The translations under genes were made by a program, and so were the position numbers. A stretch of DNA of 64,000 nucleotides, taken from NCBI GenBank assembly GCA_028710415.1, contig JAQTUE010000002.1, forward strand, positions 186,001 to 250,000. Reading direction: 5' to 3'. Below the pieces are notes generated by a model. It made no database searches. It was not told the DNA's origin and worked only from the letters and a program-made list of their open reading frames with translations. This document shows, piece after piece, positions 1 through 64,000 of this stretch. Numbering within the stretch: the first letter of the stretch is position 1; each line of letters opens with the position of its first letter. The DNA is from Paludibacter sp. (lineage in GTDB: Bacteria; Bacteroidota; Bacteroidia; Bacteroidales; Paludibacteraceae).

Positions 1-1
1 C

Positions 2-136
2 ATCATCTTCATTGAAAATGGTAAAAAAGCATGGCAAGGAAACAATAAGGATATTTTTCATGTTCATAATGAAGCACTGAATAATTTTGTGTTCGCGTCT
101 GAGTTGTTTAAACAAGTAAAAGATGTAAATCAATGA
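2..136 (+). CDS. C-terminal end of a probable MlaF-type ABC transporter ATPase (partial)
   Basis: Open frame entering from the left edge and ending at TGA 134-136. The 44 visible residues end in a tail with NEALNNFVFASEL, which resembles the C-terminus of the ATP-binding subunit of phospholipid (Mla-type) ABC transporters, where an LNDFVFASE-like segment is common. The conserved ATPase motifs lie outside the window, so the call rests on this tail alone. The stop overlaps the ATG of the next gene (ATGA), which suggests translational coupling with exonuclease III. Confidence 0.5.
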   Translation: MIFIENGKKAWQGNNKDIFHVHNEALNNFVFASELFKQVKDVNQ

Positions 137-894
137 AAATCATTTCATATAACGTCAATGGGATTAGATCCGCATTAAGTAAGAACTTTACAGAATGGCT
201 TCAGGCAGAAAATCCCGAAGTGCTTTGCCTGCAGGAAACGAAAGCCCAGCCGGAACAGATAGACACAATGCTTTTTGCTAAATTGGGTTATACATCGTAT
301 CTGCATTCAGCTGAAAAGAAAGGCTACAGTGGGGTTGCAATCCTGAGCCGTATTGCCCCGGACAATGTGGTTGTTGGTATGCAGCATGAAGGTTTTGACG
401 CCGAAGGCAGAGTGATCCGGGCGGATTATGGAGATGTCACGGTGGTATGTGTCTATATTCCTTCCGGTTCTTCGGGGGATATACGTCAGGCTCTTAAAAT
501 GGAATTCTTAAAAGAGTTTGCTCCATTCATTGCTAACCTGCGCAAGACCAGACCCAATATCGTAGTTTGCGGGGATTATAATATCTGCCATAAACCCATT
601 GATATCAATCATCCTGAAAGGCAAAAAGGAGTTTCCGGGTTTTTACCTGAGGAACGTGAATGGCTTGACCAGTATGAAGCATCAGGCATGGTCGATTCTT
701 TCAGGGTATTTGACCAGCGTCCGGAGCAATATAGCTGGTGGAGTTTCCTGGGTGCTGCCCGTTCCCGGAATGCAGGCTGGCGCATTGATTATCATTGGGT
801 CAGTGAACCACTTCGTGGTCGGTTGAAGTCTGCAGCAATTCTGCAGGAAGTCGTTCATTCAGATCATTGCCCGGTTGTTGTTGAATTAAACTAA
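133..894 (+). CDS. xth: Exodeoxyribonuclease III (AP endonuclease)
   Basis: 253 residues, the usual length for ExoIII/ExoA. The endonuclease/exonuclease/phosphatase fold is visible throughout: SYNVNGIRSA at 5-14, LQETK with the metal-binding Glu35, GDYN with Asp148 and Asn150, NAGWRIDYHW near 213-222, and the terminal SDH catalytic triad at 243-245. The family cuts the backbone 5' of abasic sites and degrades 3' ends in base-excision repair. The start is fixed by the N-terminal motif and by the 4-base overlap with the preceding ABC ATPase. A 169-base gap follows before an unrelated lipoprotein gene. Confidence 0.95.
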   Translation: MKIISYNVNGIRSALSKNFTEWLQAENPEVLCLQETKAQPEQIDTMLFAKLGYTSYLHSAEKKGYSGVAILSRIAPDNVVVGMQHEGFDAEGRVIRADYGDVTVVCVYIPSGSSGDIRQALKMEFLKEFAPFIANLRKTRPNIVVCGDYNICHKPIDINHPERQKGVSGFLPEEREWLDQYEASGMVDSFRVFDQRPEQYSWWSFLGAARSRNAGWRIDYHWVSEPLRGRLKSAAILQEVVHSDHCPVVVELN

Positions 895-1029
895 CCTGAT
901 TAATGCTCGATTTATAAACCGGTTATCAATTAATAATTTATTTCATTTTACTTTCATCCAAAAAACTTGTTTTTAATGATAAAAAACAATAAATCTTAGG
1001 AAGTGCGGTAAAGATGACCTAAAATGTTT

Positions 1030-1037
1030 TAACTTTG
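1030..1037 (+). promoter_or_regulatory. Bacteroidota -7 promoter element for the DUF6242 gene
   Basis: TAACTTTG matches the TAnnTTTG -7 consensus and lies 27 bases before the ATG at 1064. No clear -33 TTTG is visible. Confidence 0.55.
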
Positions 1038-1063
1038 TCAGTTCAAAAAAAAATGTAGTATTT

Positions 1064-2458
1064 ATGAAATTCAATCCCTTTAAGCAGATCTTTTTTCTAT
1101 CCTCTGTTGTCTTACTGAGTTCGTGTTTAGGAACAACCACTACAACTGAAACTTCTTCCGATCCCGGTTTTGTCTCTCTTAAATTTGCTGCAAATGACAG
1201 TATCCCCTATTTGAATACTGCAGTATTCACGTTGGATGGCAAAACTATTACAAATGTAGATTCACTGCCTTTTAATACCCGTATTGATAGCGTTTATCCT
1301 ACTTTTGGCTTTACAAGTTCAGCTGGAGCGAAATACTACATCCCTGCAACCGGATATAAATATAAAAATAAAAAAGATTCTGCTTTTATAACCGGAACTG
1401 ATACCATAGATTTCAGGCAACCAATTCAGATACGGAACTATGCTGCTGATGCTATTCACTATAAAGAGTATACTGTCAAAGTAAATGTTCACCAGGTTGA
1501 TCCGGAGTTGTATAACTGGGCATTTGTAAAAGGCAACCTGAACGCAGTTACTTCGGTAAGCCAAAAGGCTATCCTTTTGAATGATAAATTCTGCTATTAC
1601 CAAAATGATGGCACAACCATTACATTAAATACCTCACTAGATGGCTATACCTGGAGTCTTGCTTCTGTAACCGGTTTACCGGCAAATGCAGGATTGACTA
1701 CTATGTTAAAATTGAACGGAAAATTATTCCTGTTGCAAAATGGCAGTATGTATTCTTCTGTTGATGGACAAACCTGGACAAATAATGTTTGTACACCTGT
1801 TAACTACACCTACAAAACACTACTGGTTACATTAAACGATAGTCTTCGTGCAGTCGTTCAATCCGCTGATCAGTCTTTACGTTTTGCAGGTTCTAAAGAC
1901 GGACTCACCTGGTTCATTAATACTAAAGTTGCAGTACCGGCTAATTTCCCAATCAGTGATTTTGCTTCTGTAACCTTTAATGCTCCTACAGGTAAAGCTC
2001 GGGCTTTAGTGTTACAGGGATCCTTAACAACAGATGCCAATCATAATAACTGGAGTACTGAGGATGGTTACTACTGGTTGAATTTCGGAAATGAAAATCA
2101 TACCCTGGATACTCTTTCAACAGGTCCGTCGATTATTTCGTACGACAGTAAATTATTCCTGTTTGGTGGCCGGAATGATACTGGTGCTAGTTTTTATAAA
2201 GTATCAACCGACGAGGGATTAAGCTGGAAGCTTCTTGATACCCTCAAGAACAGACTTCCTGAAGAATATTTACCCCGTACATATCAATCGGTTGTTGTGT
2301 TCAAACCCTTGGCTTTGAAAGGAGTTCAACCTGATGGGTTGAAGCAACAGATTCTTCAATCCAATCGCATATTTATCATAGGAGGTAAGTCAGGTTCAAC
2401 CTCTTATTCGGATGTGTGGACCGGCAAATTAAACCGTAAAAACTTCTTACGTCAATAA
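1064..2458 (+). CDS. DUF6242-like lipoprotein
   Basis: 464 residues. Residues 1-20 form a signal peptide ending in the lipobox LLSSC with Cys21, so the protein should be lipid-anchored and exposed to the periplasm or cell surface. The body has repeated W-aromatic segments of the form TSLDGYTWSL, SVDGQTWTN and STEDGYYWLN, which read as kelch/propeller-like blades. Sequence and layout resemble the Bacteroidales DUF6242 family, whose function is unknown. It is a single-gene unit with its own promoter element upstream and a strong terminator downstream. Confidence 0.75.
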   Translation: MKFNPFKQIFFLSSVVLLSSCLGTTTTTETSSDPGFVSLKFAANDSIPYLNTAVFTLDGKTITNVDSLPFNTRIDSVYPTFGFTSSAGAKYYIPATGYKYKNKKDSAFITGTDTIDFRQPIQIRNYAADAIHYKEYTVKVNVHQVDPELYNWAFVKGNLNAVTSVSQKAILLNDKFCYYQNDGTTITLNTSLDGYTWSLASVTGLPANAGLTTMLKLNGKLFLLQNGSMYSSVDGQTWTNNVCTPVNYTYKTLLVTLNDSLRAVVQSADQSLRFAGSKDGLTWFINTKVAVPANFPISDFASVTFNAPTGKARALVLQGSLTTDANHNNWSTEDGYYWLNFGNENHTLDTLSTGPSIISYDSKLFLFGGRNDTGASFYKVSTDEGLSWKLLDTLKNRLPEEYLPRTYQSVVVFKPLALKGVQPDGLKQQILQSNRIFIIGGKSGSTSYSDVWTGKLNRKNFLRQ

Positions 2459-2478
2459 AAAAAGAAAGTATAATCGAA

Positions 2479-2510
2479 GGGTGTTTCTGGAAACAGAAGC
2501 ACCTTTTTTT
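2479..2510 (+). terminator. Rho-independent terminator after the DUF6242 gene
   Basis: Stem GGTGTTTCT/AGAAGCACC (one G-T pair) with a six-base loop, followed by seven T. Confidence 0.85.
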
Positions 2511-2542
2511 GTTGAGTAGGTGCCAATCTAAACTATTTTGTT

Positions 2543-2550
2543 TACTTTTG
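2543..2550 (+). promoter_or_regulatory. -7 promoter element of the leader gene and TonB receptor unit
   Basis: TACTTTTG, a good match to TAnnTTTG, just after the previous terminator. It lies inside the longest possible reading frame (from 2509), which argues for the GTG start at 2575. Confidence 0.7.
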
Positions 2551-2574
2551 CGCCTTCAAATAACAAACAACCCA

Positions 2575-2913
2575 GTGAAATCAACTAAAAACAACACTGC
2601 CTCTTCTATCCGATTCCGTCGCTGGAGCAGGGCAGGGTACGCTGTTTTTTGCAGCCTTGCCTGCACGGTTACAATTGGTTGTATCGCTATTTCCATTTCT
2701 GATAAATCCCTTCAAAAAGCTGTTGGTGTTACCGAAAGTTCCAACTGTACAATTGCCTCTGAATCCGAATCACGGGATAAACTGAGTGAGTTGCTGGAAC
2801 TGGAAGCCGTCTTAAATCAAAATCAGGAAACAACTGTATTCGAAATTACATCCGATCGTGCCGTTGCGTGTGATCAGGTTTCAAATATTTATTTTATTAA
2901 TCAAAACGGTTGA
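2575..2913 (+). CDS. Small conserved protein upstream of a TonB receptor (leader-type)
   Basis: 112 residues from GTG 2575; the frame opens at 2509, but the -7 element at 2543-2550 excludes that start. From memory, the segment SIRFRRWSRAGYAVFCSL followed by a VTIG...ISDKSLQK pattern recurs in small proteins just upstream of TonB-dependent receptors in Bacteroidales; no function is known to me. The C-terminal half is acidic. The stop codon (2911-2913) lies inside the left arm of a 17-bp terminator hairpin directly before the receptor gene, so its translation could control read-through. A membrane segment is possible at about 25-45 but not convincing. Confidence 0.65.
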   Translation: MKSTKNNTASSIRFRRWSRAGYAVFCSLACTVTIGCIAISISDKSLQKAVGVTESSNCTIASESESRDKLSELLELEAVLNQNQETTVFEITSDRAVACDQVSNIYFINQNG

Positions 2914-2943
2914 AATGAGTTTATCTCATTTCAACCGTTTTTT
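2903..2943 (+). terminator. Hairpin terminator/attenuator between leader gene and TonB receptor
   Basis: Perfect 17-bp stem (2903-2919 with 2925-2941), five-base loop, then T-rich sequence. Only about 12 bases separate it from the receptor ATG at 2956, leaving no room for another promoter. The receptor must therefore be expressed by read-through, which makes this a likely regulated terminator. Confidence 0.8.
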
Positions 2944-2955
2944 ATTTTATTCAAT

Positions 2956-4866
2956 ATGAAAAAAACGTTTATTCTCTTTTCAATCTTTCTCATTACTTTC
3001 CAATCTGTGCGAAGCCAGGTTAAGTCCGATTCACTGGCTGTAAACCTTTCGGAATTGCAGGTCAATGCAAACCGCAATAAACTCTATTCCGAAATGGGCA
3101 GGGTGCTTACTGTAATCGATAAAGCCGAAATTACCCGTGCAGCAGTTCAGAGTATCGACCAGTTGCTGGATTATGTCACCGGGCTTGATATCCGGCAAAG
3201 GGGTACGAATGGCACCCAAGCTGATATATCCGTTCGTGGAGGATCGTTCGACCAGGTGTTGGTGCTGTTGAATGGAATTAATATCACCGATCCTCAAACA
3301 GGTCATTTTAACCTCGACATCCCGCTTAACCTGTCGGATGTTAGCCGTGTGGAAATCCTGGAGGGTTCTTCCGCCCGTGTACTTGGACCCAATGCTTTTA
3401 GTGGTGCTATCAATATCGTTACCGGAGATGACAAAAAGCATGCGTTGAATGCCGAGCTAACCGGAGGAAGCTATAATTATTTTGCCCAGTCCGTTTCAGG
3501 AAGTTTGGGTTCTGATCGCTTTCATACTTTTGCCTCCATATCGCATAAAAGTAGCAGCGGGTATATTTCAAATACTGATTTTGATTTGAGCAGTGCCTAC
3601 CTGCAATCTACTTTCATCACTAAAAACGCCGGTAAATTCAACCTGCAACTTGCAGCACAATTGAAAGCTTTTGGAGCAAGTGGTTTTTATTCATTGGCTT
3701 TCCCAAGGCAGTATGAAAACTCCAAAACTTTCCTAACGGCCCTGAACTGGACCATGAACAAAGGAAAATTTGAGTACACTGCCCAGGCATACTGGCGTCA
3801 ACACCACGACCGCTTCGAGCTTGACTTTACGAAACCTGCCGCGTGGAACTATCACCTGACTGATGTTTTAGGAGGAAAAGCTTCCGTGGCATATCTGTCT
3901 AAGCTAGGCAAAACCACGCTGGGTATTGATATGCGAAACGAACATATTTTTAGCAACGTGCTTGGTACAAAGATCGATTCAATGCGTGCACCTATGGAAA
4001 CTAATGGATTCTTTACCCATGAAGCCAATCGCCTGCTTTCAACCGGATATGTTGACCAGACGCTGAACCTGAACCGCTGGTATTTATCTTTAGGAGTTGC
4101 TTCCACCTACACTTCTTCTTACGGACTAAATACTTTTGGTGGTTTCGATGTGGCTTATTCACTAAATGATCATGTTCGTGTCTTTGCAGATGCCAATACT
4201 GCCGTTCGACTGCCTACATTTACCGATTTGTATTATATCGGTCCACAGCATACAGCAAATCCGGATTTAAAACCGGAGCATTCACAAACACTGGAAGCTG
4301 GAACTAAAATTCTTCAGTCATCCTGGAAACTGGATGTTGTGGGGTACTACCGCATGGCCCAAAATGTAATTGATTGGGTAAAGCCTACTCCAACTGCTGT
4401 ATGGAATAGCGAGAACCTGACCAGTATCAATGCACTGGGTACTGATATCTCTGCTGAATATTACTTCCAACATTGCTTTGTCCATAAAATCGGCTTAAGT
4501 TATTCGTATTTACAATTGGATAAGAGTGCAAGTACTTTTATCTCCAAATATGCACTCGATTATCTGAAACATAAAGTTGTGATGACCGTCGATCATTCAG
4601 TATGGAGAAGTCTTTCTGTTTCCTGGAAAGTTGCATATTTAGACAGGGCCGGTACGTATGATGCCAATAAGGTGTATGGGGCTCCTTCCATCATCCAAAA
4701 CTTCACTCCGTACTTTATGCTTGACGGGCGTATTAGCTGGATTCAAAAGAAATTTGATGTGTATGCGGATGTGAATAATATCCTGAATGCTTCCTATGCC
4801 GATTATGGGGGGTTAACACAGCCTGGGACTAATGTAAATGTAGGGATTCGATTAAAACTGAATTAA
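2956..4866 (+). CDS. TonB-dependent outer-membrane receptor (BtuB-like)
   Basis: 636 residues with a signal peptide (1-20). The plug domain spans about 45-155, with LDYVTGLDIRQRG, ADISVRGGSFDQVLVLLNG and the end-of-plug GPNAFSGAINIVTG. A 22-strand-type barrel follows, with the conserved receptor segment around PDLKPEHSQTLEAGTK and a C-terminal aromatic strand. There is no carboxypeptidase-like N-terminal extension, so it is the short BtuB/siderophore type rather than SusC. The substrate cannot be read from sequence; I saw no cobalamin riboswitch. Expression appears to depend on passing the terminator at 2903-2943. Confidence 0.85.
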   Translation: MKKTFILFSIFLITFQSVRSQVKSDSLAVNLSELQVNANRNKLYSEMGRVLTVIDKAEITRAAVQSIDQLLDYVTGLDIRQRGTNGTQADISVRGGSFDQVLVLLNGINITDPQTGHFNLDIPLNLSDVSRVEILEGSSARVLGPNAFSGAINIVTGDDKKHALNAELTGGSYNYFAQSVSGSLGSDRFHTFASISHKSSSGYISNTDFDLSSAYLQSTFITKNAGKFNLQLAAQLKAFGASGFYSLAFPRQYENSKTFLTALNWTMNKGKFEYTAQAYWRQHHDRFELDFTKPAAWNYHLTDVLGGKASVAYLSKLGKTTLGIDMRNEHIFSNVLGTKIDSMRAPMETNGFFTHEANRLLSTGYVDQTLNLNRWYLSLGVASTYTSSYGLNTFGGFDVAYSLNDHVRVFADANTAVRLPTFTDLYYIGPQHTANPDLKPEHSQTLEAGTKILQSSWKLDVVGYYRMAQNVIDWVKPTPTAVWNSENLTSINALGTDISAEYYFQHCFVHKIGLSYSYLQLDKSASTFISKYALDYLKHKVVMTVDHSVWRSLSVSWKVAYLDRAGTYDANKVYGAPSIIQNFTPYFMLDGRISWIQKKFDVYADVNNILNASYADYGGLTQPGTNVNVGIRLKLN

Positions 4867-4886
4867 ACAGTGAATTGATGTACAAA

Positions 4887-4965
4887 AAGAAGTCGTCCAC
4901 AGATTACACAGATTACCACAGAATAAAAATCTGTGAAAATCAGTGTAATCTGTGGACGACTTCTT
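4887..4965. repeat. REP-like inverted repeat / bidirectional terminator between convergent genes
   Basis: Perfect 23-bp inverted repeat (4887-4909 with 4943-4965) built from the word CACAGATTACACAGATT, with a second nested pair CACAGAT/ATCTGTG inside. It lies between the converging receptor and fumarase genes and probably ends both transcripts. This word resembles a dispersed intergenic repeat common in Bacteroidota genomes (recalled, not checked). Confidence 0.75.
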
Positions 4966-4979
4966 ACTTTGTTTGACTC

Positions 4980-6611
4980 TTAGCAAGCCACAATAGGCTT
5001 TATTTGTTTAAAGAAATCATTTCCTTTGTTATCTACCAGGATAAATGCCGGGAAGTTTTCTACTTCAATTTTCCAGATAGCTTCCATGCCTAATTCTGGA
5101 TATTCCAGGCATTCCACTTTCTTAATGTTTTGTTCTGCCAGGATTGCAGCAGGTCCACCAATAGAGCCCAGGTAAAATCCACCATGCTTTTGGCAGGCAT
5201 CGGTTACTTGTTGGGTACGGTTGCCTTTGGCAATCATAATCAGACTGCCGTCATTTTCCTGTAACAAATCCACATACGAGTCCATACGTCCTGCTGTAGT
5301 CGGTCCAAATGAGCCAGAGGCCATTCCTTTCGGTGTCTTGGCAGGACCTGCATAATAGATTGGATGGTCTTTTACATATTGAGGCAGTGGTTTGCCAGCA
5401 TCAAGCAATTCTTTCAGCTTGGCATGGGCTATGTCACGACCCACCACGATGGTGCCATTCAACGATAGTCGCGTGGATACCGGGTATTTTGATAAGGTAG
5501 CCAGAATTTCTTTCATGGGTTGGTTCAGGTCGATTTTTACCGCATTACCTTCACCCTGGTTACGAAATTCTTCAGGGATTAAACGTCCAGGATTATCTTC
5601 CATTTTTTCAACCCAGATTCCATCTTTGTTTATTTTCCCTTTGATATTGCGATCGGCAGAACAGGATACCGCCATGCCTACAAAGCATGATGCACCGTGG
5701 CGTGACAGGCGTACAATACGAATGTCGTGTGCAAAGTATTTACCGCCAAACTGTGCGCCAATACCCGCCTCCTGCGATGCTTTCAGGATCTTTGCTTCCA
5801 TCTCCACATCCCGGAATGACTGGCCCAATTCGTTCCCTTCTGTAGGAAGTTCATCGTAGTATTTGGTAGATGCAAGTTTCACTGTTTTCATACACGCATC
5901 AGCTGAAGTCCCACCTATTACAAACGCAATGTGGTATGGAGGACAGGCAGCTGTACCCAGGGTTTTCATCTTCTCAGTCAGGAATTTCTCCAATGATACA
6001 GGGTTCAACAATGCCTTTGTCTCTTGAAATAAATATGACTTGTTAGCCGATCCGCCTCCTTTGGCGATAAACAGAAACTTATATTCGTTACCGTGGCTGG
6101 CTACCAGGTCGATTTGTGCCGGAAGGTTGGTTCCGGTATTCACTTCATCATACATGTTCAACGCAGCATTCTGAGAATAACGCAGGTTCTCTTCTGTATA
6201 GGTGTCATAGATTCCTTTCGACAAAGCTTCTTCGTCCGTGCCGTTGGTCCATACATTATTGCCTTTCTTAGCATAAATAGTTGCTGTACCGGTATCCTGG
6301 CAAAAAGGTAAAATCCCCTTAGCAGCAATCTCAGCATTGCGAAGCATGGTCAAAGCCACATATTTGTCGTTTTCACTGGCTTGCGGATCAGCAAGGATTT
6401 TAGCTACTTGTTCTTGATGGGCAGGACGTAGCAGGAATGAGCAATCGCGCATGGCAGCACGTGCCAGTTTCGTCATTGCTTCCGGTTCCACTTTCAGTAC
6501 TTCCTGTCCGTCAAATTCCGATACCGATACATGTTCTTTGGTCAGCAGGTAGTATTCGGTTTTGTCCTTTCCCAGTGGAAAAGGCTCCTGGTAATTAAAT
6601 TCTTTAGCCAT
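4980..6611 (-). CDS. fum: Fumarate hydratase class I (iron-sulfur)
   Basis: 543 residues from ATG 6611. It interconverts fumarate and malate in the TCA cycle using a [4Fe-4S] cluster. The three cluster cysteines are at 104 (LPFCQDTGT), 223 (AACPPYH) and 317 (VSCSAD), matching positions 105, 224 and 318 of E. coli Fum[13 protein letters not shown] at 186-196 is the usual substrate loop. The frame continues 57 codons upstream, but that part is a low-complexity TTTGA-repeat leader and the -7 element lies within it, so the start at 6611 is preferred. Confidence 0.95.
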
Positions 6612-6614
6612 GAT

Positions 6615-6725
6615 TATGTTAGTTTGAATAGTTTGTTGTTTGAGTAGATTAATGTTTGAATAGTTTGAGTAGTTTGAATGGTTTGAGGTTTGAGAGGTTT
6701 GTTGTTTGAAAAGTTTGTTGTTTCT
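6615..6725 (-). repeat. TTTGA-type repeats in the fumarase leader
   Basis: On the + strand the words AGTTTGA, GTTTGAATAGTTTGA and TTTGTTGTTTGA recur about every 8-13 bases. Because they lie between the -7 element and the ATG, they should be transcribed as a ~115-base leader. Confidence 0.6.
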
Positions 6726-6734
6726 AACAGGGTG

Positions 6735-6742
6735 CAAAATTA
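6735..6742 (-). promoter_or_regulatory. -7 promoter element for fumarase
   Basis: TAATTTTG on the minus strand, matching TAnnTTTG, about 125 bases before the chosen start. Confidence 0.55.
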
Positions 6743-6836
6743 AAGAAATTTTTCTGTAATCCCTATAATTTGATTGAAACAATATAAAGGATTCTCAGTA
6801 TCGACCCGTTCGCTGTTGTGAGCGGATCGATAATCA

Positions 6837-6867
6837 AAATAGCCTGCTAAAATTTAGCAGGCTATTT
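6837..6867 (-). terminator. Terminator of the RelE/antitoxin operon
   Basis: Stem AAATAGCCTGCTAA/TTAGCAGGCTATTT with a very short loop. The toxin stop codon falls inside the stem. Confidence 0.7.
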
Positions 6868-7182
6868 ATAAGATTCTAATAAATATCGAATAAATTCATC
6901 ATTTACATTATCCATTTCATTTTTATCATAAATATATAGAAGGATTATTTCTTCATTCACTATCTCAAAATAAAAAATAACACTACCTCCACCACTTTTC
7001 CCTTTTCCTTTGCTCTTAATCGCTATTCGGGCCTTTCTGCAATTTTCGATTATTTCATCCCCTATATAGGGGTTTATCTCCAGCTCATTCAGAAACTGAA
7101 TATAATCGTCTTTTAAAGATTTATATTTCTTTGATAATCTCTTTAGCGATTTTTCAAATTCTATGGTAACTTTAAATTTCAT
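6862..7182 (-). CDS. RelE/ParE-family toxin
   Basis: 106 residues, the usual RelE/HigB-type length. The pattern FEKSLKRLSKKYKSLKDDY, then RKARIAIKSKGKGKSGGGSVIFYFEIVNEEIILLYIYDKNE, fits the RelE/ParE fold, with a basic stretch preceding the terminal beta strands. Members usually cut mRNA on the ribosome. It overlaps the upstream antitoxin by 11 bases, which indicates a coupled operon. This is the only toxin-antitoxin pair in the region that looks complete. Confidence 0.8.
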   Translation of the reverse strand: MKFKVTIEFEKSLKRLSKKYKSLKDDYIQFLNELEINPYIGDEIIENCRKARIAIKSKGKGKSGGGSVIFYFEIVNEEIILLYIYDKNEMDNVNDEFIRYLLESYK

Positions 7183-7342
7183 CGGCTAATTGACGTGCCG
7201 ATTTTAATTGAATCTTACCTTCTTTTGATTGTTTTACTTCCTTAAGTCCACGCTTTATTCCACGTACAATTTTTTCAGCTTCTTTGAATGACTCAAATCG
7301 TTTTAATTCACGTTCATTCATGGTAATAGTTACTTTTTTCAT
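7172..7342 (-). CDS. Antitoxin partner of the RelE-like toxin
   Basis: 56 residues from ATG 7342 (a longer start at 7363 would sit at the transcription start predicted from the -7 element). It is small and strongly charged, with an N-terminal strand KKVTITMNEREL followed by helices. Position upstream, size and overlap with the toxin identify it as the antitoxin, which normally neutralises the toxin and represses its own promoter. I cannot assign a named DNA-binding family. Confidence 0.7.
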   Translation of the reverse strand: MKKVTITMNERELKRFESFKEAEKIVRGIKRGLKEVKQSKEGKIQLKSARQLADEI

Positions 7343-7368
7343 ATAGATAATGAGTTTAAACATAGTTA

Positions 7369-7376
7369 CAAAAGTA
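7369..7376 (-). promoter_or_regulatory. -7 promoter element of the toxin-antitoxin operon
   Basis: TACTTTTG on the minus strand, about 27 bases before the antitoxin ATG. Confidence 0.6.
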
Positions 7377-7479
7377 ATAACTCTTTCTCAAAAAACATCA
7401 TGGATTAGAAATATATAACTTTGAATTGCAAATACACAGAATTTAAAAAGTTGAATTACAATTATCACAAACTATCAAT

Positions 7480-7533
7480 TTAGATTCTCTTAATACAATG
7501 CTTTATCCTCTCGAATATTATATCAAGACTCAT
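7480..7533 (-). pseudogene. Cut-off partner gene (HEPN-type position) after the nucleotidyltransferase
   Basis: An ATG overlaps the stop of the nucleotidyltransferase gene (ATGA) and opens a frame of only 17 codons (MSLDIIFERIKHCIKRI) before TAA. MNT genes are normally followed, often with such an overlap, by a HEPN RNase gene. The stub is interpreted as its truncated N-terminus; too little remains to prove the family. Confidence 0.4.
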
Positions 7534-7850
7534 GCGTATATTCCTGTTTTTAGGGCAGTATTAAAAATCGGTTGTTTGCCTCTTAATGTATTCAGTTCAC
7601 TGATAGTAATAAGATGTGCATCAATTATAATATTATATTTCAAGTTAATGTCAATACATAAATCATAGATTCTATTTTCACCCTTGGCGTCATAATCTTT
7701 ATCCGGCACAATCAAAATGTCGTAATCCGAATCCTGATTCGATTTACCGGTAGCCTGCGAACCGAATAAAATAATATCCTTTACAGAGTCGTTAAAACCA
7801 TTCCGTAAATGTGCTTTCAAATCACGCAATATGATCAGTTTGTCAGTCAT
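7530..7850 (-). CDS. MNT-type nucleotidyltransferase (antitoxin of a MNT/HEPN module)
   Basis: 106 residues from ATG 7850; an upstream ATG at 7898 lies before the -7 element and is excluded. The nucleotidyltransferase signature FGSQATGKSNQDSDYDILI is intact, with Gly-Ser and the metal-binding Asp-x-Asp. The family transfers AMP to a HEPN RNase toxin and silences it. The partner expected downstream is reduced to a 17-codon stub, so this gene is probably an orphan antitoxin. Confidence 0.85.
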   Translation of the reverse strand: MTDKLIILRDLKAHLRNGFNDSVKDIILFGSQATGKSNQDSDYDILIVPDKDYDAKGENRIYDLCIDINLKYNIIIDAHLITISELNTLRGKQPIFNTALKTGIYA

Positions 7851-7881
7851 TCTGCTATACCTTAATAGAAATATTTGATTA

Positions 7882-7889
7882 CAAAGATA
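7882..7889 (-). promoter_or_regulatory. -7 promoter element of the nucleotidyltransferase gene
   Basis: TATCTTTG on the minus strand, 31 bases before the ATG at 7850. Confidence 0.6.
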
Positions 7890-7991
7890 CAGAAACATTC
7901 AATGAATCAAAATTCAAGACTCTGATTTTAAATAGAATGTATCAAACGACTCGCTCGTTTTAAACTTGCAAAGTTGAAAGGTAAATAAAAT

Positions 7992-8034
7992 AACAAACGA
8001 CAGAACTTCTTTGTTGAAATTCTGCCATTTGTTT
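7992..8034. repeat. Imperfect hairpin between nucleotidyltransferase and decayed module
   Basis: Arms 7992-8009 and 8016-8034 pair with about four mismatches around AACAAA..CAGAA.TTC. It may be the old terminator of the decayed gene to its right. Confidence 0.45.
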
Positions 8035-8055
8035 TGTGAATAATATTGCTGAGAA

Positions 8056-8260
8056 TTATTTCCTTTCTAAATAAAGTGTGTCCGGGCATAGGTCATCTCC
8101 ATTGGTCCATTGGATGTTTTCAAAGAAAGGTTTTACCGAATAAAATATGCTTACATCTTTTAATACCTTAAAGATGTCAATTCCCGTATACGGTTTTAAC
8201 TCAAATAATTTGACCATCAAAGATTGAAATCACGGCTTCCTCGTCCTGATATTTTACATG
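8056..8260 (-). pseudogene. Decayed DUF4160/DUF2442 module
   Basis: Two short frames, too small to be intact genes. At 8056-8217 a 53-codon frame reads VKLFELKPYTGIDIFKVLKD followed by IQWTNGDDLCPDTLYLE, the C-terminal two thirds of a DUF2442 domain (usual pattern ...IVWPNGADLDPDTLY). At 8201-8260, one frame away, HVKYQDEEAVISI resembles the core of DUF4160, its usual upstream partner. Starts are missing and stops interrupt both. Further right (8264 to about 8370) only an uninformative fragment is readable. The pair is often found in mobile accessory regions; no biochemical role is firmly known. Confidence 0.6.
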
Positions 8261-8453
8261 TAGTCATATTCCATTGGACGGGAGATGTAGTATAACCGCG
8301 ACTTCATATTGGGTCGTATCGTTTACATAAACTCCTAAAAAGTCAGGGAAATGGTCTCGTTTTATGGAGCTGTTTGTAAATTAAGACCTCTTGTCCAATC
8401 GAATAGAAGAATAAATGTATTAGTTCACGGTGGGGTTAGCGTGATCAGTTTTT

Positions 8454-10535
8454 TCAAATATTTACCGTAAATTGATAGTCGACCCCTTTACCCGGCTCGC
8501 TAATCAATTCAACTGTTCCACCAATTGTATGGAGCCGATTCTGAAGATTAAAGAGCCCCAATCCTTTTTGTTGTGTCAAAACTTCCTGAATATCAAACCC
8601 AATTCCATCATCTTTGTATTGTAAATGAATTTGATTTCCGCTATCCTCTAACAGAATATATATGTTGGCTGCCCTGGCATATTTTATCGAATTATTAATA
8701 CATTCAATAATCGCCCGATAAAGTGAAGCTTCTATTTCTACATTTATTCGTCGGGTAGAATTACTTTCAAAAACAATATTGAGTGTTGTTGATACATTTA
8801 GTTTGTCAACAAAATTTCTAATAGCGGAGCTTAATCCATAATTAGTTAGAAGATGAGGACTGAGTTTAGCAGATATTTCTTTTACTGTCATAATTGCTTC
8901 TTCGAGTATTTTTTCAGCATTATCAATAATTTCAGTACGACTTATGTTGTTATTTTGTCTTTCCGACCATTGAAGGTAAAGTTTAATAGTCGAAAGTAAA
9001 GGTCCTAAACCCTCATGCAATTCTTTCGAGAAATAGGCTCTTTCCTTTTCCTCGGTTTGAATAATGGCTTTGACTATATTTTTCTGAATATCTTTTTTTT
9101 CTGTAATATCATGGATAACTCCATAAACCAGCTTATCCCTTGACACATAATTAAGCAGCAATTCAACATGTACTATTGAATTGTCTTTTTTTAAACAACT
9201 GGTTTCCATGTTGTAACTCTGATTATCTGTTTTTTTTGAATAAAGAATAGTTTCCAGTTTTTGATTATTCTCAGACCCAACCAATTGAGTCAGCTTCATC
9301 CCTTCCAATTCCTTTCCTGCATAGCCAAAAATATCATAAATTGCCATATTGACATATTCAAAACAACCATTTTTACAAACAAATATCCCATCAGTTATAT
9401 TCTCCGACAGAAGTTTGTATTTCTGATTACTGGTTGTAAGCATTTCTTCTGTCTTTTTCCGGGCAGTGATGTCTTGATTACTGCCTCTGATCCCCCGAAA
9501 TTTACCTGACGCATCAAATACCGGTTGGCAAAAATGCCCCATCCATCTTACGACCCCATCTTTTCGGATAATTCTATATTGAATTTCATGATCGAAAACA
9601 TGCGCTGTCTTTTCATTCTTGTTATGTTCTTTAAAATTCAGTAAATCTTCGGGATGTATGATATCAAATATAAGTTGCGGGTTTTCTACAAACTCATTAG
9701 CTGTGTAACCCGAATTGCGTTCACAGGATGGAGAGCAATAGAGCATCCTGTCGTTTGAATCAATCCAGAATTCCCAGTTGGTTGCAAAATCAGCTACGGT
9801 ACGATATTTTTCTTCAGTTATTCTTAGAACTTCATTCGATTTTACTAATTCTGCTGTTCTTTCTTTTACGCGATCTTCCAGTTCTTCATTCAGTTGCTTT
9901 AAAGCATTTTCAGCCTGTTTTATTTCTGTAATATCCCGAATGAGAGTTGCAACTGTTCCTTTTCCTGGCGAAAAACCAGATATTGAAAGATGTTTATTCA
10001 AAGGAGCAAAATAAGTTTCAAAGATTGCTGGTTCGCCCGAAGTTGCAACCTGAGAATACACATCGAGAAATAGTGCTTTTTCCAATGAATATCTCTCGGT
10101 AAATTTCAGACCAATAACATCGCTTAGTCTTCTATTTATAATCTTTTCGTAAGCAGGGTTAGCATCAATTAGCACATAATCAACTGCTTCTCCGGTTACA
10201 TCATAAATAATTTCATGAATCGCCAACCCTTCTGTCATTGATGCGTAAATATTCGCGAGATTTTTCTCGCTTTCGTTCAATGCTTCCTTGTTAAGTTTTA
10301 GTTCTAACTGATGCTTTCTCTCCGGACGGATTACCAGAAAATAAACTGAAGGTGCTATTAGAATTGACAGGATAATACAATCAATCAGGGCTGTAATCAA
10401 CAAAGGTAATGGGGGCAGAAAAACCATTACAAGCATGGTGCTAAATTCAAGGATTAAAATGCCTCCAATAAAATAAATCAACTGCTTATAGGTGGTTTTG
10501 CGTGTTGAATTATGGATTTTTGATTGAGTGCTCAT
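8454..10535 (-). CDS. Membrane-bound multi-PAS sensor histidine kinase
   Basis: 693 residues. Two membrane helices lie near 18-40 and 43-68, then PAS domains at about 90-205, 240-360 and 370-480, with a coiled coil (206-240) between the first two. The kinase core is of the NarX/DegS type: His507 in KELHEGLGPLLSTIKLYLQW, and an ATPase domain with N box ECINNS (611-616), DDGIGF (642-647) and GLGL (658-661). The family autophosphorylates and passes phosphate to a LuxR-type regulator. No response regulator is nearby. The short periplasmic loop suggests that sensing is cytoplasmic or in the membrane. Confidence 0.9.
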   Translation of the reverse strand: MSTQSKIHNSTRKTTYKQLIYFIGGILILEFSTMLVMVFLPPLPLLITALIDCIILSILIAPSVYFLVIRPERKHQLELKLNKEALNESEKNLANIYASMTEGLAIHEIIYDVTGEAVDYVLIDANPAYEKIINRRLSDVIGLKFTERYSLEKALFLDVYSQVATSGEPAIFETYFAPLNKHLSISGFSPGKGTVATLIRDITEIKQAENALKQLNEELEDRVKERTAELVKSNEVLRITEEKYRTVADFATNWEFWIDSNDRMLYCSPSCERNSGYTANEFVENPQLIFDIIHPEDLLNFKEHNKNEKTAHVFDHEIQYRIIRKDGVVRWMGHFCQPVFDASGKFRGIRGSNQDITARKKTEEMLTTSNQKYKLLSENITDGIFVCKNGCFEYVNMAIYDIFGYAGKELEGMKLTQLVGSENNQKLETILYSKKTDNQSYNMETSCLKKDNSIVHVELLLNYVSRDKLVYGVIHDITEKKDIQKNIVKAIIQTEEKERAYFSKELHEGLGPLLSTIKLYLQWSERQNNNISRTEIIDNAEKILEEAIMTVKEISAKLSPHLLTNYGLSSAIRNFVDKLNVSTTLNIVFESNSTRRINVEIEASLYRAIIECINNSIKYARAANIYILLEDSGNQIHLQYKDDGIGFDIQEVLTQQKGLGLFNLQNRLHTIGGTVELISEPGKGVDYQFTVNI

Positions 10536-10662
10536 TGAGTTCCGTAAATTAAGTAAATATCGTTTGTTGGTATCTCCGAAAATGACTTAGTTTAATTTGA
10601 TTTGTAACAATGATTGGTATGATTACGATGATTCTAAGTATTATTTCCCGGTCAACTGATAA

Positions 10663-11069
10663 TCATTTACTAAAAATCCCGGGAGAAAGATATAGTCTTG
10701 TAGTCAGATTCCGGATCATATCTACAGTCAATTTGCGTTTTCGATTCAGCACTTCTGAAACCAAGTTGGCCCCTCCAATTTCTGGTCCTAAATCAATTTG
10801 CTTCAGGTGCATTTCTTCCGTTCTGATTTTAATCGCTCAATCGGATCGGGTGCTTCAATCTTGTAATGTTTCTTTTCATATTCATCAATCAGCAAAGCCA
10901 GCACATCGGCTTCGTCGCTTTCGGGAGTACCTTTAATAGCATCAAAAATGACTTCAAGTCTTTTCAATCCATTCCGATAATCTGATTCTGTTTTTATAAG
11001 TTGTATGTTTATGGAGTCTAATTGTGTAATTGAGTGATAGTCTTCCTTCTCTCTACTCTTGTTATACAA
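10663..11069 (-). pseudogene. higA: Frameshifted higA antitoxin
   Basis: The N-terminal half reads IQLIKTESDYRNGLKRLEVI...TPESDEADVLALLIDEYEKKHYKIEAPDPIE and then leaves frame. One frame away the rest continues as IKIRTEEMHLKQIDLGPE, GGANLVSEVLNRKRKLTVDM and so on to TGA at 10663-10665, including the helix-turn-helix. A single lost base (GAG[G]CG) near 10836 explains the break. The expected start codon is ATA (11010-11012), and a -7 element (TATATTTG, 11067-11074) overlaps the upstream ATG at 11069. No HigB toxin gene is visible. HigA normally represses and neutralises HigB. Confidence 0.85.
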
Positions 11070-11148
11070 ATATAGCCTTTTTTATTCAATGACTGCAATA
11101 ATCACATACCCACCAACAACCCCAAGCCGTATTTTTTATCAGTACAAA

Positions 11149-11967
11149 TCATTTCTTCCCAACTTTTAAATACATTCCAACTTTTACGCCTATTGAGAAT
11201 GGTTTAATATCCGTTGTCTGATATGATTTCCAGACTCCATTATAAGTTCCGTCAACCTGGTATAGCATCTTAGTATCCGGTTTTAGAATATTATTTAATC
11301 CGTAATGAAAGTAAGCTCCTGCATACAGGTCAATTCTTTCGGATATCTTATAAATGCCACCTAGTTCAACTATGGCTGTATAGGCAGGATTCAAAGTATA
11401 TTTCCCGGTAAAGTTTTGAGTGATTGTTTTAAAACCCTGATCAGGTACATCAGTCAGTTCAATGTTCCACTGGGGGTAATATCCGCTCGTAACGATTTCA
11501 CCACCTGTTGATTTGTATGTTGCTTGTACAGGGATTGAAATCTTTGCTCCGGCTGTTGCCAATAACCCTATCTTTGAATTAAACCGGTGTTTGAATTGTG
11601 CAGTGAGTGGAATTTCAAAGAATAATACCTGTTGAGTCTCCTGCCAGTTTTTAAAATCAGATTTAAAGATATAAATATCTCCATCGCTGTCAATGGCCGG
11701 AGTACTTTCAGTTAAGTTGACAGTTGAGGTGGTTGTAAAGCTTTGTACTCCAATACCGGTTTGCACTCCCCAATGTGAAGTAAAAAAATGGCTGAATGCT
11801 ATATTGGCTGTATAACCCGTGTTACCTGATTGTATTCCATCCTGAAGCGTGTACCTAAGATTATGCGATCCTGCCCCGGCATTGACATTTAAATAGTTCC
11901 AGGTTTCCTGTGCCTGAATGACTGTTGAGATAACGATACTTAGGAGTATGATGATATGTTTTTTCAT
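11149..11967 (-). CDS. Outer-membrane beta-barrel protein (small porin type)
   Basis: 272 residues with a signal peptide (MKKHIIILLSIVISTVIQAQ). The mature part alternates amphipathic strands: HNLRYTLQDG, YTANIAFSHFF, WGVQTGIGVQSFT, EIPLTAQFKHRF, LLATAGAKISIP, YTAIVELGGIYKI, DLYAGAYFHYGL, PFSIGVKVGMYLKV. This fits the 8-10-strand OMP_b-brl family. No enzymatic residues are visible. It follows the T9SS-exported leucine-rich protein by 39 bases and may be in the same operon. Confidence 0.75.
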   Translation of the reverse strand: MKKHIIILLSIVISTVIQAQETWNYLNVNAGAGSHNLRYTLQDGIQSGNTGYTANIAFSHFFTSHWGVQTGIGVQSFTTTSTVNLTESTPAIDSDGDIYIFKSDFKNWQETQQVLFFEIPLTAQFKHRFNSKIGLLATAGAKISIPVQATYKSTGGEIVTSGYYPQWNIELTDVPDQGFKTITQNFTGKYTLNPAYTAIVELGGIYKISERIDLYAGAYFHYGLNNILKPDTKMLYQVDGTYNGVWKSYQTTDIKPFSIGVKVGMYLKVGKK

Positions 11968-12006
11968 ATTTTTTTGTTGAAATAGCTGAATGTGTTTTTG
12001 TGAGTC

Positions 12007-14166
12007 TTATTTTCCTACAATTATCTTGAATACATAATCTGTTCCTACGACAGTCACATGGCCAATATAAGCTCCGGATAGAGGCAGGTTAAATTGATTT
12101 ATTTCTTTCACTACCGAAGATTCGTAAACACAGATTCCTTGAATATTATAGACCGATAATTTAGTATCTTTCAATTGGTCATCACTCAACCCTGTCAGTT
12201 GAACAGTACTTGGTTCATTTTCTTTTACAGGATTCGGGAAGGTACTAACCTGTGCATTGACACGTGGAATGTTCAATACTTTTGGACAACTGTACAGCGT
12301 ACTGCCATCAGTAGTTGTCAGTTTTAATGAATAACTTCCCACTAATCCTGCCGGATCAACATAAAATTGCTTTGTAGCTCCCGCAATCTCCACATCGTTT
12401 TTGTACCATTGATAACCAGCAAACCGATTGCTAAAGTTATCAAACATAACCAGGGTGTTGAATTTAGTACGGATATTATCGGCAGATACATTGATGGTGA
12501 ACGTAAACGGATAATCCGGACTCTCGACATTGAGTTCATTATTCATCTTAAGTGTACCCTGATACGTTCCATCAGGCACGTTTGATGGGATCAAGAATGA
12601 TAAAACGCCTGAAGTTCCCGGGGTAGACAATGCATGATACGCAATATTCTTAATCCCTGCATTCAGGGCTGCCGCATTAAACGTTATTTTATGCTGTGTT
12701 GGTGTTCCTGTAACTAAGGTATAAGGCAGATCCATATACGAGCCTTCGCAGCCGGGTGTAGGCGTTGATAAAGTACTTAAAGTTACGTAATCTGAGATCT
12801 TTGCATTAGTTATAACATAGTTTGCAGGAGCAACATATTTATCCTTTGCACTACCTGTCAGCGTATAAACTACGGTGATAGTTTTACTGATTCCAACATT
12901 TGCATTGTCATAAGTTGCTGTTGCAGTTACGCTTACATTATTTGCATCAGCTGCATCAACTCCTTGTAAATTACCTAAATATGTAATAACAGCACTTGTG
13001 TTGCCATCAACCATTTTGTTGGTTATAACGGTGGGAGTAGTGATAGTAAGAATCTTTGCATCAAGAGTTTTAAATGTTACCTCTACACCATAGTCTGCAC
13101 CTGCACTGTTGGAAGCATAGGTCCTTGCAAAATAAATTGTATTTGGCAGCAATCCTGTAATCGTCGAACTGTATCTCCTGCCGCTAATAGGTTGTGTAAG
13201 TTCTGATGTCTTAGATGCAAGATCTATTGTTGGGGTTGGACTGGTACTCCATACAACACCATATTGGGTTGTATTATTGGGATCTATGTCGGTAATGACC
13301 CCTTTCATGATTGCATTGGTTGAACTTATATTTGAAATGGATTGTGTAGTTACTGTTGGAGCCACTCCTTCTACAATGTTCGTGAATTTTTGCCATTGAG
13401 TATGTGCTGAATAGGTAGACTTTTTCCCAATAGGCACATACAGAATGCATGAACTTGTAGTTAACCCATTCACAAAATAAGGATCATAATATCCCGGACT
13501 ATATAAATCATTAATGAATGAAACCATTTTTTTAAGTCCTGTACAACCTGAAAATGGACTGGGATCAATCCAATAGACTGTACTGGGTATAATCAATTCT
13601 GTAATACCGGTACAGCCAATAAAAGTGCCATAATGAATGGCTGACACTCCTGTTGGCAATTTAAATTTGCCGGTTAAGCCGCTACAATTTTTAAATGCAC
13701 ATTGCCCGATATAATTCACTGAATAATACTCTGAATAAGGGAAATTTATCGTGCCTGTTAAGCCGCTGCAGCCATTAAAAGCATAATCTTCAATAACACT
13801 AATCTCTGCTGGCAGAACGATTGATTTCAGGCTTACCTTTCCTGAAAATGCATAAGCGGGTATTTCTCCATTTCTATAGTATATATTACCTGTCACTGTA
13901 CCATTAACTCCACTATAATCTGCAATACTAGTCCTTGCAATATCTAATTTTGCTAAAACAGGCATATTATCCCTCATGGTTTTAAAATCCTGTGCATCTA
14001 TGCTACCACTAACAGTAAGGTCAGTAATTGTGCTTAGCTCAGTTGCGGTTAGCAATGTAGATAATGTCCCCGCAGTAGGTACATTGATGGTTTTTGAAAC
14101 TTGTGCTTGCCCAATAATAAAAAGGAATAAGCATACTAGCAGTAAAATTGGTTTTCTTCTTCTCAT
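12007..14166 (-). CDS. T9SS-exported BspA-type leucine-rich repeat protein
   Basis: 719 residues with a signal peptide at 1-21. Leucine-rich BspA-type repeats occupy about 80-245 (YAFNGCSGLTGTINFP, CAFKNCSGLTGKFKLP, TFIGCTGITELIIPSTV). A fibronectin-like segment lies at 265-365 and a YDG/MBG-like domain at about 370-455. The C-terminal ~75 residues form a type A T9SS sorting domain (FPNPVKENEP...YNIQGICVYES...PLSGAYIGHVTV). The protein should be exported by type IX secretion and held at or released from the surface. BspA repeats often bind host or matrix proteins; the ligand here is unknown. Confidence 0.85.
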   Translation of the reverse strand: MRRRKPILLLVCLFLFIIGQAQVSKTINVPTAGTLSTLLTATELSTITDLTVSGSIDAQDFKTMRDNMPVLAKLDIARTSIADYSGVNGTVTGNIYYRNGEIPAYAFSGKVSLKSIVLPAEISVIEDYAFNGCSGLTGTINFPYSEYYSVNYIGQCAFKNCSGLTGKFKLPTGVSAIHYGTFIGCTGITELIIPSTVYWIDPSPFSGCTGLKKMVSFINDLYSPGYYDPYFVNGLTTSSCILYVPIGKKSTYSAHTQWQKFTNIVEGVAPTVTTQSISNISSTNAIMKGVITDIDPNNTTQYGVVWSTSPTPTIDLASKTSELTQPISGRRYSSTITGLLPNTIYFARTYASNSAGADYGVEVTFKTLDAKILTITTPTVITNKMVDGNTSAVITYLGNLQGVDAADANNVSVTATATYDNANVGISKTITVVYTLTGSAKDKYVAPANYVITNAKISDYVTLSTLSTPTPGCEGSYMDLPYTLVTGTPTQHKITFNAAALNAGIKNIAYHALSTPGTSGVLSFLIPSNVPDGTYQGTLKMNNELNVESPDYPFTFTINVSADNIRTKFNTLVMFDNFSNRFAGYQWYKNDVEIAGATKQFYVDPAGLVGSYSLKLTTTDGSTLYSCPKVLNIPRVNAQVSTFPNPVKENEPSTVQLTGLSDDQLKDTKLSVYNIQGICVYESSVVKEINQFNLPLSGAYIGHVTVVGTDYVFKIIVGK

Positions 14167-14223
14167 ATTATTTTAAAATTCTATATAGACTTCATTTTTT
14201 TATTCACTTTCCCTACCAACTTT

Positions 14224-14312
14224 TAGGGTCATATTGCATGGGATATCTCTTATGTGGAGCATAACCTGTTAAATGCACAACATTCTCTAACTGCATATTG
14301 GCTTTTGCTTTT
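14224..14312 (-). repeat. Short repeat R1 at the 3' end of an unknown gene
   Basis: Directly downstream of the gene at 14315-14971. The segment GGTTATGCTCCACATAAGAG followed by CCATGCAATATGACCC aligns with repeat R2 (15010-15120), which lies in the same position behind the neighbouring gene. Confidence 0.5.
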
Positions 14313-14314
14313 TA

Positions 14315-14971
14315 TCAGTTTATAATTTGATCTCTGAATAAAAAAGCAATAATTATTATAATTCCTATGATCGTTGGAATTATAAATGATTTAGATCGAT
14401 AACGTAGGTCCTTCCCGATATAATTCCACCATAGATTGGAAAAGAGAGCCAGTGATACAAACATATTTCCTCCAGCTATTGATCTGAATATATGTCTGGA
14501 GCCAATTGTGCTCGGGTCGTACAGATAATAAAAAGCACAAACATAGCAAATTGATAATATAGTGGATAGTATTAATACTAAAACTATGATAATCGGTTTT
14601 GTCGTTTTTAATTTCAATAAATTGTAAGTAAATAAAATACCGCCTGTTAATCCGGTAAATAAAACAGAACAAACCATGATTTGAGTTAGAGAGAAGAGTT
14701 CTGGTGCTGATTCATCTTTTACAACGTATCTAAACCAACCGCCCATGAGGAACTTTCTAAAGTTCACATCATCTTCAATTTCTTCCTTGTCTTTAATCTT
14801 TTTATTTTCAATCTCTTTTCTTTCGTCAGGTGTTAGTTGGATTCCACGAGCTATTAATTCTTTCTCAGCTGAGCGTACATATTGATCCTGATATTCAGAA
14901 TAGTTGAGTAAAGTTTTTATGAGTTTCTCGGTTGATTGTGCCTTTACTCTTTCAATAAATGGGCCTTTCAT
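14315..14971 (-). CDS. Membrane protein of unknown function
   Basis: 218 residues. The N-terminal ~80 residues are soluble and charged, with a helical pattern (STEKLIKTLLNYSEYQDQYV, ELIARGIQLTPDERKEIENKK). Four membrane helices follow, near 94-115, 122-146, 160-180 and 195-215. I recognise no family. It has its own start, no overlap with neighbours and an AT-rich composition typical of the accessory segment. It is followed by repeat R1. Confidence 0.6.
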   Translation of the reverse strand: MKGPFIERVKAQSTEKLIKTLLNYSEYQDQYVRSAEKELIARGIQLTPDERKEIENKKIKDKEEIEDDVNFRKFLMGGWFRYVVKDESAPELFSLTQIMVCSVLFTGLTGGILFTYNLLKLKTTKPIIIVLVLILSTILSICYVCAFYYLYDPSTIGSRHIFRSIAGGNMFVSLALFSNLWWNYIGKDLRYRSKSFIIPTIIGIIIIIAFLFRDQIIN

Positions 14972-15009
14972 TTTTCATTTTTCATTATGCAATTTATAAC
15001 CTAGATTGT

Positions 15010-15120
15010 ATACTTTACTGGGTCTATTGCACGAGATGCTCTATTTGCTGGAGCAAAACCTGCCAAATTAATATCAGCCACCAACTGCCCAACATGTATG
15101 TCGGAGTTGGGCTTTTCTAC
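15010..15120 (-). repeat. Short repeat R2 at the 3' end of an unknown gene
   Basis: It lies just downstream of the gene at 15125-16834. GGTTTTGCTCCAGCAAATAG and CGTGCAATAGACCCAGTAAA align with R1. It also carries the hairpin GCCCAAC/GTTGGGC, followed by T on the + strand. Confidence 0.5.
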
Positions 15121-15124
15121 GTTG

Positions 15125-16834
15125 TTATTTTAGTTCTTTCATGTATTTGTATGAGTCGTCCGGCTTTAGTAGTACTGACTCATTCCAAAACTTCTTGTCG
15201 TTTAGGTTTTCGACAGAAAAATTCCAATTTGTCAATGTACTCATTTGGTCTACTACTAGACTTCCCCAAAAAATATCGTCTACTTGTTTTGGTTCAAAAT
15301 ATGTCCATTCATATAGCTCATTTTTATCGCTAAGCAAAACAAAATAATGAATTGCCTTTACACCCTTATTATTCGTTACAAGTACTGGATTAATAACTAC
15401 AGATTTGTCTGTCGGATAAATTAAAGACTGGTCAGATATTTTCGCATAGGTTGTCGAGTTACTAATTTTCAATTTTTGATATAGTGAATTAAATAATTGC
15501 TTTACTTTTGTCTCAAATTCCTTATTTCTAATCTTTGTCTGTTCTCTTATTGCATCTGCTACAATTTCACACATTCCAATGTAGTCTCTGTTGTTGATTT
15601 CTTCTGTCTTCCAACTAGAATCACCATATCTCTTCCAATCTGGGTCTTTTGTAAGGTCTGGCACTTTTTTAAATAGCATTGTTTCCCAAAAATCAGGATT
15701 AAGGTCTATAGAATTTACTTTGAAGAAATTCCATTGTTGAAGGTTGTTAAAGTATTTTTGCTTGCCGTCGTTCATGTTTTTAGCTTCAAAATAGGTAACA
15801 TTTGATTTTTTATAGTACCACTTACCATTAAACATTACTCCCGTAACAATATAACTGTATGTTTTGGGAATGGCATCAAGAAAACCTTCATCTTTAATGT
15901 CTTTTCCTGAAATTATCTGTACAGCTTTATCTTTTTTTGTGTTGGTAAGTGATTTAAAATTCTGTGCCGGAACCTGCTGAATAAAGAATGCCACGAATTT
16001 TGATTTATCAGTGTTGAACAATGATTGATAGGCCATGTCAATATTGATAGTACTGTCCGAAGAGGGAATAATGTCTTTTAATGACTGCTTGTTAAATATC
16101 AAATCATAATACTTGTTCACTAGAATGTCACTTCTTTCTTGTTGTAATTCTTTTTCTCTTAGTAACGTTGGACTGTTAGAAGCTATCGTATAAACAATCT
16201 CGTTTAAAGCTTGTGATAATGCATTATTCAATGTGCACTCTATGGTTTTTTCAGTGCAACAAAATTCTAAACCTGGATTATTCCAATCACCAGTGTACGA
16301 TTTGTCAAGAATAATTGAGTTTGATCTATAGTCGTAAAACTGAACGCTAATTCTGGCATGACTTATTCTCTTCTCTCTGTAAAGTTCTATTGAAGAAAAA
16401 TTTAGAACATATTGCAGTTCCTCCTTTTCCGAAAAAGTCTTCAACTTTGTTAACGTACCATCACTTTTAGCATCAACTAGCTTGATTAGCATGTTTGGAA
16501 ATTTCTCAAAAAAGCGGTAAGTTAAATAATGCTCTGAAATTAAACTCGCTTGTTTGAAGAAATCTAAGTTCTTAGAAAATTCTATCTCACTTTTGCTTAT
16601 AGCTTGAATATTCTCTGGTTGATTTTTGAGTTCAGGTGTTTCTATTAACTTAGTTTGGTCCAAAGTTGCTTGGCTTTGTTTCAATTTTTTATTAAAATCC
16701 CAAACTTCCTTGTTGAGTGCTTTCTCATAAGTTGTCACGTTGGGAGCAAGAATTAGGATTTGTGGTTCGTATTTCGTTTGACCTGATACTAACGTAAAAG
16801 TCAATAGAAATATAAATGTCGTTATATGTTTCAT
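15125..16834 (-). CDS. Exported protein of unknown function
   Basis: 569 residues with a signal peptide (MKHITTFIFLLTFTLVSGQ). The mature protein is mixed alpha/beta with no cysteine-rich or enzymatic signature that I can name; a CC pair is at about 193-194. Aromatic- and lysine-rich segments such as YSYIVTGVMFNGKWYYKKSNVTYFE suggest a periplasmic or surface location. It lies between two other unknown genes of the same strand, followed by repeat R2. Confidence 0.6.
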   Translation of the reverse strand: MKHITTFIFLLTFTLVSGQTKYEPQILILAPNVTTYEKALNKEVWDFNKKLKQSQATLDQTKLIETPELKNQPENIQAISKSEIEFSKNLDFFKQASLISEHYLTYRFFEKFPNMLIKLVDAKSDGTLTKLKTFSEKEELQYVLNFSSIELYREKRISHARISVQFYDYRSNSIILDKSYTGDWNNPGLEFCCTEKTIECTLNNALSQALNEIVYTIASNSPTLLREKELQQERSDILVNKYYDLIFNKQSLKDIIPSSDSTINIDMAYQSLFNTDKSKFVAFFIQQVPAQNFKSLTNTKKDKAVQIISGKDIKDEGFLDAIPKTYSYIVTGVMFNGKWYYKKSNVTYFEAKNMNDGKQKYFNNLQQWNFFKVNSIDLNPDFWETMLFKKVPDLTKDPDWKRYGDSSWKTEEINNRDYIGMCEIVADAIREQTKIRNKEFETKVKQLFNSLYQKLKISNSTTYAKISDQSLIYPTDKSVVINPVLVTNNKGVKAIHYFVLLSDKNELYEWTYFEPKQVDDIFWGSLVVDQMSTLTNWNFSVENLNDKKFWNESVLLKPDDSYKYMKELK

Positions 16835-17011
16835 GTGTTTTGTTTATTTTTGTCTTACCTAAATCATCCTCGCTGCCGTACTATTACATTGTGTGTCAAT
16901 CTTAAATTTAAGTCATATTCGCCAATATACCTTACCTTTGGCATAATCACCCACACGAAACTAACGAGTGAGAGCAAGGCAAGAATTTTGGAAAAGAAAC
17001 CTTTCACGATA

Positions 17012-18061
17012 TTATCTATTATTCCTGCTAAATTTCAGCACATTGGTTTCAGTATTGAAGTTTGAATCAAACGTTCTAGCAATTACCCTGAATTCCGAAA
17101 AACCAACTGTTTGCATTGCATATAGCTTAGCCTGGCAAATATCTGTTGCAGTCATAAAATGGGAATATTCATCAAGATGCGTATGGGCAGCGTAATAAAT
17201 CGTGGTGTCGGGTAATCTATGAACCTTTATCAAACCTTTGTGTTGTGGCTCTATGGAAAGTAGTTGGCTGTCTTTTGAGTATTTGAAAATAGATTCACCA
17301 CCCATATAAAACTGACCTGATTCAATGGAAACCGGTAAAAGATAGAAATAAAACAGGTTGTTTTTTTCAAGGACAGGAATATCAAAGTTCATGACATTTT
17401 TATTTTCATTCAGGCTTGGTGAGTCCTGAATGAAAGCCCTGATTTCTTTTTTTATTTCAATCAATACCAGTTCTTTTTTCGTTGGTATCCGGTCTTCCTG
17501 TTTCAACTGAATTCTGGCTGAAGTTATCGAATCTTTTCCCCAAATACTGGCCGTATATTTAATTTTAATACCTGTTGCATCGGAAGTATAATAGAGGACT
17601 TTCAAGGAATCCTTTTCGAAGAATGGTACATAATCGTGGTATAATACATTGTTCGGTTTTGTTTCGCCAATCATATTGCTGCTTGTCTTTGCCATTCTTT
17701 CCAGTTTATACAGGCTTAACCCTTCCTGCACAATCGAATCCGATATTCGTTTTAAATTCAGGCTGGAATATAAAACAGAATCTAAAATGGGTATAGTTTT
17801 TTTAATTACATACTTTGAATCAGTAAGATGCAAACTGTCTGTCCCATTCACTTTTACTTCGGGCTGTTTTGGGGTGTAAAATACCGGAGTCATGTTAGTA
17901 AATCCATCTTTTGTGCTGCCTAGAGTAAGCCCTTTTTTATTAAACCCAATAGCCGGGGAAAATGTATTAGGCCACAGGTTTGGCGGGGAACTGAATAAGA
18001 AATTATTTGAAAACAACAACAAGAACACAAGGAATAAAAGTAATTTGAACTTCTTAAACAT
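17012..18061 (-). CDS. Exported protein with a JAMM-like HxH motif
   Basis: 349 residues from ATG 18061, chosen because the signal sequence starts there (MFKKFKLLLFLVFLLLFSNNF) and a -7 element lies at 18124-18131; the frame is open to 18208. The C-terminal part contains YYAAHTHLDEYSHFMTATDI, which resembles the metal-binding HxH...S/TxxD signature of JAMM/RadC-like proteases, with spacing one residue longer than usual. The rest is unfamiliar. It could be a periplasmic metalloprotease or an inactive relative. Confidence 0.55.
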   Translation of the reverse strand: MFKKFKLLLFLVFLLLFSNNFLFSSPPNLWPNTFSPAIGFNKKGLTLGSTKDGFTNMTPVFYTPKQPEVKVNGTDSLHLTDSKYVIKKTIPILDSVLYSSLNLKRISDSIVQEGLSLYKLERMAKTSSNMIGETKPNNVLYHDYVPFFEKDSLKVLYYTSDATGIKIKYTASIWGKDSITSARIQLKQEDRIPTKKELVLIEIKKEIRAFIQDSPSLNENKNVMNFDIPVLEKNNLFYFYLLPVSIESGQFYMGGESIFKYSKDSQLLSIEPQHKGLIKVHRLPDTTIYYAAHTHLDEYSHFMTATDICQAKLYAMQTVGFSEFRVIARTFDSNFNTETNVLKFSRNNR

Positions 18062-18123
18062 AAACAGATATATAAGTTGGTAGTAAATTGCTGTCATAAA
18101 ACGCGTTCTCATGAAGCATTCTG

Positions 18124-18131
18124 CAAATGTA
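18124..18131 (-). promoter_or_regulatory. -7 promoter element of the JAMM-like gene
   Basis: TACATTTG on the minus strand, 62 bases before the chosen ATG. Confidence 0.5.
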
Positions 18132-18270
18132 TTAATAATTTCACAATTCCATACAAAAAACCGTTTAATTCTTAAAAATAATTTTAAACTCTCAATTTTT
18201 AAGTTCAAAGCCCGGTTTTTCAGGCTTTCATCCCGATGTCATTGGTTTTAATTTCAGTTTGAACTTGTTC

Positions 18271-18402
18271 TGGGTTTAGAGGGGGTTGGTATAGGGTTGG
18301 TTGAGGGTTCATTGAGGGTTCATTGAGGGTTAGGATAGGTAAACCTCATTGAACCCTCTCTCAACCCCCTGTCAGCCCTCTTTGAAATGTCACTTTACAG
18401 AG
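18271..18402. repeat. GAGGGTT foldback repeat, copy 1
   Basis: Tandem 11-base units of TTGAGGGTTCA run into GGTAAACC and then the complementary CATTGAACCCTC units, giving a long imperfect hairpin. A closely related element lies at 63391-63481. The rest of the 18209-18648 gap shows no gene. Confidence 0.7.
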
Positions 18403-18648
18403 ACTGAGTTCAGTTGAAATTCAAAGTTTACTTAAAACCAGTGAACCGGTGTTGAACTGCTATTTGTTTTTGATTCTGGAGAGGGCCTTTTCGAATGTAA
18501 GTAAGGGAATTTACAGAAGTTAGCTGATGAACTGAAAGCCGGTTCTGTCGGAGCAAGCAAGCCTGTTTTGAAGATGATTCTGTTTTTAGTCCTGACTAAT
18601 TCATTTAGGTTGGTTTACCGGTTAGAAGCATGAAGGGCTATGCAAACA

Positions 18649-18684
18649 AAAAGTCCGAAAAATCTAGTGACTTTTCGGACTTTT
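18649..18684 (-). terminator. Terminator of the topoisomerase subunit A gene
   Basis: Stem AAAAGTCCGAAAA/TTTTCGGACTTTT (13 bp), 23 bases after the stop codon, followed by T on the minus strand. Confidence 0.8.
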
Positions 18685-18706
18685 AAAAATAGTGATTCGA
18701 CGGATT

Positions 18707-21619
18707 TTAATCGAACAGGTTTAGCTGACCGGTGATGTCATCAATGATTTTCTTGGTATCAATAATCTCACCTTCCGAATCGGTATACGGTTCTGTCGGT
18801 TTTACGGGTTTTTCCTTCTTTGGTTTCACCGCTTTTACAGGGGTTAGTTCTGGAGTGGAAGGTTCCGTTTCATTGGTTTTCGCAGGGATTTCAGGATCTA
18901 CAATGTCCTCGAATTCTTCCTCAATCCCGGTAGTTCCGTTGAGTTCGGTATCTTCAGGACCTTCGTTGTTATCACCGTTATCGTTGTCATCGTCATCTTC
19001 CGATGCTTCTTTGGTTGCAGGGGCAGGAGAGGGTTCCTTGAATCGCAGGGGCTCGAGTTCGTTGATGGTTTCCACTTCGAAGGTTGTCAGGCGTTTCCCT
19101 TTGGCTTTGTAACTCTTGATGCCTATAAATTCCTCGGCATCCACAACCATTGTTTCACGGTATGCATCGTTGCCTCCAAACACTACTTCGAAACGCGGGA
19201 AGTCGACATCGGACATGAGCAAGAGGCGCGAACCGGCACTTTCGCCCAGGAAGTTCAACGGCTTCTGGGAAGGCTCGAGCTGGAAGCGTTTCAGGTAATT
19301 GAATTTCTGTTCGGCATCATACAATACCACCGACCAGACTTTGTTGGAATCGAACTTTTCGATGACCATAATGTCCTTGTCGTAATGGTTGGCCAGGTCG
19401 AAATTGCTGGTGTAATACTCGCCCTTGCTCGATACAACAAGTATCGTTTCATCACTCTGGAACTCGCCAAGGTATTCGCCCCGGTTGTCATAGTTCAGGC
19501 GCAATACATCGCGGTCGAACCAAACCTGACGTCCACCGAGTGTGGAACCACCCTTTTGCTTCAATGCTATTTTATGAATGTCGTTCTTGGTCAGGATATT
19601 ACCCATCGATTGACGGCCTTTAATGGCAATCTCTGAAAAGTCTTTTTCGAACACCAGCTTGTTCAGGCGTGGTTTTGGTTTCAGCGTTACGCGGATTACT
19701 TCGGCTTCGGCATTCGGATTAACGGTGAAATACACCACTTTCGAGCCGGATGTTCCCTGGGTAATATCGTAATCCTTTTCGCGGGTAATGCCATTCACGG
19801 CAAACCGTTTGATGTAATAAGGCCCGATCTTGCCGTCGCGATACACTGCGTTGTAAACGGTGCGTTTGTCGTTTTTCTTGAAGACGTCAAGATGGAGTAT
19901 GTTTTTGCCGACAAACATTTTATCGACTACTTTAACTATCTTGTACCTGCCATCCTTGAAGAAAATAATGATGTCGTCGATGTCCGAACAATTGCACACG
20001 AACTCATCTTTTCTGAGGGAAGTACCTATAAATCCTTCCTCGCGGTTGACATACAGTTTCTCGTTGGCTTCCACCACTTTGGCAGCCACAATGGTTTCGA
20101 AATTGCGTATTTCGGTCATGCGGGGATGATCCTTGCCGTATTTAGTTTTCAACCCAGTGTACCAGGCGATGGTAAAGTCGACAATGTGAGCCAGGTGATG
20201 ATCGATTTCCTCTATTTTTTTCTGAATAGACAGCAAGGTATCGTTTGCCTTGTCGGTATCGAACTTTGTGATCCGCATCATTTTGATTTCGAGAAGCTTC
20301 AGAATATCCTCGCGGGTAAGTTCCCGGATAAAGGATGGTTTGAAAGGCTCCAGGCGATGGTCGATATGGGCAATAACCTCTTCCTGGGTATTGCTTTCTT
20401 CAAAACCTTTGTCTTTGTAAATGCGGTTTTCGATAAATATTTTTTCGAGCGAGGTAAAGAACAATTGTTCCTGCAATTCACCTTTCTGAATTTCAAGTTC
20501 GAGTTGCAACAAGTCCACGGTGTGCTGGCAACTGATTCGTAACATTTCGCTTACCCCGGTAAACCGTGGTTTGTTGTCGTGGATCACACAACAGTTTGGT
20601 GAAATGCTGAGTTCACAATCGGTAAATGCAAAAAGGGCATCAATGGTTTTGTCGGACGAAGAGCCCGGAATGAGATGCACCAGGATTTCCACATTCGCCG
20701 CTGTATTGTCGTCCACCTTGCGTATCTTGATTTTACCCTTGTCACTGGCACGGATGATGGATTCTATCAGCTTGGAAGTGTTGGTGCCAAACGGAATCTC
20801 GGTAATGGCCAGGGTCTTGTTATCTACCTTGCCTATTTTAGCACGGATCTTTACAGCTCCACCCCGTTCGCCGTCGTTGTAACGGCTGACATCAATGGAG
20901 CCACCGGTTTGAAAATCGGGGTATAGGATAAATGCCTCTCCCTTAAGATGGGCAATACAGGCATCGAGCAATTCGTTGAAGTTATGAGGCAGGATTTTAG
21001 AGTTCAGCCCGACAGCAATACCCTCAACACCTTGTGCCAACACCAATGGAAACTTGACTGGCAAGGCAACCGGTTCCTTGTTGCGGCCATCGTAGGATGA
21101 TTTCCATTCGGTGGTCTTAGGATTAAACACCGTTTCGAGGGCAAATTTAGAAAGACGGGCTTCAATGTAACGGGGAGCAGCGGCACTGTCACCCGTCAGG
21201 ATATTTCCCCAGTTACCCTGGCAGTCTATCAACAGGTCCTTTTGTCCAAGTTGCACCAGGGCATCGCCAATGGAGGCGTCCCCGTGCGGGTGGAACTGCA
21301 TGGTATGGCCCACGATATTGGCCACCTTGTTGTACCTGCCGTCATCAAGCCGTTTCATGGAATGCAGGATACGGCGTTGTACCGGTTTCAGCCCATCGTA
21401 GACATCGGGTACAGCACGTTCCAGGATCACATACGAGGCATAATCCAAAAACCAGTTTTGGTACATGCCCGACAGATGATGTTTAATAGCGTCAGTACTA
21501 ATTTTAGGTACTTTATAATTTGAATGTGAAGCAGATTCAGTATCGGGTGCCATCTCTGAGGCTGCTTCAGTCAACTCTGTTTCTTCGTCTTCTGAATCAA
21601 TAATTTCGTCTACACTCAT
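18707..21619 (-). CDS. parC: DNA topoisomerase IV/gyrase subunit A-type protein
   Basis: 970 residues. After an acidic N-terminal tail (1-34), the cleavage domain starts near 50, with GLKPVQRRILHSM (77-89), FHPHGDASIGDAL (109-121) and the DNA-attacking Tyr151 in APRYIEARLS. Coiled-coil and C-terminal propeller regions extend to about 840, then a very acidic low-complexity tail ending GQLNLFD. Length and sequence match the Bacteroidota ParC-like group. It decatenates and relaxes DNA with ParE, whose gene is not in the window. The quinolone-pocket residue equivalent to GyrA Ser83 is Ala here, probably ancestral rather than acquired. Confidence 0.9.
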   Translation of the reverse strand: MSVDEIIDSEDEETELTEAASEMAPDTESASHSNYKVPKISTDAIKHHLSGMYQNWFLDYASYVILERAVPDVYDGLKPVQRRILHSMKRLDDGRYNKVANIVGHTMQFHPHGDASIGDALVQLGQKDLLIDCQGNWGNILTGDSAAAPRYIEARLSKFALETVFNPKTTEWKSSYDGRNKEPVALPVKFPLVLAQGVEGIAVGLNSKILPHNFNELLDACIAHLKGEAFILYPDFQTGGSIDVSRYNDGERGGAVKIRAKIGKVDNKTLAITEIPFGTNTSKLIESIIRASDKGKIKIRKVDDNTAANVEILVHLIPGSSSDKTIDALFAFTDCELSISPNCCVIHDNKPRFTGVSEMLRISCQHTVDLLQLELEIQKGELQEQLFFTSLEKIFIENRIYKDKGFEESNTQEEVIAHIDHRLEPFKPSFIRELTREDILKLLEIKMMRITKFDTDKANDTLLSIQKKIEEIDHHLAHIVDFTIAWYTGLKTKYGKDHPRMTEIRNFETIVAAKVVEANEKLYVNREEGFIGTSLRKDEFVCNCSDIDDIIIFFKDGRYKIVKVVDKMFVGKNILHLDVFKKNDKRTVYNAVYRDGKIGPYYIKRFAVNGITREKDYDITQGTSGSKVVYFTVNPNAEAEVIRVTLKPKPRLNKLVFEKDFSEIAIKGRQSMGNILTKNDIHKIALKQKGGSTLGGRQVWFDRDVLRLNYDNRGEYLGEFQSDETILVVSSKGEYYTSNFDLANHYDKDIMVIEKFDSNKVWSVVLYDAEQKFNYLKRFQLEPSQKPLNFLGESAGSRLLLMSDVDFPRFEVVFGGNDAYRETMVVDAEEFIGIKSYKAKGKRLTTFEVETINELEPLRFKEPSPAPATKEASEDDDDNDNGDNNEGPEDTELNGTTGIEEEFEDIVDPEIPAKTNETEPSTPELTPVKAVKPKKEKPVKPTEPYTDSEGEIIDTKKIIDDITGQLNLFD

Positions 21620-21893
21620 TGGTAAAATTATAATTATGCATTTCGGGGGTTATACTAAATTTAGGATTTACAATTGATATTTAAGTACTGTTCGAAATTC
21701 AGTTTCGTTTTTTAAACTCTTATTTCAACTGAATGTTATTAATTTAATAACTCATATATACACCCGGATTTCGGGTAAGTTCCATAAGCTTTTAAAACTT
21801 AAGCATTCATTTATTCTATTTGCTGACTCCATGCAAGGATTGCAATATTTGTATATCCAACGACAAAAATAAGAAAAAATAAGAAAAAAGCCG

Positions 21894-21901
21894 TAACTTT
21901 G
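21894..21901 (+). promoter_or_regulatory. -7 promoter element of the outer-membrane receptor gene
   Basis: TAACTTTG, 72 bases before the ATG at 21973. The rest of the 21620-21972 gap is AT-rich with no other feature seen. Confidence 0.6.
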
Positions 21902-21972
21902 TGTTCCTTTTTTTAGACCTGGAAAGTTAATGATGGCATAAAATTAGTTCAGAACTTAAAATTGATTTACTT

Positions 21973-24441
21973 ATGAATGCGAAAGTACTCCTTTTTGTGT
22001 TTTTAGTTGATTGCTTTTTGGCTAATTCACAATCCCTGGTTGTCAAAGCGAATATTGAAATTACAGGGGTTGCCTGTGAAAATGATACGACAGTTAAAGT
22101 TATAGGATTTCAGAAAAAAGTGCAGGAACAATACCAGCCGGTACAGTCGTTCACTACTTCCAGATGCCAAAACGAATTTGTCCTGCCCATGGATAGCGGC
22201 TCGTATAAAATGGTGGTCAATTCGTTTAATTGCGAAGAGCAGGATGTGACTTTTAACGTGAAAGCCGGCGTGAAAGAAATCACCCTTGGAAAGACAGCCC
22301 TGTTTAAACGCAAAAAGGCAATCAATTTGAGTGAAGTCACCGTCGTAGGGAACAAGAAAGAATTTATAAAGATAGATGCCGATAAAACAACCTATCTGGT
22401 GAAAGATAACCCGGCACTCTCAACAGGTTCCATGTCCGATGCCATCCGTAAACTGCCCGGAGTGATAGTCAGTCCAACAGGCAACCTGAACCTGAACGGG
22501 AAAGACCTGGCCATTTATATTGATGGGGTGCCCTCGAACCTGTCGGGACAGGACTTGAAAAATTACATACAGAGCCTGCCGGCAAATGCCATTGAAAAGA
22601 TAGAGCTGATTGAAAGCCCGGGGGCTTCGTACGAAGCAAACACCAGCGGAGCGGTTATTAATATTATCACCCGGTCGAATAGCTTTAAGAGTTTCAGCGG
22701 CACCCTGAACTTACACTACGGTACCAGCAACAACCATAAATACTCGCCTTCCATCATGCTCAACGGACGCAAGAAAACCATCAACTGGCAATTGCAGACG
22801 GGCTATAATTCGCATGAGGTGACAGACTATAATACCGTGGACCGCACCTTTACCACGTATACTCCCAATGTGCTCTTTTACCAGGATGGAACCAGCAAAG
22901 AGCTGAACAATAACTTTTATTTACGGCCCATGGTTAATTTCAGGCTCAATGAGAAGTCGAACCTGATTGTGAATTATAACCTGAACATAGCCGGGAACAG
23001 AACCAATACACCCGGGATTGTATCTACCCAAAACCTGACTCCTGCCATAAATTATACCAATTACTATTCGAATCAGAATAATAATACCAACCATGAGCTG
23101 GTGGCTAAATACAAAACGAAACTGGATACACTGGGTAAATCGTTGCAAATCACGGCATATTATTCCAACTATGGCAAAAACTCATTCGGGAAATCGTTGC
23201 TTGAACAAAATAATTCGTACCTTTACAGCATCAATGATATAAATCTGAACCTGACAAATTTTTATACGAAATTTGATATTGAATTACCGTTTAAAAACTT
23301 TCAGTTCAATACAGGCGGAAAATACAACATTGTGACGGCCGGGGATGTGGGGAGATACAATTTGAATAATGCCTCTGCCACCATTTTTGACACCCCCGTC
23401 TATATGAGCCAGCTGGATTTCAGTTATAACGAGACAAACATAGCGTTGTATGCCGAGTTTAAAAAGAAGTTTGGTAAATTAAATGTAACAGCAGGACTCC
23501 GGGCGGAAAACCTGAATTTTAAAAGCACGGTCATTCAACGGGATACTACCGTACAGGGTGATTTGCCTAATATATACCCGACGTTCAACCTGCTGTACCA
23601 GTTTACTCAGGTCTTGAACATGACCGGCAGGTACTCGCGTAAAGTGGCTATGCCACCGTACAGTCAGCTGGACCCAAATAACAACGGTTATTTCGATCCG
23701 TATTCCAGTTCGGTAGGAAACCAGTTTTTGCAACCTAATTTCTATGATAATTATTCATTGACATTCTCAGCCTTTAGTTATGCGAACCTGGGAGCCAATT
23801 ATTCGTTCACTAAAAATGTCAGTTTGATGACACTGAATACGGAACCGAATTCACTGGTCTCAAACCAGACTTTTACGAATTACGGGAATATCCGGAATTA
23901 TAATATTTATGCCGCTTTCCCGGTACCATTTGGATTGATAACCCAGGGCAAGGAGTTCTTTAAACAGCCCATGGACATGGATAAAATGAGCTATCTGTAT
24001 TTTTATATAGCTTATAACCGCCAGGTAATAAAAGATTATGTGTATCCGAACGGTAATTCAAGTCCTTTTTGGGTGTTTGTGGTGAATTCGCAAATTGTAT
24101 TGCCTCTGAAGGTGAAACTTAATTTCCAGTATTTTTACCTGACAAAAGGTACATACCAGATATATCAGGTTGAAAAACCAATCCAGTACTGGCTGGTTGA
24201 CCTGACCAGAAAGTTCTACAAGGACAAGCTGGAGTTCACGGTTGAAGCGAACAGGGATGTAAAACAAGAAATCTCGTTTAATACGCCTAACCTGAAAACG
24301 AACTTTACGAACCTGAATGATGGGTTGACTTTTTGGTTTAAGCTGACTTACCGTTTTGGGGAGTTCAAGAGCAAGGAAGAAACCCAGATTGATATTGAAA
24401 AGAAACAGGTGGAAAGCAATGGGTTTGATTTGAAGAAGTAA
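21973..24441 (+). CDS. Outer-membrane beta-barrel protein with TonB-plug-like domain
   Basis: 822 residues. A signal peptide (1-20) is followed by an Ig-like region to about 115, a plug-like domain at about 120-235 (SDAIRKLPGVIVSPTGNLNLNG, KIELIESPGASYEANTSGAVINI) and a long barrel to the C-terminus, ending in GLTFWFKLTYRFGEF plus a short charged tail. It matches the OMP_b-brl_3 group of TonB-receptor relatives. The substrate is unknown and no SusD-like partner is adjacent. Bases 21973-24441 are GC-richer than the flanks, like other long surface proteins here. Confidence 0.8.
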   Translation: MNAKVLLFVFLVDCFLANSQSLVVKANIEITGVACENDTTVKVIGFQKKVQEQYQPVQSFTTSRCQNEFVLPMDSGSYKMVVNSFNCEEQDVTFNVKAGVKEITLGKTALFKRKKAINLSEVTVVGNKKEFIKIDADKTTYLVKDNPALSTGSMSDAIRKLPGVIVSPTGNLNLNGKDLAIYIDGVPSNLSGQDLKNYIQSLPANAIEKIELIESPGASYEANTSGAVINIITRSNSFKSFSGTLNLHYGTSNNHKYSPSIMLNGRKKTINWQLQTGYNSHEVTDYNTVDRTFTTYTPNVLFYQDGTSKELNNNFYLRPMVNFRLNEKSNLIVNYNLNIAGNRTNTPGIVSTQNLTPAINYTNYYSNQNNNTNHELVAKYKTKLDTLGKSLQITAYYSNYGKNSFGKSLLEQNNSYLYSINDINLNLTNFYTKFDIELPFKNFQFNTGGKYNIVTAGDVGRYNLNNASATIFDTPVYMSQLDFSYNETNIALYAEFKKKFGKLNVTAGLRAENLNFKSTVIQRDTTVQGDLPNIYPTFNLLYQFTQVLNMTGRYSRKVAMPPYSQLDPNNNGYFDPYSSSVGNQFLQPNFYDNYSLTFSAFSYANLGANYSFTKNVSLMTLNTEPNSLVSNQTFTNYGNIRNYNIYAAFPVPFGLITQGKEFFKQPMDMDKMSYLYFYIAYNRQVIKDYVYPNGNSSPFWVFVVNSQIVLPLKVKLNFQYFYLTKGTYQIYQVEKPIQYWLVDLTRKFYKDKLEFTVEANRDVKQEISFNTPNLKTNFTNLNDGLTFWFKLTYRFGEFKSKEETQIDIEKKQVESNGFDLKK

Positions 24442-24511
24442 GTAATCAGTAATAATTATTGATGTATTTGTTAAATATTGAATCTGACTATTTCTGCAAC
24501 TATTTAATTCC

Positions 24512-24622
24512 TGACCCCCCAACCCCCAAAGGGGGCGTAAGAGTGCATCTTCAGGAGATATTCAGTATTAGAAAGTTTTTAAATACTGCGTCTTTATGCC
24601 CCCTTTGAGGGTTAGGGGGTCA
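24512..24622. repeat. CCCCCAAAGGGGG-type inverted repeat
   Basis: Arms 24512-24536 (TGACCCCCCAACCCCCAAAG...) and 24598-24622 are reverse complements with two mismatches, 61 bases apart. The word is recalled as a frequent intergenic repeat in Bacteroidota. Confidence 0.7.
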
Positions 24623-24659
24623 AAAATCAAAATGTATCATTAAATACTTTGAATTACTT

Positions 24660-24780
24660 AGTTTATAGTAGGTAGTTTATAGTAAGTAGTTTATAGTAGG
24701 TAGTAGGTAGAAAGAAGTGAGGAATGAGGAGCGAGGAATGAAAAAAAAGTAGGTAGTAAGAAGTTGGTAGAAAGAAAATA
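24660..24780. repeat. GTAGGTAG/GTAGTTTATA microrepeats
   Basis: Reiterated AGTAGGTAGTTTATAGTAAG and GTAGGTAGAAAG words. Similar tracts are at 58373-58415 and, inverted, 63314-63345. Confidence 0.6.
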
Positions 24781-24840
24781 AGAATGAGTGTTTTGACATT
24801 ACAGGAACAATAGTAAATAAATAAATTGTAAATATATATT

Positions 24841-26388
24841 ATGGCTTCACAAGAAGATGTTTTTAAAAAACTGATTGCACATTGCAAGGAATATGGTTTT
24901 GTATTCCCATCGAGCGAGATTTATGATGGGTTGGGTGCTGTTTACGACTATGGTCAAAATGGGGTGGAACTCAAGAATAATATCAAAAAATACTGGTGGG
25001 ACAGTATGGTATTGCTCAACGAAAACGTGGTTGGATTGGATGCCGCCATATTTATGCACCCCACAACCTGGAAAGCTTCGGGACATGTGGATGCATTCAA
25101 CGATCCGTTGATTGACAACAAAGACAGCAAGAAACGGTATCGTGCCGACGTGCTGATTGAAGACCTGCTTGCAAAGTACGATGATAAAATCAACAAGGAA
25201 GTTGAAAAAGCAGCCAAACGTTTTGGCGCAAGCTTTGATGCCGATATGTTCCGCAAGACCAATGAACGGGTGCTGGAACATCAGGCTAAACGTGATGAAA
25301 TACATGGACGTTTTGTAAAAGCATTGAACGATAGTGACCTGGCTGAATTAAAAGCTATTATTGAGGACTATGAAGTGGTTTGCCCGGTAAGCGGGACAAA
25401 GAACTGGACGGAAGTGCGTCAGTTCAACCTCATGTTCTCTACAGAAATAGGTTCAACAGCCGATGGTGCCATGAAAATATACCTGCGTCCTGAAACCGCA
25501 CAGGGAATCTTTGTGAACTTCCTGAATGTACAGAAAACAGGACGTATGAAAATACCTTTTGGTATCTGCCAGATTGGGAAAGCCTTCCGCAATGAGATCG
25601 TTGCACGCCAGTTTATATTCCGCATGCGTGAGTTTGAACAGATGGAAATGCAATTCTTTGTACGCCCGGGTGAAGAAATGAAATGGTTTGAGCATTGGAA
25701 GGAATTCCGTCTGAAATGGCATAAAGCGCTTGGATTGGGAGACCAGAAATACCGTTTTCATGATCATGATAAACTGGCCCATTATGCCAATGCCGCTACG
25801 GACATTGAATTTGAAATGCCATTTGGTTTCAAGGAAGTGGAAGGAATCCATTCACGTACAGACTTTGACTTAAGCAGCCACGAAAAGTTCTCAGGGAAGA
25901 ATATCAAATACTTTGATCCTGAACTGAATCAATCGTATACCCCGTTTGTTATTGAAACATCCATTGGCGTTGACCGTACGTTCCTGTCCATTATGGCAGC
26001 TTCGTACAAGGAAGAAGTGCTGGAAGGTGGAGAAAGCCGTGTCGTATTAACCTTGCCTCCGGTACTAGCCCCAATAAAGGCTGCCATCTTGCCGTTGGTT
26101 AAGAAAGACGGCTTGCCGGAGAAAGCACGCGAAATCATGAATGAATTGAAGTTCGATTTCAAATGTGCGTATGATGAAAAAGACTCTATCGGGAAGCGTT
26201 ACCGTCGTCAGGATGCAATCGGAACGCCGTTCTGCATTACTGTAGATCATCAATCGATGGAAGACAATACAGTTACCATCCGTTACCGCGATACCATGTT
26301 GCAGGAACGTGTGAAAGTGGAAGAACTTCACAGTATTATCGGTGACCTGGTGAATATGAAGAATTTATTCAAGAAGATTGTGGGATAA
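24841..26388 (+). CDS. glyS: Glycyl-tRNA synthetase
   Basis: 515 residues, the homodimeric (eukaryote/Bacteroidota-type) enzyme that charges tRNA-Gly with glycine. Class II motifs are visible: motif 2 around GICQIGKAFRNEIVARQFIFRMREFEQ and motif 3 in SIGVDRTFLSIM. An insert at about 85-175 separates the N-terminal strand from the core, and an anticodon-binding domain begins near 400 (LPPVLAPIKAAILPLV). The start has EYGFVFPSSEIYDG shortly after it, as in the family. It is a single-gene unit closed by a terminator. Confidence 0.95.
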   Translation: MASQEDVFKKLIAHCKEYGFVFPSSEIYDGLGAVYDYGQNGVELKNNIKKYWWDSMVLLNENVVGLDAAIFMHPTTWKASGHVDAFNDPLIDNKDSKKRYRADVLIEDLLAKYDDKINKEVEKAAKRFGASFDADMFRKTNERVLEHQAKRDEIHGRFVKALNDSDLAELKAIIEDYEVVCPVSGTKNWTEVRQFNLMFSTEIGSTADGAMKIYLRPETAQGIFVNFLNVQKTGRMKIPFGICQIGKAFRNEIVARQFIFRMREFEQMEMQFFVRPGEEMKWFEHWKEFRLKWHKALGLGDQKYRFHDHDKLAHYANAATDIEFEMPFGFKEVEGIHSRTDFDLSSHEKFSGKNIKYFDPELNQSYTPFVIETSIGVDRTFLSIMAASYKEEVLEGGESRVVLTLPPVLAPIKAAILPLVKKDGLPEKAREIMNELKFDFKCAYDEKDSIGKRYRRQDAIGTPFCITVDHQSMEDNTVTIRYRDTMLQERVKVEELHSIIGDLVNMKNLFKKIVG

Positions 26389-26419
26389 TTTCCACAGACT
26401 TTCTATTCAACAAACAAAA

Positions 26420-26448
26420 GAACTTCAAAACAATGAAGTTCTTTTTTT
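26420..26448 (+). terminator. Terminator of glyS
   Basis: GAACTTC/GAAGTTC stem followed by seven T. Confidence 0.8.
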
Positions 26449-26499
26449 GTTTTACTATCAGAAATAATTCGTATTTTTGTAACTATTAAAATATAGAAA

Positions 26500-26727
26500 A
26501 TGAGAACAATACATTTTAATGTGCCGGATGACCTGGATCTGAAAGACTTTGATGTAACTATGATAGTAGCAACTAAACTCTACGAAGATGGTAAATTATC
26601 ATCAGGTCAGGCAGCAGAAATGGTTGGATTATCAAAGAGGGCATTTATTGAATGGTTAGGTCGATATGGTGTATCTGTTTTAAGTCAATCAATTTCCGAT
26701 TTACATTCCGATATAGCAAATGCTTAG
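26500..26727 (+). CDS. UPF0175-family protein (antitoxin-like)
   Basis: 75 residues. Typical pattern: short N-terminal strand, MIVATKLYEDGKLSSGQAAEMVGLSKRAFIEWLGRYGVSV, a helix-turn-helix-like core. UPF0175 proteins are usually paired with a downstream PIN-domain DUF3368 toxin. Here an overlapping ATG at 26720 opens the expected partner, but it ends after 12 codons, so this is probably an orphan antitoxin. Confidence 0.85.
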   Translation: MRTIHFNVPDDLDLKDFDVTMIVATKLYEDGKLSSGQAAEMVGLSKRAFIEWLGRYGVSVLSQSISDLHSDIANA

Positions 26728-26758
26728 AATAATTATTTTCGTTCCACTTTTCTATTGA
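26720..26758 (+). pseudogene. Cut-off start of a DUF3368-type partner
   Basis: The frame ATGCTTAGAATAATTATT overlaps the UPF0175 stop and encodes MLRIII, as PIN/DUF3368 proteins commonly begin, then FVPLFY and stop where SDTS would be expected. It also runs into the 3' end of the opposite ATPase gene (26752). The stub is too short to prove the family. Confidence 0.4.
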
Positions 26759-27906
26759 ATCCTGTAACCCGTTCCAAATACTGTAGTCAACCACAAACCA
26801 AAGAAACGGTCATATACCTGATACGTACTGTTTTCAGAGGTGATAATTTCTTTGTCTAAGAGTTGCTTGATGGCTGTTTGAACTGAGCTGGACGATAGTA
26901 ATCCATGCTTCTTTATAAATGCCGCTGAAGTGACTGCCTTTGCTTTGCCTTCTTTTGCAATGGCATACAATATCTCTTTTTGCCGTTCAGTCAGGAGCGA
27001 TAACGTGCTTTGGAAAAGTGGCTCGTACATTGCAATTCTGTATCTGACTGATTCTTCTACTAATTCTAATGTGCATGTTTCTCCTTGCTCCGTCATAGCA
27101 TATAATTCATTAAAAATGTTCTGAATGTACCAGGTATGTCCTTCAAAGACGCGATATACAATACTCACCAATTCCTTTGGAATAGTTTTATTGTTATTGC
27201 TAAAGTGTTGTTGAACAAATTCAATATACACTTTCTCATCTATTGCTTTTAATGTTAGCAAGCTAACGCTTTGATAAAAAGGACGTGAAGAACTAAAGAA
27301 AATATTCTGCATGATATGCCGTTGGCTCCCTGCGAAGATAAACGAGGAGTTTTTACAATGTTGAATATGCGTTCTTAAAACTGCTTCAATATTGTTTTCG
27401 GAGTAATTAGCTATTTGTTGAAATTCATCAATTGCTACCAGGCAAGGTTTATCGGCTGCCTCCAGGTATTTGAATATTTGTTCCAGGCTAAATGCAGGTT
27501 CGTTTATTTCACCTATACCAATATCGAAGGTAGGAGCGCCGGTGATGGAGTCTATTTTAAATGCAGGACGTAAAGAACTTATCATGGAAAAAAAACCGTC
27601 AATGAACTTAGTACCATTCGGCTTCAATGTTTCGAAGATTTCCTTTCCGAGCTTAAACACAAACTCCTTGAGGTTGTTTGTGGCATAAATGTCTATAAAA
27701 AAACAGTGGTAATGCTGACTTATTTCAGGTTGATGAAAACAGTGAAGTATTAAACCTGTTTTCCCCATTCTTCGGGGAGAAATAATGGCAAGGTTATTAC
27801 CGTTAGTAATGGTTTTAATTACTTCTTTTGACTCTTTCTCTCTGTCACAAAAATAATCATCAGATACATAGCCACTTGTAGTAAATGGATTTGTTGTTTC
27901 TCTCAT
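26752..27906 (-). CDS. AAA ATPase of the archaeal ATPase_2 type
   Basis: 384 residues. The opening DYFCDREKE is typical; Walker A is ISPRRMGKTGL (about 43-53) and Walker B CLVAIDEF (about 152-159); sensor-like AGSQRH is near 193-198. The C-terminal ~90 residues look like a winged helix (TERQKEILYAIAKEGKAKAV...LKQLLDKEIIT). The family is multicopy in Bacteroidales and its role is unclear, with signalling or defence suggested. It is preceded by a perfect 25-bp palindrome next to its promoter. Confidence 0.85.
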   Translation of the reverse strand: MRETTNPFTTSGYVSDDYFCDREKESKEVIKTITNGNNLAIISPRRMGKTGLILHCFHQPEISQHYHCFFIDIYATNNLKEFVFKLGKEIFETLKPNGTKFIDGFFSMISSLRPAFKIDSITGAPTFDIGIGEINEPAFSLEQIFKYLEAADKPCLVAIDEFQQIANYSENNIEAVLRTHIQHCKNSSFIFAGSQRHIMQNIFFSSSRPFYQSVSLLTLKAIDEKVYIEFVQQHFSNNNKTIPKELVSIVYRVFEGHTWYIQNIFNELYAMTEQGETCTLELVEESVRYRIAMYEPLFQSTLSLLTERQKEILYAIAKEGKAKAVTSAAFIKKHGLLSSSSVQTAIKQLLDKEIITSENSTYQVYDRFFGLWLTTVFGTGYRIQ

Positions 27907-27923
27907 ACTGATTAAATTTTATG

Positions 27924-27931
27924 CAAAGATA
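27924..27931 (-). promoter_or_regulatory. -7 promoter element of the ATPase gene
   Basis: TATCTTTG on the minus strand, 18 bases before the ATG. Confidence 0.65.
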
Positions 27932-27943
27932 ATAATTATATTT

Positions 27944-27994
27944 CAATTATTAGAATTCAATTATTAGAATCTAATAATTGAATTCTAATAATTG
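27944..27994. repeat. Perfect 25-bp palindrome next to the ATPase promoter
   Basis: Arms 27944-27968 and 27970-27994 are exact reverse complements around one base. They are built from AATTATTAGAATTC words. The element ends 12 bases upstream of the -7 box, so it covers the -33 region and can act as an operator. Confidence 0.8.
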
Positions 27995-28037
27995 TCTCAA
28001 AATAGAGCTTAATTCATTCAAATATAACAATATACAG

Positions 28038-28125
28038 TCATATTAAATCTTTCAAAAAGATTTATGTTCATGCAGCTAAATGCTTACTTATCAGTTTAAA
28101 TGTATCCTCAAAAACAGAATTAGAC
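28038..28125 (-). pseudogene. uvrA: Decayed 3' end of a second uvrA
   Basis: Read on the minus strand, the bases give NSVFEDTFKLISKH...IFLKD with stops, matching the UvrA C-terminus [14 protein letters not shown]...LFLKD. The homology continues past the stop into the intergenic sequence: 27961-28037 aligns with 29921-29990 behind the real uvrA at roughly three bases in four. The rest of uvrA is absent here. Confidence 0.75.
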
Positions 28126-28238
28126 TTCCTGACTACACATAAACTTAGTTGTCTCTAATTGTTTCTAAAGTGAGAGTTGCTCTGTTTAAATAATATGCGA
28201 ATAAAGGTGAGGTATAGGGCGTCTGTTTTTTTTAGTAA

Positions 28239-28340
28239 GGGTTAAAAACGAAAATAAAGTTTTGAATATAAGGCAAATATATGCTCCCTGATTATTTCCT
28301 GACTACTTGCTATTTGCCTGTCATTATTTATTTTTAACCC
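28239..28340. repeat. Nested foldback sequence
   Basis: Outer arms GGGTTAAAAA...AAATAAA (28239-28258) and TTTATTTTTAACCC (28327-28340), inner arms AGGCAAATA (28271) and TATTTGCCT (28311). The rest of 28126-28487 is AT-rich with no gene seen. Confidence 0.6.
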
Positions 28341-28487
28341 ACAGTATAGTGTGTTTATTACTTTTATCCGATAATAATTACAGCTGGCCTTTTTAAAGTC
28401 AGATTGTCAAAGCTTTAATTATTTTACTGTTTTACTTTCCAAATTGCCTGCATGTTGGGTGAAAAGTATGTTAGCCGGGTTTACTTA

Positions 28488-29708
28488 CTACAATGACCGT
28501 TTTTTACCATAGCCTACCAATGCCCAGCCTGCTGTAATCATGAATTGGCTGCCTCTCAGTTCAGGTTTGTTGCTGGTGGGTATGATGTACATTGCCCTCA
28601 ACCTGATACCATTATAGCTGTATTCATTTTGCAGATACGGATTTGCCCTGTTATTCTTAAACTTAATATCACAGTTAAGTCCTACCTGATACGAAAATGA
28701 TCCAAGTTCCTGGTTCTTTAATTCGGGATGGCTGTCCTTGTCGGTTTGAACAGGGTCGCAAAAGTATCCGCCAATTCCTGCAAAAGGTATCAAAGTTACT
28801 GTCCTGTTATTTAAGGTTTCGTATCCAAGGCTAAGCTCCGGTGCAAAATACGTCACTGATGACCCGGAAGGTAATATAACTGTTGGTGTAAAATAAAAGT
28901 CCTTTTTAGTAGAAGTACCTATTATATTAATGCGGGTAAACAATCCCAGTTTCTTATGATGAAAATCCCAGCCAAAACCGGCAGCAAAACCATCTTTTAT
29001 ATAATCGTGTTTTGATCCTGCATTCGCATACCCGATTGAAAAATCCATTCCAAACCCGTAATCTGATGGGCCAACAATAAACCGGATGTAGTTCCGTACA
29101 TAATGCTCATAAATGGAATGCGGGTAAGAGGCTAGGAAAGAATCACATTGTTTGTTTATTTCTTCCTGCACTTTATCTTTCATTTCCAGGCTCCCTTTGG
29201 GATTATTTTCCTTGAAAATATCATTTAGAATTAATGTTAGCATGCTTTTATCCACGGCCGAAAGCGTTGAGGCCTCGATATTTTTATACATGTTTTGCAA
29301 ATAGATAAATGAATTCTCTGCAAGCTTTCCACTTAATTGATCCTCATTGGGTTTGATTTGGGTTTTTCTTCTGGTTAAAGTCTCTAATTTTGATATGGAA
29401 TCAATCCTCAGGATCTCTTTTAATGAAAAAGAATAATTTTTGGTCAATACTCCCAGGTATATTTGTTCGAAAGAATTAAAAGCAGCATAATTCTCATCGG
29501 ACACTTTGTTGTTCAGGTACAGATAGGCTTCATTCACTTTATCCAGGTCGCCGGCAATATAACTATCCAGTAATAAATTCCTGCCACGGGAAATGATGTC
29601 GGATTTAGATAGCTCGTAATTCTTTATTGAACTGGCAATATCCTGTGATGATACGAATGATGATAAACAAAAACAAAGTAATATGGCTGAAATTAATTGT
29701 TTTCTCAT
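28488..29708 (-). CDS. Exported protein with a probable C-terminal barrel
   Basis: 406 residues, unrecognised. A signal peptide (MRKQLISAILLCFCLSSFVSS) is followed by a helical domain to about 215 and then alternating strands: YGFGMDFSIGYANAG, DGFAAGFGWDFHH, LGLFTRINIIG, YFAPELSLGYETL, VTLIPFAGIGGYF, SFSYQVGLNCDIKF, IRLRAMYIIP, FMITAGWALVGYGK. This suggests a helical periplasmic part joined to a small outer-membrane barrel. It is the only gene in the block inserted between uvrA and the decayed uvrA tail, and it has its own palindrome-flanked promoter. Confidence 0.6.
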   Translation of the reverse strand: MRKQLISAILLCFCLSSFVSSQDIASSIKNYELSKSDIISRGRNLLLDSYIAGDLDKVNEAYLYLNNKVSDENYAAFNSFEQIYLGVLTKNYSFSLKEILRIDSISKLETLTRRKTQIKPNEDQLSGKLAENSFIYLQNMYKNIEASTLSAVDKSMLTLILNDIFKENNPKGSLEMKDKVQEEINKQCDSFLASYPHSIYEHYVRNYIRFIVGPSDYGFGMDFSIGYANAGSKHDYIKDGFAAGFGWDFHHKKLGLFTRINIIGTSTKKDFYFTPTVILPSGSSVTYFAPELSLGYETLNNRTVTLIPFAGIGGYFCDPVQTDKDSHPELKNQELGSFSYQVGLNCDIKFKNNRANPYLQNEYSYNGIRLRAMYIIPTSNKPELRGSQFMITAGWALVGYGKKRSL

Positions 29709-29756
29709 TTGAGTAGTCCTGAAGCGTTTATATTTATCCTATGTTGTAAAACGATA

Positions 29757-29764
29757 CAAATATA
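29757..29764 (-). promoter_or_regulatory. -7 promoter element of the exported barrel gene
   Basis: TATATTTG on the minus strand, 49 bases before the ATG. Confidence 0.6.
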
Positions 29765-29770
29765 ACAAAT

Positions 29771-29805
29771 GGGTTCTAATTATTAAAATATAATAATTAG
29801 AACCC
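29771..29805. repeat. Palindrome next to the exported barrel gene promoter
   Basis: GGGTTCTAATTATTA and its exact complement flank AAATA (15-bp arms), six bases upstream of the -7 box. It shares the TTCTAATTATTA word with the palindrome at 27944-27994. A third, imperfect relative lies at 29910-29947. Confidence 0.75.
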
Positions 29806-29990
29806 ACTGAAATTAACAGAAATTTTTGAGATATGCCTTTTTACAAGAGTGAATTCAGGATACAGGCAGTTGCATTTAATGGTTTGATCAAAGAATGAAT
29901 CATTTGGTTTAGATTATTGGAATCTAATTATTGAAATCTGATAATTGGCATAAAATACGACTTAATTCATTCTAATATAGCTGTATATGA

Positions 29991-32804
29991 TCACATCTTA
30001 TCTTTCAAAAACAGTCCGGTATACGATTCTTTGCACTTCCTGATCAGTTCAGGCGTACCTTCGAAAACAAGATTACCTCCCATGTCGCCACCTTCGGGGC
30101 CAATATCAATAATGTGATCGGCACACTTGATGATTTCCAGGTTGTGTTCGATAATAATAACGGTATGCCCTTTCAGGATCAAAGCATCAAAAGCTTTAAG
30201 CAAGGTTTTTATATCGTGGAAATGCAACCCGGTGGTAGGTTCGTCAAACACAAATATGGTTGGTTCGGGTTTCTCATTGGCAAGGAACGATGCCAGTTTT
30301 ACCCGCTGGCTTTCACCACCGGACAATGTGCTGGATGACTGTCCAAGTTTGACATACCCTACGCCTACATCCTGCAAGGGTTTTAACCGCTTAACAATTT
30401 TCTTTTCTGTATTACCGGCATGCTGTGAGAAAAACTCGATAGCCTGATTAACGGTCATCTCCAGTACATCAAAGATATTGGATTCTTTGTAAGTAACATC
30501 CAGGATATCCTGTTTAAATCGTTTCCCATGGCAGTGCTCGCATTCCAGTACCAGGTCGGCCATGAATTGCATTTCAACAGTTACGGTACCTTCTCCCTGG
30601 CATTCTTCGCAACGGCCCCCTTCCGTATTGAAAGAGAAATGGGATGCCGTGTAGTTCATTTGTTTTGAAAGTTGCTGATCGGCATAAAGCTTGCGAATCT
30701 CGTCGTAGGCCTTGATATAGGTTACCGGGTTCGAACGTGAGGAACGGCCTATTGGGTTCTGGTCCACAAACTCAATGTCCTTTGCCAGGTGCATACTGCC
30801 TTTTAAAGTTCCGAATTGTCCTGTACGATCGGCAATACCCCCGTAATGTTTCTTCAGGGCGGTGTAAAACACATTCCGCACCAGGGAAGATTTCCCCGAT
30901 CCGCTGACTCCGGTAACTACGGTCATGACGTTCAAAGGGAACTTGACATCAATGCCTTTCAGATTATTCTCGCGAGCACCGAACACTTCAATGTAGTTGT
31001 TCCATTTCCTGCGTTGTTTCGGAATGTCTATTTTCTCAAGCCCCAGTAAATATTTCAGGGTATATGAATTTCCTAATTCGGTAGAATTCAGTTTGTTTTT
31101 CTTTAATCCGTCCAGATCGGGAATGCCCTGAAATACCAGTTCTCCGCCTAAACGTCCTGCATTTGGTCCGATATCAATCAGGTAATCGGCAGCACGCATG
31201 ATTTCTTCATCATGTTCCACAACCACTACCGTATTTCCTAAGTCACGCAATTGTTTCAATACCTTGATCAACAAATGGGTATCACGTGAGTGCAACCCGA
31301 TACTTGGCTCGTCCAGAATATAGAGTGAGCCTACCAGGCTGCTGCCCAATGAAGTGGCCAGGTTGATGCGCTGGCTTTCACCACCGGATAATGTATTGGA
31401 CAAACGGTTCAGGGTCAGGTAGCCCAACCCTACATCGAGCAGGAAGTGAATGCGGTTATTGATTTCAATCAACAAACGTTTTGCAATGGCTGCATCCTGT
31501 TCGTCGAGGTTTAGATTCTCGAAATAATTATTCAGGGTACTGATTGGCAATAATACTAAATCAGTAATTGATTTGCCATCAATGCGAATGTACGAAGCTT
31601 CTTTTTTTAAGCGGCTTCCCTGGCATTCCGGACATAAGGTCTTGCCGCGGTAACGGGCCAGCATTACCCGGTATTGGATTTTATACTGATTCGATTCCAG
31701 GTATTTAAAGAATGCATTCAGTCCTTCAAAGTAAGCATTGCCTGTCCATATCAGATGGCGTTGTTCGTCGGTCAGTTCATAATAGGGTTTATGGACAGGG
31801 AAGTTGAACTTTGAAGCGGTATGGATCAGTTGGTTTTTCCATTCGCTCATAACTTCGCCCTTCCAGCACACAACTGCATCCTCGAAGATCGACAGATTCT
31901 TATTTGGAACTACCAGATCTTCGTCAATACCAATGACCCTGCCGAATCCTTCGCATTTAGGGCAGGCGCCGATAGGGCTGTTGAAACTGAACGTATGAAC
32001 TGTGGGGATCTCAAACAATAAACCGTCAGCTTCAAACTTCTTTGAAAAGTAAAGCATTTTAGTCTCCTCTTCCTGAATGACTTTCAGCACGCAGGCATCA
32101 TTTCCTTCAAAGAATGCTGTCTCAATGGAATCGGTCAATCGGCTGATAGCCGTTTGTGTGTGTTCAATCACCAACCGGTCGATCAACAAATAAACTTCTT
32201 TGTTTTCCACCTTGGAGTCTGTTTTCAGGAAATCACCAATCTGTAACGTTTCACCATTTACCTCAACCCTGCTGAATCCCTGTAATTGCAGGCTGGCAAG
32301 TTGTTCGGTGAGTGTTCGTTCGGATGTTGCTACAACTGGGGTTAACACCATTATTTTAGTGTTGTCGGCAAAGCTCATGGCTGCATCAATCACATCCTGG
32401 GCTTCGTGCCTTTGCACCAACTCGCCCGAAATGGGGGAATAGGTCTTCCCAATACGGGCAAAAAGCAGTTTGATATATTCGTAAATTTCCGTTGATGTAC
32501 CTACTGTCGAGCGGGGATTCCTGGTGTTCACCTTTTGCTCTATGGCAATTGCCGGGGGTATTCCTTTGATAAAATCCACCTCCGGTTTGCTCATTCTGCC
32601 CAGAAACTGACGGGCGTAGGACGAAAGACTTTCCACGTATCGGCGCTGCCCCTCGGCATAAAGCGTATCGAATGCAAGTGATGATTTGCCGGAACCTGAA
32701 AGGCCGGTAATCACGACTAATTTGTTACGTGGTATTTCAACATCTATATTCTTTAAGTTGTGTACCCTGGCACCTTTTATTATAATATTCCCTTGTTTGG
32801 ACAT
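29991..32804 (-). CDS. uvrA: Excinuclease ABC subunit A
   Basis: 937 residues, full length. There are two ABC ATPase halves: Walker [10 protein letters not shown] (34-42) and [10 protein letters not shown] near 632-641; signatures [14 protein letters not shown] and [14 protein letters not shown]; zinc-finger cysteines [23 protein letters not shown] and CEHCHGKR. It scans DNA for bulky damage and loads UvrB in nucleotide excision repair. The 3' end has a diverged partial duplicate at 28038-28125, so its last codons may have been supplied or replaced during an insertion; the protein itself looks intact. Confidence 0.97.
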
Positions 32805-32924
32805 GTATTTAATTAATTCTGATTTAATAACCTGCTGTTTTTTTGATGTGAGAAATACTTGCTACCTGTTTTTTGAGTTATATACTACTGAAACACCATT
32901 TAAAAACTGCTTTTTTACAACCTG

Positions 32925-32932
32925 CAAAGATA
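32925..32932 (-). promoter_or_regulatory. -7 promoter element of uvrA
   Basis: TATCTTTG on the minus strand, 121 bases before the ATG. The following 670 bases, up to the argR promoter, hold no gene that I can support; one short hairpin ACCTGAA/TTCAGGT is at about 33321-33336. Confidence 0.55.
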
Positions 32933-33606
32933 CTGCTTTTGAAATGAATAATTATTAACCTGCAATTAATAATTACCTGGTTGTTGTCAATTAAAATGTT
33001 GATTTTGATAAATTAATATTTTCAATCCATTAGCACAAGCAGGTGGTCCGAATTAATGGGTTATTTTACATGCCGGCAATCTGTTTTGACCTTCTCTACT
33101 CTGAAGCACCCGGGGAAGCATTGAAGCCAATCCTGGGCCTGAATCCAAATCACCCCTGATTCTGCTTCTTTTTTTGCAATTCTTCCAACGGCACTATTTT
33201 CTGAATTACATTATTACTCAGTCCTAGTACAGAGACAGTTTAAATAGTGAACCCTTCCATTCTGAGTTTAGTTTAATTACTTTTGTTAAAGCCCTGCAAC
33301 TTCATGCCGTTTTCCTTCCAACCTGAAAATTCAGGTAAGGTTCCAATCTGATCTGTATGTCCTCCGAAATGAATATTATTGTAGTTAAGAAAAGATGAAC
33401 GGCTAATTTATAATGTGACTTTTAATTGTTCCTGTTATGTCGCATCTCCTGAAAAAAGAATTTCTGAATAATCATTCAAAAGCATATCCTTCCAATGTAA
33501 ACAATTTGATGAAATAATCTGTTTGTTCTGTTATTCTATAAATATGCAAGAATATCAATGTAAACTCATAAACTTAAGTTAAAACAGAATAAATATGATG
33601 TAATAT

Positions 33607-33637
33607 TTTGATATATGCATAAAATGTTGTACTTTTG
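33607..33637 (+). promoter_or_regulatory. Promoter of the argR-GNAT-argG operon
   Basis: TTTG (33607-33610), 19-base spacer, TACTTTTG (33630-33637), a near-ideal Bacteroidota sigma-ABfr promoter. AT-rich TATGCAT-like words around it could be ArgR sites, but this was not established. Confidence 0.75.
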
Positions 33638-33664
33638 CCCCTAATCTAAATAATTATACATTTT

Positions 33665-34135
33665 ATGAAGAATAAACGTAACCGTTTACAAATTATCTCA
33701 GAAATTCTTCGCTCAACAGTAGTTGGTAGTCAGGAGGAATTGCTAAAAATGCTCAGTGAGCGACAGTGTGAAGTAACCCAGGCGACTTTGTCGCGGGATT
33801 TAAAGTTGCTGAAAGTTGCAAAGACTCCATTGTCAAACGGTGCCTATAAATATATTTTGCCTTCATATAATAAACCACTTCCTAATTCCGGTGCAGGCAA
33901 CACGTTGATTGCACACGGAGCGGTACTAAGCCTGGAATTCTCCGGTCAGCTTGGGGTAGTAAAAACCAAACCCGGTTATGCCAGTGCCATTGCCTGGGAT
34001 ATTGACAACAAGGCCACGGAACATGTATTGGGTACTATTGCAGGCGATGATACTATTTTGGTCATTCCCCGTGAAGGTATCACCCGTGAAGATATTCTCG
34101 AAATGATGAATATCACTTTCTCAGAAAAAGATTAA
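33665..34135 (+). CDS. argR: Arginine repressor
   Basis: 156 residues. N-terminal winged helix at about 1-70 (LLKMLSERQCEVTQATLSRDLKLL), linker, then the hexamerisation/arginine-binding domain with GTIAGDDTILVIPRE near 130-145. ArgR binds operators when arginine is abundant and represses biosynthesis. It heads the operon with an acetyltransferase and argG, a gene order I recall from other Bacteroidales, and probably regulates its own promoter. Confidence 0.93.
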   Translation: MKNKRNRLQIISEILRSTVVGSQEELLKMLSERQCEVTQATLSRDLKLLKVAKTPLSNGAYKYILPSYNKPLPNSGAGNTLIAHGAVLSLEFSGQLGVVKTKPGYASAIAWDIDNKATEHVLGTIAGDDTILVIPREGITREDILEMMNITFSEKD

Positions 34136-34207
34136 ACATAAATCGAACTGATTTGAATTGCAAAGCCATTAACTTTGCAGTGAAAAAGGAACTCATTCAA
34201 ACTGAAG

Positions 34208-34783
34208 ATGGATAAAGATATTACCGTTGATGAAATAACGGTACAAATTGCTGATGAACGTTATTTAGGGTATGTTGATACAATATTGACAACCATTGCC
34301 GAAGCTGCGAAAGTACGTGGAACCGGTATTGCACGACGCTCGCCCGAGTATATCGAGCAAAAAATGAAGGAAGGTAAAGCTATTATCGCTTTATCAGGAG
34401 AGGAATTTGCGGGATTTTGCTACATTGAAACGTGGGGGAATAAAAAATTTGTTGCCAATTCAGGTTTAATAGTAGTGGATAAATTCCGGGGTCATGGACT
34501 TGCCAAGCGTATCAAGCGCAAGGCATTTGAACTGTCACGCCAGCGATATCCTGATGCCAAGATATTTGGCTTGACTACCGGCCTGGCAGTTATGAAGATT
34601 AACTCCGAGCTTGGTTATAAACCGGTTACCTTTTCGGAGCTGACCAATGATGAAGCATTCTGGAAAGGATGCCAGAGTTGTGTAAATTATGATATCCTGC
34701 AACGTACCGAAAGGAAGCATTGCCTTTGTACAGGGATGTTGTATGATCCTGCTGTGGAAGAGAAGAAAGATAAGGAAGATTAA
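34208..34783 (+). CDS. GNAT acetyltransferase of the arg operon (candidate N-acetylglutamate synthase)
   Basis: 191 residues with a GNAT fold: EEFAGFCYIETWGNKKFVANSGLIVVDKFRGHGLAKRIKRKAFEL carries the acetyl-CoA loop (RGHGLA). The C-terminus has a cysteine cluster, CQSCVNYD and HCLCTGMLYD, that could bind zinc. Its place between argR and argG suggests acetylation of glutamate, the first step of arginine synthesis, but this is inferred from context. It is clearly shorter than classical ArgA and lacks the kinase-like domain. Confidence 0.8.
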   Translation: MDKDITVDEITVQIADERYLGYVDTILTTIAEAAKVRGTGIARRSPEYIEQKMKEGKAIIALSGEEFAGFCYIETWGNKKFVANSGLIVVDKFRGHGLAKRIKRKAFELSRQRYPDAKIFGLTTGLAVMKINSELGYKPVTFSELTNDEAFWKGCQSCVNYDILQRTERKHCLCTGMLYDPAVEEKKDKED

Positions 34784-34795
34784 GAAATTTAGTTG

Positions 34796-34852
34796 AAACG
34801 GCCGGTTTGATTCGAATCCTGTAAAAGAGGATTGTTGAGATTGGCCTAGGAC
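34796..34852 (+). other. Hairpin between the acetyltransferase and argG
   Basis: GGCC...AATCCT pairs with AGGATT...GGCC around a small loop, with an interior bulge. It could modulate argG expression or mRNA stability. Confidence 0.35.
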
Positions 34853-34868
34853 TTATAATAATAAGAGT

Positions 34869-36068
34869 ATGAAAGAAAAAGTTGTTTTAGCATTTAGCGG
34901 GGGATTGGATACGTCGTTTTGCGCCAAATACCTGTCCGAAGAAAAAGGATATGAGGTGCACACAGCAGTGGCTAATACCGGTGGATTCAGCGAAGAGGAT
35001 TTAAAGGTAATAGAAGATAAAGCATTCCGTCTGGGTGCCGTGACTCATGTGGCATTGGATGTTACCCAGCAGTATTACGATAAAAGTATCAAATACATGG
35101 TTTACGGAAATGTACTTCGCAATGGTACTTATCCGATATCGGTCAGTTCGGAGCGTATTTTCCAGGCAATTGCAATTATCAATTATGCCAAGGAAATCGG
35201 AGCAGACTATGTAGCCCATGGCAGTACAGGTGCCGGAAATGACCAAGTACGTTTCGACCTGACCTTCGATGTGTTGGCTCCGGAAATCAAGATCCTGACC
35301 CCGACACGCGATATGGTGTTGACCCGCGAATATGAAATCAACTACCTGAAAGAACATGGTTTTGATGCTGATTTCAAGAAAATGGAATACTCCATCAACA
35401 AAGGATTGTGGGGAACCAGTATCGGGGGAAAAGAAACCCTGAAATCGGAACAGACTTTACCTGAGGAAGCCTATCCAAGCCAGGTTGAAAAACAAGGGGA
35501 GGAAACTGTTACCATTGAGTTTGAACAAGGTGAAATCTGTGCTGTGAATGGACAGAAGAATACGAATAAAGTGAAACTGATCAATCAACTGGAAGATATA
35601 GCAGGCAAATTCGGTATCGGACGTGATATGCATATCGGCGATACGATTATCGGAATAAAAGGCAGGGTAGGGTTTGAGGCAGCAGCACCATTGCTGATTA
35701 TCAATGCACACAAAATGCTTGAGAAACACACTCTTACAAAATGGCAGCAATACTGGAAAGACCAACTTGGAAACTGGTACGGCATGTTCCTGCATGAAGC
35801 CCAATACCTGGAACCTGTAATGAGGGATATTGAACAATTCCTGCAAAGCTCGCAACAAAATGTTACAGGAACTGTTATAGTAAAACTTCGTCCTTATGGC
35901 TATACCCTGGTAGGAGTTGAAAGTACTTACGACCTGATGAAAACAGATTTTGGGGAATACGGCGAAATTAACCGTGCGTGGAGTGCTGACGACGTAAAAG
36001 GGTTTACTAAAATATTGGGAAATCAAATGAAGATATTTTATAACGTTCAAAAAAGGAACGAGAAGTAA
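34869..36068 (+). CDS. argG: Argininosuccinate synthase
   Basis: 399 residues. The N-terminal PP-loop AFSGGLDTSFCAKYL (about 8-22) binds ATP; GSTGAGNDQVRFDLTF and SINKGLWGTSIGG are family segments. It joins citrulline and aspartate to argininosuccinate. It is the last gene of the argR operon, closed by a perfect 12-bp terminator; argC and argD, which follow in some relatives, are not here. argH is about 14 kb away with pyrE. Confidence 0.95.
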   Translation: MKEKVVLAFSGGLDTSFCAKYLSEEKGYEVHTAVANTGGFSEEDLKVIEDKAFRLGAVTHVALDVTQQYYDKSIKYMVYGNVLRNGTYPISVSSERIFQAIAIINYAKEIGADYVAHGSTGAGNDQVRFDLTFDVLAPEIKILTPTRDMVLTREYEINYLKEHGFDADFKKMEYSINKGLWGTSIGGKETLKSEQTLPEEAYPSQVEKQGEETVTIEFEQGEICAVNGQKNTNKVKLINQLEDIAGKFGIGRDMHIGDTIIGIKGRVGFEAAAPLLIINAHKMLEKHTLTKWQQYWKDQLGNWYGMFLHEAQYLEPVMRDIEQFLQSSQQNVTGTVIVKLRPYGYTLVGVESTYDLMKTDFGEYGEINRAWSADDVKGFTKILGNQMKIFYNVQKRNEK

Positions 36069-36098
36069 ATTGAAACAATAAAATTAAAGACTAGCGTG

Positions 36099-36130
36099 AG
36101 AGCCTTTGCTGAAAAGCAAAGGCTCTTTTA
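36099..36130 (+). terminator. Terminator of the arg operon
   Basis: AGAGCCTTTGCT, loop GAAA, exact complement, then T run. Confidence 0.9.
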
Positions 36131-36153
36131 CAACTGGTTGATAACCAAATTAT

Positions 36154-36184
36154 TTTGATATTCAAAATTTAAATAGTACTTTTG
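36154..36184 (+). promoter_or_regulatory. Promoter of efp
   Basis: TTTG (36154-36157), 19-base spacer, TACTTTTG (36177-36184), an ideal Bacteroidota promoter, giving a ~110-base leader. Confidence 0.75.
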
Positions 36185-36299
36185 CAACCGAAATTAAATG
36201 AATCGAATTGGAAACAAAGGGGTAAGAATTTAATTTCCGAATCCGGATTTCCGAACTTCTAATAGTATAGTGTAAATTTCTTAAATAGTAAATTGTTTT

Positions 36300-36866
36300 A
36301 TGGCTACTACAGCAGATATTAAAAATGGAATGTGTCTCGATATTGATGGTCAATATTTAGTTATAACAGAATTTCTTCATGTTAAACCAGGCAAAGGACC
36401 AGCTTTTGTGCGTACTAAAATGAAAAATGTTGTTACCGGAAGAACTTTCGAGAAAACATTTAACTCCGGGGTACGTATTGAAGAAGTACGCATCGAACGT
36501 CGTGAATTCCAGTTTCTGTACAAAGATGATATGGGATACAACTTTATGAACAATGAATCCTACGAACAGGTTTCAGTGGCTAAAGATTTAATAAACGGGG
36601 TAGATTTCATGAAGGAAGGAATGATGTGTGAAGTGGTGATACACGCACAATCTGAAACCATCCTGTTTGTTGATCTTCCTGTTCAGGTTGCTTTGTTGGT
36701 AACCTATACCGAACCCGGTTTGAAAGGTGATACAGCTACCAATGCTACCAAACCTGCTACCGTTGAAACCGGTGCTACCGTTCGTGTTCCGTTGTTTATA
36801 AACGAAGGTGAAACCATTCGTGTAGATACCCGCAATGGTTCATATGTTGAACGCGTGAAAGTATAG
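36300..36866 (+). CDS. efp: Elongation factor P
   Basis: 188 residues, the standard length. Three beta-barrel domains; the tip loop VKPGKGPAF carries Lys32 at the position modified in other species. It relieves ribosome stalling at polyproline runs. No modification enzyme (EpmA, EarP or YmfI) is nearby. It stands alone between two good terminators. Confidence 0.95.
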
Positions 36867-36896
36867 TTCTCAATAAAATAAGATTCTTATAGACGA

Positions 36897-36933
36897 AATC
36901 CTGCAAACAATATTGGTTGCAGGATTTTTTTTT
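36897..36933 (+). terminator. Terminator of efp
   Basis: AATCCTGCAA/TTGCAGGATT stem followed by a long T run. Confidence 0.85.
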
Positions 36934-37000
36934 AGAAATAAGCTCATTATTTGCTTTTTTTTTACGTTATTTGCGTTCGATTACAATCCTGATAAGTGTT

Positions 37001-37363
37001 ATGAAAAAAAGACTGCAGAGTTTTGGATATGCCATTCGCGGAATACGGAAAGTATTTGTTACAGAGGCGAATATGAAAATCCATATTGTGATAACTGTCC
37101 TGGTGACTATCAGTGGATTCCTGTTTTCCATCAGCCTGACTGAATGGATGTTCTGTTTGCTCTGCATCGGGTTGGTTGTTGGGGCAGAGATGTTCAATAC
37201 GGCCATTGAAAATGTAGTTGATTTAGCCTCTCCCGAATGGCATCCGTTGGCAGGCAAAGCGAAAGATATTGCTGCCGGAGCAGTCCTTATTTGTGCAGTC
37301 ATTTCGGTTATTATCGGATTAATCATCTTTCTACCAAAAGGCTGGCAGTTGATCGCCCCCTGA
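37001..37363 (+). CDS. dgkA: Diacylglycerol/undecaprenol kinase
   Basis: 120 residues from ATG 37001; the frame is open from 36917, but that part lies in the efp terminator. Three membrane helices and the signature GAEMFNTAIENVVD (about 67-80), then KAKDIAAGAVL, are those of DgkA-type membrane kinases. In Gram-positive and Bacteroidota relatives the substrate is usually undecaprenol. It is followed after 100 bases by comF. Confidence 0.9.
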   Translation: MKKRLQSFGYAIRGIRKVFVTEANMKIHIVITVLVTISGFLFSISLTEWMFCLLCIGLVVGAEMFNTAIENVVDLASPEWHPLAGKAKDIAAGAVLICAVISVIIGLIIFLPKGWQLIAP

Positions 37364-37463
37364 ATTGATCAATAGGAACAAAAAACATCACTTGTAATTG
37401 TGTCATTTAATAAAACCAAACTATTTAAACATCCCGCTTTTGGGAATTATAGGAGGCTTAATT

Positions 37464-38153
37464 ATGAAATTCAATCCATTTGTTGACTTAATTGATCTTA
37501 TGTTCCCCAATCTATGCGTTGTCTGTGGCACTAATTTACAGAAAAACGAACATCAACTGTGCCTTTCATGCCTGCATGACATTCCAAAGACGAACTATCA
37601 TTTGATGAAGGAAAACCCTATAGAGAAACGGTTCTGGGGTAAAGTCCCTGTTTGCAGGGCAACATCTTACTTCTTTTTCCAAAAAGGATCTTCATTTCAA
37701 AAACTATTACATATCCTCAAATACAAAGGAAATAAGGAAATAGGGGAGTTGATGGGGAAATATGCCGCCATCGATTTGCTTGATTCCCCTGATTTTGCTT
37801 CTATCGATTTAATTATACCTGTTCCATTGCATCCCAAAAAGTTTAAATTACGAGGTTATAACCAGAGTGAATGGATAGGGAAAGGAATCTCACTGATCCT
37901 AGAAAGGCCTCAGGATACTACAACACTGATTCGGGTTCGTGAGAATCCCACCCAGACTAAGAAATCAGTTTATGAACGGTTTGAAAACACTGAAGGAATC
38001 TTCGAGTTAAATGACAAAACTATATTGAAGGGAAAACATATCCTACTGGTTGATGATGTGCTTACCACAGGTTCCACCCTGGAGGCTTGTGTGCGTGCAT
38101 TACTTGAAACACCGGATATAAAGATCAGCATTTTTACACTTGCAGTCGCCTGA
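37464..38153 (+). CDS. ComF-family phosphoribosyltransferase-like protein
   Basis: 229 residues from ATG 37464, preceded by an AGGAGG Shine-Dalgarno seven bases upstream, rare in this phylum, which fixes the start. N-terminal zinc-type cysteines CVVC and CLSC; the double PRPP-type region HILLVDDVLTTGST near 190-203; PVPLHPKKFKLRGYNQSEWIGKGI is the family core. ComF helps transformation in naturally competent species; elsewhere its role is less clear. Confidence 0.9.
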   Translation: MKFNPFVDLIDLMFPNLCVVCGTNLQKNEHQLCLSCLHDIPKTNYHLMKENPIEKRFWGKVPVCRATSYFFFQKGSSFQKLLHILKYKGNKEIGELMGKYAAIDLLDSPDFASIDLIIPVPLHPKKFKLRGYNQSEWIGKGISLILERPQDTTTLIRVRENPTQTKKSVYERFENTEGIFELNDKTILKGKHILLVDDVLTTGSTLEACVRALLETPDIKISIFTLAVA

Positions 38154-38427
38154 ATACGACTTTGCAAATTATTTTCACTTCAATAGAATTCAGATTCCTG
38201 TTTCGCACATGTAAACAACGGTATGTTGATGTGTTCTGCTTTGGAAATGGTTGGATGCAAGTGATGGTTGAAATGAAGCTTGTGTTATTTATGCTGTTTA
38301 AAACTATAAATATTTGCAGTTGGAAATAAACAATGGATTATGTCTCTTCAAATTTGAATGACCGGAATTCTTGTTTTATTCTAAAAAATGAGGTTGTAAT
38401 TTTATATTTATTCATAAAAATGATTCG

Positions 38428-38481
38428 ATATTGAACAAATTGTTATTTTATATAATTAAATTACCTAACAATATTCAATAT
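38428..38481. repeat. Operator-like inverted repeat upstream of TPR lipoprotein 1
   Basis: ATATTGAACAAATTGTTA (38428-38445) pairs with TAACAATATTCAATAT (38466-38481) with a two-base bulge. Nothing else is seen between comF and this gene except a -7 element, TACTTTTG (38563-38570). Confidence 0.5.
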
Positions 38482-38595
38482 TGACAAATCTAAATGAAAT
38501 AAATTAACATGCTAACCGTTGTTATAGAGGCGGAAGTAGAGTTTTAAATGAAAACAAATTTGTACTTTTGCAAGGTAATTTTTTAAATACAATTC

Positions 38596-40188
38596 ATGCC
38601 GTCATTTTCCCGTTCTATTTTGTTTCTGATCAGCTGTATATTTATGTACAGTTGTTCGCTCATGCCCAATGAGATAAAAACTGCGGAACGGATCATGGAG
38701 TCTGATCCGGACTCTGCATTACATATCCTTCAACACATGCACACTGATAAATTGATGATGTCTTCGTCAGATCGTGCATTATATGGATTAATTCTTTTTC
38801 AGGCATTGGATAAAAACAGTAAGCCTTTGCAACCTGATTCTGTCATTAATTTCTCAGTAAATTATTATCTGGAAGCAAATGATAAACCTCATTTGGCTAA
38901 AAGTTATTATTACAAAGCAAGAGTATATAAGCAAGCTCAACGTTTTGATGATGCAACAATATTATACTTAAAAGCTTTAGATTTAACCCAGAATTTTAAG
39001 GATAATATCATGCTGGGGAAAATTTATTCGGATATGGGCGATATTTGCATAATTCAAAAAGATTATAATGAATCATTAGTTAAATATCAGCAGTCAATAA
39101 AATACTTTATTGGTGAAGGTAAAAAGGTAGAGGCAAGTTACAGGATTATTTCTGTAGGAAAAGTGTACCACTTTTTAAAAGATTATAAAAAAGCGCAGCA
39201 ATATTATACGCAAGCCCTTTCCCATACAAAAGATTCATTGCTACAAGGTATTGCATATCAGGAAATAGGAATTAATTACTATTGGGCAAAACAATATGAT
39301 TCAGCTCAATACTTTCTGAGAAAAAGTATAAAATATCCTTATCATGGAACAAACTATGCTATCAGATGCTATAATTTGGCAGACTTATTTTTTGATATAA
39401 ACAAATACGACTCAGCGTTTAATTATGCTACTTTAGCATTAAAATATCCTTCTACTTTTTATAATCAACGGGATTGTTATCGGATTTTGGCTAATACAGA
39501 ATACATCCGAGGAGATTTAAAGCAAATTGCTTTTTATATGTCAAAATATCAGGATTGTACTGATTCTGTTCGAAGAATAGAGCTTCAAACAAAAACTTCA
39601 GTGCTAGAAGATATGCATCAGACAAACGGTGCCTTTAGTAAATCGAAACATTTCCTGCTAATACTAGCTTGTATTATTCCACTGATAATCTTGTTTAGTC
39701 TTTTTATTGTATATCGACTAAGAAAAAGAAATAAAGGGAAGGAAGAACAGCTGGAACAGGCGGAAGAAAAACTGATTAAAAAACAAGGTCTGTTACGGGA
39801 TAGTTTAATTCAAAAAATAGAAGAAAATAAAGCAATACATATACCGGCTTATAAAAAAGCGACGTTAAGTCAACGGGAATTAATGGACAAAGAGATCTAT
39901 AATTCCTGTTTGCATGTAAATGATTGGGAAGTCTTCAAAAAGTTGATGAACCAGACATTTAACAATCTTGTTGACACGCTGGAAAATAAATACACAGACA
40001 TTAATCACAAAGAAATGATTTGGTGTTGTCTTTTTTTGCTTAATGTTCCTACTCCCGATTTGTCATTAGTTCTTGAAAGCCAACCCGGAAGTCTCTATAA
40101 ACTTAAACAACGGTTAACTCAAAAGATGAATCTTACGAGTACGAAAGATCTTGACCAATTACTCCGCAATTTATCCGAAGATAAATAA
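38596..40188 (+). CDS. TPR lipoprotein with membrane helix and LuxR-like HTH, copy 1
   Basis: 530 residues. Signal with lipobox FMYSC at the N-terminus; TPR-type helical repeats from about 30 to 330 (AKSYYYKARVYKQAQRFDDA, KIYSDMGDICIIQKDYNES); one membrane helix near 352-374; basic coiled coil to about 430; C-terminal ~80 residues with the pattern HKEMIWCCLFLL...SLYKLKQRLTQKMNLTSTKDL, like a LuxR/GerE helix-turn-helix. This layout suggests a periplasmic sensor joined to a cytoplasmic DNA-binding domain. The gene is followed by a terminator and then a DUF3244 gene. Two paralogues follow within 5 kb. Confidence 0.75.
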   Translation: MPSFSRSILFLISCIFMYSCSLMPNEIKTAERIMESDPDSALHILQHMHTDKLMMSSSDRALYGLILFQALDKNSKPLQPDSVINFSVNYYLEANDKPHLAKSYYYKARVYKQAQRFDDATILYLKALDLTQNFKDNIMLGKIYSDMGDICIIQKDYNESLVKYQQSIKYFIGEGKKVEASYRIISVGKVYHFLKDYKKAQQYYTQALSHTKDSLLQGIAYQEIGINYYWAKQYDSAQYFLRKSIKYPYHGTNYAIRCYNLADLFFDINKYDSAFNYATLALKYPSTFYNQRDCYRILANTEYIRGDLKQIAFYMSKYQDCTDSVRRIELQTKTSVLEDMHQTNGAFSKSKHFLLILACIIPLIILFSLFIVYRLRKRNKGKEEQLEQAEEKLIKKQGLLRDSLIQKIEENKAIHIPAYKKATLSQRELMDKEIYNSCLHVNDWEVFKKLMNQTFNNLVDTLENKYTDINHKEMIWCCLFLLNVPTPDLSLVLESQPGSLYKLKQRLTQKMNLTSTKDLDQLLRNLSEDK

Positions 40189-40221
40189 ATCCGCAAAACC
40201 TTACTTTCTCAATTTAGGGCT

Positions 40222-40266
40222 GGTAAAAAGAGGCATATTTTAATGCTCTTTTTACCATTTTTTTTT
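40222..40266 (+). terminator. Terminator after TPR lipoprotein 1
   Basis: GGTAAAAAGAGGCAT pairs with ATGCTCTTTTTACC (one bulge), followed by a nine-T run. Confidence 0.85.
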
Positions 40267-40267
40267 C

Positions 40268-40389
40268 ATGTCCTAAAAATATCTACATGTCCACAGATAA
40301 AGTGCTACAATTCAACTATATAAAAAATGGCTTGTCCTAATTTATTTTGCCTCAAAATTTGCGATAGTGGGTTTGTATATATAATTTAG
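40268..40389 (+). promoter_or_regulatory. TGTCC motif array and promoter of the DUF3244 gene
   Basis: ATGTCC at 40268 and 40287, TTGTCC at 40332, then TTTG (40358-40361), 20-base spacer and TAATTTAG (40382-40389). The same arrangement with nearly identical spacing recurs at 45225-45344. Confidence 0.65.
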
Positions 40390-40455
40390 CACCATGAAGG
40401 AATGCCTAACATTGGATTCCATAACCCTATGTTCACACTATAAATTCAATTTTTT

Positions 40456-40887
40456 ATGAAAAAAATTAACTTTAAGCTTTTAGGCTTTTTCATTGTTTCA
40501 CTTTCTCTTTTTACAAATCAGGTGGTTTATGCAGATATTCTAATTAGAAAAGATGATCCGGCACCTGGAGGTGGTAGTAATATTGCTACTCAATCTTATT
40601 CACTTTCTACAACTACATCTACAAAAACTTATTCCTCAAGTACCAAATTTGTTATTCCAGTTACAGCCGATGTAGTAGGTTCGGAATTATTTGTTGATTT
40701 CACAATAAGTGTTGGAACAGCATATGTTTCGGTTGTGGATGCTAATGGAAGCGTTGTTTATCAAACTGCGGTTGATACTTACAGTACTCCTGAAGTAGTA
40801 ATACCAGTTGATGGATTGAGTAGTGGAAAATATTCATTGAAAATTTCATACGGCTCAACAAGTCTTACAGGTAATTTTCAGTTATAA
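40456..40887 (+). CDS. DUF3244-like secreted protein
   Basis: 143 residues. Signal peptide (about 1-26), then a Ser/Thr-rich linker and an Ig-like beta sandwich: ELFVDFTISVGTAYVSVVDANGSVVYQT...VIPVDGLSSGKYSLKIS, ending like a T9SS or adhesive domain but too short for a full sorting signal. This matches DUF3244, small exported proteins of Bacteroidales. It lies directly behind TPR lipoprotein 1 and has its own TGTCC-type promoter, so it is a candidate target of that regulator. Confidence 0.7.
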   Translation: MKKINFKLLGFFIVSLSLFTNQVVYADILIRKDDPAPGGGSNIATQSYSLSTTTSTKTYSSSTKFVIPVTADVVGSELFVDFTISVGTAYVSVVDANGSVVYQTAVDTYSTPEVVIPVDGLSSGKYSLKISYGSTSLTGNFQL

Positions 40888-40898
40888 TTGAAGTTCTA

Positions 40899-40926
40899 AA
40901 CGAGGCGGGATAAAACCCGCCTCGTT
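40899..40926 (+). terminator. Hairpin after the DUF3244 gene
   Basis: Perfect 11-bp stem AACGAGGCGGG/CCCGCCTCGTT with a six-base loop; no T run follows, so it may be a processing or weak termination site. Confidence 0.6.
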
Positions 40927-40956
40927 ATTCCAAAAATTGAAGAGGAAATTTAAAAG

Positions 40957-41502
40957 ATGATTATCATGAAAAATGTTCTAAAAGCGTGGTTGAGAAAAAA
41001 CCAACTAACTATTGATCCAACCGAATACAATACACAAGTGGTTGTAAAGGGCAATTTAGGATTAACAGATATCGTTGACGAACTTATTAAGGAAGGCATT
41101 GAAATGGATCGGGATACAATGCTCGATATTATCACCCGTTTCAACCGTAAGTCGGCCGACCTGGCGCTATCCGGATACAATGTGAACAATGGTCTGGTAA
41201 ATATGCGTTCGTCGATTAAAGGGCCTCTATTTGGAGGTAAATGGAATCCAAATGTCAATTGGGTGGATGTAAACCTTACACAAGGTAAAGAATTGTATGA
41301 CGCTGTAGCTGCTACCACCGTAGAAATACTGGGTGAAAGGGACGAAATGATTGAAAGTTATAACCTTTCTAATCAAACCAGCGAGTTTAACGGAAGATTT
41401 CATACAAAAGTCCGTCAGGCAGAGTTGAGTGAACCACAATTGAAAACGGCAGGAGAGCCTGCTTGTGGTATTGCATTTAGAACCTGGTTGTGTAAAGCTT
41501 AA
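40957..41502 (+). CDS. HU-like DNA-binding protein (PF14848 type), short form
   Basis: 181 residues; a second in-frame ATG is three codons later. KAWLRKNQLTIDPTEYNTQVV, ELIKEGIEMDRDTMLDIITRFNRKSADLALSGYNVNNGLVNMRSSIKGPLF and VNLTQGKELYDAV are the hallmarks of the Bacteroidales HU-like DNA-binding domain. The usual C-terminal Ig-like half (DUF4469) is replaced by about 50 unrelated residues. It lies between DUF3244 and TPR lipoprotein 2, without a strong promoter of its own. Confidence 0.75.
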   Translation: MIIMKNVLKAWLRKNQLTIDPTEYNTQVVVKGNLGLTDIVDELIKEGIEMDRDTMLDIITRFNRKSADLALSGYNVNNGLVNMRSSIKGPLFGGKWNPNVNWVDVNLTQGKELYDAVAATTVEILGERDEMIESYNLSNQTSEFNGRFHTKVRQAELSEPQLKTAGEPACGIAFRTWLCKA

Positions 41503-41607
41503 ATTGATTTCAATTATTTAAAATATACATTATGATCTTAATCGTGTTATTTTTGAATTTCTACTTCTGTTTGTAAGCACAGAGGAATTAATACTGAAAA
41601 AAAATAG

Positions 41608-41652
41608 TATTTTTGCATTTCAACGCACAAATTCCTATAGTCGAATTGTGCG
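41608..41652 (+). promoter_or_regulatory. -7 element and 5'-UTR hairpin of TPR lipoprotein 2
   Basis: TATTTTTG (41608-41615), then hairpin CGCACAAATTC/GAATTGTGCG (41624-41652) just before the start. A related -7 element and AATTC/GAATT hairpin precede copy 3 (43505-43547). Confidence 0.6.
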
Positions 41653-41668
41653 AACTGAAACAAGCATT

Positions 41669-43258
41669 ATGCAATTTAAAGTCAGTTTATTACTTTTCAT
41701 ATTTTGTTTATTGTTAGCCGGTTGCTCATTCGTTCCCAACGAAATGAAAACCGCTGAACGGATTATGGATGCTCATCCTGATTCGGCATTGTATATCCTT
41801 CAACATCTGAAACCCGAGAAATATAAGGCTAATTCCGATCGGGCTTTATACGGATTGCTTCTTTCACAGGCTCTTGACAAAAACGACAAGATTATTACAC
41901 CTGAATCACTTATTGATTTTTCAATTGATTATTACCAAAAACAAAATGATTATTTGCATTTAGCCGGCAGTTATTACATGAAAGGCCATATGTATAAACA
42001 CGCCCAACGCTATGATGATGCAGCTATATTTTACCTGAAGGCAAATGATTGTATTCAGGATGTTAGTGATTTTGCTTTGTCCGGGAAGATATATGCCGAT
42101 TTGGGAGATATTTGCTCAATACAGCATGATTATAAGGATGCGATGAAAAAATACAGAACTTCACTCGACTTTTTAAATAAAGCAGGACGAAAAAATGAAG
42201 CTTATACCATAATTCTTTGCTTAGGTCGAACGAATAGAATTCAGAAAAATTATACAAAAGCTAAAAAGTATTATCGGTATGTATTGAATAGAACAAAAGA
42301 CTCTTTTTTACTTGGATCGGTCTATCAGGAAATGGGAATCAATTATTATGCTGCAAAGCAACTTGATTCCGCAGAATTGTATTTGAGAAGAAGTCTAAAT
42401 TACCCTTATAAAAGTACAAATTATTCTATCAGGACTTATAGTTTAGCCGATTTATTATTTGAGAAAGCGCAATATGACTTATCTTTCCAATTTGCTACAG
42501 TAGCATTAAAACACCCGGCGAACTTTTATACCCAGCGTGAATGTTACAGGATTTTAGTAAATGTTGAATACTTACGAAAAGATATTAATGAGATGGGGAA
42601 ATATATGACTCAGTATCAAAGTTGCGGCGATTCCATCCGTAAAGTGGAATCACAAACCAAAAGTTCAGTGCTTGAGAGTCTTCATAATGCTACCCGGGAA
42701 GCAAAAGGAACTAAGAAAAGCATGATTTTGATAGTTACGTTATTACTGATTATTTTATCGTTATCCACCTATGTAGTTTATAATTTGTTTCAACGAAATA
42801 AACTTAAAAGGGAACAACTGAATATTTTTAAGCATCAATTAAATATAAAACAGGAATTTGCAAGCCAGGCATTGTCTAACAAAATAGAAGAGATAAAAGC
42901 CCTGCAAGTGGAGGAACGCAAAAATGCTTCTGTTGAAGAACGCGAAAGGCTTGATAAAGAATTATATTTTATATCTTTACACTTGAATAATTGGGATGTT
43001 TTCAAACAGGAAATGAACCACACATTTAATAATATTATTAATATTTTAATTTCAATCAATCCTTCAATAACCCAAAAGGAGATTACCTGGAGCTGTTTAC
43101 ATTTGCTTGATCTCCCTCATGCTGACCGAATGTTATTGCTGGATGCTACCTCCGATAGTTTATATAAACTTAAACAACGATTAGCTCATAAATTAAATCT
43201 TCGATCAACCAAAGATCTGGATTTGTTTCTGAAAAATATGATGGCAATAAAAGATTAA
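41669..43258 (+). CDS. TPR lipoprotein with membrane helix and LuxR-like HTH, copy 2
   Basis: 529 residues from ATG 41669, chosen because CATTATGCA aligns with the start of copy 3; the frame is open from 41648. The lipobox LLAGC is clear. TPR-like repeats follow, then a membrane helix around 354-376, a coiled coil of RNKLKREQLN... and an HTH-like end (QKEITWSCLHLLDLPHADRM...SLYKLKQRLAHKLNLRSTKDL). Close paralogue of copy 3 and more distant from copy 1. Confidence 0.75.
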   Translation: MQFKVSLLLFIFCLLLAGCSFVPNEMKTAERIMDAHPDSALYILQHLKPEKYKANSDRALYGLLLSQALDKNDKIITPESLIDFSIDYYQKQNDYLHLAGSYYMKGHMYKHAQRYDDAAIFYLKANDCIQDVSDFALSGKIYADLGDICSIQHDYKDAMKKYRTSLDFLNKAGRKNEAYTIILCLGRTNRIQKNYTKAKKYYRYVLNRTKDSFLLGSVYQEMGINYYAAKQLDSAELYLRRSLNYPYKSTNYSIRTYSLADLLFEKAQYDLSFQFATVALKHPANFYTQRECYRILVNVEYLRKDINEMGKYMTQYQSCGDSIRKVESQTKSSVLESLHNATREAKGTKKSMILIVTLLLIILSLSTYVVYNLFQRNKLKREQLNIFKHQLNIKQEFASQALSNKIEEIKALQVEERKNASVEERERLDKELYFISLHLNNWDVFKQEMNHTFNNIINILISINPSITQKEITWSCLHLLDLPHADRMLLLDATSDSLYKLKQRLAHKLNLRSTKDLDLFLKNMMAIKD

Positions 43259-43504
43259 AATACAGCATTTTTTTTAATTTTTCATTACAACCTACTATGT
43301 AATTCTTCTGGGTTTTTGATTATAATAATGGACACAGGATTTTGTACTGGCAGTCATTAACTAGCTGTATCAAAGTATAGTGAGTCTTGAGGATGACTTT
43401 TTTTGTTATAATAATGATAATTAAAGTTAGGTTTCTTTAACGAGTATTTAATTCATTATTTAGATGCTGAAAGTGAAAAGAATAGAAAATGAATTTATTT
43501 TTTG

Positions 43505-43547
43505 TAATTTTGCAACTCAACGCAACAATTCTTTATCTGAATTGCTC
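43505..43547 (+). promoter_or_regulatory. -7 element and 5'-UTR hairpin of TPR lipoprotein 3
   Basis: TAATTTTG (43505-43512), then GCAACAATTC (43522-43531) partly pairing with GAATTGCTC (43539-43547). The remainder of the 43259-43504 gap is AT-rich with no gene seen. Confidence 0.55.
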
Positions 43548-43564
43548 AACCTGAAGTACGCATT

Positions 43565-45154
43565 ATGCATTTTAAAATCAGCATATTCATTCTTTTTTTT
43601 AGTCTTTTTATTACCGGTTGTTCATTTGTTCCAAACGAATTGAAAACTGCTGAACGAATCATGGATGCTCATCCTGATTCGGCTTTGTCTATCCTACAGC
43701 ATCTTAAAACCAAGAATTACAAATCTCATTCTGACCAGGCTTTGTATGGTTTGCTCCTTTTCCAGGCTTTGGATCAAAATAATAAACCATTTTTGTCGGA
43801 TTCATTGATTGATTTTTCAATATCTTATTATCAAATTCAAAATGACAAGCGACATCTGGCAACTTGTTATTATTACAAGGGTCATACAGCAAAATATTCT
43901 CAACATTTTGATGAAGCAGCATCATTTTACATCAAAGCATTAGAGTGTCTTCAAAATAATACTGATGATAAACTGATGGGGAAAATCTATACTGATATGG
44001 GTGATATATGTTCATTTCAACAGGATTATAAAGAAGCACGAAAAAAATATATAAAATCTCTTGAATATTTTAAGAAATCAGGAAGAACAATTGATTCAAA
44101 GTTTGTAATTCTCTCAATAGGGCGAACCTACCATTTTTTAAAAGATTATAAAACAGCCCAACGATATTATCTTGAAGCCCTTCCACAGATTAGTGACTCT
44201 ATGGTATATGGTGCCGTTTATCAAGAGTTGGGGACTAATTATTATTCCAGCAAGCAATTTGATTCAGCTGAATATTATCTTCGAAAAAGTCTGAATTATC
44301 CTTATAAAGGTACAAGCTATTCTATAAGATGTTATGCATTAGCTGATTTGTTGTTTGATAAAGATCAAATTGATTCATCAAAACAGTATGCTTTACTTGG
44401 ATTGAGATATCCCGCAACTTTTTTTACTAGGCGTGAATATTACAGAATATTGACTAATATAGAATATTCACGGAAGAACTTTAATCAAATGAAATTGTAT
44501 ATGACATATTATCAGGATTATACTGACTCGATTCATAAAATAGAATTACAAACCAAGAGTACTGTTCTTGAAAATTTTCATACCACTACTCAGGAAGCCA
44601 GTATGACTAAAAAGAGTATGATTCTGATTGTTTCAATTTTACTGATTGTTTTGCTGCTTTCCGTCTATTTAGTTTTTTATTTGTTCAAACGAAACAAGTT
44701 GAAAAGGGAACAATTGAATGCTTTTAAGCAGCAATTAAATATTAAACAGGAATTTGTGAACCAGGGTTTGATACATAAAATTGAAGAAACAAAAGCATTG
44801 AAAGCTGAGGAGCGTAAAAATGCTTCCGTCGATGAACGTGCAAACCTGGATAAAGAATTATATAATATTGCGTTGCATTTAAATAACTGGGATGTTTTTA
44901 GCGGAGAAATGAATCATGCTTTCAATAATATCATTGTTTCATTAAAATCTGTGTATCCGGCAATTACGCGCAAAGAAAAAATCTGGTGTTGTTTGCATCT
45001 CCTTGATGTTCCGCATGCTGATAGAATGTTATTACTTGAAGCAACTTCCGATAGTTTATATAAACTGAAACAACGTTTGGCTCACAAATTGAATCTGAAA
45101 TCAACCAAAGAACTGGATTTGTATCTAAAAAACCTGACTGAAATAAAGGATTAG
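43565..45154 (+). CDS. TPR lipoprotein with membrane helix and LuxR-like HTH, copy 3
   Basis: 529 residues. Signal and lipobox FITGC, then VPNELKTAERIMDAHPDSAL shared with the other copies; TPR-like repeats; membrane helix in MTKKSMILIVSILLIVLLLS near 352-374; coiled coil; terminal HTH pattern RKEKIWCCLHLLDVPHADRM...LYKLKQRLAHKLNLKSTKEL. Followed by a second copy of the TGTCC motif array instead of a DUF3244 gene. Confidence 0.75.
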   Translation: MHFKISIFILFFSLFITGCSFVPNELKTAERIMDAHPDSALSILQHLKTKNYKSHSDQALYGLLLFQALDQNNKPFLSDSLIDFSISYYQIQNDKRHLATCYYYKGHTAKYSQHFDEAASFYIKALECLQNNTDDKLMGKIYTDMGDICSFQQDYKEARKKYIKSLEYFKKSGRTIDSKFVILSIGRTYHFLKDYKTAQRYYLEALPQISDSMVYGAVYQELGTNYYSSKQFDSAEYYLRKSLNYPYKGTSYSIRCYALADLLFDKDQIDSSKQYALLGLRYPATFFTRREYYRILTNIEYSRKNFNQMKLYMTYYQDYTDSIHKIELQTKSTVLENFHTTTQEASMTKKSMILIVSILLIVLLLSVYLVFYLFKRNKLKREQLNAFKQQLNIKQEFVNQGLIHKIEETKALKAEERKNASVDERANLDKELYNIALHLNNWDVFSGEMNHAFNNIIVSLKSVYPAITRKEKIWCCLHLLDVPHADRMLLLEATSDSLYKLKQRLAHKLNLKSTKELDLYLKNLTEIKD

Positions 45155-45224
45155 TTCCTTTTTTTATTTCTGGTTATGCTCAGTTTGTTAGATTTCTGAT
45201 CTGTTATTTCACTCTCTCTGATTG

Positions 45225-45344
45225 ATGTCCAAAAAAAACGGATGTCTAAAAAATAATATCCACATATACAGTGTTTTAAAAACCGTGATGTCCAAAAATA
45301 TTTGGATATTATTTTGGTTGCATTGTGCGTTATAGCTAAATTCG
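45225..45344 (+). promoter_or_regulatory. TGTCC motif array and orphan promoter
   Basis: ATGTCC at 45225, ATGTCT at 45242 and ATGTCC at 45288, then TTTG (45313-45316), 20-base spacer and TAAATTCG (45337-45344). Offsets match those in front of the DUF3244 gene (64/63 between outer motifs, 50/49 to the -7 box). No protein gene of useful length follows on this strand. Confidence 0.6.
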
Positions 45345-45350
45345 CAGGAC

Positions 45351-45742
45351 AATTTCAGGTTTTGATTTTATTCTGAATCAAGCAACATGATTTCATTACA
45401 ACTTATGCAAATCCAAAATCAAATCTTTGAACTTTAAATCAAGTCTGTTTTATTACTTAGCAATTTAAAATCACCAATAATTATAAGGATAAAAGCGGTA
45501 TAGTCTTACTCGGGTGTGTATAGTGAAGTGAACATAAGATATTTGTCCTCTTAACCTAAACCTTTAAATAAAAGAGGATTCAAATTCAACTCGTGATTTT
45601 AGACTGTACCGCTTTACCTTTCTTCTTCTAACCTGTTTTGTAAGCCATTTAAACTGTACAATCGGTAAAAGAATTAATAGTGGTAGCTTGTTCATTAAAA
45701 AGGAAAACAAAGTCATTAAATACTTTGTTTTCCTTTTTTTTT
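45351..45742 (+). ncRNA. Candidate structured non-coding RNA
   Basis: The predicted transcript runs from the orphan promoter to the terminator at 45697-45742. It holds a long-range pairing of AAAGCGGTATAGTCT (45492-45506) with AGACTGTACCGCTTT (45601-45615), and inside it a second helix, ATTTGTCCTCTT (45541-45552) with AAGAGGATTCAAAT (about 45572-45585). The longest frame seen at its start is 16 codons (45387). No known RNA family was recognised. Confidence 0.4.
45697..45742. terminator. Strong bidirectional terminator
   Basis: AAAAAGGAAAACAAAGT pairs with ACTTTGTTTTCCTTTTT around an eight-base loop, with a long T run on the + side. Confidence 0.85.
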
Positions 45743-45808
45743 ATGAATAATAAATTACCTGAAGTAAATATGAATTGTTTCATGATACTTAGTTGGTAAC
45801 CCGAATGT

Positions 45809-47734
45809 TTATTTACTGCTGGTGAGTCCAGTTTGTTTTTTCAAACTTGCTACTGCTTCATCGGCAGTCGAGATTTGCTCCAGGAAGTCACGGAATTCGA
45901 TATAAGCTTCGGGTGGGAATACTCCTTTTACCAATTCAAAATGGCGAATGTAGGTGATTGAGTTCCCTTGATGAGAAGTAAATGAACTATAGGTACCAAA
46001 CTTGCCGGTGATTTCTGACTTCTCAGGTAATTCTGTTACATTGTAACCGGCAGGTAATTGATAAACCACTGTGTCATTTTCCATGTAAGGCCGACGAATG
46101 CATAGGTCAGTTTTACGGTTTCTTACTTTATCAGGGATTGAAGTAAGTTTATTCATAAAGTTTAATGGGAGTAAGGCAATATCATTCCCCATCTTATGAA
46201 TGTAGTTTGATACTGAAATATTCAGGCTTTCATCAAACGAAGGAGTGGGGCTTCTATGTTCTTCATAGTTGAAATTATCTAATGTGAACGAAGGAAGTTC
46301 AATGTTCTGAGTAACAATTTTAATTTTATCTGCCTTGTCTGCATGATAAATGGGTAAAATGTTGTCGTAACACAGACCGTTGTAATTTGCCTTGACTTCA
46401 GCAATACCTGTAATTTCATCTGTCAGGTTTACTTTTGAATATCGGTTTATGCAATTCTCATTTGCCGAATAGGTACGTGTACGCACTAACCTGCTATTTT
46501 CCCCATCAATAAGAAGTACCAGTCTGTCATCAGTAAAGTCGCTGTTAAAACCACACGGTAATCTTTGGCTGGTGCATTCAAGCCAAACCGTATCTTTTTC
46601 CAATGGTACACATACCATGGCATGATTAAACTGACTCGATGGGAATGAATCATCAATGTGATTGCTCTCTTTTCCTGCCATAACCAGGGTATAATACGAT
46701 TTTATACCAACCGATGATAGTAATGCCTTTGTGTAGTTTGATAATGCCTTACAATCACCATAAGAGAATTTGTCTACTACTGTTGCATCAAAAGGTTGCC
46801 AGCCACCAATACCTATTGATATATTTACATACCTTGTTTTCTGTTGCATGTATTCATAGATGGTTTTCACTTTCTCAAAATCATTTTTACATGCTGAAGT
46901 GATTTCCTTCATCTTTGTAATAGTTGTTTCAGGTAATTTATCTTTATCTTCAATTAGTTTTGAAGCCCACATACCCAACTCTTTCCAACTTTCGGAAGAC
47001 CCTTTTGTATCCAGGAATGCAAAGCCGTTAGGAGCTAATTCTACTAAAGGATATTCCGGTTTTGTTATGGAAGACATAGGTTCATCAATCCTTGCTTTCA
47101 GGTTGTTCAAACTCCAGGTGTAAATATCTTTTCCGTCTGCACTTGATTTTACAACTCCATTTGCTAAATTGTATTCTTTGTATCTTAATGCATAGCCCGA
47201 AGGAGCCTTAACTACAAATACCGATTTTTCAAACGAAGTATTTTCACTTCCATGATTCCATGACGGAAGAAATAATGTTTGTTTCAGATCAATTTGATAC
47301 GAATACTCCACTGTAAAAGGGTAGGTCCGGTATTTGGAATCAAGCATCTTGACGCGAAAATCATCATACATGGAATACTCCGTCATATAACTATGATCAA
47401 TGACATCGTCAACTCCAAAACTCCTGATTTGTTTCCCGGATTCATCATAAACTTTTCCTCTAATCCCGGATATTTTGTTCATGGGAGTATAGAGCTCCTT
47501 AAAATAAGTATCTCTTTCTCCATTTTTATTGAGAATAGTACGTACTTCCGTTACATTAACAAGCGCTGATTTCTCTGATTTAATCTCTACTTCTTGTTGG
47601 TATAGGCGCATGACAGTATGTGCATTTTCTTTCAATGCTGCAGGGATTTCACTTACCGGATATTTTAATTCCTTTGCCGACAGAATTGTTATACAAAGTA
47701 ACAATCCAATGCTTAAACTTATTTTTTTACACAT
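45809..47734 (-). CDS. DUF3857 transglutaminase-like protein with intact cysteine
   Basis: 641 residues. Signal peptide (about 1-20), N-terminal DUF3857 beta domain to about 240, then a transglutaminase-like core with Cys328 in YGDCKAL, His371 in FNHAMV and an acidic residue in WLECTS, where Asp is usual. DUF3858-like C-terminus. Probably a periplasmic or surface protein acting on peptides or proteins; the reaction is not established. It starts four bases after the stop of the next gene upstream, so the two form an operon. Confidence 0.8.
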   Translation of the reverse strand: MCKKISLSIGLLLCITILSAKELKYPVSEIPAALKENAHTVMRLYQQEVEIKSEKSALVNVTEVRTILNKNGERDTYFKELYTPMNKISGIRGKVYDESGKQIRSFGVDDVIDHSYMTEYSMYDDFRVKMLDSKYRTYPFTVEYSYQIDLKQTLFLPSWNHGSENTSFEKSVFVVKAPSGYALRYKEYNLANGVVKSSADGKDIYTWSLNNLKARIDEPMSSITKPEYPLVELAPNGFAFLDTKGSSESWKELGMWASKLIEDKDKLPETTITKMKEITSACKNDFEKVKTIYEYMQQKTRYVNISIGIGGWQPFDATVVDKFSYGDCKALSNYTKALLSSVGIKSYYTLVMAGKESNHIDDSFPSSQFNHAMVCVPLEKDTVWLECTSQRLPCGFNSDFTDDRLVLLIDGENSRLVRTRTYSANENCINRYSKVNLTDEITGIAEVKANYNGLCYDNILPIYHADKADKIKIVTQNIELPSFTLDNFNYEEHRSPTPSFDESLNISVSNYIHKMGNDIALLPLNFMNKLTSIPDKVRNRKTDLCIRRPYMENDTVVYQLPAGYNVTELPEKSEITGKFGTYSSFTSHQGNSITYIRHFELVKGVFPPEAYIEFRDFLEQISTADEAVASLKKQTGLTSSK

Positions 47735-47738
47735 AGTA

Positions 47739-49622
47739 TTAATCTTTCTTGATTATCAACATTTCAGACTGTTTCTTTACCAGTTCATCGAAGAATGCCT
47801 TTAAATTCTGATATTCTGGTTGATAAAATACTGGTTTGTTAATGTTAAGCTTGAAAAGTATCTGTACGTTTTTCTCCATGTAGGTGGATGTCATTTGAAA
47901 GCTTGCGGTATTCTCCGGAAGTGCCATTTTTATGTTTTTTGGCAATTGTTCTACCGAATAACCGGTCGGTATTTCAAGCATAAAGATCTGGGTTCTGTCA
48001 ATTGATGTCGTGAAATCCACAGGATATACTCTCTGTTCTGCTTTAAACGGGTTTTCTGTATATTTGTCAAATAATATCGGATTTATATAGATTAGATTAT
48101 TTGATTTTGTTGCCCTGTTTTTCAATGTAATGGTGAACTCTTCCTGCAGCGGTTTATGAAGGCTGTCTAAAGAGATTAATTTGAAATTATCAATGGACAG
48201 ACCCAGGTATTTGCTCTCCAAAGATTTTAAATACTCATCTTCGCTATTAAAAGTCTTATAATGATTTCTCTGGTCTAATGCCCCGTAATCATAAGTTGTT
48301 TTCCCCCAACTCCCTTTTAATGTTCCTTCGGGAGCAAGTTTTAGGTTTAGTATGATTACTGATTTGTTTTTCTTTGTAGGAGTTAAATCAATCCATTCTT
48401 CAGTTTCTTTTTTTACAACCAGTCCACGCCCATTTATGGCGCGTTCAGGTAACATTCCAAGTGGTAAATAATCCTCGGTAGCGTCAAGCAAGTAAGTCTT
48501 CTCACCGATAATTACATGGGCCACCACATAGTTCAACCGGTCCAGGCTTACAGAATAAGGAGGCAATTGACCGTTGTCACGTGTGCTTAATACCATAGGG
48601 CTGGCATCTATTCCTAGTTTTCGAAGCAATAATACCAAATTCATGTTGACATCGGCCTCATTTCCTATTTTCTTGTTAAAAGAATAATTGAGCCCATTGC
48701 CCGAAACCCAGAGTGACTCGTTTTTATTCCATTTGATTTTTTTTATGGCATCATACGCTTTTACCAGTCGTTCTTCCGGAACTGTGGTAGAGTTTTTTAT
48801 TTCTTTCTCCAAACCATTTAATGAAAAATTGATTGTGTTTAATTGTCCGCCAAAATCTTCATCCATGCGCAATGTTTTAGCTACTGCTCCCCAGCTGGTA
48901 GCATAATCCTTGTACAAATATCCGGGAATGTGAATGCTTGATAGTTCAATGTAAAAACGTGCCAGGTAATTTTCATAATTATTGATGTAAGGTTCAGTCT
49001 TGAACGCAGGGACATCCTTGGTTACCCACCTGTTGTTAGTTGCTTCCGAAAATGGGATATATCCCGTAGGATTTTTTCGGAATGAGAAATTGATATTTTC
49101 TTCAATTATCAGCTCACTCCAACGCATTGGTATGTCTTTTTGGAAACTCCAGTAGGATGGTAATCCTGTGTAATAAAATTCAATATCAAGTATGGACCCT
49201 GCTTTTACATTTGGCATGGCAACCCTGGCCTGATAAACATCCTTGGTGATTCGATCTATGAAAATGCCGTCTTTGGTAAGTTTGGTTATTACCGGCTTGC
49301 CGTTTTCTAAATTCACAGTTTGCCCTTTTACAGTTGCCCTTTCTGAGGCGGGAACTGAAAAGTTTCCCTGGTCTTTCCCTTCTTCTTTTAGGATCTTTAT
49401 GCGCATTTGATGTACAAATTGCAGTTGGTTGGAATTAAAGTAACCGTAGTTGCATAACACGACTGCTGATGCACTCGAATCCTTCGGGTACACTTTCATT
49501 TCAAGGTCCGCCTGATCGATTTTCCCATATTTCATTGGGGCTTTTTGTGCCGAGATTGAAACTGCCGTTACCAGCAAATAAAATGCAAGTACTAATTTTC
49601 TGTTGATGATATTAGATTTCAT
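47739..49622 (-). CDS. DUF3857 transglutaminase-like protein lacking the catalytic cysteine
   Basis: 627 residues. Signal peptide, DUF3857 domain (MKVYPKDSSASAVVLCNYGY...), then the transglutaminase-like fold KIGNEADVNMNLVLLLRKLGIDASPMVLST, in which the position of the active cysteine is not Cys, while VAHV and LLDATEDY keep the His and Asp. It is therefore probably not a classical transglutaminase. First gene of a two-gene operon. Confidence 0.8.
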   Translation of the reverse strand: MKSNIINRKLVLAFYLLVTAVSISAQKAPMKYGKIDQADLEMKVYPKDSSASAVVLCNYGYFNSNQLQFVHQMRIKILKEEGKDQGNFSVPASERATVKGQTVNLENGKPVITKLTKDGIFIDRITKDVYQARVAMPNVKAGSILDIEFYYTGLPSYWSFQKDIPMRWSELIIEENINFSFRKNPTGYIPFSEATNNRWVTKDVPAFKTEPYINNYENYLARFYIELSSIHIPGYLYKDYATSWGAVAKTLRMDEDFGGQLNTINFSLNGLEKEIKNSTTVPEERLVKAYDAIKKIKWNKNESLWVSGNGLNYSFNKKIGNEADVNMNLVLLLRKLGIDASPMVLSTRDNGQLPPYSVSLDRLNYVVAHVIIGEKTYLLDATEDYLPLGMLPERAINGRGLVVKKETEEWIDLTPTKKNKSVIILNLKLAPEGTLKGSWGKTTYDYGALDQRNHYKTFNSEDEYLKSLESKYLGLSIDNFKLISLDSLHKPLQEEFTITLKNRATKSNNLIYINPILFDKYTENPFKAEQRVYPVDFTTSIDRTQIFMLEIPTGYSVEQLPKNIKMALPENTASFQMTSTYMEKNVQILFKLNINKPVFYQPEYQNLKAFFDELVKKQSEMLIIKKD

Positions 49623-49758
49623 AAAATGGTTATTTTGTGTTCTTTAAATTCTTATTGTGAATATTGTGAAATTGCCATAGTCATTTATATGACTGATAAA
49701 TAATGTAATAGATGTTTTTGATATTGATAATGTATGTATAAATTATTTTAATCTTTTG

Positions 49759-49766
49759 CAAATATA
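49759..49766 (-). promoter_or_regulatory. -7 promoter element of the DUF3857 operon
   Basis: TATATTTG on the minus strand, about 137 bases before the ATG. Confidence 0.5.
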
Positions 49767-50020
49767 ATAAAAACTACATTAATTAAGTAATAAAATTTAA
49801 TTAATTTTCATATTGGTGTATTTTTATTCAAGAAGCAAATGCTGTGATCGTTTTCACTATAGAATTTTCAAATACAGATTCAGGTTAAATTGTTCGTATT
49901 CAATAGTGACCCGATTATATTTAAAAAGCCCCAATTTTATTTTCAAATTGAAGCTCTCATTTTAATGTAAACTTAATATTTCAAACCTCAAACCTTTCAA
50001 GCACTGAACCCGGAACGGGA

Positions 50021-50205
50021 AGATGATGCCATGATGTTGCCATGATGTTTTACATATTACATGATAGATACGCAATAGTTACCTATCAGATACGTATATA
50101 TTACGTGCCTATTAAGGAGCGTAACATATCCGTAACTAATGCATGTGGTTATGAGACCATAAAGATAATACGTGCAACATCATGTAAACATCATGGCATT
50201 ATCTC
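50021..50205. repeat. Imperfect inverted-repeat (MITE-like) element
   Basis: AGATGATGCCATGATGTT at the left end pairs with the complement of AACATCATGGCATTATCT at the right end (one mismatch in 18), with weaker pairing inward and internal CCATGATGTT tandem copies. A short open frame across it looks like chance. The rest of 49767-50405 shows no gene. Confidence 0.6.
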
Positions 50206-50405
50206 GATCATTTGCAGCTTGATAAATGGTAAACTAAATTCACTTTCCCAAACAACATTGAAATTCATATAAGTTATTGTAATCTAGCTGAATGCTTAAT
50301 TTTGCTTATTCGAAATATTTTCTGAATTCTACTAAGTAAAAATATAAAATTTCATTTTACCTTATAATCAAGAAGGAGTTCCTGAGCAGACACTCTATAA
50401 AACAG

Positions 50406-50440
50406 AAAGCCCCAACCTGAAAATATCAGGTTGGGGCTTT
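50406..50440 (-). terminator. Terminator of the pyrE-SRPBCC-argH operon
   Basis: Perfect 15-bp stem AAAGCCCCAACCTGA with its complement, five-base loop, T run on the minus strand. Confidence 0.9.
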
Positions 50441-50457
50441 TAATAATTTGGTTCTTA

Positions 50458-51792
50458 TTATTTCAATAAATCAGTTTCTGCTTTTCTTACTTTTTCAAAG
50501 GTGAATTGAGCCAATACTTCATTTTTATAGCTAAAGATCTCATCGTTGCATAAATTGCCAATGCTACCCTGGTGAGTGTGATGTACGGTCTTGTCGGGTT
50601 TGAAGTTTCCAGCTTCTATTTCCAGTCCAACCTGTTTGTATGCATCCCTGAAAGGCACCCCTGATAAAGTCAGGCGGTTTACTTCTTCCACACTGAAAAG
50701 ATAATCGTAACGCGAATCTTTCAGAATGTCCGGATTAATTTCCACTTGGGCCATCATTAAAGCTGTCATTTCAAGGCAATCGGTCAATTCTGCGAATGAA
50801 GGAATGAAGATTTCCTTGATAATCTGCAAGTCACGGAAATAACCGGAAGGCAGATTGTTGGTTATCATCATGATCTGTTGTGGAATGGATTGTAACTTGT
50901 TGCATTTTGCCCGTGTGAGTTCAAATACGTCTGGATTCTTTTTGTGGGGCATGATGCTCGAGCCGGTAGTAAATTCATCAGGTAACCGGATAAAACCAAA
51001 ATTCTGGGAAGTAAACATGCAGGCATCAAATGCCAGTTTCGCTACAGTGGCAGCAACACTTGCCAGTGCATTGGATACTACCCGTTCCATTTTCCCACGG
51101 CCCATCTGGGCATACACCACGTTGTAGTTCATGGAGTCAAAACCTAATAAGTCGGTGGTTAACTGGCGATCCAGTGGAAATGAAGAACCATAGCCGGCAG
51201 CAGAACCCAGTGGATTACGGTTTGTAATCTTCCATGCCGATAAAAGTAATTGCAGGTCATCAGCCAGGCTTTCGGCATACGCACCAAACCATAGTCCAAA
51301 CGAAGAAGGCATAGCTACCTGTAGATGGGTATATCCGGGAAGCAATACATCTTTATAACGGTTGCTTTGCGAAATCAGGACATCAAACAAATCAGAAACA
51401 GAAGTAACAATTTTCTCAATCTCAGCACGGGTGAACAGTTTTAAATCCAGCAATACCTGGTCGTTGCGTGATCGTCCGCTGTGTATTTTTTTACCTATGT
51501 CGCCTAATTTGCGGGTCAGCAACATTTCAACCTGGGAATGGACATCTTCTACCCCTTGTTCAATACTGAATTCATCGGAATCAGCTATCTTATAAATACT
51601 TTTCAATTCGGTCAATAAACATTCAAGTTCATCAGCCTGTAATAAGCCTACTGATTCTAACATCCGGATATGGGCCATAGAACCCAATACATCGTATTTT
51701 GCCAGAAAGACATCCATTTCACGGTCCAATCCAATGGTAAAGGCTTCAATCTTAGCATTTACCTGTGTACTCTTTTCCCAAAGTTTTGTCAT
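50458..51792 (-). CDS. argH: Argininosuccinate lyase
   Basis: 444 residues, fumarase/aspartase superfamily. The signature GSSIMPHKKNPD (277-288) holds the catalytic serine; GYTHLQ (153-158) and SGRSRNDQ (105-112) are the other conserved regions. It releases arginine and fumarate from argininosuccinate. Last gene of the likely pyrE-SRPBCC-argH operon, not with argG. Upstream (51850-51892) are two direct copies of TCAATCCTCGATG.TCRATAC, a dispersed microrepeat. Confidence 0.95.
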   Translation of the reverse strand: MTKLWEKSTQVNAKIEAFTIGLDREMDVFLAKYDVLGSMAHIRMLESVGLLQADELECLLTELKSIYKIADSDEFSIEQGVEDVHSQVEMLLTRKLGDIGKKIHSGRSRNDQVLLDLKLFTRAEIEKIVTSVSDLFDVLISQSNRYKDVLLPGYTHLQVAMPSSFGLWFGAYAESLADDLQLLLSAWKITNRNPLGSAAGYGSSFPLDRQLTTDLLGFDSMNYNVVYAQMGRGKMERVVSNALASVAATVAKLAFDACMFTSQNFGFIRLPDEFTTGSSIMPHKKNPDVFELTRAKCNKLQSIPQQIMMITNNLPSGYFRDLQIIKEIFIPSFAELTDCLEMTALMMAQVEINPDILKDSRYDYLFSVEEVNRLTLSGVPFRDAYKQVGLEIEAGNFKPDKTVHHTHQGSIGNLCNDEIFSYKNEVLAQFTFEKVRKAETDLLK

Positions 51793-51849
51793 ATTTATAT
51801 AGGCTTTTTAGACAGTTAAAAGAACAATAACCGGAATTGATGTAAACAT

Positions 51850-51892
51850 TCAATCCTCGATGTTCGATACTCAATCCTCGATGCTCAATACT
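51850..51892. repeat. Tandem 21-base direct repeat between argH and the SRPBCC gene
   Basis: TCAATCCTCGATGTTCGATAC then TCAATCCTCGATGCTCAATAC, differing at two positions. Confidence 0.65.
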
Positions 51893-51902
51893 CTTAGCTG
51901 TT

Positions 51903-52319
51903 TTATTTTGAAAGTGCTTTTGCCAGCACATCTGCAATTAGATTGATACCTTCTTTGAGTTTCTTGTCAATCATCATTTTAATCATGGCAGGCAAATCGG
52001 CTTTCAGGGTCAGCTTCATCTGTGTATCGTTTTCTGCTCTCTGAACCAATTGAATCCATACGTTAAGTTCTACAGGGGCTTTTTCCGATTGCAGTTTGAT
52101 TGTTTTAAAGGGCTCACGATCAGTAATCCTGAAGCCCATTTTACCAAAACCTTCAACTACAAAACTGCAACTGTCAGTTTGGAATTCAAGGTCTTTTACT
52201 TTCCCTGTTAAGGGGGTATTCCCCAGGACTTCCTTCAAGTTATTCAGGTCGCTTAATATACCAAAAACCACTTCTTCGTTCGAAGAAATGGTTTTAATAT
52301 CGCTTTCGTATGTAGTCAT
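51903..52319 (-). CDS. SRPBCC-fold (START-like) protein
   Basis: 138 residues. The pattern YESDIKTISSNEEVVFGILSDLNNL, then alternating strands and a long C-terminal helix (KKLKEGINLIADVLAKAL), is that of the SRPBCC hydrophobic-ligand fold. Ligand unknown. The gene order with pyrE and argH is recalled from other Bacteroidales. Confidence 0.8.
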   Translation of the reverse strand: MTTYESDIKTISSNEEVVFGILSDLNNLKEVLGNTPLTGKVKDLEFQTDSCSFVVEGFGKMGFRITDREPFKTIKLQSEKAPVELNVWIQLVQRAENDTQMKLTLKADLPAMIKMMIDKKLKEGINLIADVLAKALSK

Positions 52320-52427
52320 ATTTTTATTTTACAAGTTGAGCAATTTTAATTTACAATTGATTTAATACAATTACCTATAATTGATACCTAATCATCTTTG
52401 TAAGTTTATTCTGTATTCGAAATTCAA

Positions 52428-53063
52428 TTATTCTATTTTCCAGGTAGATGGATTTTGACGCCATTCCTGTAACGTCTCAATGTCATCCACAGAGATATAA
52501 TTTGTTGCCAGGGCTTCTGATAGTACTGAGTCGTAGTTGCACAATGTAGTAAGTTTTACTTTGGCTTTCTTGAATCTTGCAGTTGCAACCGGGAAACCGT
52601 AGGTAAATATGGCCACCATTCCCAGTACTTCTGATCCATCATTGCGGATAGCTTCTACTGCTTTCAGGCTGCTTCCTCCTGTTGAAATAAGATCCTCAAT
52701 AACTACTACTTTTTGCTTCGGACGCAAATCACCTTCAATCATATTTTCCAAACCATGATCTTTTGGTGTAGGCCTTACATATACAAAAGGTAAGCCAAGA
52801 GTATCTGCTACAAGCGCTGCCTGGGCAATGGCACCGGTAGCAACACCTGCAATTACTTCTACATCAGGATACATTTCGAGGATCAGACGCGCCAATTCAA
52901 TTTTTATGTAACTGCGTATTTGTGGGTAAGAGAGGGTTTTGCGGTTATCACAATATATTGGGGAATTCCATCCTGAAGCCCATACAAATGGGTTGTTCGG
53001 TTGCAATTTGACAGCTTTAATTTTAAGTAATTTCTCAGCTACACTTTTTTCTAATGTTTTCAT
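52428..53063 (-). CDS. pyrE: Orotate phosphoribosyltransferase
   Basis: 211 residues. PRPP-binding motif VVVIEDLISTGGSS (119-132); ASGWNSPIYCDNR (29-41) and VATGAI (74-79) are family segments. It converts orotate and PRPP to OMP in pyrimidine synthesis. First gene of the operon with the SRPBCC gene and argH; -7 element TACTTTTG (minus strand, 53131-53138). Confidence 0.95.
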   Translation of the reverse strand: MKTLEKSVAEKLLKIKAVKLQPNNPFVWASGWNSPIYCDNRKTLSYPQIRSYIKIELARLILEMYPDVEVIAGVATGAIAQAALVADTLGLPFVYVRPTPKDHGLENMIEGDLRPKQKVVVIEDLISTGGSSLKAVEAIRNDGSEVLGMVAIFTYGFPVATARFKKAKVKLTTLCNYDSVLSEALATNYISVDDIETLQEWRQNPSTWKIE

Positions 53064-53130
53064 TTCGAGTTGTTTTTTTTATATATGAAGAGCAAAAAAC
53101 AAATGTGTTCTTTATCAGCTTTTCAATGTG

Positions 53131-53138
53131 CAAAAGTA
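53131..53138 (-). promoter_or_regulatory. -7 promoter element of pyrE operon
   Basis: TACTTTTG on the minus strand, 68 bases before the ATG. Confidence 0.6.
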
Positions 53139-53273
53139 AGCAAACAATTTTAGACACGAAATATAAATTATCATATTATAAAACATTTTTTCTTGTTCCA
53201 ATATGAGTATGAATATACAATAGCAGGTTAATTCCTGAATAATTATAAAGTACAAGTGCATTTCTATGCATTA

Positions 53274-53639
53274 TTACATCCCGGGAGGTAAAAAGGCATC
53301 CTCTATGTGGTCAATGCTGAATGATTCCCCATGTGGAATTACAGAGATGATATCAAACCGTGTTTCACCTTCCCAGTCATACTGGAATATGTATTCATGG
53401 GCCGCATTCACCAGGTTCCTTATCTTTTTCAGGTTTATTGCTTCCTTTGGATCTTCAAAAGTGTCTGTCGACCGGGTCTTTACTTCTACTACCACCAGCC
53501 AGCCGTCCTTCTCAGCAACTATGTCCAGTTCCAGTTTACCACAAAACCAATTGCAATGCCTGATTTGATATCCATTAGAACTTAGATACTCCTGGGCTCT
53601 TTTTTCGCCTAGTTTGCCCAAATCGTTATGCTCTGCCAT
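53274..53639 (-). CDS. YraN-family nuclease-like protein (UPF0102)
   Basis: 121 residues. PD-(D/E)xK-type residues Asp39, Glu52 and Lys54 in LELDIVAEKDGWLVVVEVKTR, with LGEKRAQEYL upstream. The family resembles Holliday-junction resolvases, but its role is not settled. Single gene with a -7 element at 53693-53700 (minus strand). Confidence 0.85.
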   Translation of the reverse strand: MAEHNDLGKLGEKRAQEYLSSNGYQIRHCNWFCGKLELDIVAEKDGWLVVVEVKTRSTDTFEDPKEAINLKKIRNLVNAAHEYIFQYDWEGETRFDIISVIPHGESFSIDHIEDAFLPPGM

Positions 53640-53811
53640 ATCGAAGATTGATTATGAAAATGATGGATGATACCGAATTTTCAGGAAATTGTCAAAAGTA
53701 AAGAATTCAAAGAAATACTTTAAAAACAGGTAGATTTATTAAATAGTTTTTCAAATATACAGTTTTTTGATTTATTTCCGTTAATTATGACAGGATAGTA
53801 TTATTTTTGTA

Positions 53812-53819
53812 GGGAATAA
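53812..53819 (+). promoter_or_regulatory. -7 promoter element of the RHH-like gene
   Basis: TATTTTTG, 10 bases before the ATG, so the leader must be very short. Confidence 0.45.
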
Positions 53820-53828
53820 TGACCCCTT

Positions 53829-54038
53829 ATGGCAAAAAAGATAGTAAAATTAGTCTCCACACGTAATTCATTGCGTACTCACCGACAAATATTCACCCTG
53901 AATGATGAAGAAAATAAAGCGTTAAACCGGTATATTACAAAGTATAAAGTCCAGAATAAATCGAAGTTTATCAGGGAAGCACTTATGATGACCATCATTC
54001 GGAAAATGGAAGAGGATCATCCTACTTTGTTTGATTGA
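53829..54038 (+). CDS. Small ribbon-helix-helix-like protein
   Basis: 69 residues. Basic N-terminus, a strand RQIFTLNDEEN and helices ALNRYITKYKVQNKSKFIREALMMTII, in the manner of RHH DNA-binding proteins. No toxin partner is adjacent. Likely a small regulator; the family is not named with certainty. Confidence 0.6.
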   Translation: MAKKIVKLVSTRNSLRTHRQIFTLNDEENKALNRYITKYKVQNKSKFIREALMMTIIRKMEEDHPTLFD

Positions 54039-54207
54039 TTAAACCGATTTCTATAGTTGATTGATTTGAGTTTCGTATGCATGCTTTTGAAACAAATGAT
54101 GAATGCATATTTGGAAAATAATCTTATTGTGAATCGGAACATTGATTCATAGATAAATCAATATAGTATCATTTTATCCCATCACCCAATCATTACAATA
54201 AAAAATT

Positions 54208-55545
54208 ATGATGTATATACTGGTTTTTTTTGCATTGATCCTTGGTTTTCTGATAGCCTGGTTTATTGGTTTACGCAAGCAGGGAAACCTGCAGGCAACT
54301 TTCGATCAGAATGAAAAGATCCTGATTGCAGCCCAGGCTGAAATTGAAACCCAACGTTCTGTGGCCCATGAAACACTTCGTCTGAAAACAGAGGAACTCA
54401 TTCGTCTGCAACAGGATTTCGCACAGCAACTCGAGCTTCTGAACAACAGGGGTATGGAAATAGCAACCATGAAAGCTGTCAATGATAATTTAAGTGAGAA
54501 ACTCGAGAATCAAAAGAATGAAATAGAGAGCCTGCAAAAAAGGTTGACTGTTGAGTTTGAAAATATAGCTACCCGGATATTGAAGGAACGATCGGATGAT
54601 TTTTCCCTTTCCAATCATAAAAACCTGAGCGATATCCTGAATCCTTTGAAGGAACGTATCCAGCTATTTGAGAAGAAAGTGGATGAAACGTACGACAAGG
54701 AATTACGGGATAAAATAAGCCTGCGTGAGGAAGTCCGGAAACTGACCGATTTGAATACCCGTGTCAGCGAAGAGGCCAATAACCTGACCCGGGCGCTGAA
54801 AGGTGATGTTAAGAAACAGGGTAATTGGGGCGAAGTCATCCTGGAACGCGTCTTAGAGCGTTCAGGTTTAACCAAAGGTCAGGAATATGAACGTGAAGTA
54901 GTGGTCGAAGGGGCTGATTCCTCGGTCCAACGTCCGGATGTAATTATCCATTTGCCTGACAACAAACACATTGTCATCGATTCTAAGGTCTCGCTGGTAG
55001 CCTATGAACGATTGATGTCTGCTGAAACCGATGATTACAGGGTTGCTTATTTAAAAGATCATATCAATTCCCTGCGTAGCCATGTGAAACTGTTGGGAGA
55101 GAAGAATTATCAAAATGCGCAAAATATCAATACCCCGGATTTTGTGTTGATGTTTTTACCTATTGAAGCATCTTTCTCAGTCGCTGTACAGGGCGATAGC
55201 GAGATATTTGGGTACGCATGGGAACGAAAGATCGTCATAGTAAGTCCGACAACCCTTTTGGCAACATTACGTACCATTACCTCCATCTGGAAGCAGGAAA
55301 ACCAGACAAAGAATGCTCAGGAAATTGCCCGTTTAAGCGGGGCATTATACGATAAGTTTATTGGCTTTGCCGAAGATATGTCCCGGATTAAGGCAAATAT
55401 AGACCGTACTTCGGGTGCCTATGATGATGCCATGAAGAAAATGAAAGATGGCTCCGGAAATATTATCCGTACGGCCGAAAAGATAAAGGAACTTGGTGCA
55501 AAAACCGGGAATAAATCACTTCCGGCAGGTTTTGAGAATTATTGA
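54208..55545 (+). CDS. rmuC: DNA recombination protein RmuC
   Basis: 445 residues. N-terminal membrane helix (about 3-21), long coiled coil (25-150), then the RmuC core (about 190-400: GNWGEVILERVLERSGL, IVIDSKVSLVAYER, FLPIEASFSVAV). Limits rearrangements at inverted repeats in E. coli. Two ATG codons in a row; either may be the start. Confidence 0.92.
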   Translation: MMYILVFFALILGFLIAWFIGLRKQGNLQATFDQNEKILIAAQAEIETQRSVAHETLRLKTEELIRLQQDFAQQLELLNNRGMEIATMKAVNDNLSEKLENQKNEIESLQKRLTVEFENIATRILKERSDDFSLSNHKNLSDILNPLKERIQLFEKKVDETYDKELRDKISLREEVRKLTDLNTRVSEEANNLTRALKGDVKKQGNWGEVILERVLERSGLTKGQEYEREVVVEGADSSVQRPDVIIHLPDNKHIVIDSKVSLVAYERLMSAETDDYRVAYLKDHINSLRSHVKLLGEKNYQNAQNINTPDFVLMFLPIEASFSVAVQGDSEIFGYAWERKIVIVSPTTLLATLRTITSIWKQENQTKNAQEIARLSGALYDKFIGFAEDMSRIKANIDRTSGAYDDAMKKMKDGSGNIIRTAEKIKELGAKTGNKSLPAGFENY

Positions 55546-55547
55546 CT

Positions 55548-55577
55548 TTTGATGGACAACAATTCTTTGTAATTTTG
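55548..55577 (+). promoter_or_regulatory. Promoter of the DUF3078 gene
   Basis: TTTG (55548-55551), 18-base spacer, TAATTTTG (55570-55577), starting just after the rmuC stop. Confidence 0.65.
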
Positions 55578-55609
55578 CACCCGTTTAGTTTAATTTAAAA
55601 TATCGGAAA

Positions 55610-57097
55610 ATGAAATTTAAGGTATTCACAACATTTGTTTTTTTTGTTCTTGTACTGAAAGTATTTGCTTTTCAACCTTCACGACTCACCGAAGATGATA
55701 ATTCCCATAAATCAGAACTGATTGACACTGACAGCCTGATGCATGGTTTGTTCTCGGATACTATTCCTACTCCTAAAATGCCCACAGTAAGCGGTAAACC
55801 GGTACTGAAAAGCAATCCGAAACCAAATGTAAAACCTGTTGTAACTAAAATCACTGAAATTGAAATTCCTGCTGCCGATACCATTGTCCATTTTGTCTTA
55901 CCCGAAAAGCCGGTTCGCGTTAAAGTGGACTCCCTGCTTTTCTTAGCCAATCCATTCTTTATAGAGCTTGTTTATAAAGGGTTGCCTTTCGATTTTAACT
56001 GGAATGTCCGACCCGATTTCAGGATACTTTATTATGGTGGAAAACCCACAACGTTGAATGATTGTTTGCTAAGGCCAATTGAAACCAAGACTCCTGAACA
56101 GAGTGTTGCTGAGTTACGCCAGTATGCACGGGAGCAAATCATACGCAACGAAGCAAATTTATATGTTATGTCTTTTGATGATTTGCCCGATCTCGAAGGA
56201 TATCAAAGCCATATTATAAAAGGTAAATCAATCAAAAATTTACAGTTTGTGAATGATGATCATGCTTACCGGAACAGGCGATTAATTGTCAGGCGTGAAC
56301 AAATGGGTCCCTGGCAATATAAAGCAAAGGCAGATGCTCAGTTCTCCCAAAATTATGTTTCTAAAAACTGGTATCAGGGAGGTTTCAGCAATGTAGCGAT
56401 CCTGGGCATTGTTACCGGAAAATTGACTTATGATAATAACAAAAGTATCCAGTGGGAAAATACCGGTGAATGGCGGATGGGCTTTAATTCAATTGCAGGG
56501 GATACTTTACATGTGTTGAGTACCAACGACGATGTTTTTAAAATCAACAGTAAATTAGGAATCAAAGCAGGAGGTAACTGGTTTTATAGTGGTTCGGTAG
56601 ATTTTGCAACTCAAATTTTTAATAGTTATAACGGGATAAACTCCAACACCATGAAAACATCTTTCCTGACTCCGGTTCGTGTAAATGTAGGGGTGGGGCT
56701 GGATTATAAGTATAAGAAGATTTTCTCCCTGATGTTATCTCCGGTTTCCTATAAATATATTTATGTATATAACAGCCGGCATGTGGATACAAAACAATTT
56801 GGTATTACCCCAGGGAAGCGTGTGTTGAGTGAAATAGGTAGCTCTTTTACGGCAACTTTTTCATATCCGGTTACCCCGGAAGTTCAGCTTGATTCCAAAC
56901 TGTCTTTTTATACCAACTACCAGAAATTCGAAATTGACTGGGAAATGGTTTGTAATATGAAAATCAACCGGTTCATGTCAACCCGCATCTCCTTAAATCC
57001 AAGGTATGATAACACAGTAATTCTGACCAAGGGTGAAAATGCTACGATTCAGTTTAAACAATTGTTGAGTGTCGGGTTCTACCATAAATTTTATTAA
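55610..57097 (+). CDS. DUF3078 outer-membrane-type protein
   Basis: 495 residues. Signal peptide (about 1-20), proline- and lysine-rich stretch to about 85, then DUF3078 with SKNWYQGGFSNVAILGIVTGKLTYDNNKSIQWENTGEWRMGF and barrel-like strands to a C-terminal aromatic end. Function unknown. Converges with the HD gene and overlaps it by four bases. Confidence 0.8.
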   Translation: MKFKVFTTFVFFVLVLKVFAFQPSRLTEDDNSHKSELIDTDSLMHGLFSDTIPTPKMPTVSGKPVLKSNPKPNVKPVVTKITEIEIPAADTIVHFVLPEKPVRVKVDSLLFLANPFFIELVYKGLPFDFNWNVRPDFRILYYGGKPTTLNDCLLRPIETKTPEQSVAELRQYAREQIIRNEANLYVMSFDDLPDLEGYQSHIIKGKSIKNLQFVNDDHAYRNRRLIVRREQMGPWQYKAKADAQFSQNYVSKNWYQGGFSNVAILGIVTGKLTYDNNKSIQWENTGEWRMGFNSIAGDTLHVLSTNDDVFKINSKLGIKAGGNWFYSGSVDFATQIFNSYNGINSNTMKTSFLTPVRVNVGVGLDYKYKKIFSLMLSPVSYKYIYVYNSRHVDTKQFGITPGKRVLSEIGSSFTATFSYPVTPEVQLDSKLSFYTNYQKFEIDWEMVCNMKINRFMSTRISLNPRYDNTVILTKGENATIQFKQLLSVGFYHKFY

Positions 57098-57663
57098 GCC
57101 GATTTTCCTCCCTCAAACAGAACGTTCCACGTATTAAACCGCATTACTTCTGTTTCACCATACCTTCTCAGGTAGGTCCTGATCCGTTGTAAGGTGAATT
57201 GCTCATCAAGGTTCGTCTTTGAGTAGAATTTATCGGCATAACAGATCACCTGTTCTTCATAGGTGATAGGCAGTAAATCCCGATGGGGCAAGGGTAATTT
57301 ATTCTTCAGGATCATTTCCAGGCTGATGCCAATCCCGGTATGCCGTTCACAGACCAGGGCATGCTTATACAATCCTTCCGCTCTTAAGAGTTTTGCCCCC
57401 AGATATCCATGTTCTATGTAATTGTGTGGCCCGGTGCAGTGTATACGGGGTGCATTGCACATAAAAATGCCAATATCGTGCAGCATGGCGGCTTCGGCAA
57501 TAAACTGTTTGTCTAGGAGCAATTCAGGATGTTTGTTGGCAATTTCTAAAGCTTTGTTTTTTACCAGCGTGCTGTGGTTCACTAATATATTATAAATGTC
57601 ACTCCCTTTTTCATAGTATTTCTCAATGATTGCAAGGGGATCAATTCTTACTTCTTTGGCCAT
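57094..57663 (-). CDS. HD-domain phosphohydrolase
   Basis: 189 residues. Metal ligands of the HD fold are visible: NHSTLV (29-34), LHDIG with His-Asp (61-65), later histidines in GPHNYIEHG and ERHTG, and YADKFYSK with the last Asp. Probably a nucleotide or phosphate ester hydrolase; substrate unknown. Confidence 0.8.
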   Translation of the reverse strand: MAKEVRIDPLAIIEKYYEKGSDIYNILVNHSTLVKNKALEIANKHPELLLDKQFIAEAAMLHDIGIFMCNAPRIHCTGPHNYIEHGYLGAKLLRAEGLYKHALVCERHTGIGISLEMILKNKLPLPHRDLLPITYEEQVICYADKFYSKTNLDEQFTLQRIRTYLRRYGETEVMRFNTWNVLFEGGKSA

Positions 57664-57703
57664 AACGCATAATTTGTAAATAGGGATTATTTAAATTAAA
57701 TTC

Positions 57704-57711
57704 TAACTTTG
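57704..57711 (+). promoter_or_regulatory. -7 promoter element of tag
   Basis: TAACTTTG, 107 bases before the ATG at 57818. Confidence 0.5.
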
Positions 57712-57817
57712 CAGTGTAAAATTTTACAATCACAAAATTACAACAATTTCTTAATACTGTTGTTTGTTTGTAACAAGTAAGTTTAATGAGATTTAATATA
57801 TTGAAACAAAAGAAATT

Positions 57818-58375
57818 ATGACTCAACAGAATGATTGTTTGTGGCCCGGTGCAGATGCGCTTATGCTTGCCTACCACAACGAGGAATGGGGCGTTCCTCT
57901 TCATGACGATAAGAAGCTATTTGAATTCATGGTGCTGGATGCTTTTCAGGCCGGATTAAGTTGGAAAATAGTGCTTTATAAACGTGAGAACTTCCGTCGG
58001 GCATTCGATAATTTTGATGTACGAAAAATAGCCCTGTATGATGAAGAGCGTATCCAATTACTCATGCAGGATACTTCTATTGTCCGCAACCAGTCTAAGA
58101 TCCGGGCAACTGTAGGGAATGCGAAGGCTTTCATGAATATCCAGGCCGAATACGGCACATTCGATAAATATATCTGGCAATTTACTGGTGGCAAATCCAT
58201 TATTAATCATCCTACCGGAAATGGCGATATACCGGCTAAGTCTGCCGAATCTGATTCCATGAGTAAGGACCTGCTTTCACGAGGCTTTAAATTTGTCGGT
58301 TCCACCATTTGCTATGCTTTTATGCAGGCTGCAGGGATGGTGAACGATCACTTTGAAGGATGCAGGTTTAAATAG
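57818..58375 (+). CDS. tag: DNA-3-methyladenine glycosylase I
   Basis: 185 residues. Zinc ligands as in TAG: Cys7, His20, His178 and Cys182; NEEWGVPLHDDKKLFEFMVLDAFQAGLSW is the family core. It removes 3-methyladenine from DNA. Single gene. Confidence 0.95.
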   Translation: MTQQNDCLWPGADALMLAYHNEEWGVPLHDDKKLFEFMVLDAFQAGLSWKIVLYKRENFRRAFDNFDVRKIALYDEERIQLLMQDTSIVRNQSKIRATVGNAKAFMNIQAEYGTFDKYIWQFTGGKSIINHPTGNGDIPAKSAESDSMSKDLLSRGFKFVGSTICYAFMQAAGMVNDHFEGCRFK

Positions 58376-58415
58376 TAGGTAGTAGATAGTTTGTAGTTTC
58401 TAGTAGGTAGAAAGT
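58373..58415. repeat. GTAGGTAG microrepeat behind tag
   Basis: AGTAGGTAGTAGATAGTTTG and AGTAGGTAGAAAGTAG, as at 24660-24780 and 63314-63345. Confidence 0.6.
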
Positions 58416-58494
58416 AGTCAGTTTAAGTGCTTAAAAGGAGATCTTTAAAAAAAACAAATTTTGATTATAAACCATATGATTATTTCATGATTGA

Positions 58495-58572
58495 TTATTT
58501 GTATAGAAGAACTGTTTCCATTTCAATGTCACTTTTCAAATATTTCGAAAAAACTATCAATCTTTTAGCCAT
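58495..58572 (-). pseudogene. Cut-off toxin-position gene behind a small antitoxin-like gene
   Basis: An ATG overlapping the end of the 77-residue gene opens MAKRLIVFSKYLKSDIEME and stops after 25 codons. RelE/ParE toxins often start MAKR... at this position; the rest is missing. Confidence 0.35.
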
Positions 58573-58790
58573 AGTGTTATTTCTTTATTAAAATCAACAT
58601 GTTCAACAAATAATCCTTGTTCAATTTCTTTTTTTGAAACTATAATTTCATTAAGTTGAGCAACCGACAAAATAAGTGTTTCATTATTTGTTGTGGAGCC
58701 AAGGATAGTATTTATTGCTTTCAAAAAAGAAATATCTTCAATTTTAGAGATACTTCGTATTAATATCCTTTTTAATTTTATTGCTTTCAT
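58557..58790 (-). CDS. Small antitoxin-like protein
   Basis: 77 residues; two helical halves (LIRSISKIEDISFLKAINTIL, LNEIIVSKKEIEQGLFVEHVDF...EITLWLKD). The pattern resembles small Bacteroidota proteins paired with RelE-type toxins, but the partner is only a 25-codon remnant. No further family is recognised. Confidence 0.55.
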   Translation of the reverse strand: MKAIKLKRILIRSISKIEDISFLKAINTILGSTTNNETLILSVAQLNEIIVSKKEIEQGLFVEHVDFNKEITLWLKD

Positions 58791-59279
58791 AATCCATGAG
58801 TAAAAAATATGGTTTCAATCCATACATAAGGTTTTATTTCAACTGATTTTGTTTTGTAGCAAGGTTTGATGTCTAATAATAAGAGCGTTATATTAAGGAA
58901 CCCTTATTTTTGTTTTTCACCCTAAGTAGAGATATTAAGTAAAATAGAACTTGCCCTTATTCCCTCATTTATTTTCAAGTTTCATTTTGTAAGTTGATTC
59001 CATTTTTATTTCTCTTTTTTACACAATCCAGTTTGGGGGTTGTAGGATAATAGTTCAAAATAGCTTATTAAATTAATGGGATTATTTACTAATTGATTTT
59101 CGAATTATTTCTTTTAATTCAAACAAAATCTTGTTCATTTCAGTTTTGCAAAGTTACTATATTTACCAGTTTTAAGTATTTAGTAAGTTTGTTTTTATAA
59201 TTACTCATGCTCAGGTAACCAACCTCACCAATTCATTAACTTTATTTCTTCTGGTAAACCCCTTTTCAACTTTATTAGT

Positions 59280-59287
59280 TATCTTTG
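59280..59287 (+). promoter_or_regulatory. -7 promoter element of priA
   Basis: TATCTTTG, 86 bases before the ATG. The preceding gap (58791-59279) is AT-rich with no gene seen. Confidence 0.5.
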
Positions 59288-59372
59288 CGTTACTTAATTA
59301 AACCTTGATTTGAATGTTCTGGTTGCCTGATAGCCGTGTTCCTAATTCAATAACTCCTCTGAAATCAGCTTT

Positions 59373-61847
59373 ATGTTGAATGTTGCTCCTAAATACGTTG
59401 ATGTAATTTTGCCCTTGCCTCTTGGCAATACCTTCACTTATTCCGTTCCGGATGAATGGGCTGACCAGGCACGCATAGGCATGAGGGTAGTGGTTCAGTT
59501 CGGCAAGAAGAAAATGTATACCGGGGTTATTCATCTGGTGCATATTGTGCCACCAACGGTTTACAAGGCAAAAGAAATTATCTGCCTGCTGGATAACGAA
59601 CCCATATTGCGCCGTCCTCAGATGAAGTTTTGGGAGTGGATATCTTCGTACTACCAGGCGTATTTAGGAGATGTCTACCAGGCGGCTGTTCCGGCAGGAC
59701 TGAAGTTGCAAAGCGAATCGCTGGTTTGTATTAACCCTGACTTTGAAGCCGAGACCCACCTCTCCGAAAAAGAAGGCAAGTTACTGGATGCCCTGTCCGA
59801 TGGAAAGACTATATTTGTTTCGGAATTGAATAAGATCACCGAAATGAAAGATGTGATGCCTATCCTCAAGCAGTTGCTTGAAAAAGGGGCTGTGGAAATC
59901 AGCGAGGAACTCACCGAGAAATTTCGTCCCAAGACCGATACTTTTGTCAGGTTAACGGAAGAGGCAAGGCAGGAAGATCATCTGCGCCGTATCTTTGATG
60001 AGCTGGGTCGTGCCAAAAAGCAACTGGAAGTATTGATGATGTATATCGATTTGTCAAAATGTCTGTTGCCCGCCAAACAAAAAGAAGTTACCCGCAAGGA
60101 GTTGCTCGAACGGTCAGGGGCTTCGGCTGCTGTATTGGTTGGATTGATCGAGCGGGGTGCCCTGGAAACATACGTGAAGGAAATTGGACGCCTGGATGTC
60201 ACCGATGTATCAACTTCCGAACAATATACGCTGAATGAAAACCAGCAACGTGCCTATAACGAGATTGAACAGCAATTTATAGATAAAAAGGTGGTCCTGT
60301 TACATGGAGTTACATCAAGCGGTAAAACCGAAATGTACATACAGATGATCAGCAAGGTACTGTCCGAAGGCAAACAGGTGCTTTACCTGGTACCCGAAAT
60401 TGCACTGACCACACAGCTTACCTCCCGGTTGAAACGTGTATTCGGGAAACGATTGGGTGTATATCATTCCAAATTCTCCGATGCAGAGCGTGTAGAAATC
60501 TGGAACAATGTGCTGAACGATAAAACCTACGATGTCATTATTGGCGTCCGTTCCTCCGTGTTCCTTCCCTTCAGGCAGCTGGGACTGGTCATTGTGGACG
60601 AGGAACATGAATCAAGCTACAAACAGTACGATCCTGCACCCAGATATCATGCCCGCAATGCCGCCATCATGCTCGCCTCCATGCATGGGGCAAAGACACT
60701 CCTCGGTACGGCTACCCCGGCCATTGAAACCTATCACAATGCCCTGACAGGAAAGTACGGGTTGGTTGAACTGAACCAACGCCATGAAGAAATGGCTATG
60801 CCTGAAATCCTGGTAGTAGATACCAGGGAAGCCTACCGGAAGAAACAAATGGAAAGTGTTTTCACACCGTTGTTGCTTGAAAAGATTGGCAATGCCCTGC
60901 AAAACCATGAACAGGTTATCCTGTTCCAAAACCGGCGTGGGTATGCTCCCTATATCGAATGCAAAGTATGTGCCTTCGTGCCCAATTGCAAGAACTGCGA
61001 TGTGAGTCTCACGGTGCATAAAGTATTCAATACCCTGACATGCCATTATTGCGGGTATACCGAACCGATTCCGAATATCTGTCCAAAGTGCGGTACTCCC
61101 GGAAGTCTATCTACCAAAGGCTTTGGTACCGAGAAGATAGAAGATGAAATAAAACTTATTTTCCCTGATGCCCGTGTTTCACGCATGGACCTGGATACGA
61201 CCCGATCTAAAAAGTCATACGATAAAATTATTTCCGATTTTGAACAACTCAAGGTCGATATCCTGATTGGCACCCAAATGGTGTCCAAAGGGCTGGATTT
61301 CGAACGTGTCAGCCTGGTGGGAATCCTCAATGCCGATAACATGCTCAACTTCCCCGATTTCAGGGCGCATGAACGTGCGTATCAGCTCATGGCCCAGGTA
61401 AGTGGCCGGGCAGGTAGGAAGAATAAAAGAGGTACAGTAGTCCTTCAGACTTCCTCTCCCGAACATGCCATCATTGGCCAGGTCATTCGCAACGATTACA
61501 AGGCCATGTACACCATGCAATGTGAGGAACGCCAACTTTTTAAGTATCCTCCTTTTTACCGGATCATTCAAATTGTGTTGCGTCATCGGGATCCAAATGT
61601 AGTGAATCAGGCTGCCCATAAGCTTGCTAATGATTTGCGCGCGGTGTTCGGTGCCCGTGTGCTGGGACCCAATATCCCGGTGGTAGCCCGTGTACAGAAT
61701 TTGTATATCAAGCATATCCTGCTCAAAATAGAAAATGAAGCCTCTACCACCCGTGCCAAGGAAATTCTCCGTCAAATCACCGACCAGGTGCTTGCCGATT
61801 CCCGCTTCAAATCCTTGTGGGTAAACCTGGATGTCGATCCCATGTAA
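59373..61847 (+). CDS. priA: Primosomal protein N' (replication restart helicase)
   Basis: 824 residues. N-terminal 3'-DNA-binding domain (VILPLPLGNTFTYSVP), helicase with Walker A GVTSSGKTEMY (about 312-322) and DEEH (409-412), eight zinc cysteines at about 530-573 (CKVCAFVPNCKNC, CHYCG, CPKCG) and the C-terminal domain ending SLWVNLDVDPM. Restarts stalled replication forks. Single gene. Confidence 0.96.
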   Translation: MLNVAPKYVDVILPLPLGNTFTYSVPDEWADQARIGMRVVVQFGKKKMYTGVIHLVHIVPPTVYKAKEIICLLDNEPILRRPQMKFWEWISSYYQAYLGDVYQAAVPAGLKLQSESLVCINPDFEAETHLSEKEGKLLDALSDGKTIFVSELNKITEMKDVMPILKQLLEKGAVEISEELTEKFRPKTDTFVRLTEEARQEDHLRRIFDELGRAKKQLEVLMMYIDLSKCLLPAKQKEVTRKELLERSGASAAVLVGLIERGALETYVKEIGRLDVTDVSTSEQYTLNENQQRAYNEIEQQFIDKKVVLLHGVTSSGKTEMYIQMISKVLSEGKQVLYLVPEIALTTQLTSRLKRVFGKRLGVYHSKFSDAERVEIWNNVLNDKTYDVIIGVRSSVFLPFRQLGLVIVDEEHESSYKQYDPAPRYHARNAAIMLASMHGAKTLLGTATPAIETYHNALTGKYGLVELNQRHEEMAMPEILVVDTREAYRKKQMESVFTPLLLEKIGNALQNHEQVILFQNRRGYAPYIECKVCAFVPNCKNCDVSLTVHKVFNTLTCHYCGYTEPIPNICPKCGTPGSLSTKGFGTEKIEDEIKLIFPDARVSRMDLDTTRSKKSYDKIISDFEQLKVDILIGTQMVSKGLDFERVSLVGILNADNMLNFPDFRAHERAYQLMAQVSGRAGRKNKRGTVVLQTSSPEHAIIGQVIRNDYKAMYTMQCEERQLFKYPPFYRIIQIVLRHRDPNVVNQAAHKLANDLRAVFGARVLGPNIPVVARVQNLYIKHILLKIENEASTTRAKEILRQITDQVLADSRFKSLWVNLDVDPM

Positions 61848-61939
61848 ATATCAATAAATAAACACAATAGGCACAATGTGACACAATAATATTTAATTAT
61901 ATTGTATTCCATTGTGCCTGTTGTGGTTTTCTTTATTTC

Positions 61940-62809
61940 CTATGCTTTTATCTTTGCCAGCAGGTTTGGGTACAAATCATTCTTCACCCAATTGATATCC
62001 GGTTCATTATGCATGATTTTTTCGTAAGTAAGCTTGGCTTCCTCCAGCTTGTGGGTGTCTTCGTACACGCAGGCTATCATGGTCAAAAGGTTCAGATAAA
62101 CCCAGCTTTGGTTGATGTCTTTGTTTCGTTCCATCAGTTTAATTCCTTTCAGAAAATAACCCAGCGCTTCCTGTTTATCCCCGCCAAACACCGATGGGGC
62201 ATAGTACAATAAATTCCCTTTGTCAATCAGTGCCTGCATGTTTTGCGGGTCTAACTTTAACGCCTTGTTGATGCAATTCCTGCTTTCAGCTCCCAGAAAG
62301 ATTGCTTTGTATTTGTCTATCCCGATTTCAAACCCCAGGAACGAACCCTTAAATGAATAGGCTGTTGCATTTTTAGGTGACATTTCCAGTACCTGATGGA
62401 TCAGTTTCTGCCCCTTTGGAATCAGTTTTTCAGCTTTCTTAAATTGCTTTTGACCGATCAGCCATCCGATATACCCGTAATAGTAATTGATAAGTTCCAG
62501 CTTCTGGTCCACCGTATTGGCTGCATTTGACGATTCAATGGTGCGTATGACGTTCTCCCATTTCGTCATATCATGGGTAATAAAGGCAGAGTAAATGTTT
62601 TTTTTGTACGAGGATTCGGAATAAGCAGATGTTGCAATGGACAACAGGACCAGGGTGGTCATGAAATAATAAAGCGTAGAATTTGATCGTTCCCGATCGT
62701 GGGTGTCTGGAATCATATGCGCGATTTTAAGGTATGTAAGAAAAAGGTTGTTTCCACTTCTTTCGTTGAAGTAGTTGCAGGTTAGTCTTGTGATTTCACT
62801 AATATGCAT
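61940..62809 (-). CDS. TPR protein with N-terminal hydrophobic segment
   Basis: 289 residues if the first ATG is used; starts at 62716 and 62662 are also possible. A hydrophobic stretch at about 46-64 (LYYFMTTLVLLSIATSAYS) is probably a signal peptide or anchor, so the start at 62662 is unlikely. TPR-like helices follow (KKAEKLIPKGQKLIHQVLEM, CINKALKLDPQNMQALIDKG, EAKLTYEKIMHNEPDINW). Function unknown. A -7 element (TACATTTG, minus strand) lies at 62863-62870. Confidence 0.65.
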   Translation of the reverse strand: MHISEITRLTCNYFNERSGNNLFLTYLKIAHMIPDTHDRERSNSTLYYFMTTLVLLSIATSAYSESSYKKNIYSAFITHDMTKWENVIRTIESSNAANTVDQKLELINYYYGYIGWLIGQKQFKKAEKLIPKGQKLIHQVLEMSPKNATAYSFKGSFLGFEIGIDKYKAIFLGAESRNCINKALKLDPQNMQALIDKGNLLYYAPSVFGGDKQEALGYFLKGIKLMERNKDINQSWVYLNLLTMIACVYEDTHKLEEAKLTYEKIMHNEPDINWVKNDLYPNLLAKIKA

Positions 62810-63313
62810 CGGTTAAAAACTCATTGCATATCTTTCGGATTACTTCCCGGCATTAAAGTATCCAAATGTACGATTCTATTTCAATCCACCAAAATGTTAT
62901 AACACATTTAACATGATGAGAATTAATACTATACAGAAGAAATTTGTTTCAACCTTGATTACAATGCGATACAATACATAAACAGGTAAAATAAATCAGA
63001 AAAATATTAGTATTATTAACCTAATACATTAAATATTAGAATGCAAGAGCCATTCTTGATTTACAATAATTGGGTTTCAGGTTTATCATGTCTGTTGATT
63101 TTTGTCCATAAAATCTGCAAACCTGTATTTTGTTATTCCAACTTATTCCAGTCTCTTTTTTTCTCACATTACCATTCAACCGTTGAGTAAACATTTACAA
63201 TAATAATTCAATGTCGTTAAGTTACGGATTTTGATTGAATACTATCTTTGTGAGGCTTTGTATTTTTGTTATTTCAGAATTAAACAGCAGAAAATCATAT
63301 GTTTAAATCTTTT

Positions 63314-63345
63314 CTACCTACTACTTTCTACCTACTTCTCCCCTG
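63314..63345. repeat. Inverted copy of the GTAGGTAG microrepeat
   Basis: TTCTACCTACTACTTTCTAC and CTACTTCTCC on the + strand, complement of the tracts at 24.7 and 58.4 kb. Upstream (62871-63313) no gene is seen. Confidence 0.55.
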
Positions 63346-63390
63346 TTCCTGTTATTCTTAAATCGTCTGGCTTTTGGTTTTTATTCGTTT

Positions 63391-63481
63391 TAGGTTGATA
63401 GAGGGTTCATTGAGGGTTGATTGAGGGTTGATTGAGGGTTCATTGAGGTAAACCTCATTGAACCCTCAATCAACCCTCTTT
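63391..63481. repeat. GAGGGTT foldback repeat, copy 2
   Basis: Four tandem 11-base units (TTGAGGGTTGA/TTGAGGGTTCA) lead into a 27-bp hairpin: 63423-63449 pairs with 63452-63478 (one mismatch) around AA. Same design as 18271-18402. Confidence 0.8.
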
Positions 63482-63740
63482 AAAGTCTCTCCCAATGCTC
63501 TCTATAGGCAAAACGAATGCAAAACGGTTGAGTGACCGGTAATGATCGGTTGCATGGATGAAGGTATCAACATGTAAGTTAATTCTCCAATTCAGTGCTT
63601 TTGGCATATGATTACATGATTTACAACCAAAATCTGAGAGTATGGGACGGTTTTTATAAAGAAACACAAACTTAAAAGAATTGTATTTACATTTATTTAA
63701 AATAATTACATTAAATATACATGGAGTTAAAAATATATCG

Positions 63741-63748
63741 TACTTTTG
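63741..63748 (+). promoter_or_regulatory. -7 promoter element of the last gene
   Basis: TACTTTTG, 33 bases before the ATG at 63781. Confidence 0.6.
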
Positions 63749-63780
63749 AGTTGTTTAATTGATACCTAATACACTACCCT

Positions 63781-64000
63781 ATGAAAAACATGATCCGGGT
63801 CTCGAAAATGTTGCAAATACTGGTATTGCTTGCATTTTTCCTGCCTTTTTTCCCCAAGGGCAGTGAACCGAAGAAAGCAGAATATGCATCAACGGTTCAA
63901 ATTGACCAGTCCGACAAAACGAAAGAGAGTAAAAGCAGTGATTATGATGAAAACAAAATAACGCTAAGTGAAAAGTTATGCAATAAATCAAAGCTGTTTA
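63781..64000 (+). CDS. Exported protein, N-terminus only
   Basis: 73 codons to the right edge. It begins with a signal peptide (MKNMIRVSKMLQILVLLAFF...) and continues with a charged, Lys/Ser/Asp-rich stretch. The frame is open at the end of the window. Too little is visible to name it. Confidence 0.6.
   Translation, partial: MKNMIRVSKMLQILVLLAFFLPFFPKGSEPKKAEYASTVQIDQSDKTKESKSSDYDENKITLSEKLCNKSKLF

Follow-up and report, generated by a model that had tools for sequence, protein, structure and literature searches.

Tandem TPR proteins of a Paludibacter locus as likely membrane-spanning regulators, with paired DNA boxes and a candidate structured RNA

The locus described here carries three paralogous genes on the same strand, P1, P2 and P3, with a DUF3244 gene and a gene for an HU-like protein between P1 and P2 (Table 1). 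It raises the question of whether a single protein, anchored outside the inner membrane, could act directly on DNA inside the cell. An initial annotation, made from sequence alone, had proposed just such a one-protein transmembrane regulator, and had regarded the whole set as one signalling unit expanded by duplication. The analysis covered relatives of these genes and the window, i.e. the whole stretch of 64,000 nucleotides in which they lie. It indicates that P1–P3 are likely to be membrane-spanning, one-component transcription regulators of a SusR-like kind.

Table 1. Positions of the genes, boxes and other elements of the locus within the window.
Feature	Position	Strand	Description
P1	38596..40188	+	530 aa; lipoprotein-type signal, TPRs, membrane helix, coil, likely divergent GerE-type HTH; DUF3244-linked
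First P1-side box TGTCCTAA	40269..40276	+	
Second P1-side box TGTCCTAA	40333..40340	+	64 bp downstream of first
Promoter-like TTTG...TATAATTTAG	40358..40389	+	Bacteroidetes −33/−7 type
DUF3244 gene	40456..40887	+	PF11589, 47.8 bits; 143 aa; signal-like N-terminus
HU-like DNA-binding protein gene	40957..41502	+	PF14848, 114.2 bits; 181 aa
P2	41666..43258	+	530 aa from ATG; P3-type paralogue
P3	43565..45154	+	529 aa; RNA-linked paralogue; helices of the likely HTH at residues 469–525
First P3-type box TGTCCAA	45226..45232	+	
Second P3-type box TGTCCAA	45289..45295	+	63 bp downstream of first
Candidate structured RNA	45489..45620	+	covarying closing stem; no Rfam match
Terminator-like hairpin with T run	45697..45738	+	pattern count 2 vs 2.6 expected from shuffles

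Architecture of P1–P3 and the C-terminal domain

The domain architecture is shown by computation, and the initial description of it holds. The claimed three tandem genes of about 529 codons are present (an alternative GTG start of P2 at 41648 would give 536 aa), and the interleaved DUF3244 and HU-like proteins are confirmed by Pfam, as are the TPR-like repeats, for which TPR families match P1, P2 and P3 above their cut-offs. P3 shares 64% identity with P2 and 52% with P1, and three additional full-length homologues are found in the same genome. A full-length family query has matches in 45 of 60 relatives (E up to 0.001), many of them through the TPRs alone; those relatives of the family loci that carry names are MAGs of Paludibacter and other Bacteroidales. 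DUF6377 (PF19904, gathering score 36.7 bits) reaches 18.9 bits in P1 and does not match P2 or P3.

The lipobox of the initial annotation holds as a signal-sequence cysteine that all 38 aligned relatives share, with preceding letters that are fair in P2 (LAGC) and P3 (ITGC) and weak in P1 (MYSC). Export and lipid anchoring are inferred from these features and are likely. The one membrane helix that had been placed near residues 350–375 corresponds to a strong internal hydrophobic segment at 353–371 in P2 and P3 and 354–372 in P1, where a second, marginal peak lies within the HTH. Exactly one peak above 1.6 is seen in 26 of the 38 relatives, and more in the other 12. The C-side of the membrane helix has an excess of K+R in 34 of 38 relatives (equal in 3), so the topology check that had been suggested favours an arrangement with the TPR part outside and the C-terminus inside. 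The AlphaFold2 model of P3 (38 rows; mean pLDDT 88.8, pTM 0.64) has TPR helices followed by a single helix, 332–412, and C-terminal helices at 469–479, 484–490, 495–508 and 516–525, which coincide with the LuxR spacing noted at the outset. The claimed coiled coil is also borne out, as a long coil after the membrane helix in all three proteins. The TPR part structurally resembles, among others, LGN and peptide-bound Rap structures.

The identity of the C-terminal domain is less direct. Pfam GerE (PF00196) does not match P1–P3, and Pfam, NCBIfam and PDB sequence searches report no HTH for these proteins themselves. The same-genome homologue L038 (28% identity over residues 10–523, E 8e-36) matches GerE at 30.3 bits, above the 23.5-bit cut-off. 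A profile of the C-terminal domain finds Y_Y_Y/Reg_prop regulators (E 2e-22 to 7e-22), whose own GerE scores of 16.6–20.3 bits are below cut-off. It also picks up a response regulator (50 bits). The four-helix fold is present in both P3 models, that of the whole protein and that of the last 117 residues alone (pLDDT 91.3, pTM 0.83). Foldseek places LuxR/NarL/GerE-type domains in 43 of its 50 top PDB chains, with TMt up to 0.72 (some of the 43 were assigned to this class by the analyst). The comparison with GerE structures that had been proposed thus agrees in fold, yet every Foldseek E-value is greater than 1. Comparison with the profiles of five same-genome GerE domains gives the expected register (P 0.0032), with a probability of only 9.9%. 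The recognition helix keeps the invariant residues R504 and K508; P1–P3 lack the histidine that is often seen in this helix of GerE domains. Taken together, the L038 match, the Y_Y_Y/Reg_prop profile matches and the fold support the LuxR-like HTH of the initial annotation, and the domain is likely a divergent member of the GerE/LuxR type. DNA binding itself is inferred; the paired boxes described below provide separate, indirect support for it.

Paired boxes and linked genes

A feature that goes beyond the initial annotation is a pair of direct-repeat boxes beside the regulator genes, shown here by computation as box pairs, with binding by the regulator an inference. An open search over lags of 30–130 in the gaps between tandem regulator and DUF3244 genes puts lag 64 on top in 15 of 23 gaps and lag 65 in 5, compared with at most 3 of 23 gaps agreeing on one lag in six rounds of dinucleotide shuffles. 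A fixed-lag search finds a box pair at 64 or 65 bp in 21 of the 23 tandem loci, the exceptions being L058 (a weak pair at 65) and L063 (a pair at 54). There are twelve box types: the letters vary between loci and agree within a locus, and in 20 of the 21 the two copies are identical. A permutation test on them (0/20000) is not independent, as the boxes had been hand-picked as matching pairs. In a stricter 9-base scan, a score of 11 is reached in 14 of 22 tandem gaps vs 23 of 400 random 350-bp stretches, and outside the discovery set the best lag is 64 or 65 in all four intact tandem gaps (64 in L165, L172 and L107, where it is tied with a 45-bp pair; 65 in L116). The signal in divergent loci is weaker: when lags of 73–76 are queried, five of 10 give 75 and two give 74, and the open search puts 74/75 on top in 3 of these 7. 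Spacings of 64/65 and 74/75 bp are near six and seven turns of DNA.

Within the window, TGTCCTAA occurs only at the two P1-side positions of Table 1, a count that matches chance expectation; a spaced TGTCCTAA pair, with 50–70 bases between, is unique in the genome. The TGTCCAA pair downstream of P3 has the 63-bp spacing seen in five P3-type loci. The promoter-like element next to the P1-side boxes was assigned by the −33/−7 promoter consensus of Bacteroidetes, which is general background. The Bacteroidetes-type promoter pattern shows no clear window-wide enrichment (20 vs 13.65 expected; 7 of 100 shuffles equally high), and a sigma-70 promoter scan is uninformative (20 vs 26.6 expected).

In a set of 20 loci, the turn that precedes the recognition helix is associated with the box: (S/T)QP is found with TGTCCTAA in 5 loci, CQQR with TGTCGCAC in 4, CQ(V/L/T) with TGTCTCA in 3 and YK(Q/L)D with TGTCCAG in 2. 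In addition, TGTCCATA forms a pair at 74 bp in L038 and at 75 in L073 and L181, whose recognition helix is similar. A partial Mantel correlation given the TPR part is 0.54 for the HTH turn and also 0.54 for a non-HTH stretch, and hence descent is not excluded as the cause of the match. A simple turn-to-box code applied to new loci agrees in L172 and fails in L165.

The survey of synteny with DUF3244 that had been suggested shows strong linkage. Of 28 standalone DUF3244 genes (ORFs of up to 200 aa), 26 have a family gene no more than 800 bp away: 16 stand in tandem downstream of it, and 10 are divergent from it. The unlinked two are G004:C224, 200 bases from the contig start, and G023:C63. None of 12 DUF3244 domains in longer ORFs is near a family gene. 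The count rests on the first 40 of 75 matches, 28 of them in ORFs of up to 200 aa; six lower rows above the cut-off were excluded, all in ORFs of at least 301 aa. Three family loci (L037, L038 and L054) have no adjoining DUF3244. Over four loci of other Bacteroidales, the DUF3244 profile marks the neighbour in three, one weakly. Against PDB, DUF3244 gives a marginal match alone (4g5a, E 0.06).

In the tree, P1 falls inside a 14-row clade of DUF3244-linked genes (support 95/98), and P2 and P3 inside an 8-row clade of RNA-linked genes (support 96/94; the RNA is described below). In the rest of the tree these labels, which were assigned by the analyst, interchange (5 changes). Twelve loci of the P1 clade have an HU-like gene downstream, split in L041 and preceded by one extra ORF in L046; L049, which ends at a contig edge, and L052, without HU, are not counted. 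The candidate history in which P1–P3 are three recent copies of one unit was rejected, as the tree separates P1 from P2/P3. The initial idea of one unit enlarged by duplication holds only in part, as P1 and P2/P3 belong to separate supported clades, with different boxes and seemingly different outputs.

The structured stretch downstream of P3-type genes

The TGTCCAA pair downstream of P3 is followed by a conserved stretch, also absent from the initial annotation, of which there are five copies in this genome. No ORF of 60 aa lies between P3 and the downstream convergent gene. Folding energies compared with shuffles give z of −4.2 to −5.1 in five copies and −1.7 in L044. A covariance model built on five copies has 35 matches (E up to 0.1, under strict filters) in 18 of 100 relatives, all within the genus; a separate tally, with E up to 0.001, counts 14 matching genomes among 48 of the genus. 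The stretch (R1) matches nothing well in four loci from other Bacteroidales (best E 0.7). Covariation of the closing stem is shown by computation. Across 25 copies, pairing in this stem amounts to 96.2%, 10 of its 15 pairs show two-sided changes, and none of 500 shuffles reaches any of the measures; the alignment had been fitted to this stem. The unpaired words AGTGAA (25/25) and CCTAA[AG]C (22/25) are conserved, the 3′ loop contains TAATTTT in 17 of 25 copies, and 16 of 25 have a T-rich tail after the stem. Rfam 15 has no match at gathering score within the window, and over copies in 8 further loci it reports four tRNAs and nothing else. Matches to mir families from a laxer Rfam search were dismissed as chance AT-rich hairpins.

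Among 26 strong matches (E up to 1.3e-6), 22 adjoin family genes within 2.3 kb (DUF3244 intervenes in some, and G008:C17 was judged by coordinates alone). Two lie beside kinase/response-regulator pairs (L164, L168), one adjoins a kinase and a response regulator that shares the C-terminal domain of the family (L174), and one is at a contig edge (L169). The nine weaker matches include four that adjoin kinases (L175, L177, L178, L180) and four that adjoin family genes (L173 on both strands, L176, L053). The remaining weaker match, L179, looks spurious.

A box pair precedes 20 of the 21 copies that lie directly beside a family gene with no DUF3244 between (L055, a weak match, is counted among the 21). 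The spacing is 63 bp in 11 of these, 65 in 4 and 73–75 in 5 (L039 weak); L173 has no box pair before its RNA copy. Six of seven kinase-linked copies have no pair above the 95% null, and L177 has a pair of score 11 at 63.

Proposed mechanism, alternatives and known systems

In the mechanism we propose, the exported and probably lipidated TPR part would sense a ligand in the envelope or outside the cell, which may be a protein or peptide, and the single helix would relay the signal across the inner membrane to a dimerising coil. The cytoplasmic GerE-type HTH would then bind a pair of direct-repeat boxes separated by some six turns of DNA, or by seven in other subfamilies, and placed just upstream of a promoter adjoining the regulator's own gene. 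P1 would control DUF3244–HU, and P2/P3 the structured RNA downstream of P3. The ligand, dimerisation, the direction of regulation and transcription of the RNA are all inferred. The one-protein transmembrane regulator first suggested is thus supported, with lipidation and DNA binding as inferences.

A bolder reading, which could as easily prove wrong as right, is that an uncatalogued, multicopy structured RNA is the shared output of Paludibacter membrane signalling proteins, mostly TPR-HTH one-component regulators and elsewhere histidine kinase/response-regulator pairs, with every copy linked to a regulator of its own. Within this reading the RNA might even be a regulated, 6S-like promoter mimic, an idea that rests on the resemblance of TAATTTT in the 3′ loop to the −7 promoter box of Bacteroidetes. 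Transcription is again inferred.

The alternative that survives best, and which we still rate below the proposed mechanism, is that DUF3244 is a ligand or partner of the TPR domain, and not (only) a regulated gene, in a sensor–ligand system. The pairing of standalone DUF3244 genes with the family in both tandem and divergent arrangements speaks for it, as does the likeness of the TPR part to LGN and peptide-bound Rap structures. However, the box pair upstream of DUF3244 makes it a target as well, and three family loci have no adjoining DUF3244. The two roles are compatible, and DUF3244 may possibly fill both. It is unlikely that the C-terminal domain no longer binds DNA and has become a cytoplasmic protein-interaction module, the boxes serving another regulator. 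The absent GerE match, the weak Foldseek statistics and the missing histidine are in its favour, but box type tracks regulator subfamily, a pair is present at nearly all directly linked RNA copies, and R504 and K508 are retained. It is likewise improbable that the stretch is a small element, mobile or acting as a hairpin at the DNA level, and not an expressed RNA: conservation of its inverted ends, its multiple copies per genome and the lack of transcript data would fit, but unpaired words are conserved too, signalling genes adjoin nearly all strong matches, and where a copy follows a family gene its reading direction points away from the box pair.

On the preferred reading, P1–P3 as membrane-spanning regulators, the family offers many natural regulator–box pairs with differing letters, so that both the rule of recognition and the spacing of six or seven turns are directly testable. 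If the RNA is expressed, envelope sensing would be tied to an RNA output in Bacteroidales. No account of the TPR-HTH/RNA pairing was found in a coarse search of the open-access literature.

By analogy, the nearest described kind is the SusR-like regulators of Bacteroides (SusR BT3705, SusR2 BT3091), which are membrane-anchored with a putative C-terminal HTH and a predicted motif in which two direct-repeat sites have their centres 67 or 77 bp apart; they are described as poorly studied (PMC3878776), and the mechanism of SusR as undefined (PMC6874557). The P1–P3 family shares the direct-repeat pair at a long, constant spacing, but the spacings are 63–65 and 73–75, not 67 or 77. Known SusR proteins serve glycan operons, whereas the neighbours here are DUF3244, HU and the RNA; no SusR was found in the single sus-like locus examined for comparison. 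The nearest named homologue is BT_3442, which is followed by BT_3441, a protein with an Ig-like fold, at the head of a MACPF cluster; BT_3442 is termed a TPR protein, with no HTH named in the sections bearing on it (PMC2954219). Genes of the BT3442 family score 284 and 290 bits with the P1–P3 family profile and are homologous over most of their length; against NF053779 (BT3442 family), P1–P3 score 58.2, 60.4 and 91.2 bits, far under the cut-off of 940. The Y_Y_Y/Reg_prop one-component regulators of Bacteroidetes have the same C-terminal domain, with a beta-propeller sensor in place of the TPRs. Finally, the structured stretch resembles the FopS sRNAs of Bacteroides thetaiotaomicron (PMC11697453) in being multicopy and in Bacteroidales; FopS RNAs consist of a single-stranded 5′ part and a terminator hairpin, whereas the stretch described here is closed by a long stem, has further structure inside it and, unlike FopS, adjoins regulators.

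Genes beside the candidate RNA copies

The candidate structured RNA that follows P3 in the window has copies adjoining histidine kinases; OmpR-type response regulators accompany these kinases in L164, L168 and L175, and a TonB-type outer membrane protein gene comes next in L164 and L175. In the window itself, the DUF3857/transglutaminase-like pair is oriented toward the P3 RNA. A further copy (L174) lies near the L080 response regulator, which has its C-terminal domain in common with P1–P3, the window's TPR/membrane-helix/HTH proteins, and gives no GerE match. The frame splits in L055, L104 and L041 were kept uncorrected.

Positions of the features discussed (window or locus coordinates)
Feature	Position	Detail
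RNA copy, histidine-kinase neighbour	L164:6003-6128
RNA copy, histidine-kinase neighbour	L168:5621-5744
RNA copy, histidine-kinase neighbour	L175:5094-5210
RNA copy, histidine-kinase neighbour	L177:5570-5683
RNA copy, histidine-kinase neighbour	L178:1471-1592
RNA copy, histidine-kinase neighbour	L180:2246-2379
Two adjacent DUF3857/transglutaminase-like proteins	window 45809-49622	minus strand; 641 and 627 aa
Response regulator with P1–P3 C-terminal domain	L080:3618-4505	50 bits
Family gene (P1–P3 homologue)	L055:3533-5180	broken across frames
Family gene (P1–P3 homologue)	L104:5560-7155	broken across frames
HU gene	L041:4241-4853	broken across frames
BT3442-family gene, other Bacteroidales genome	L186:4866-6569

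Repeats near the proposed regulators

Between the window's two boxes, the direct repeats separating P1 from the DUF3244 gene, lies an additional TGTCC (40288-40292); extra copies occur at similar places between the paired boxes of L043, L050, L051 and L107, the last having three box-like copies.

Downstream of the L186 gene, TGGTACCGT occurs twice, 67 bp apart (one locus only; 22 lags scanned), the same distance as one of the published SusR spacings (PMC3878776).
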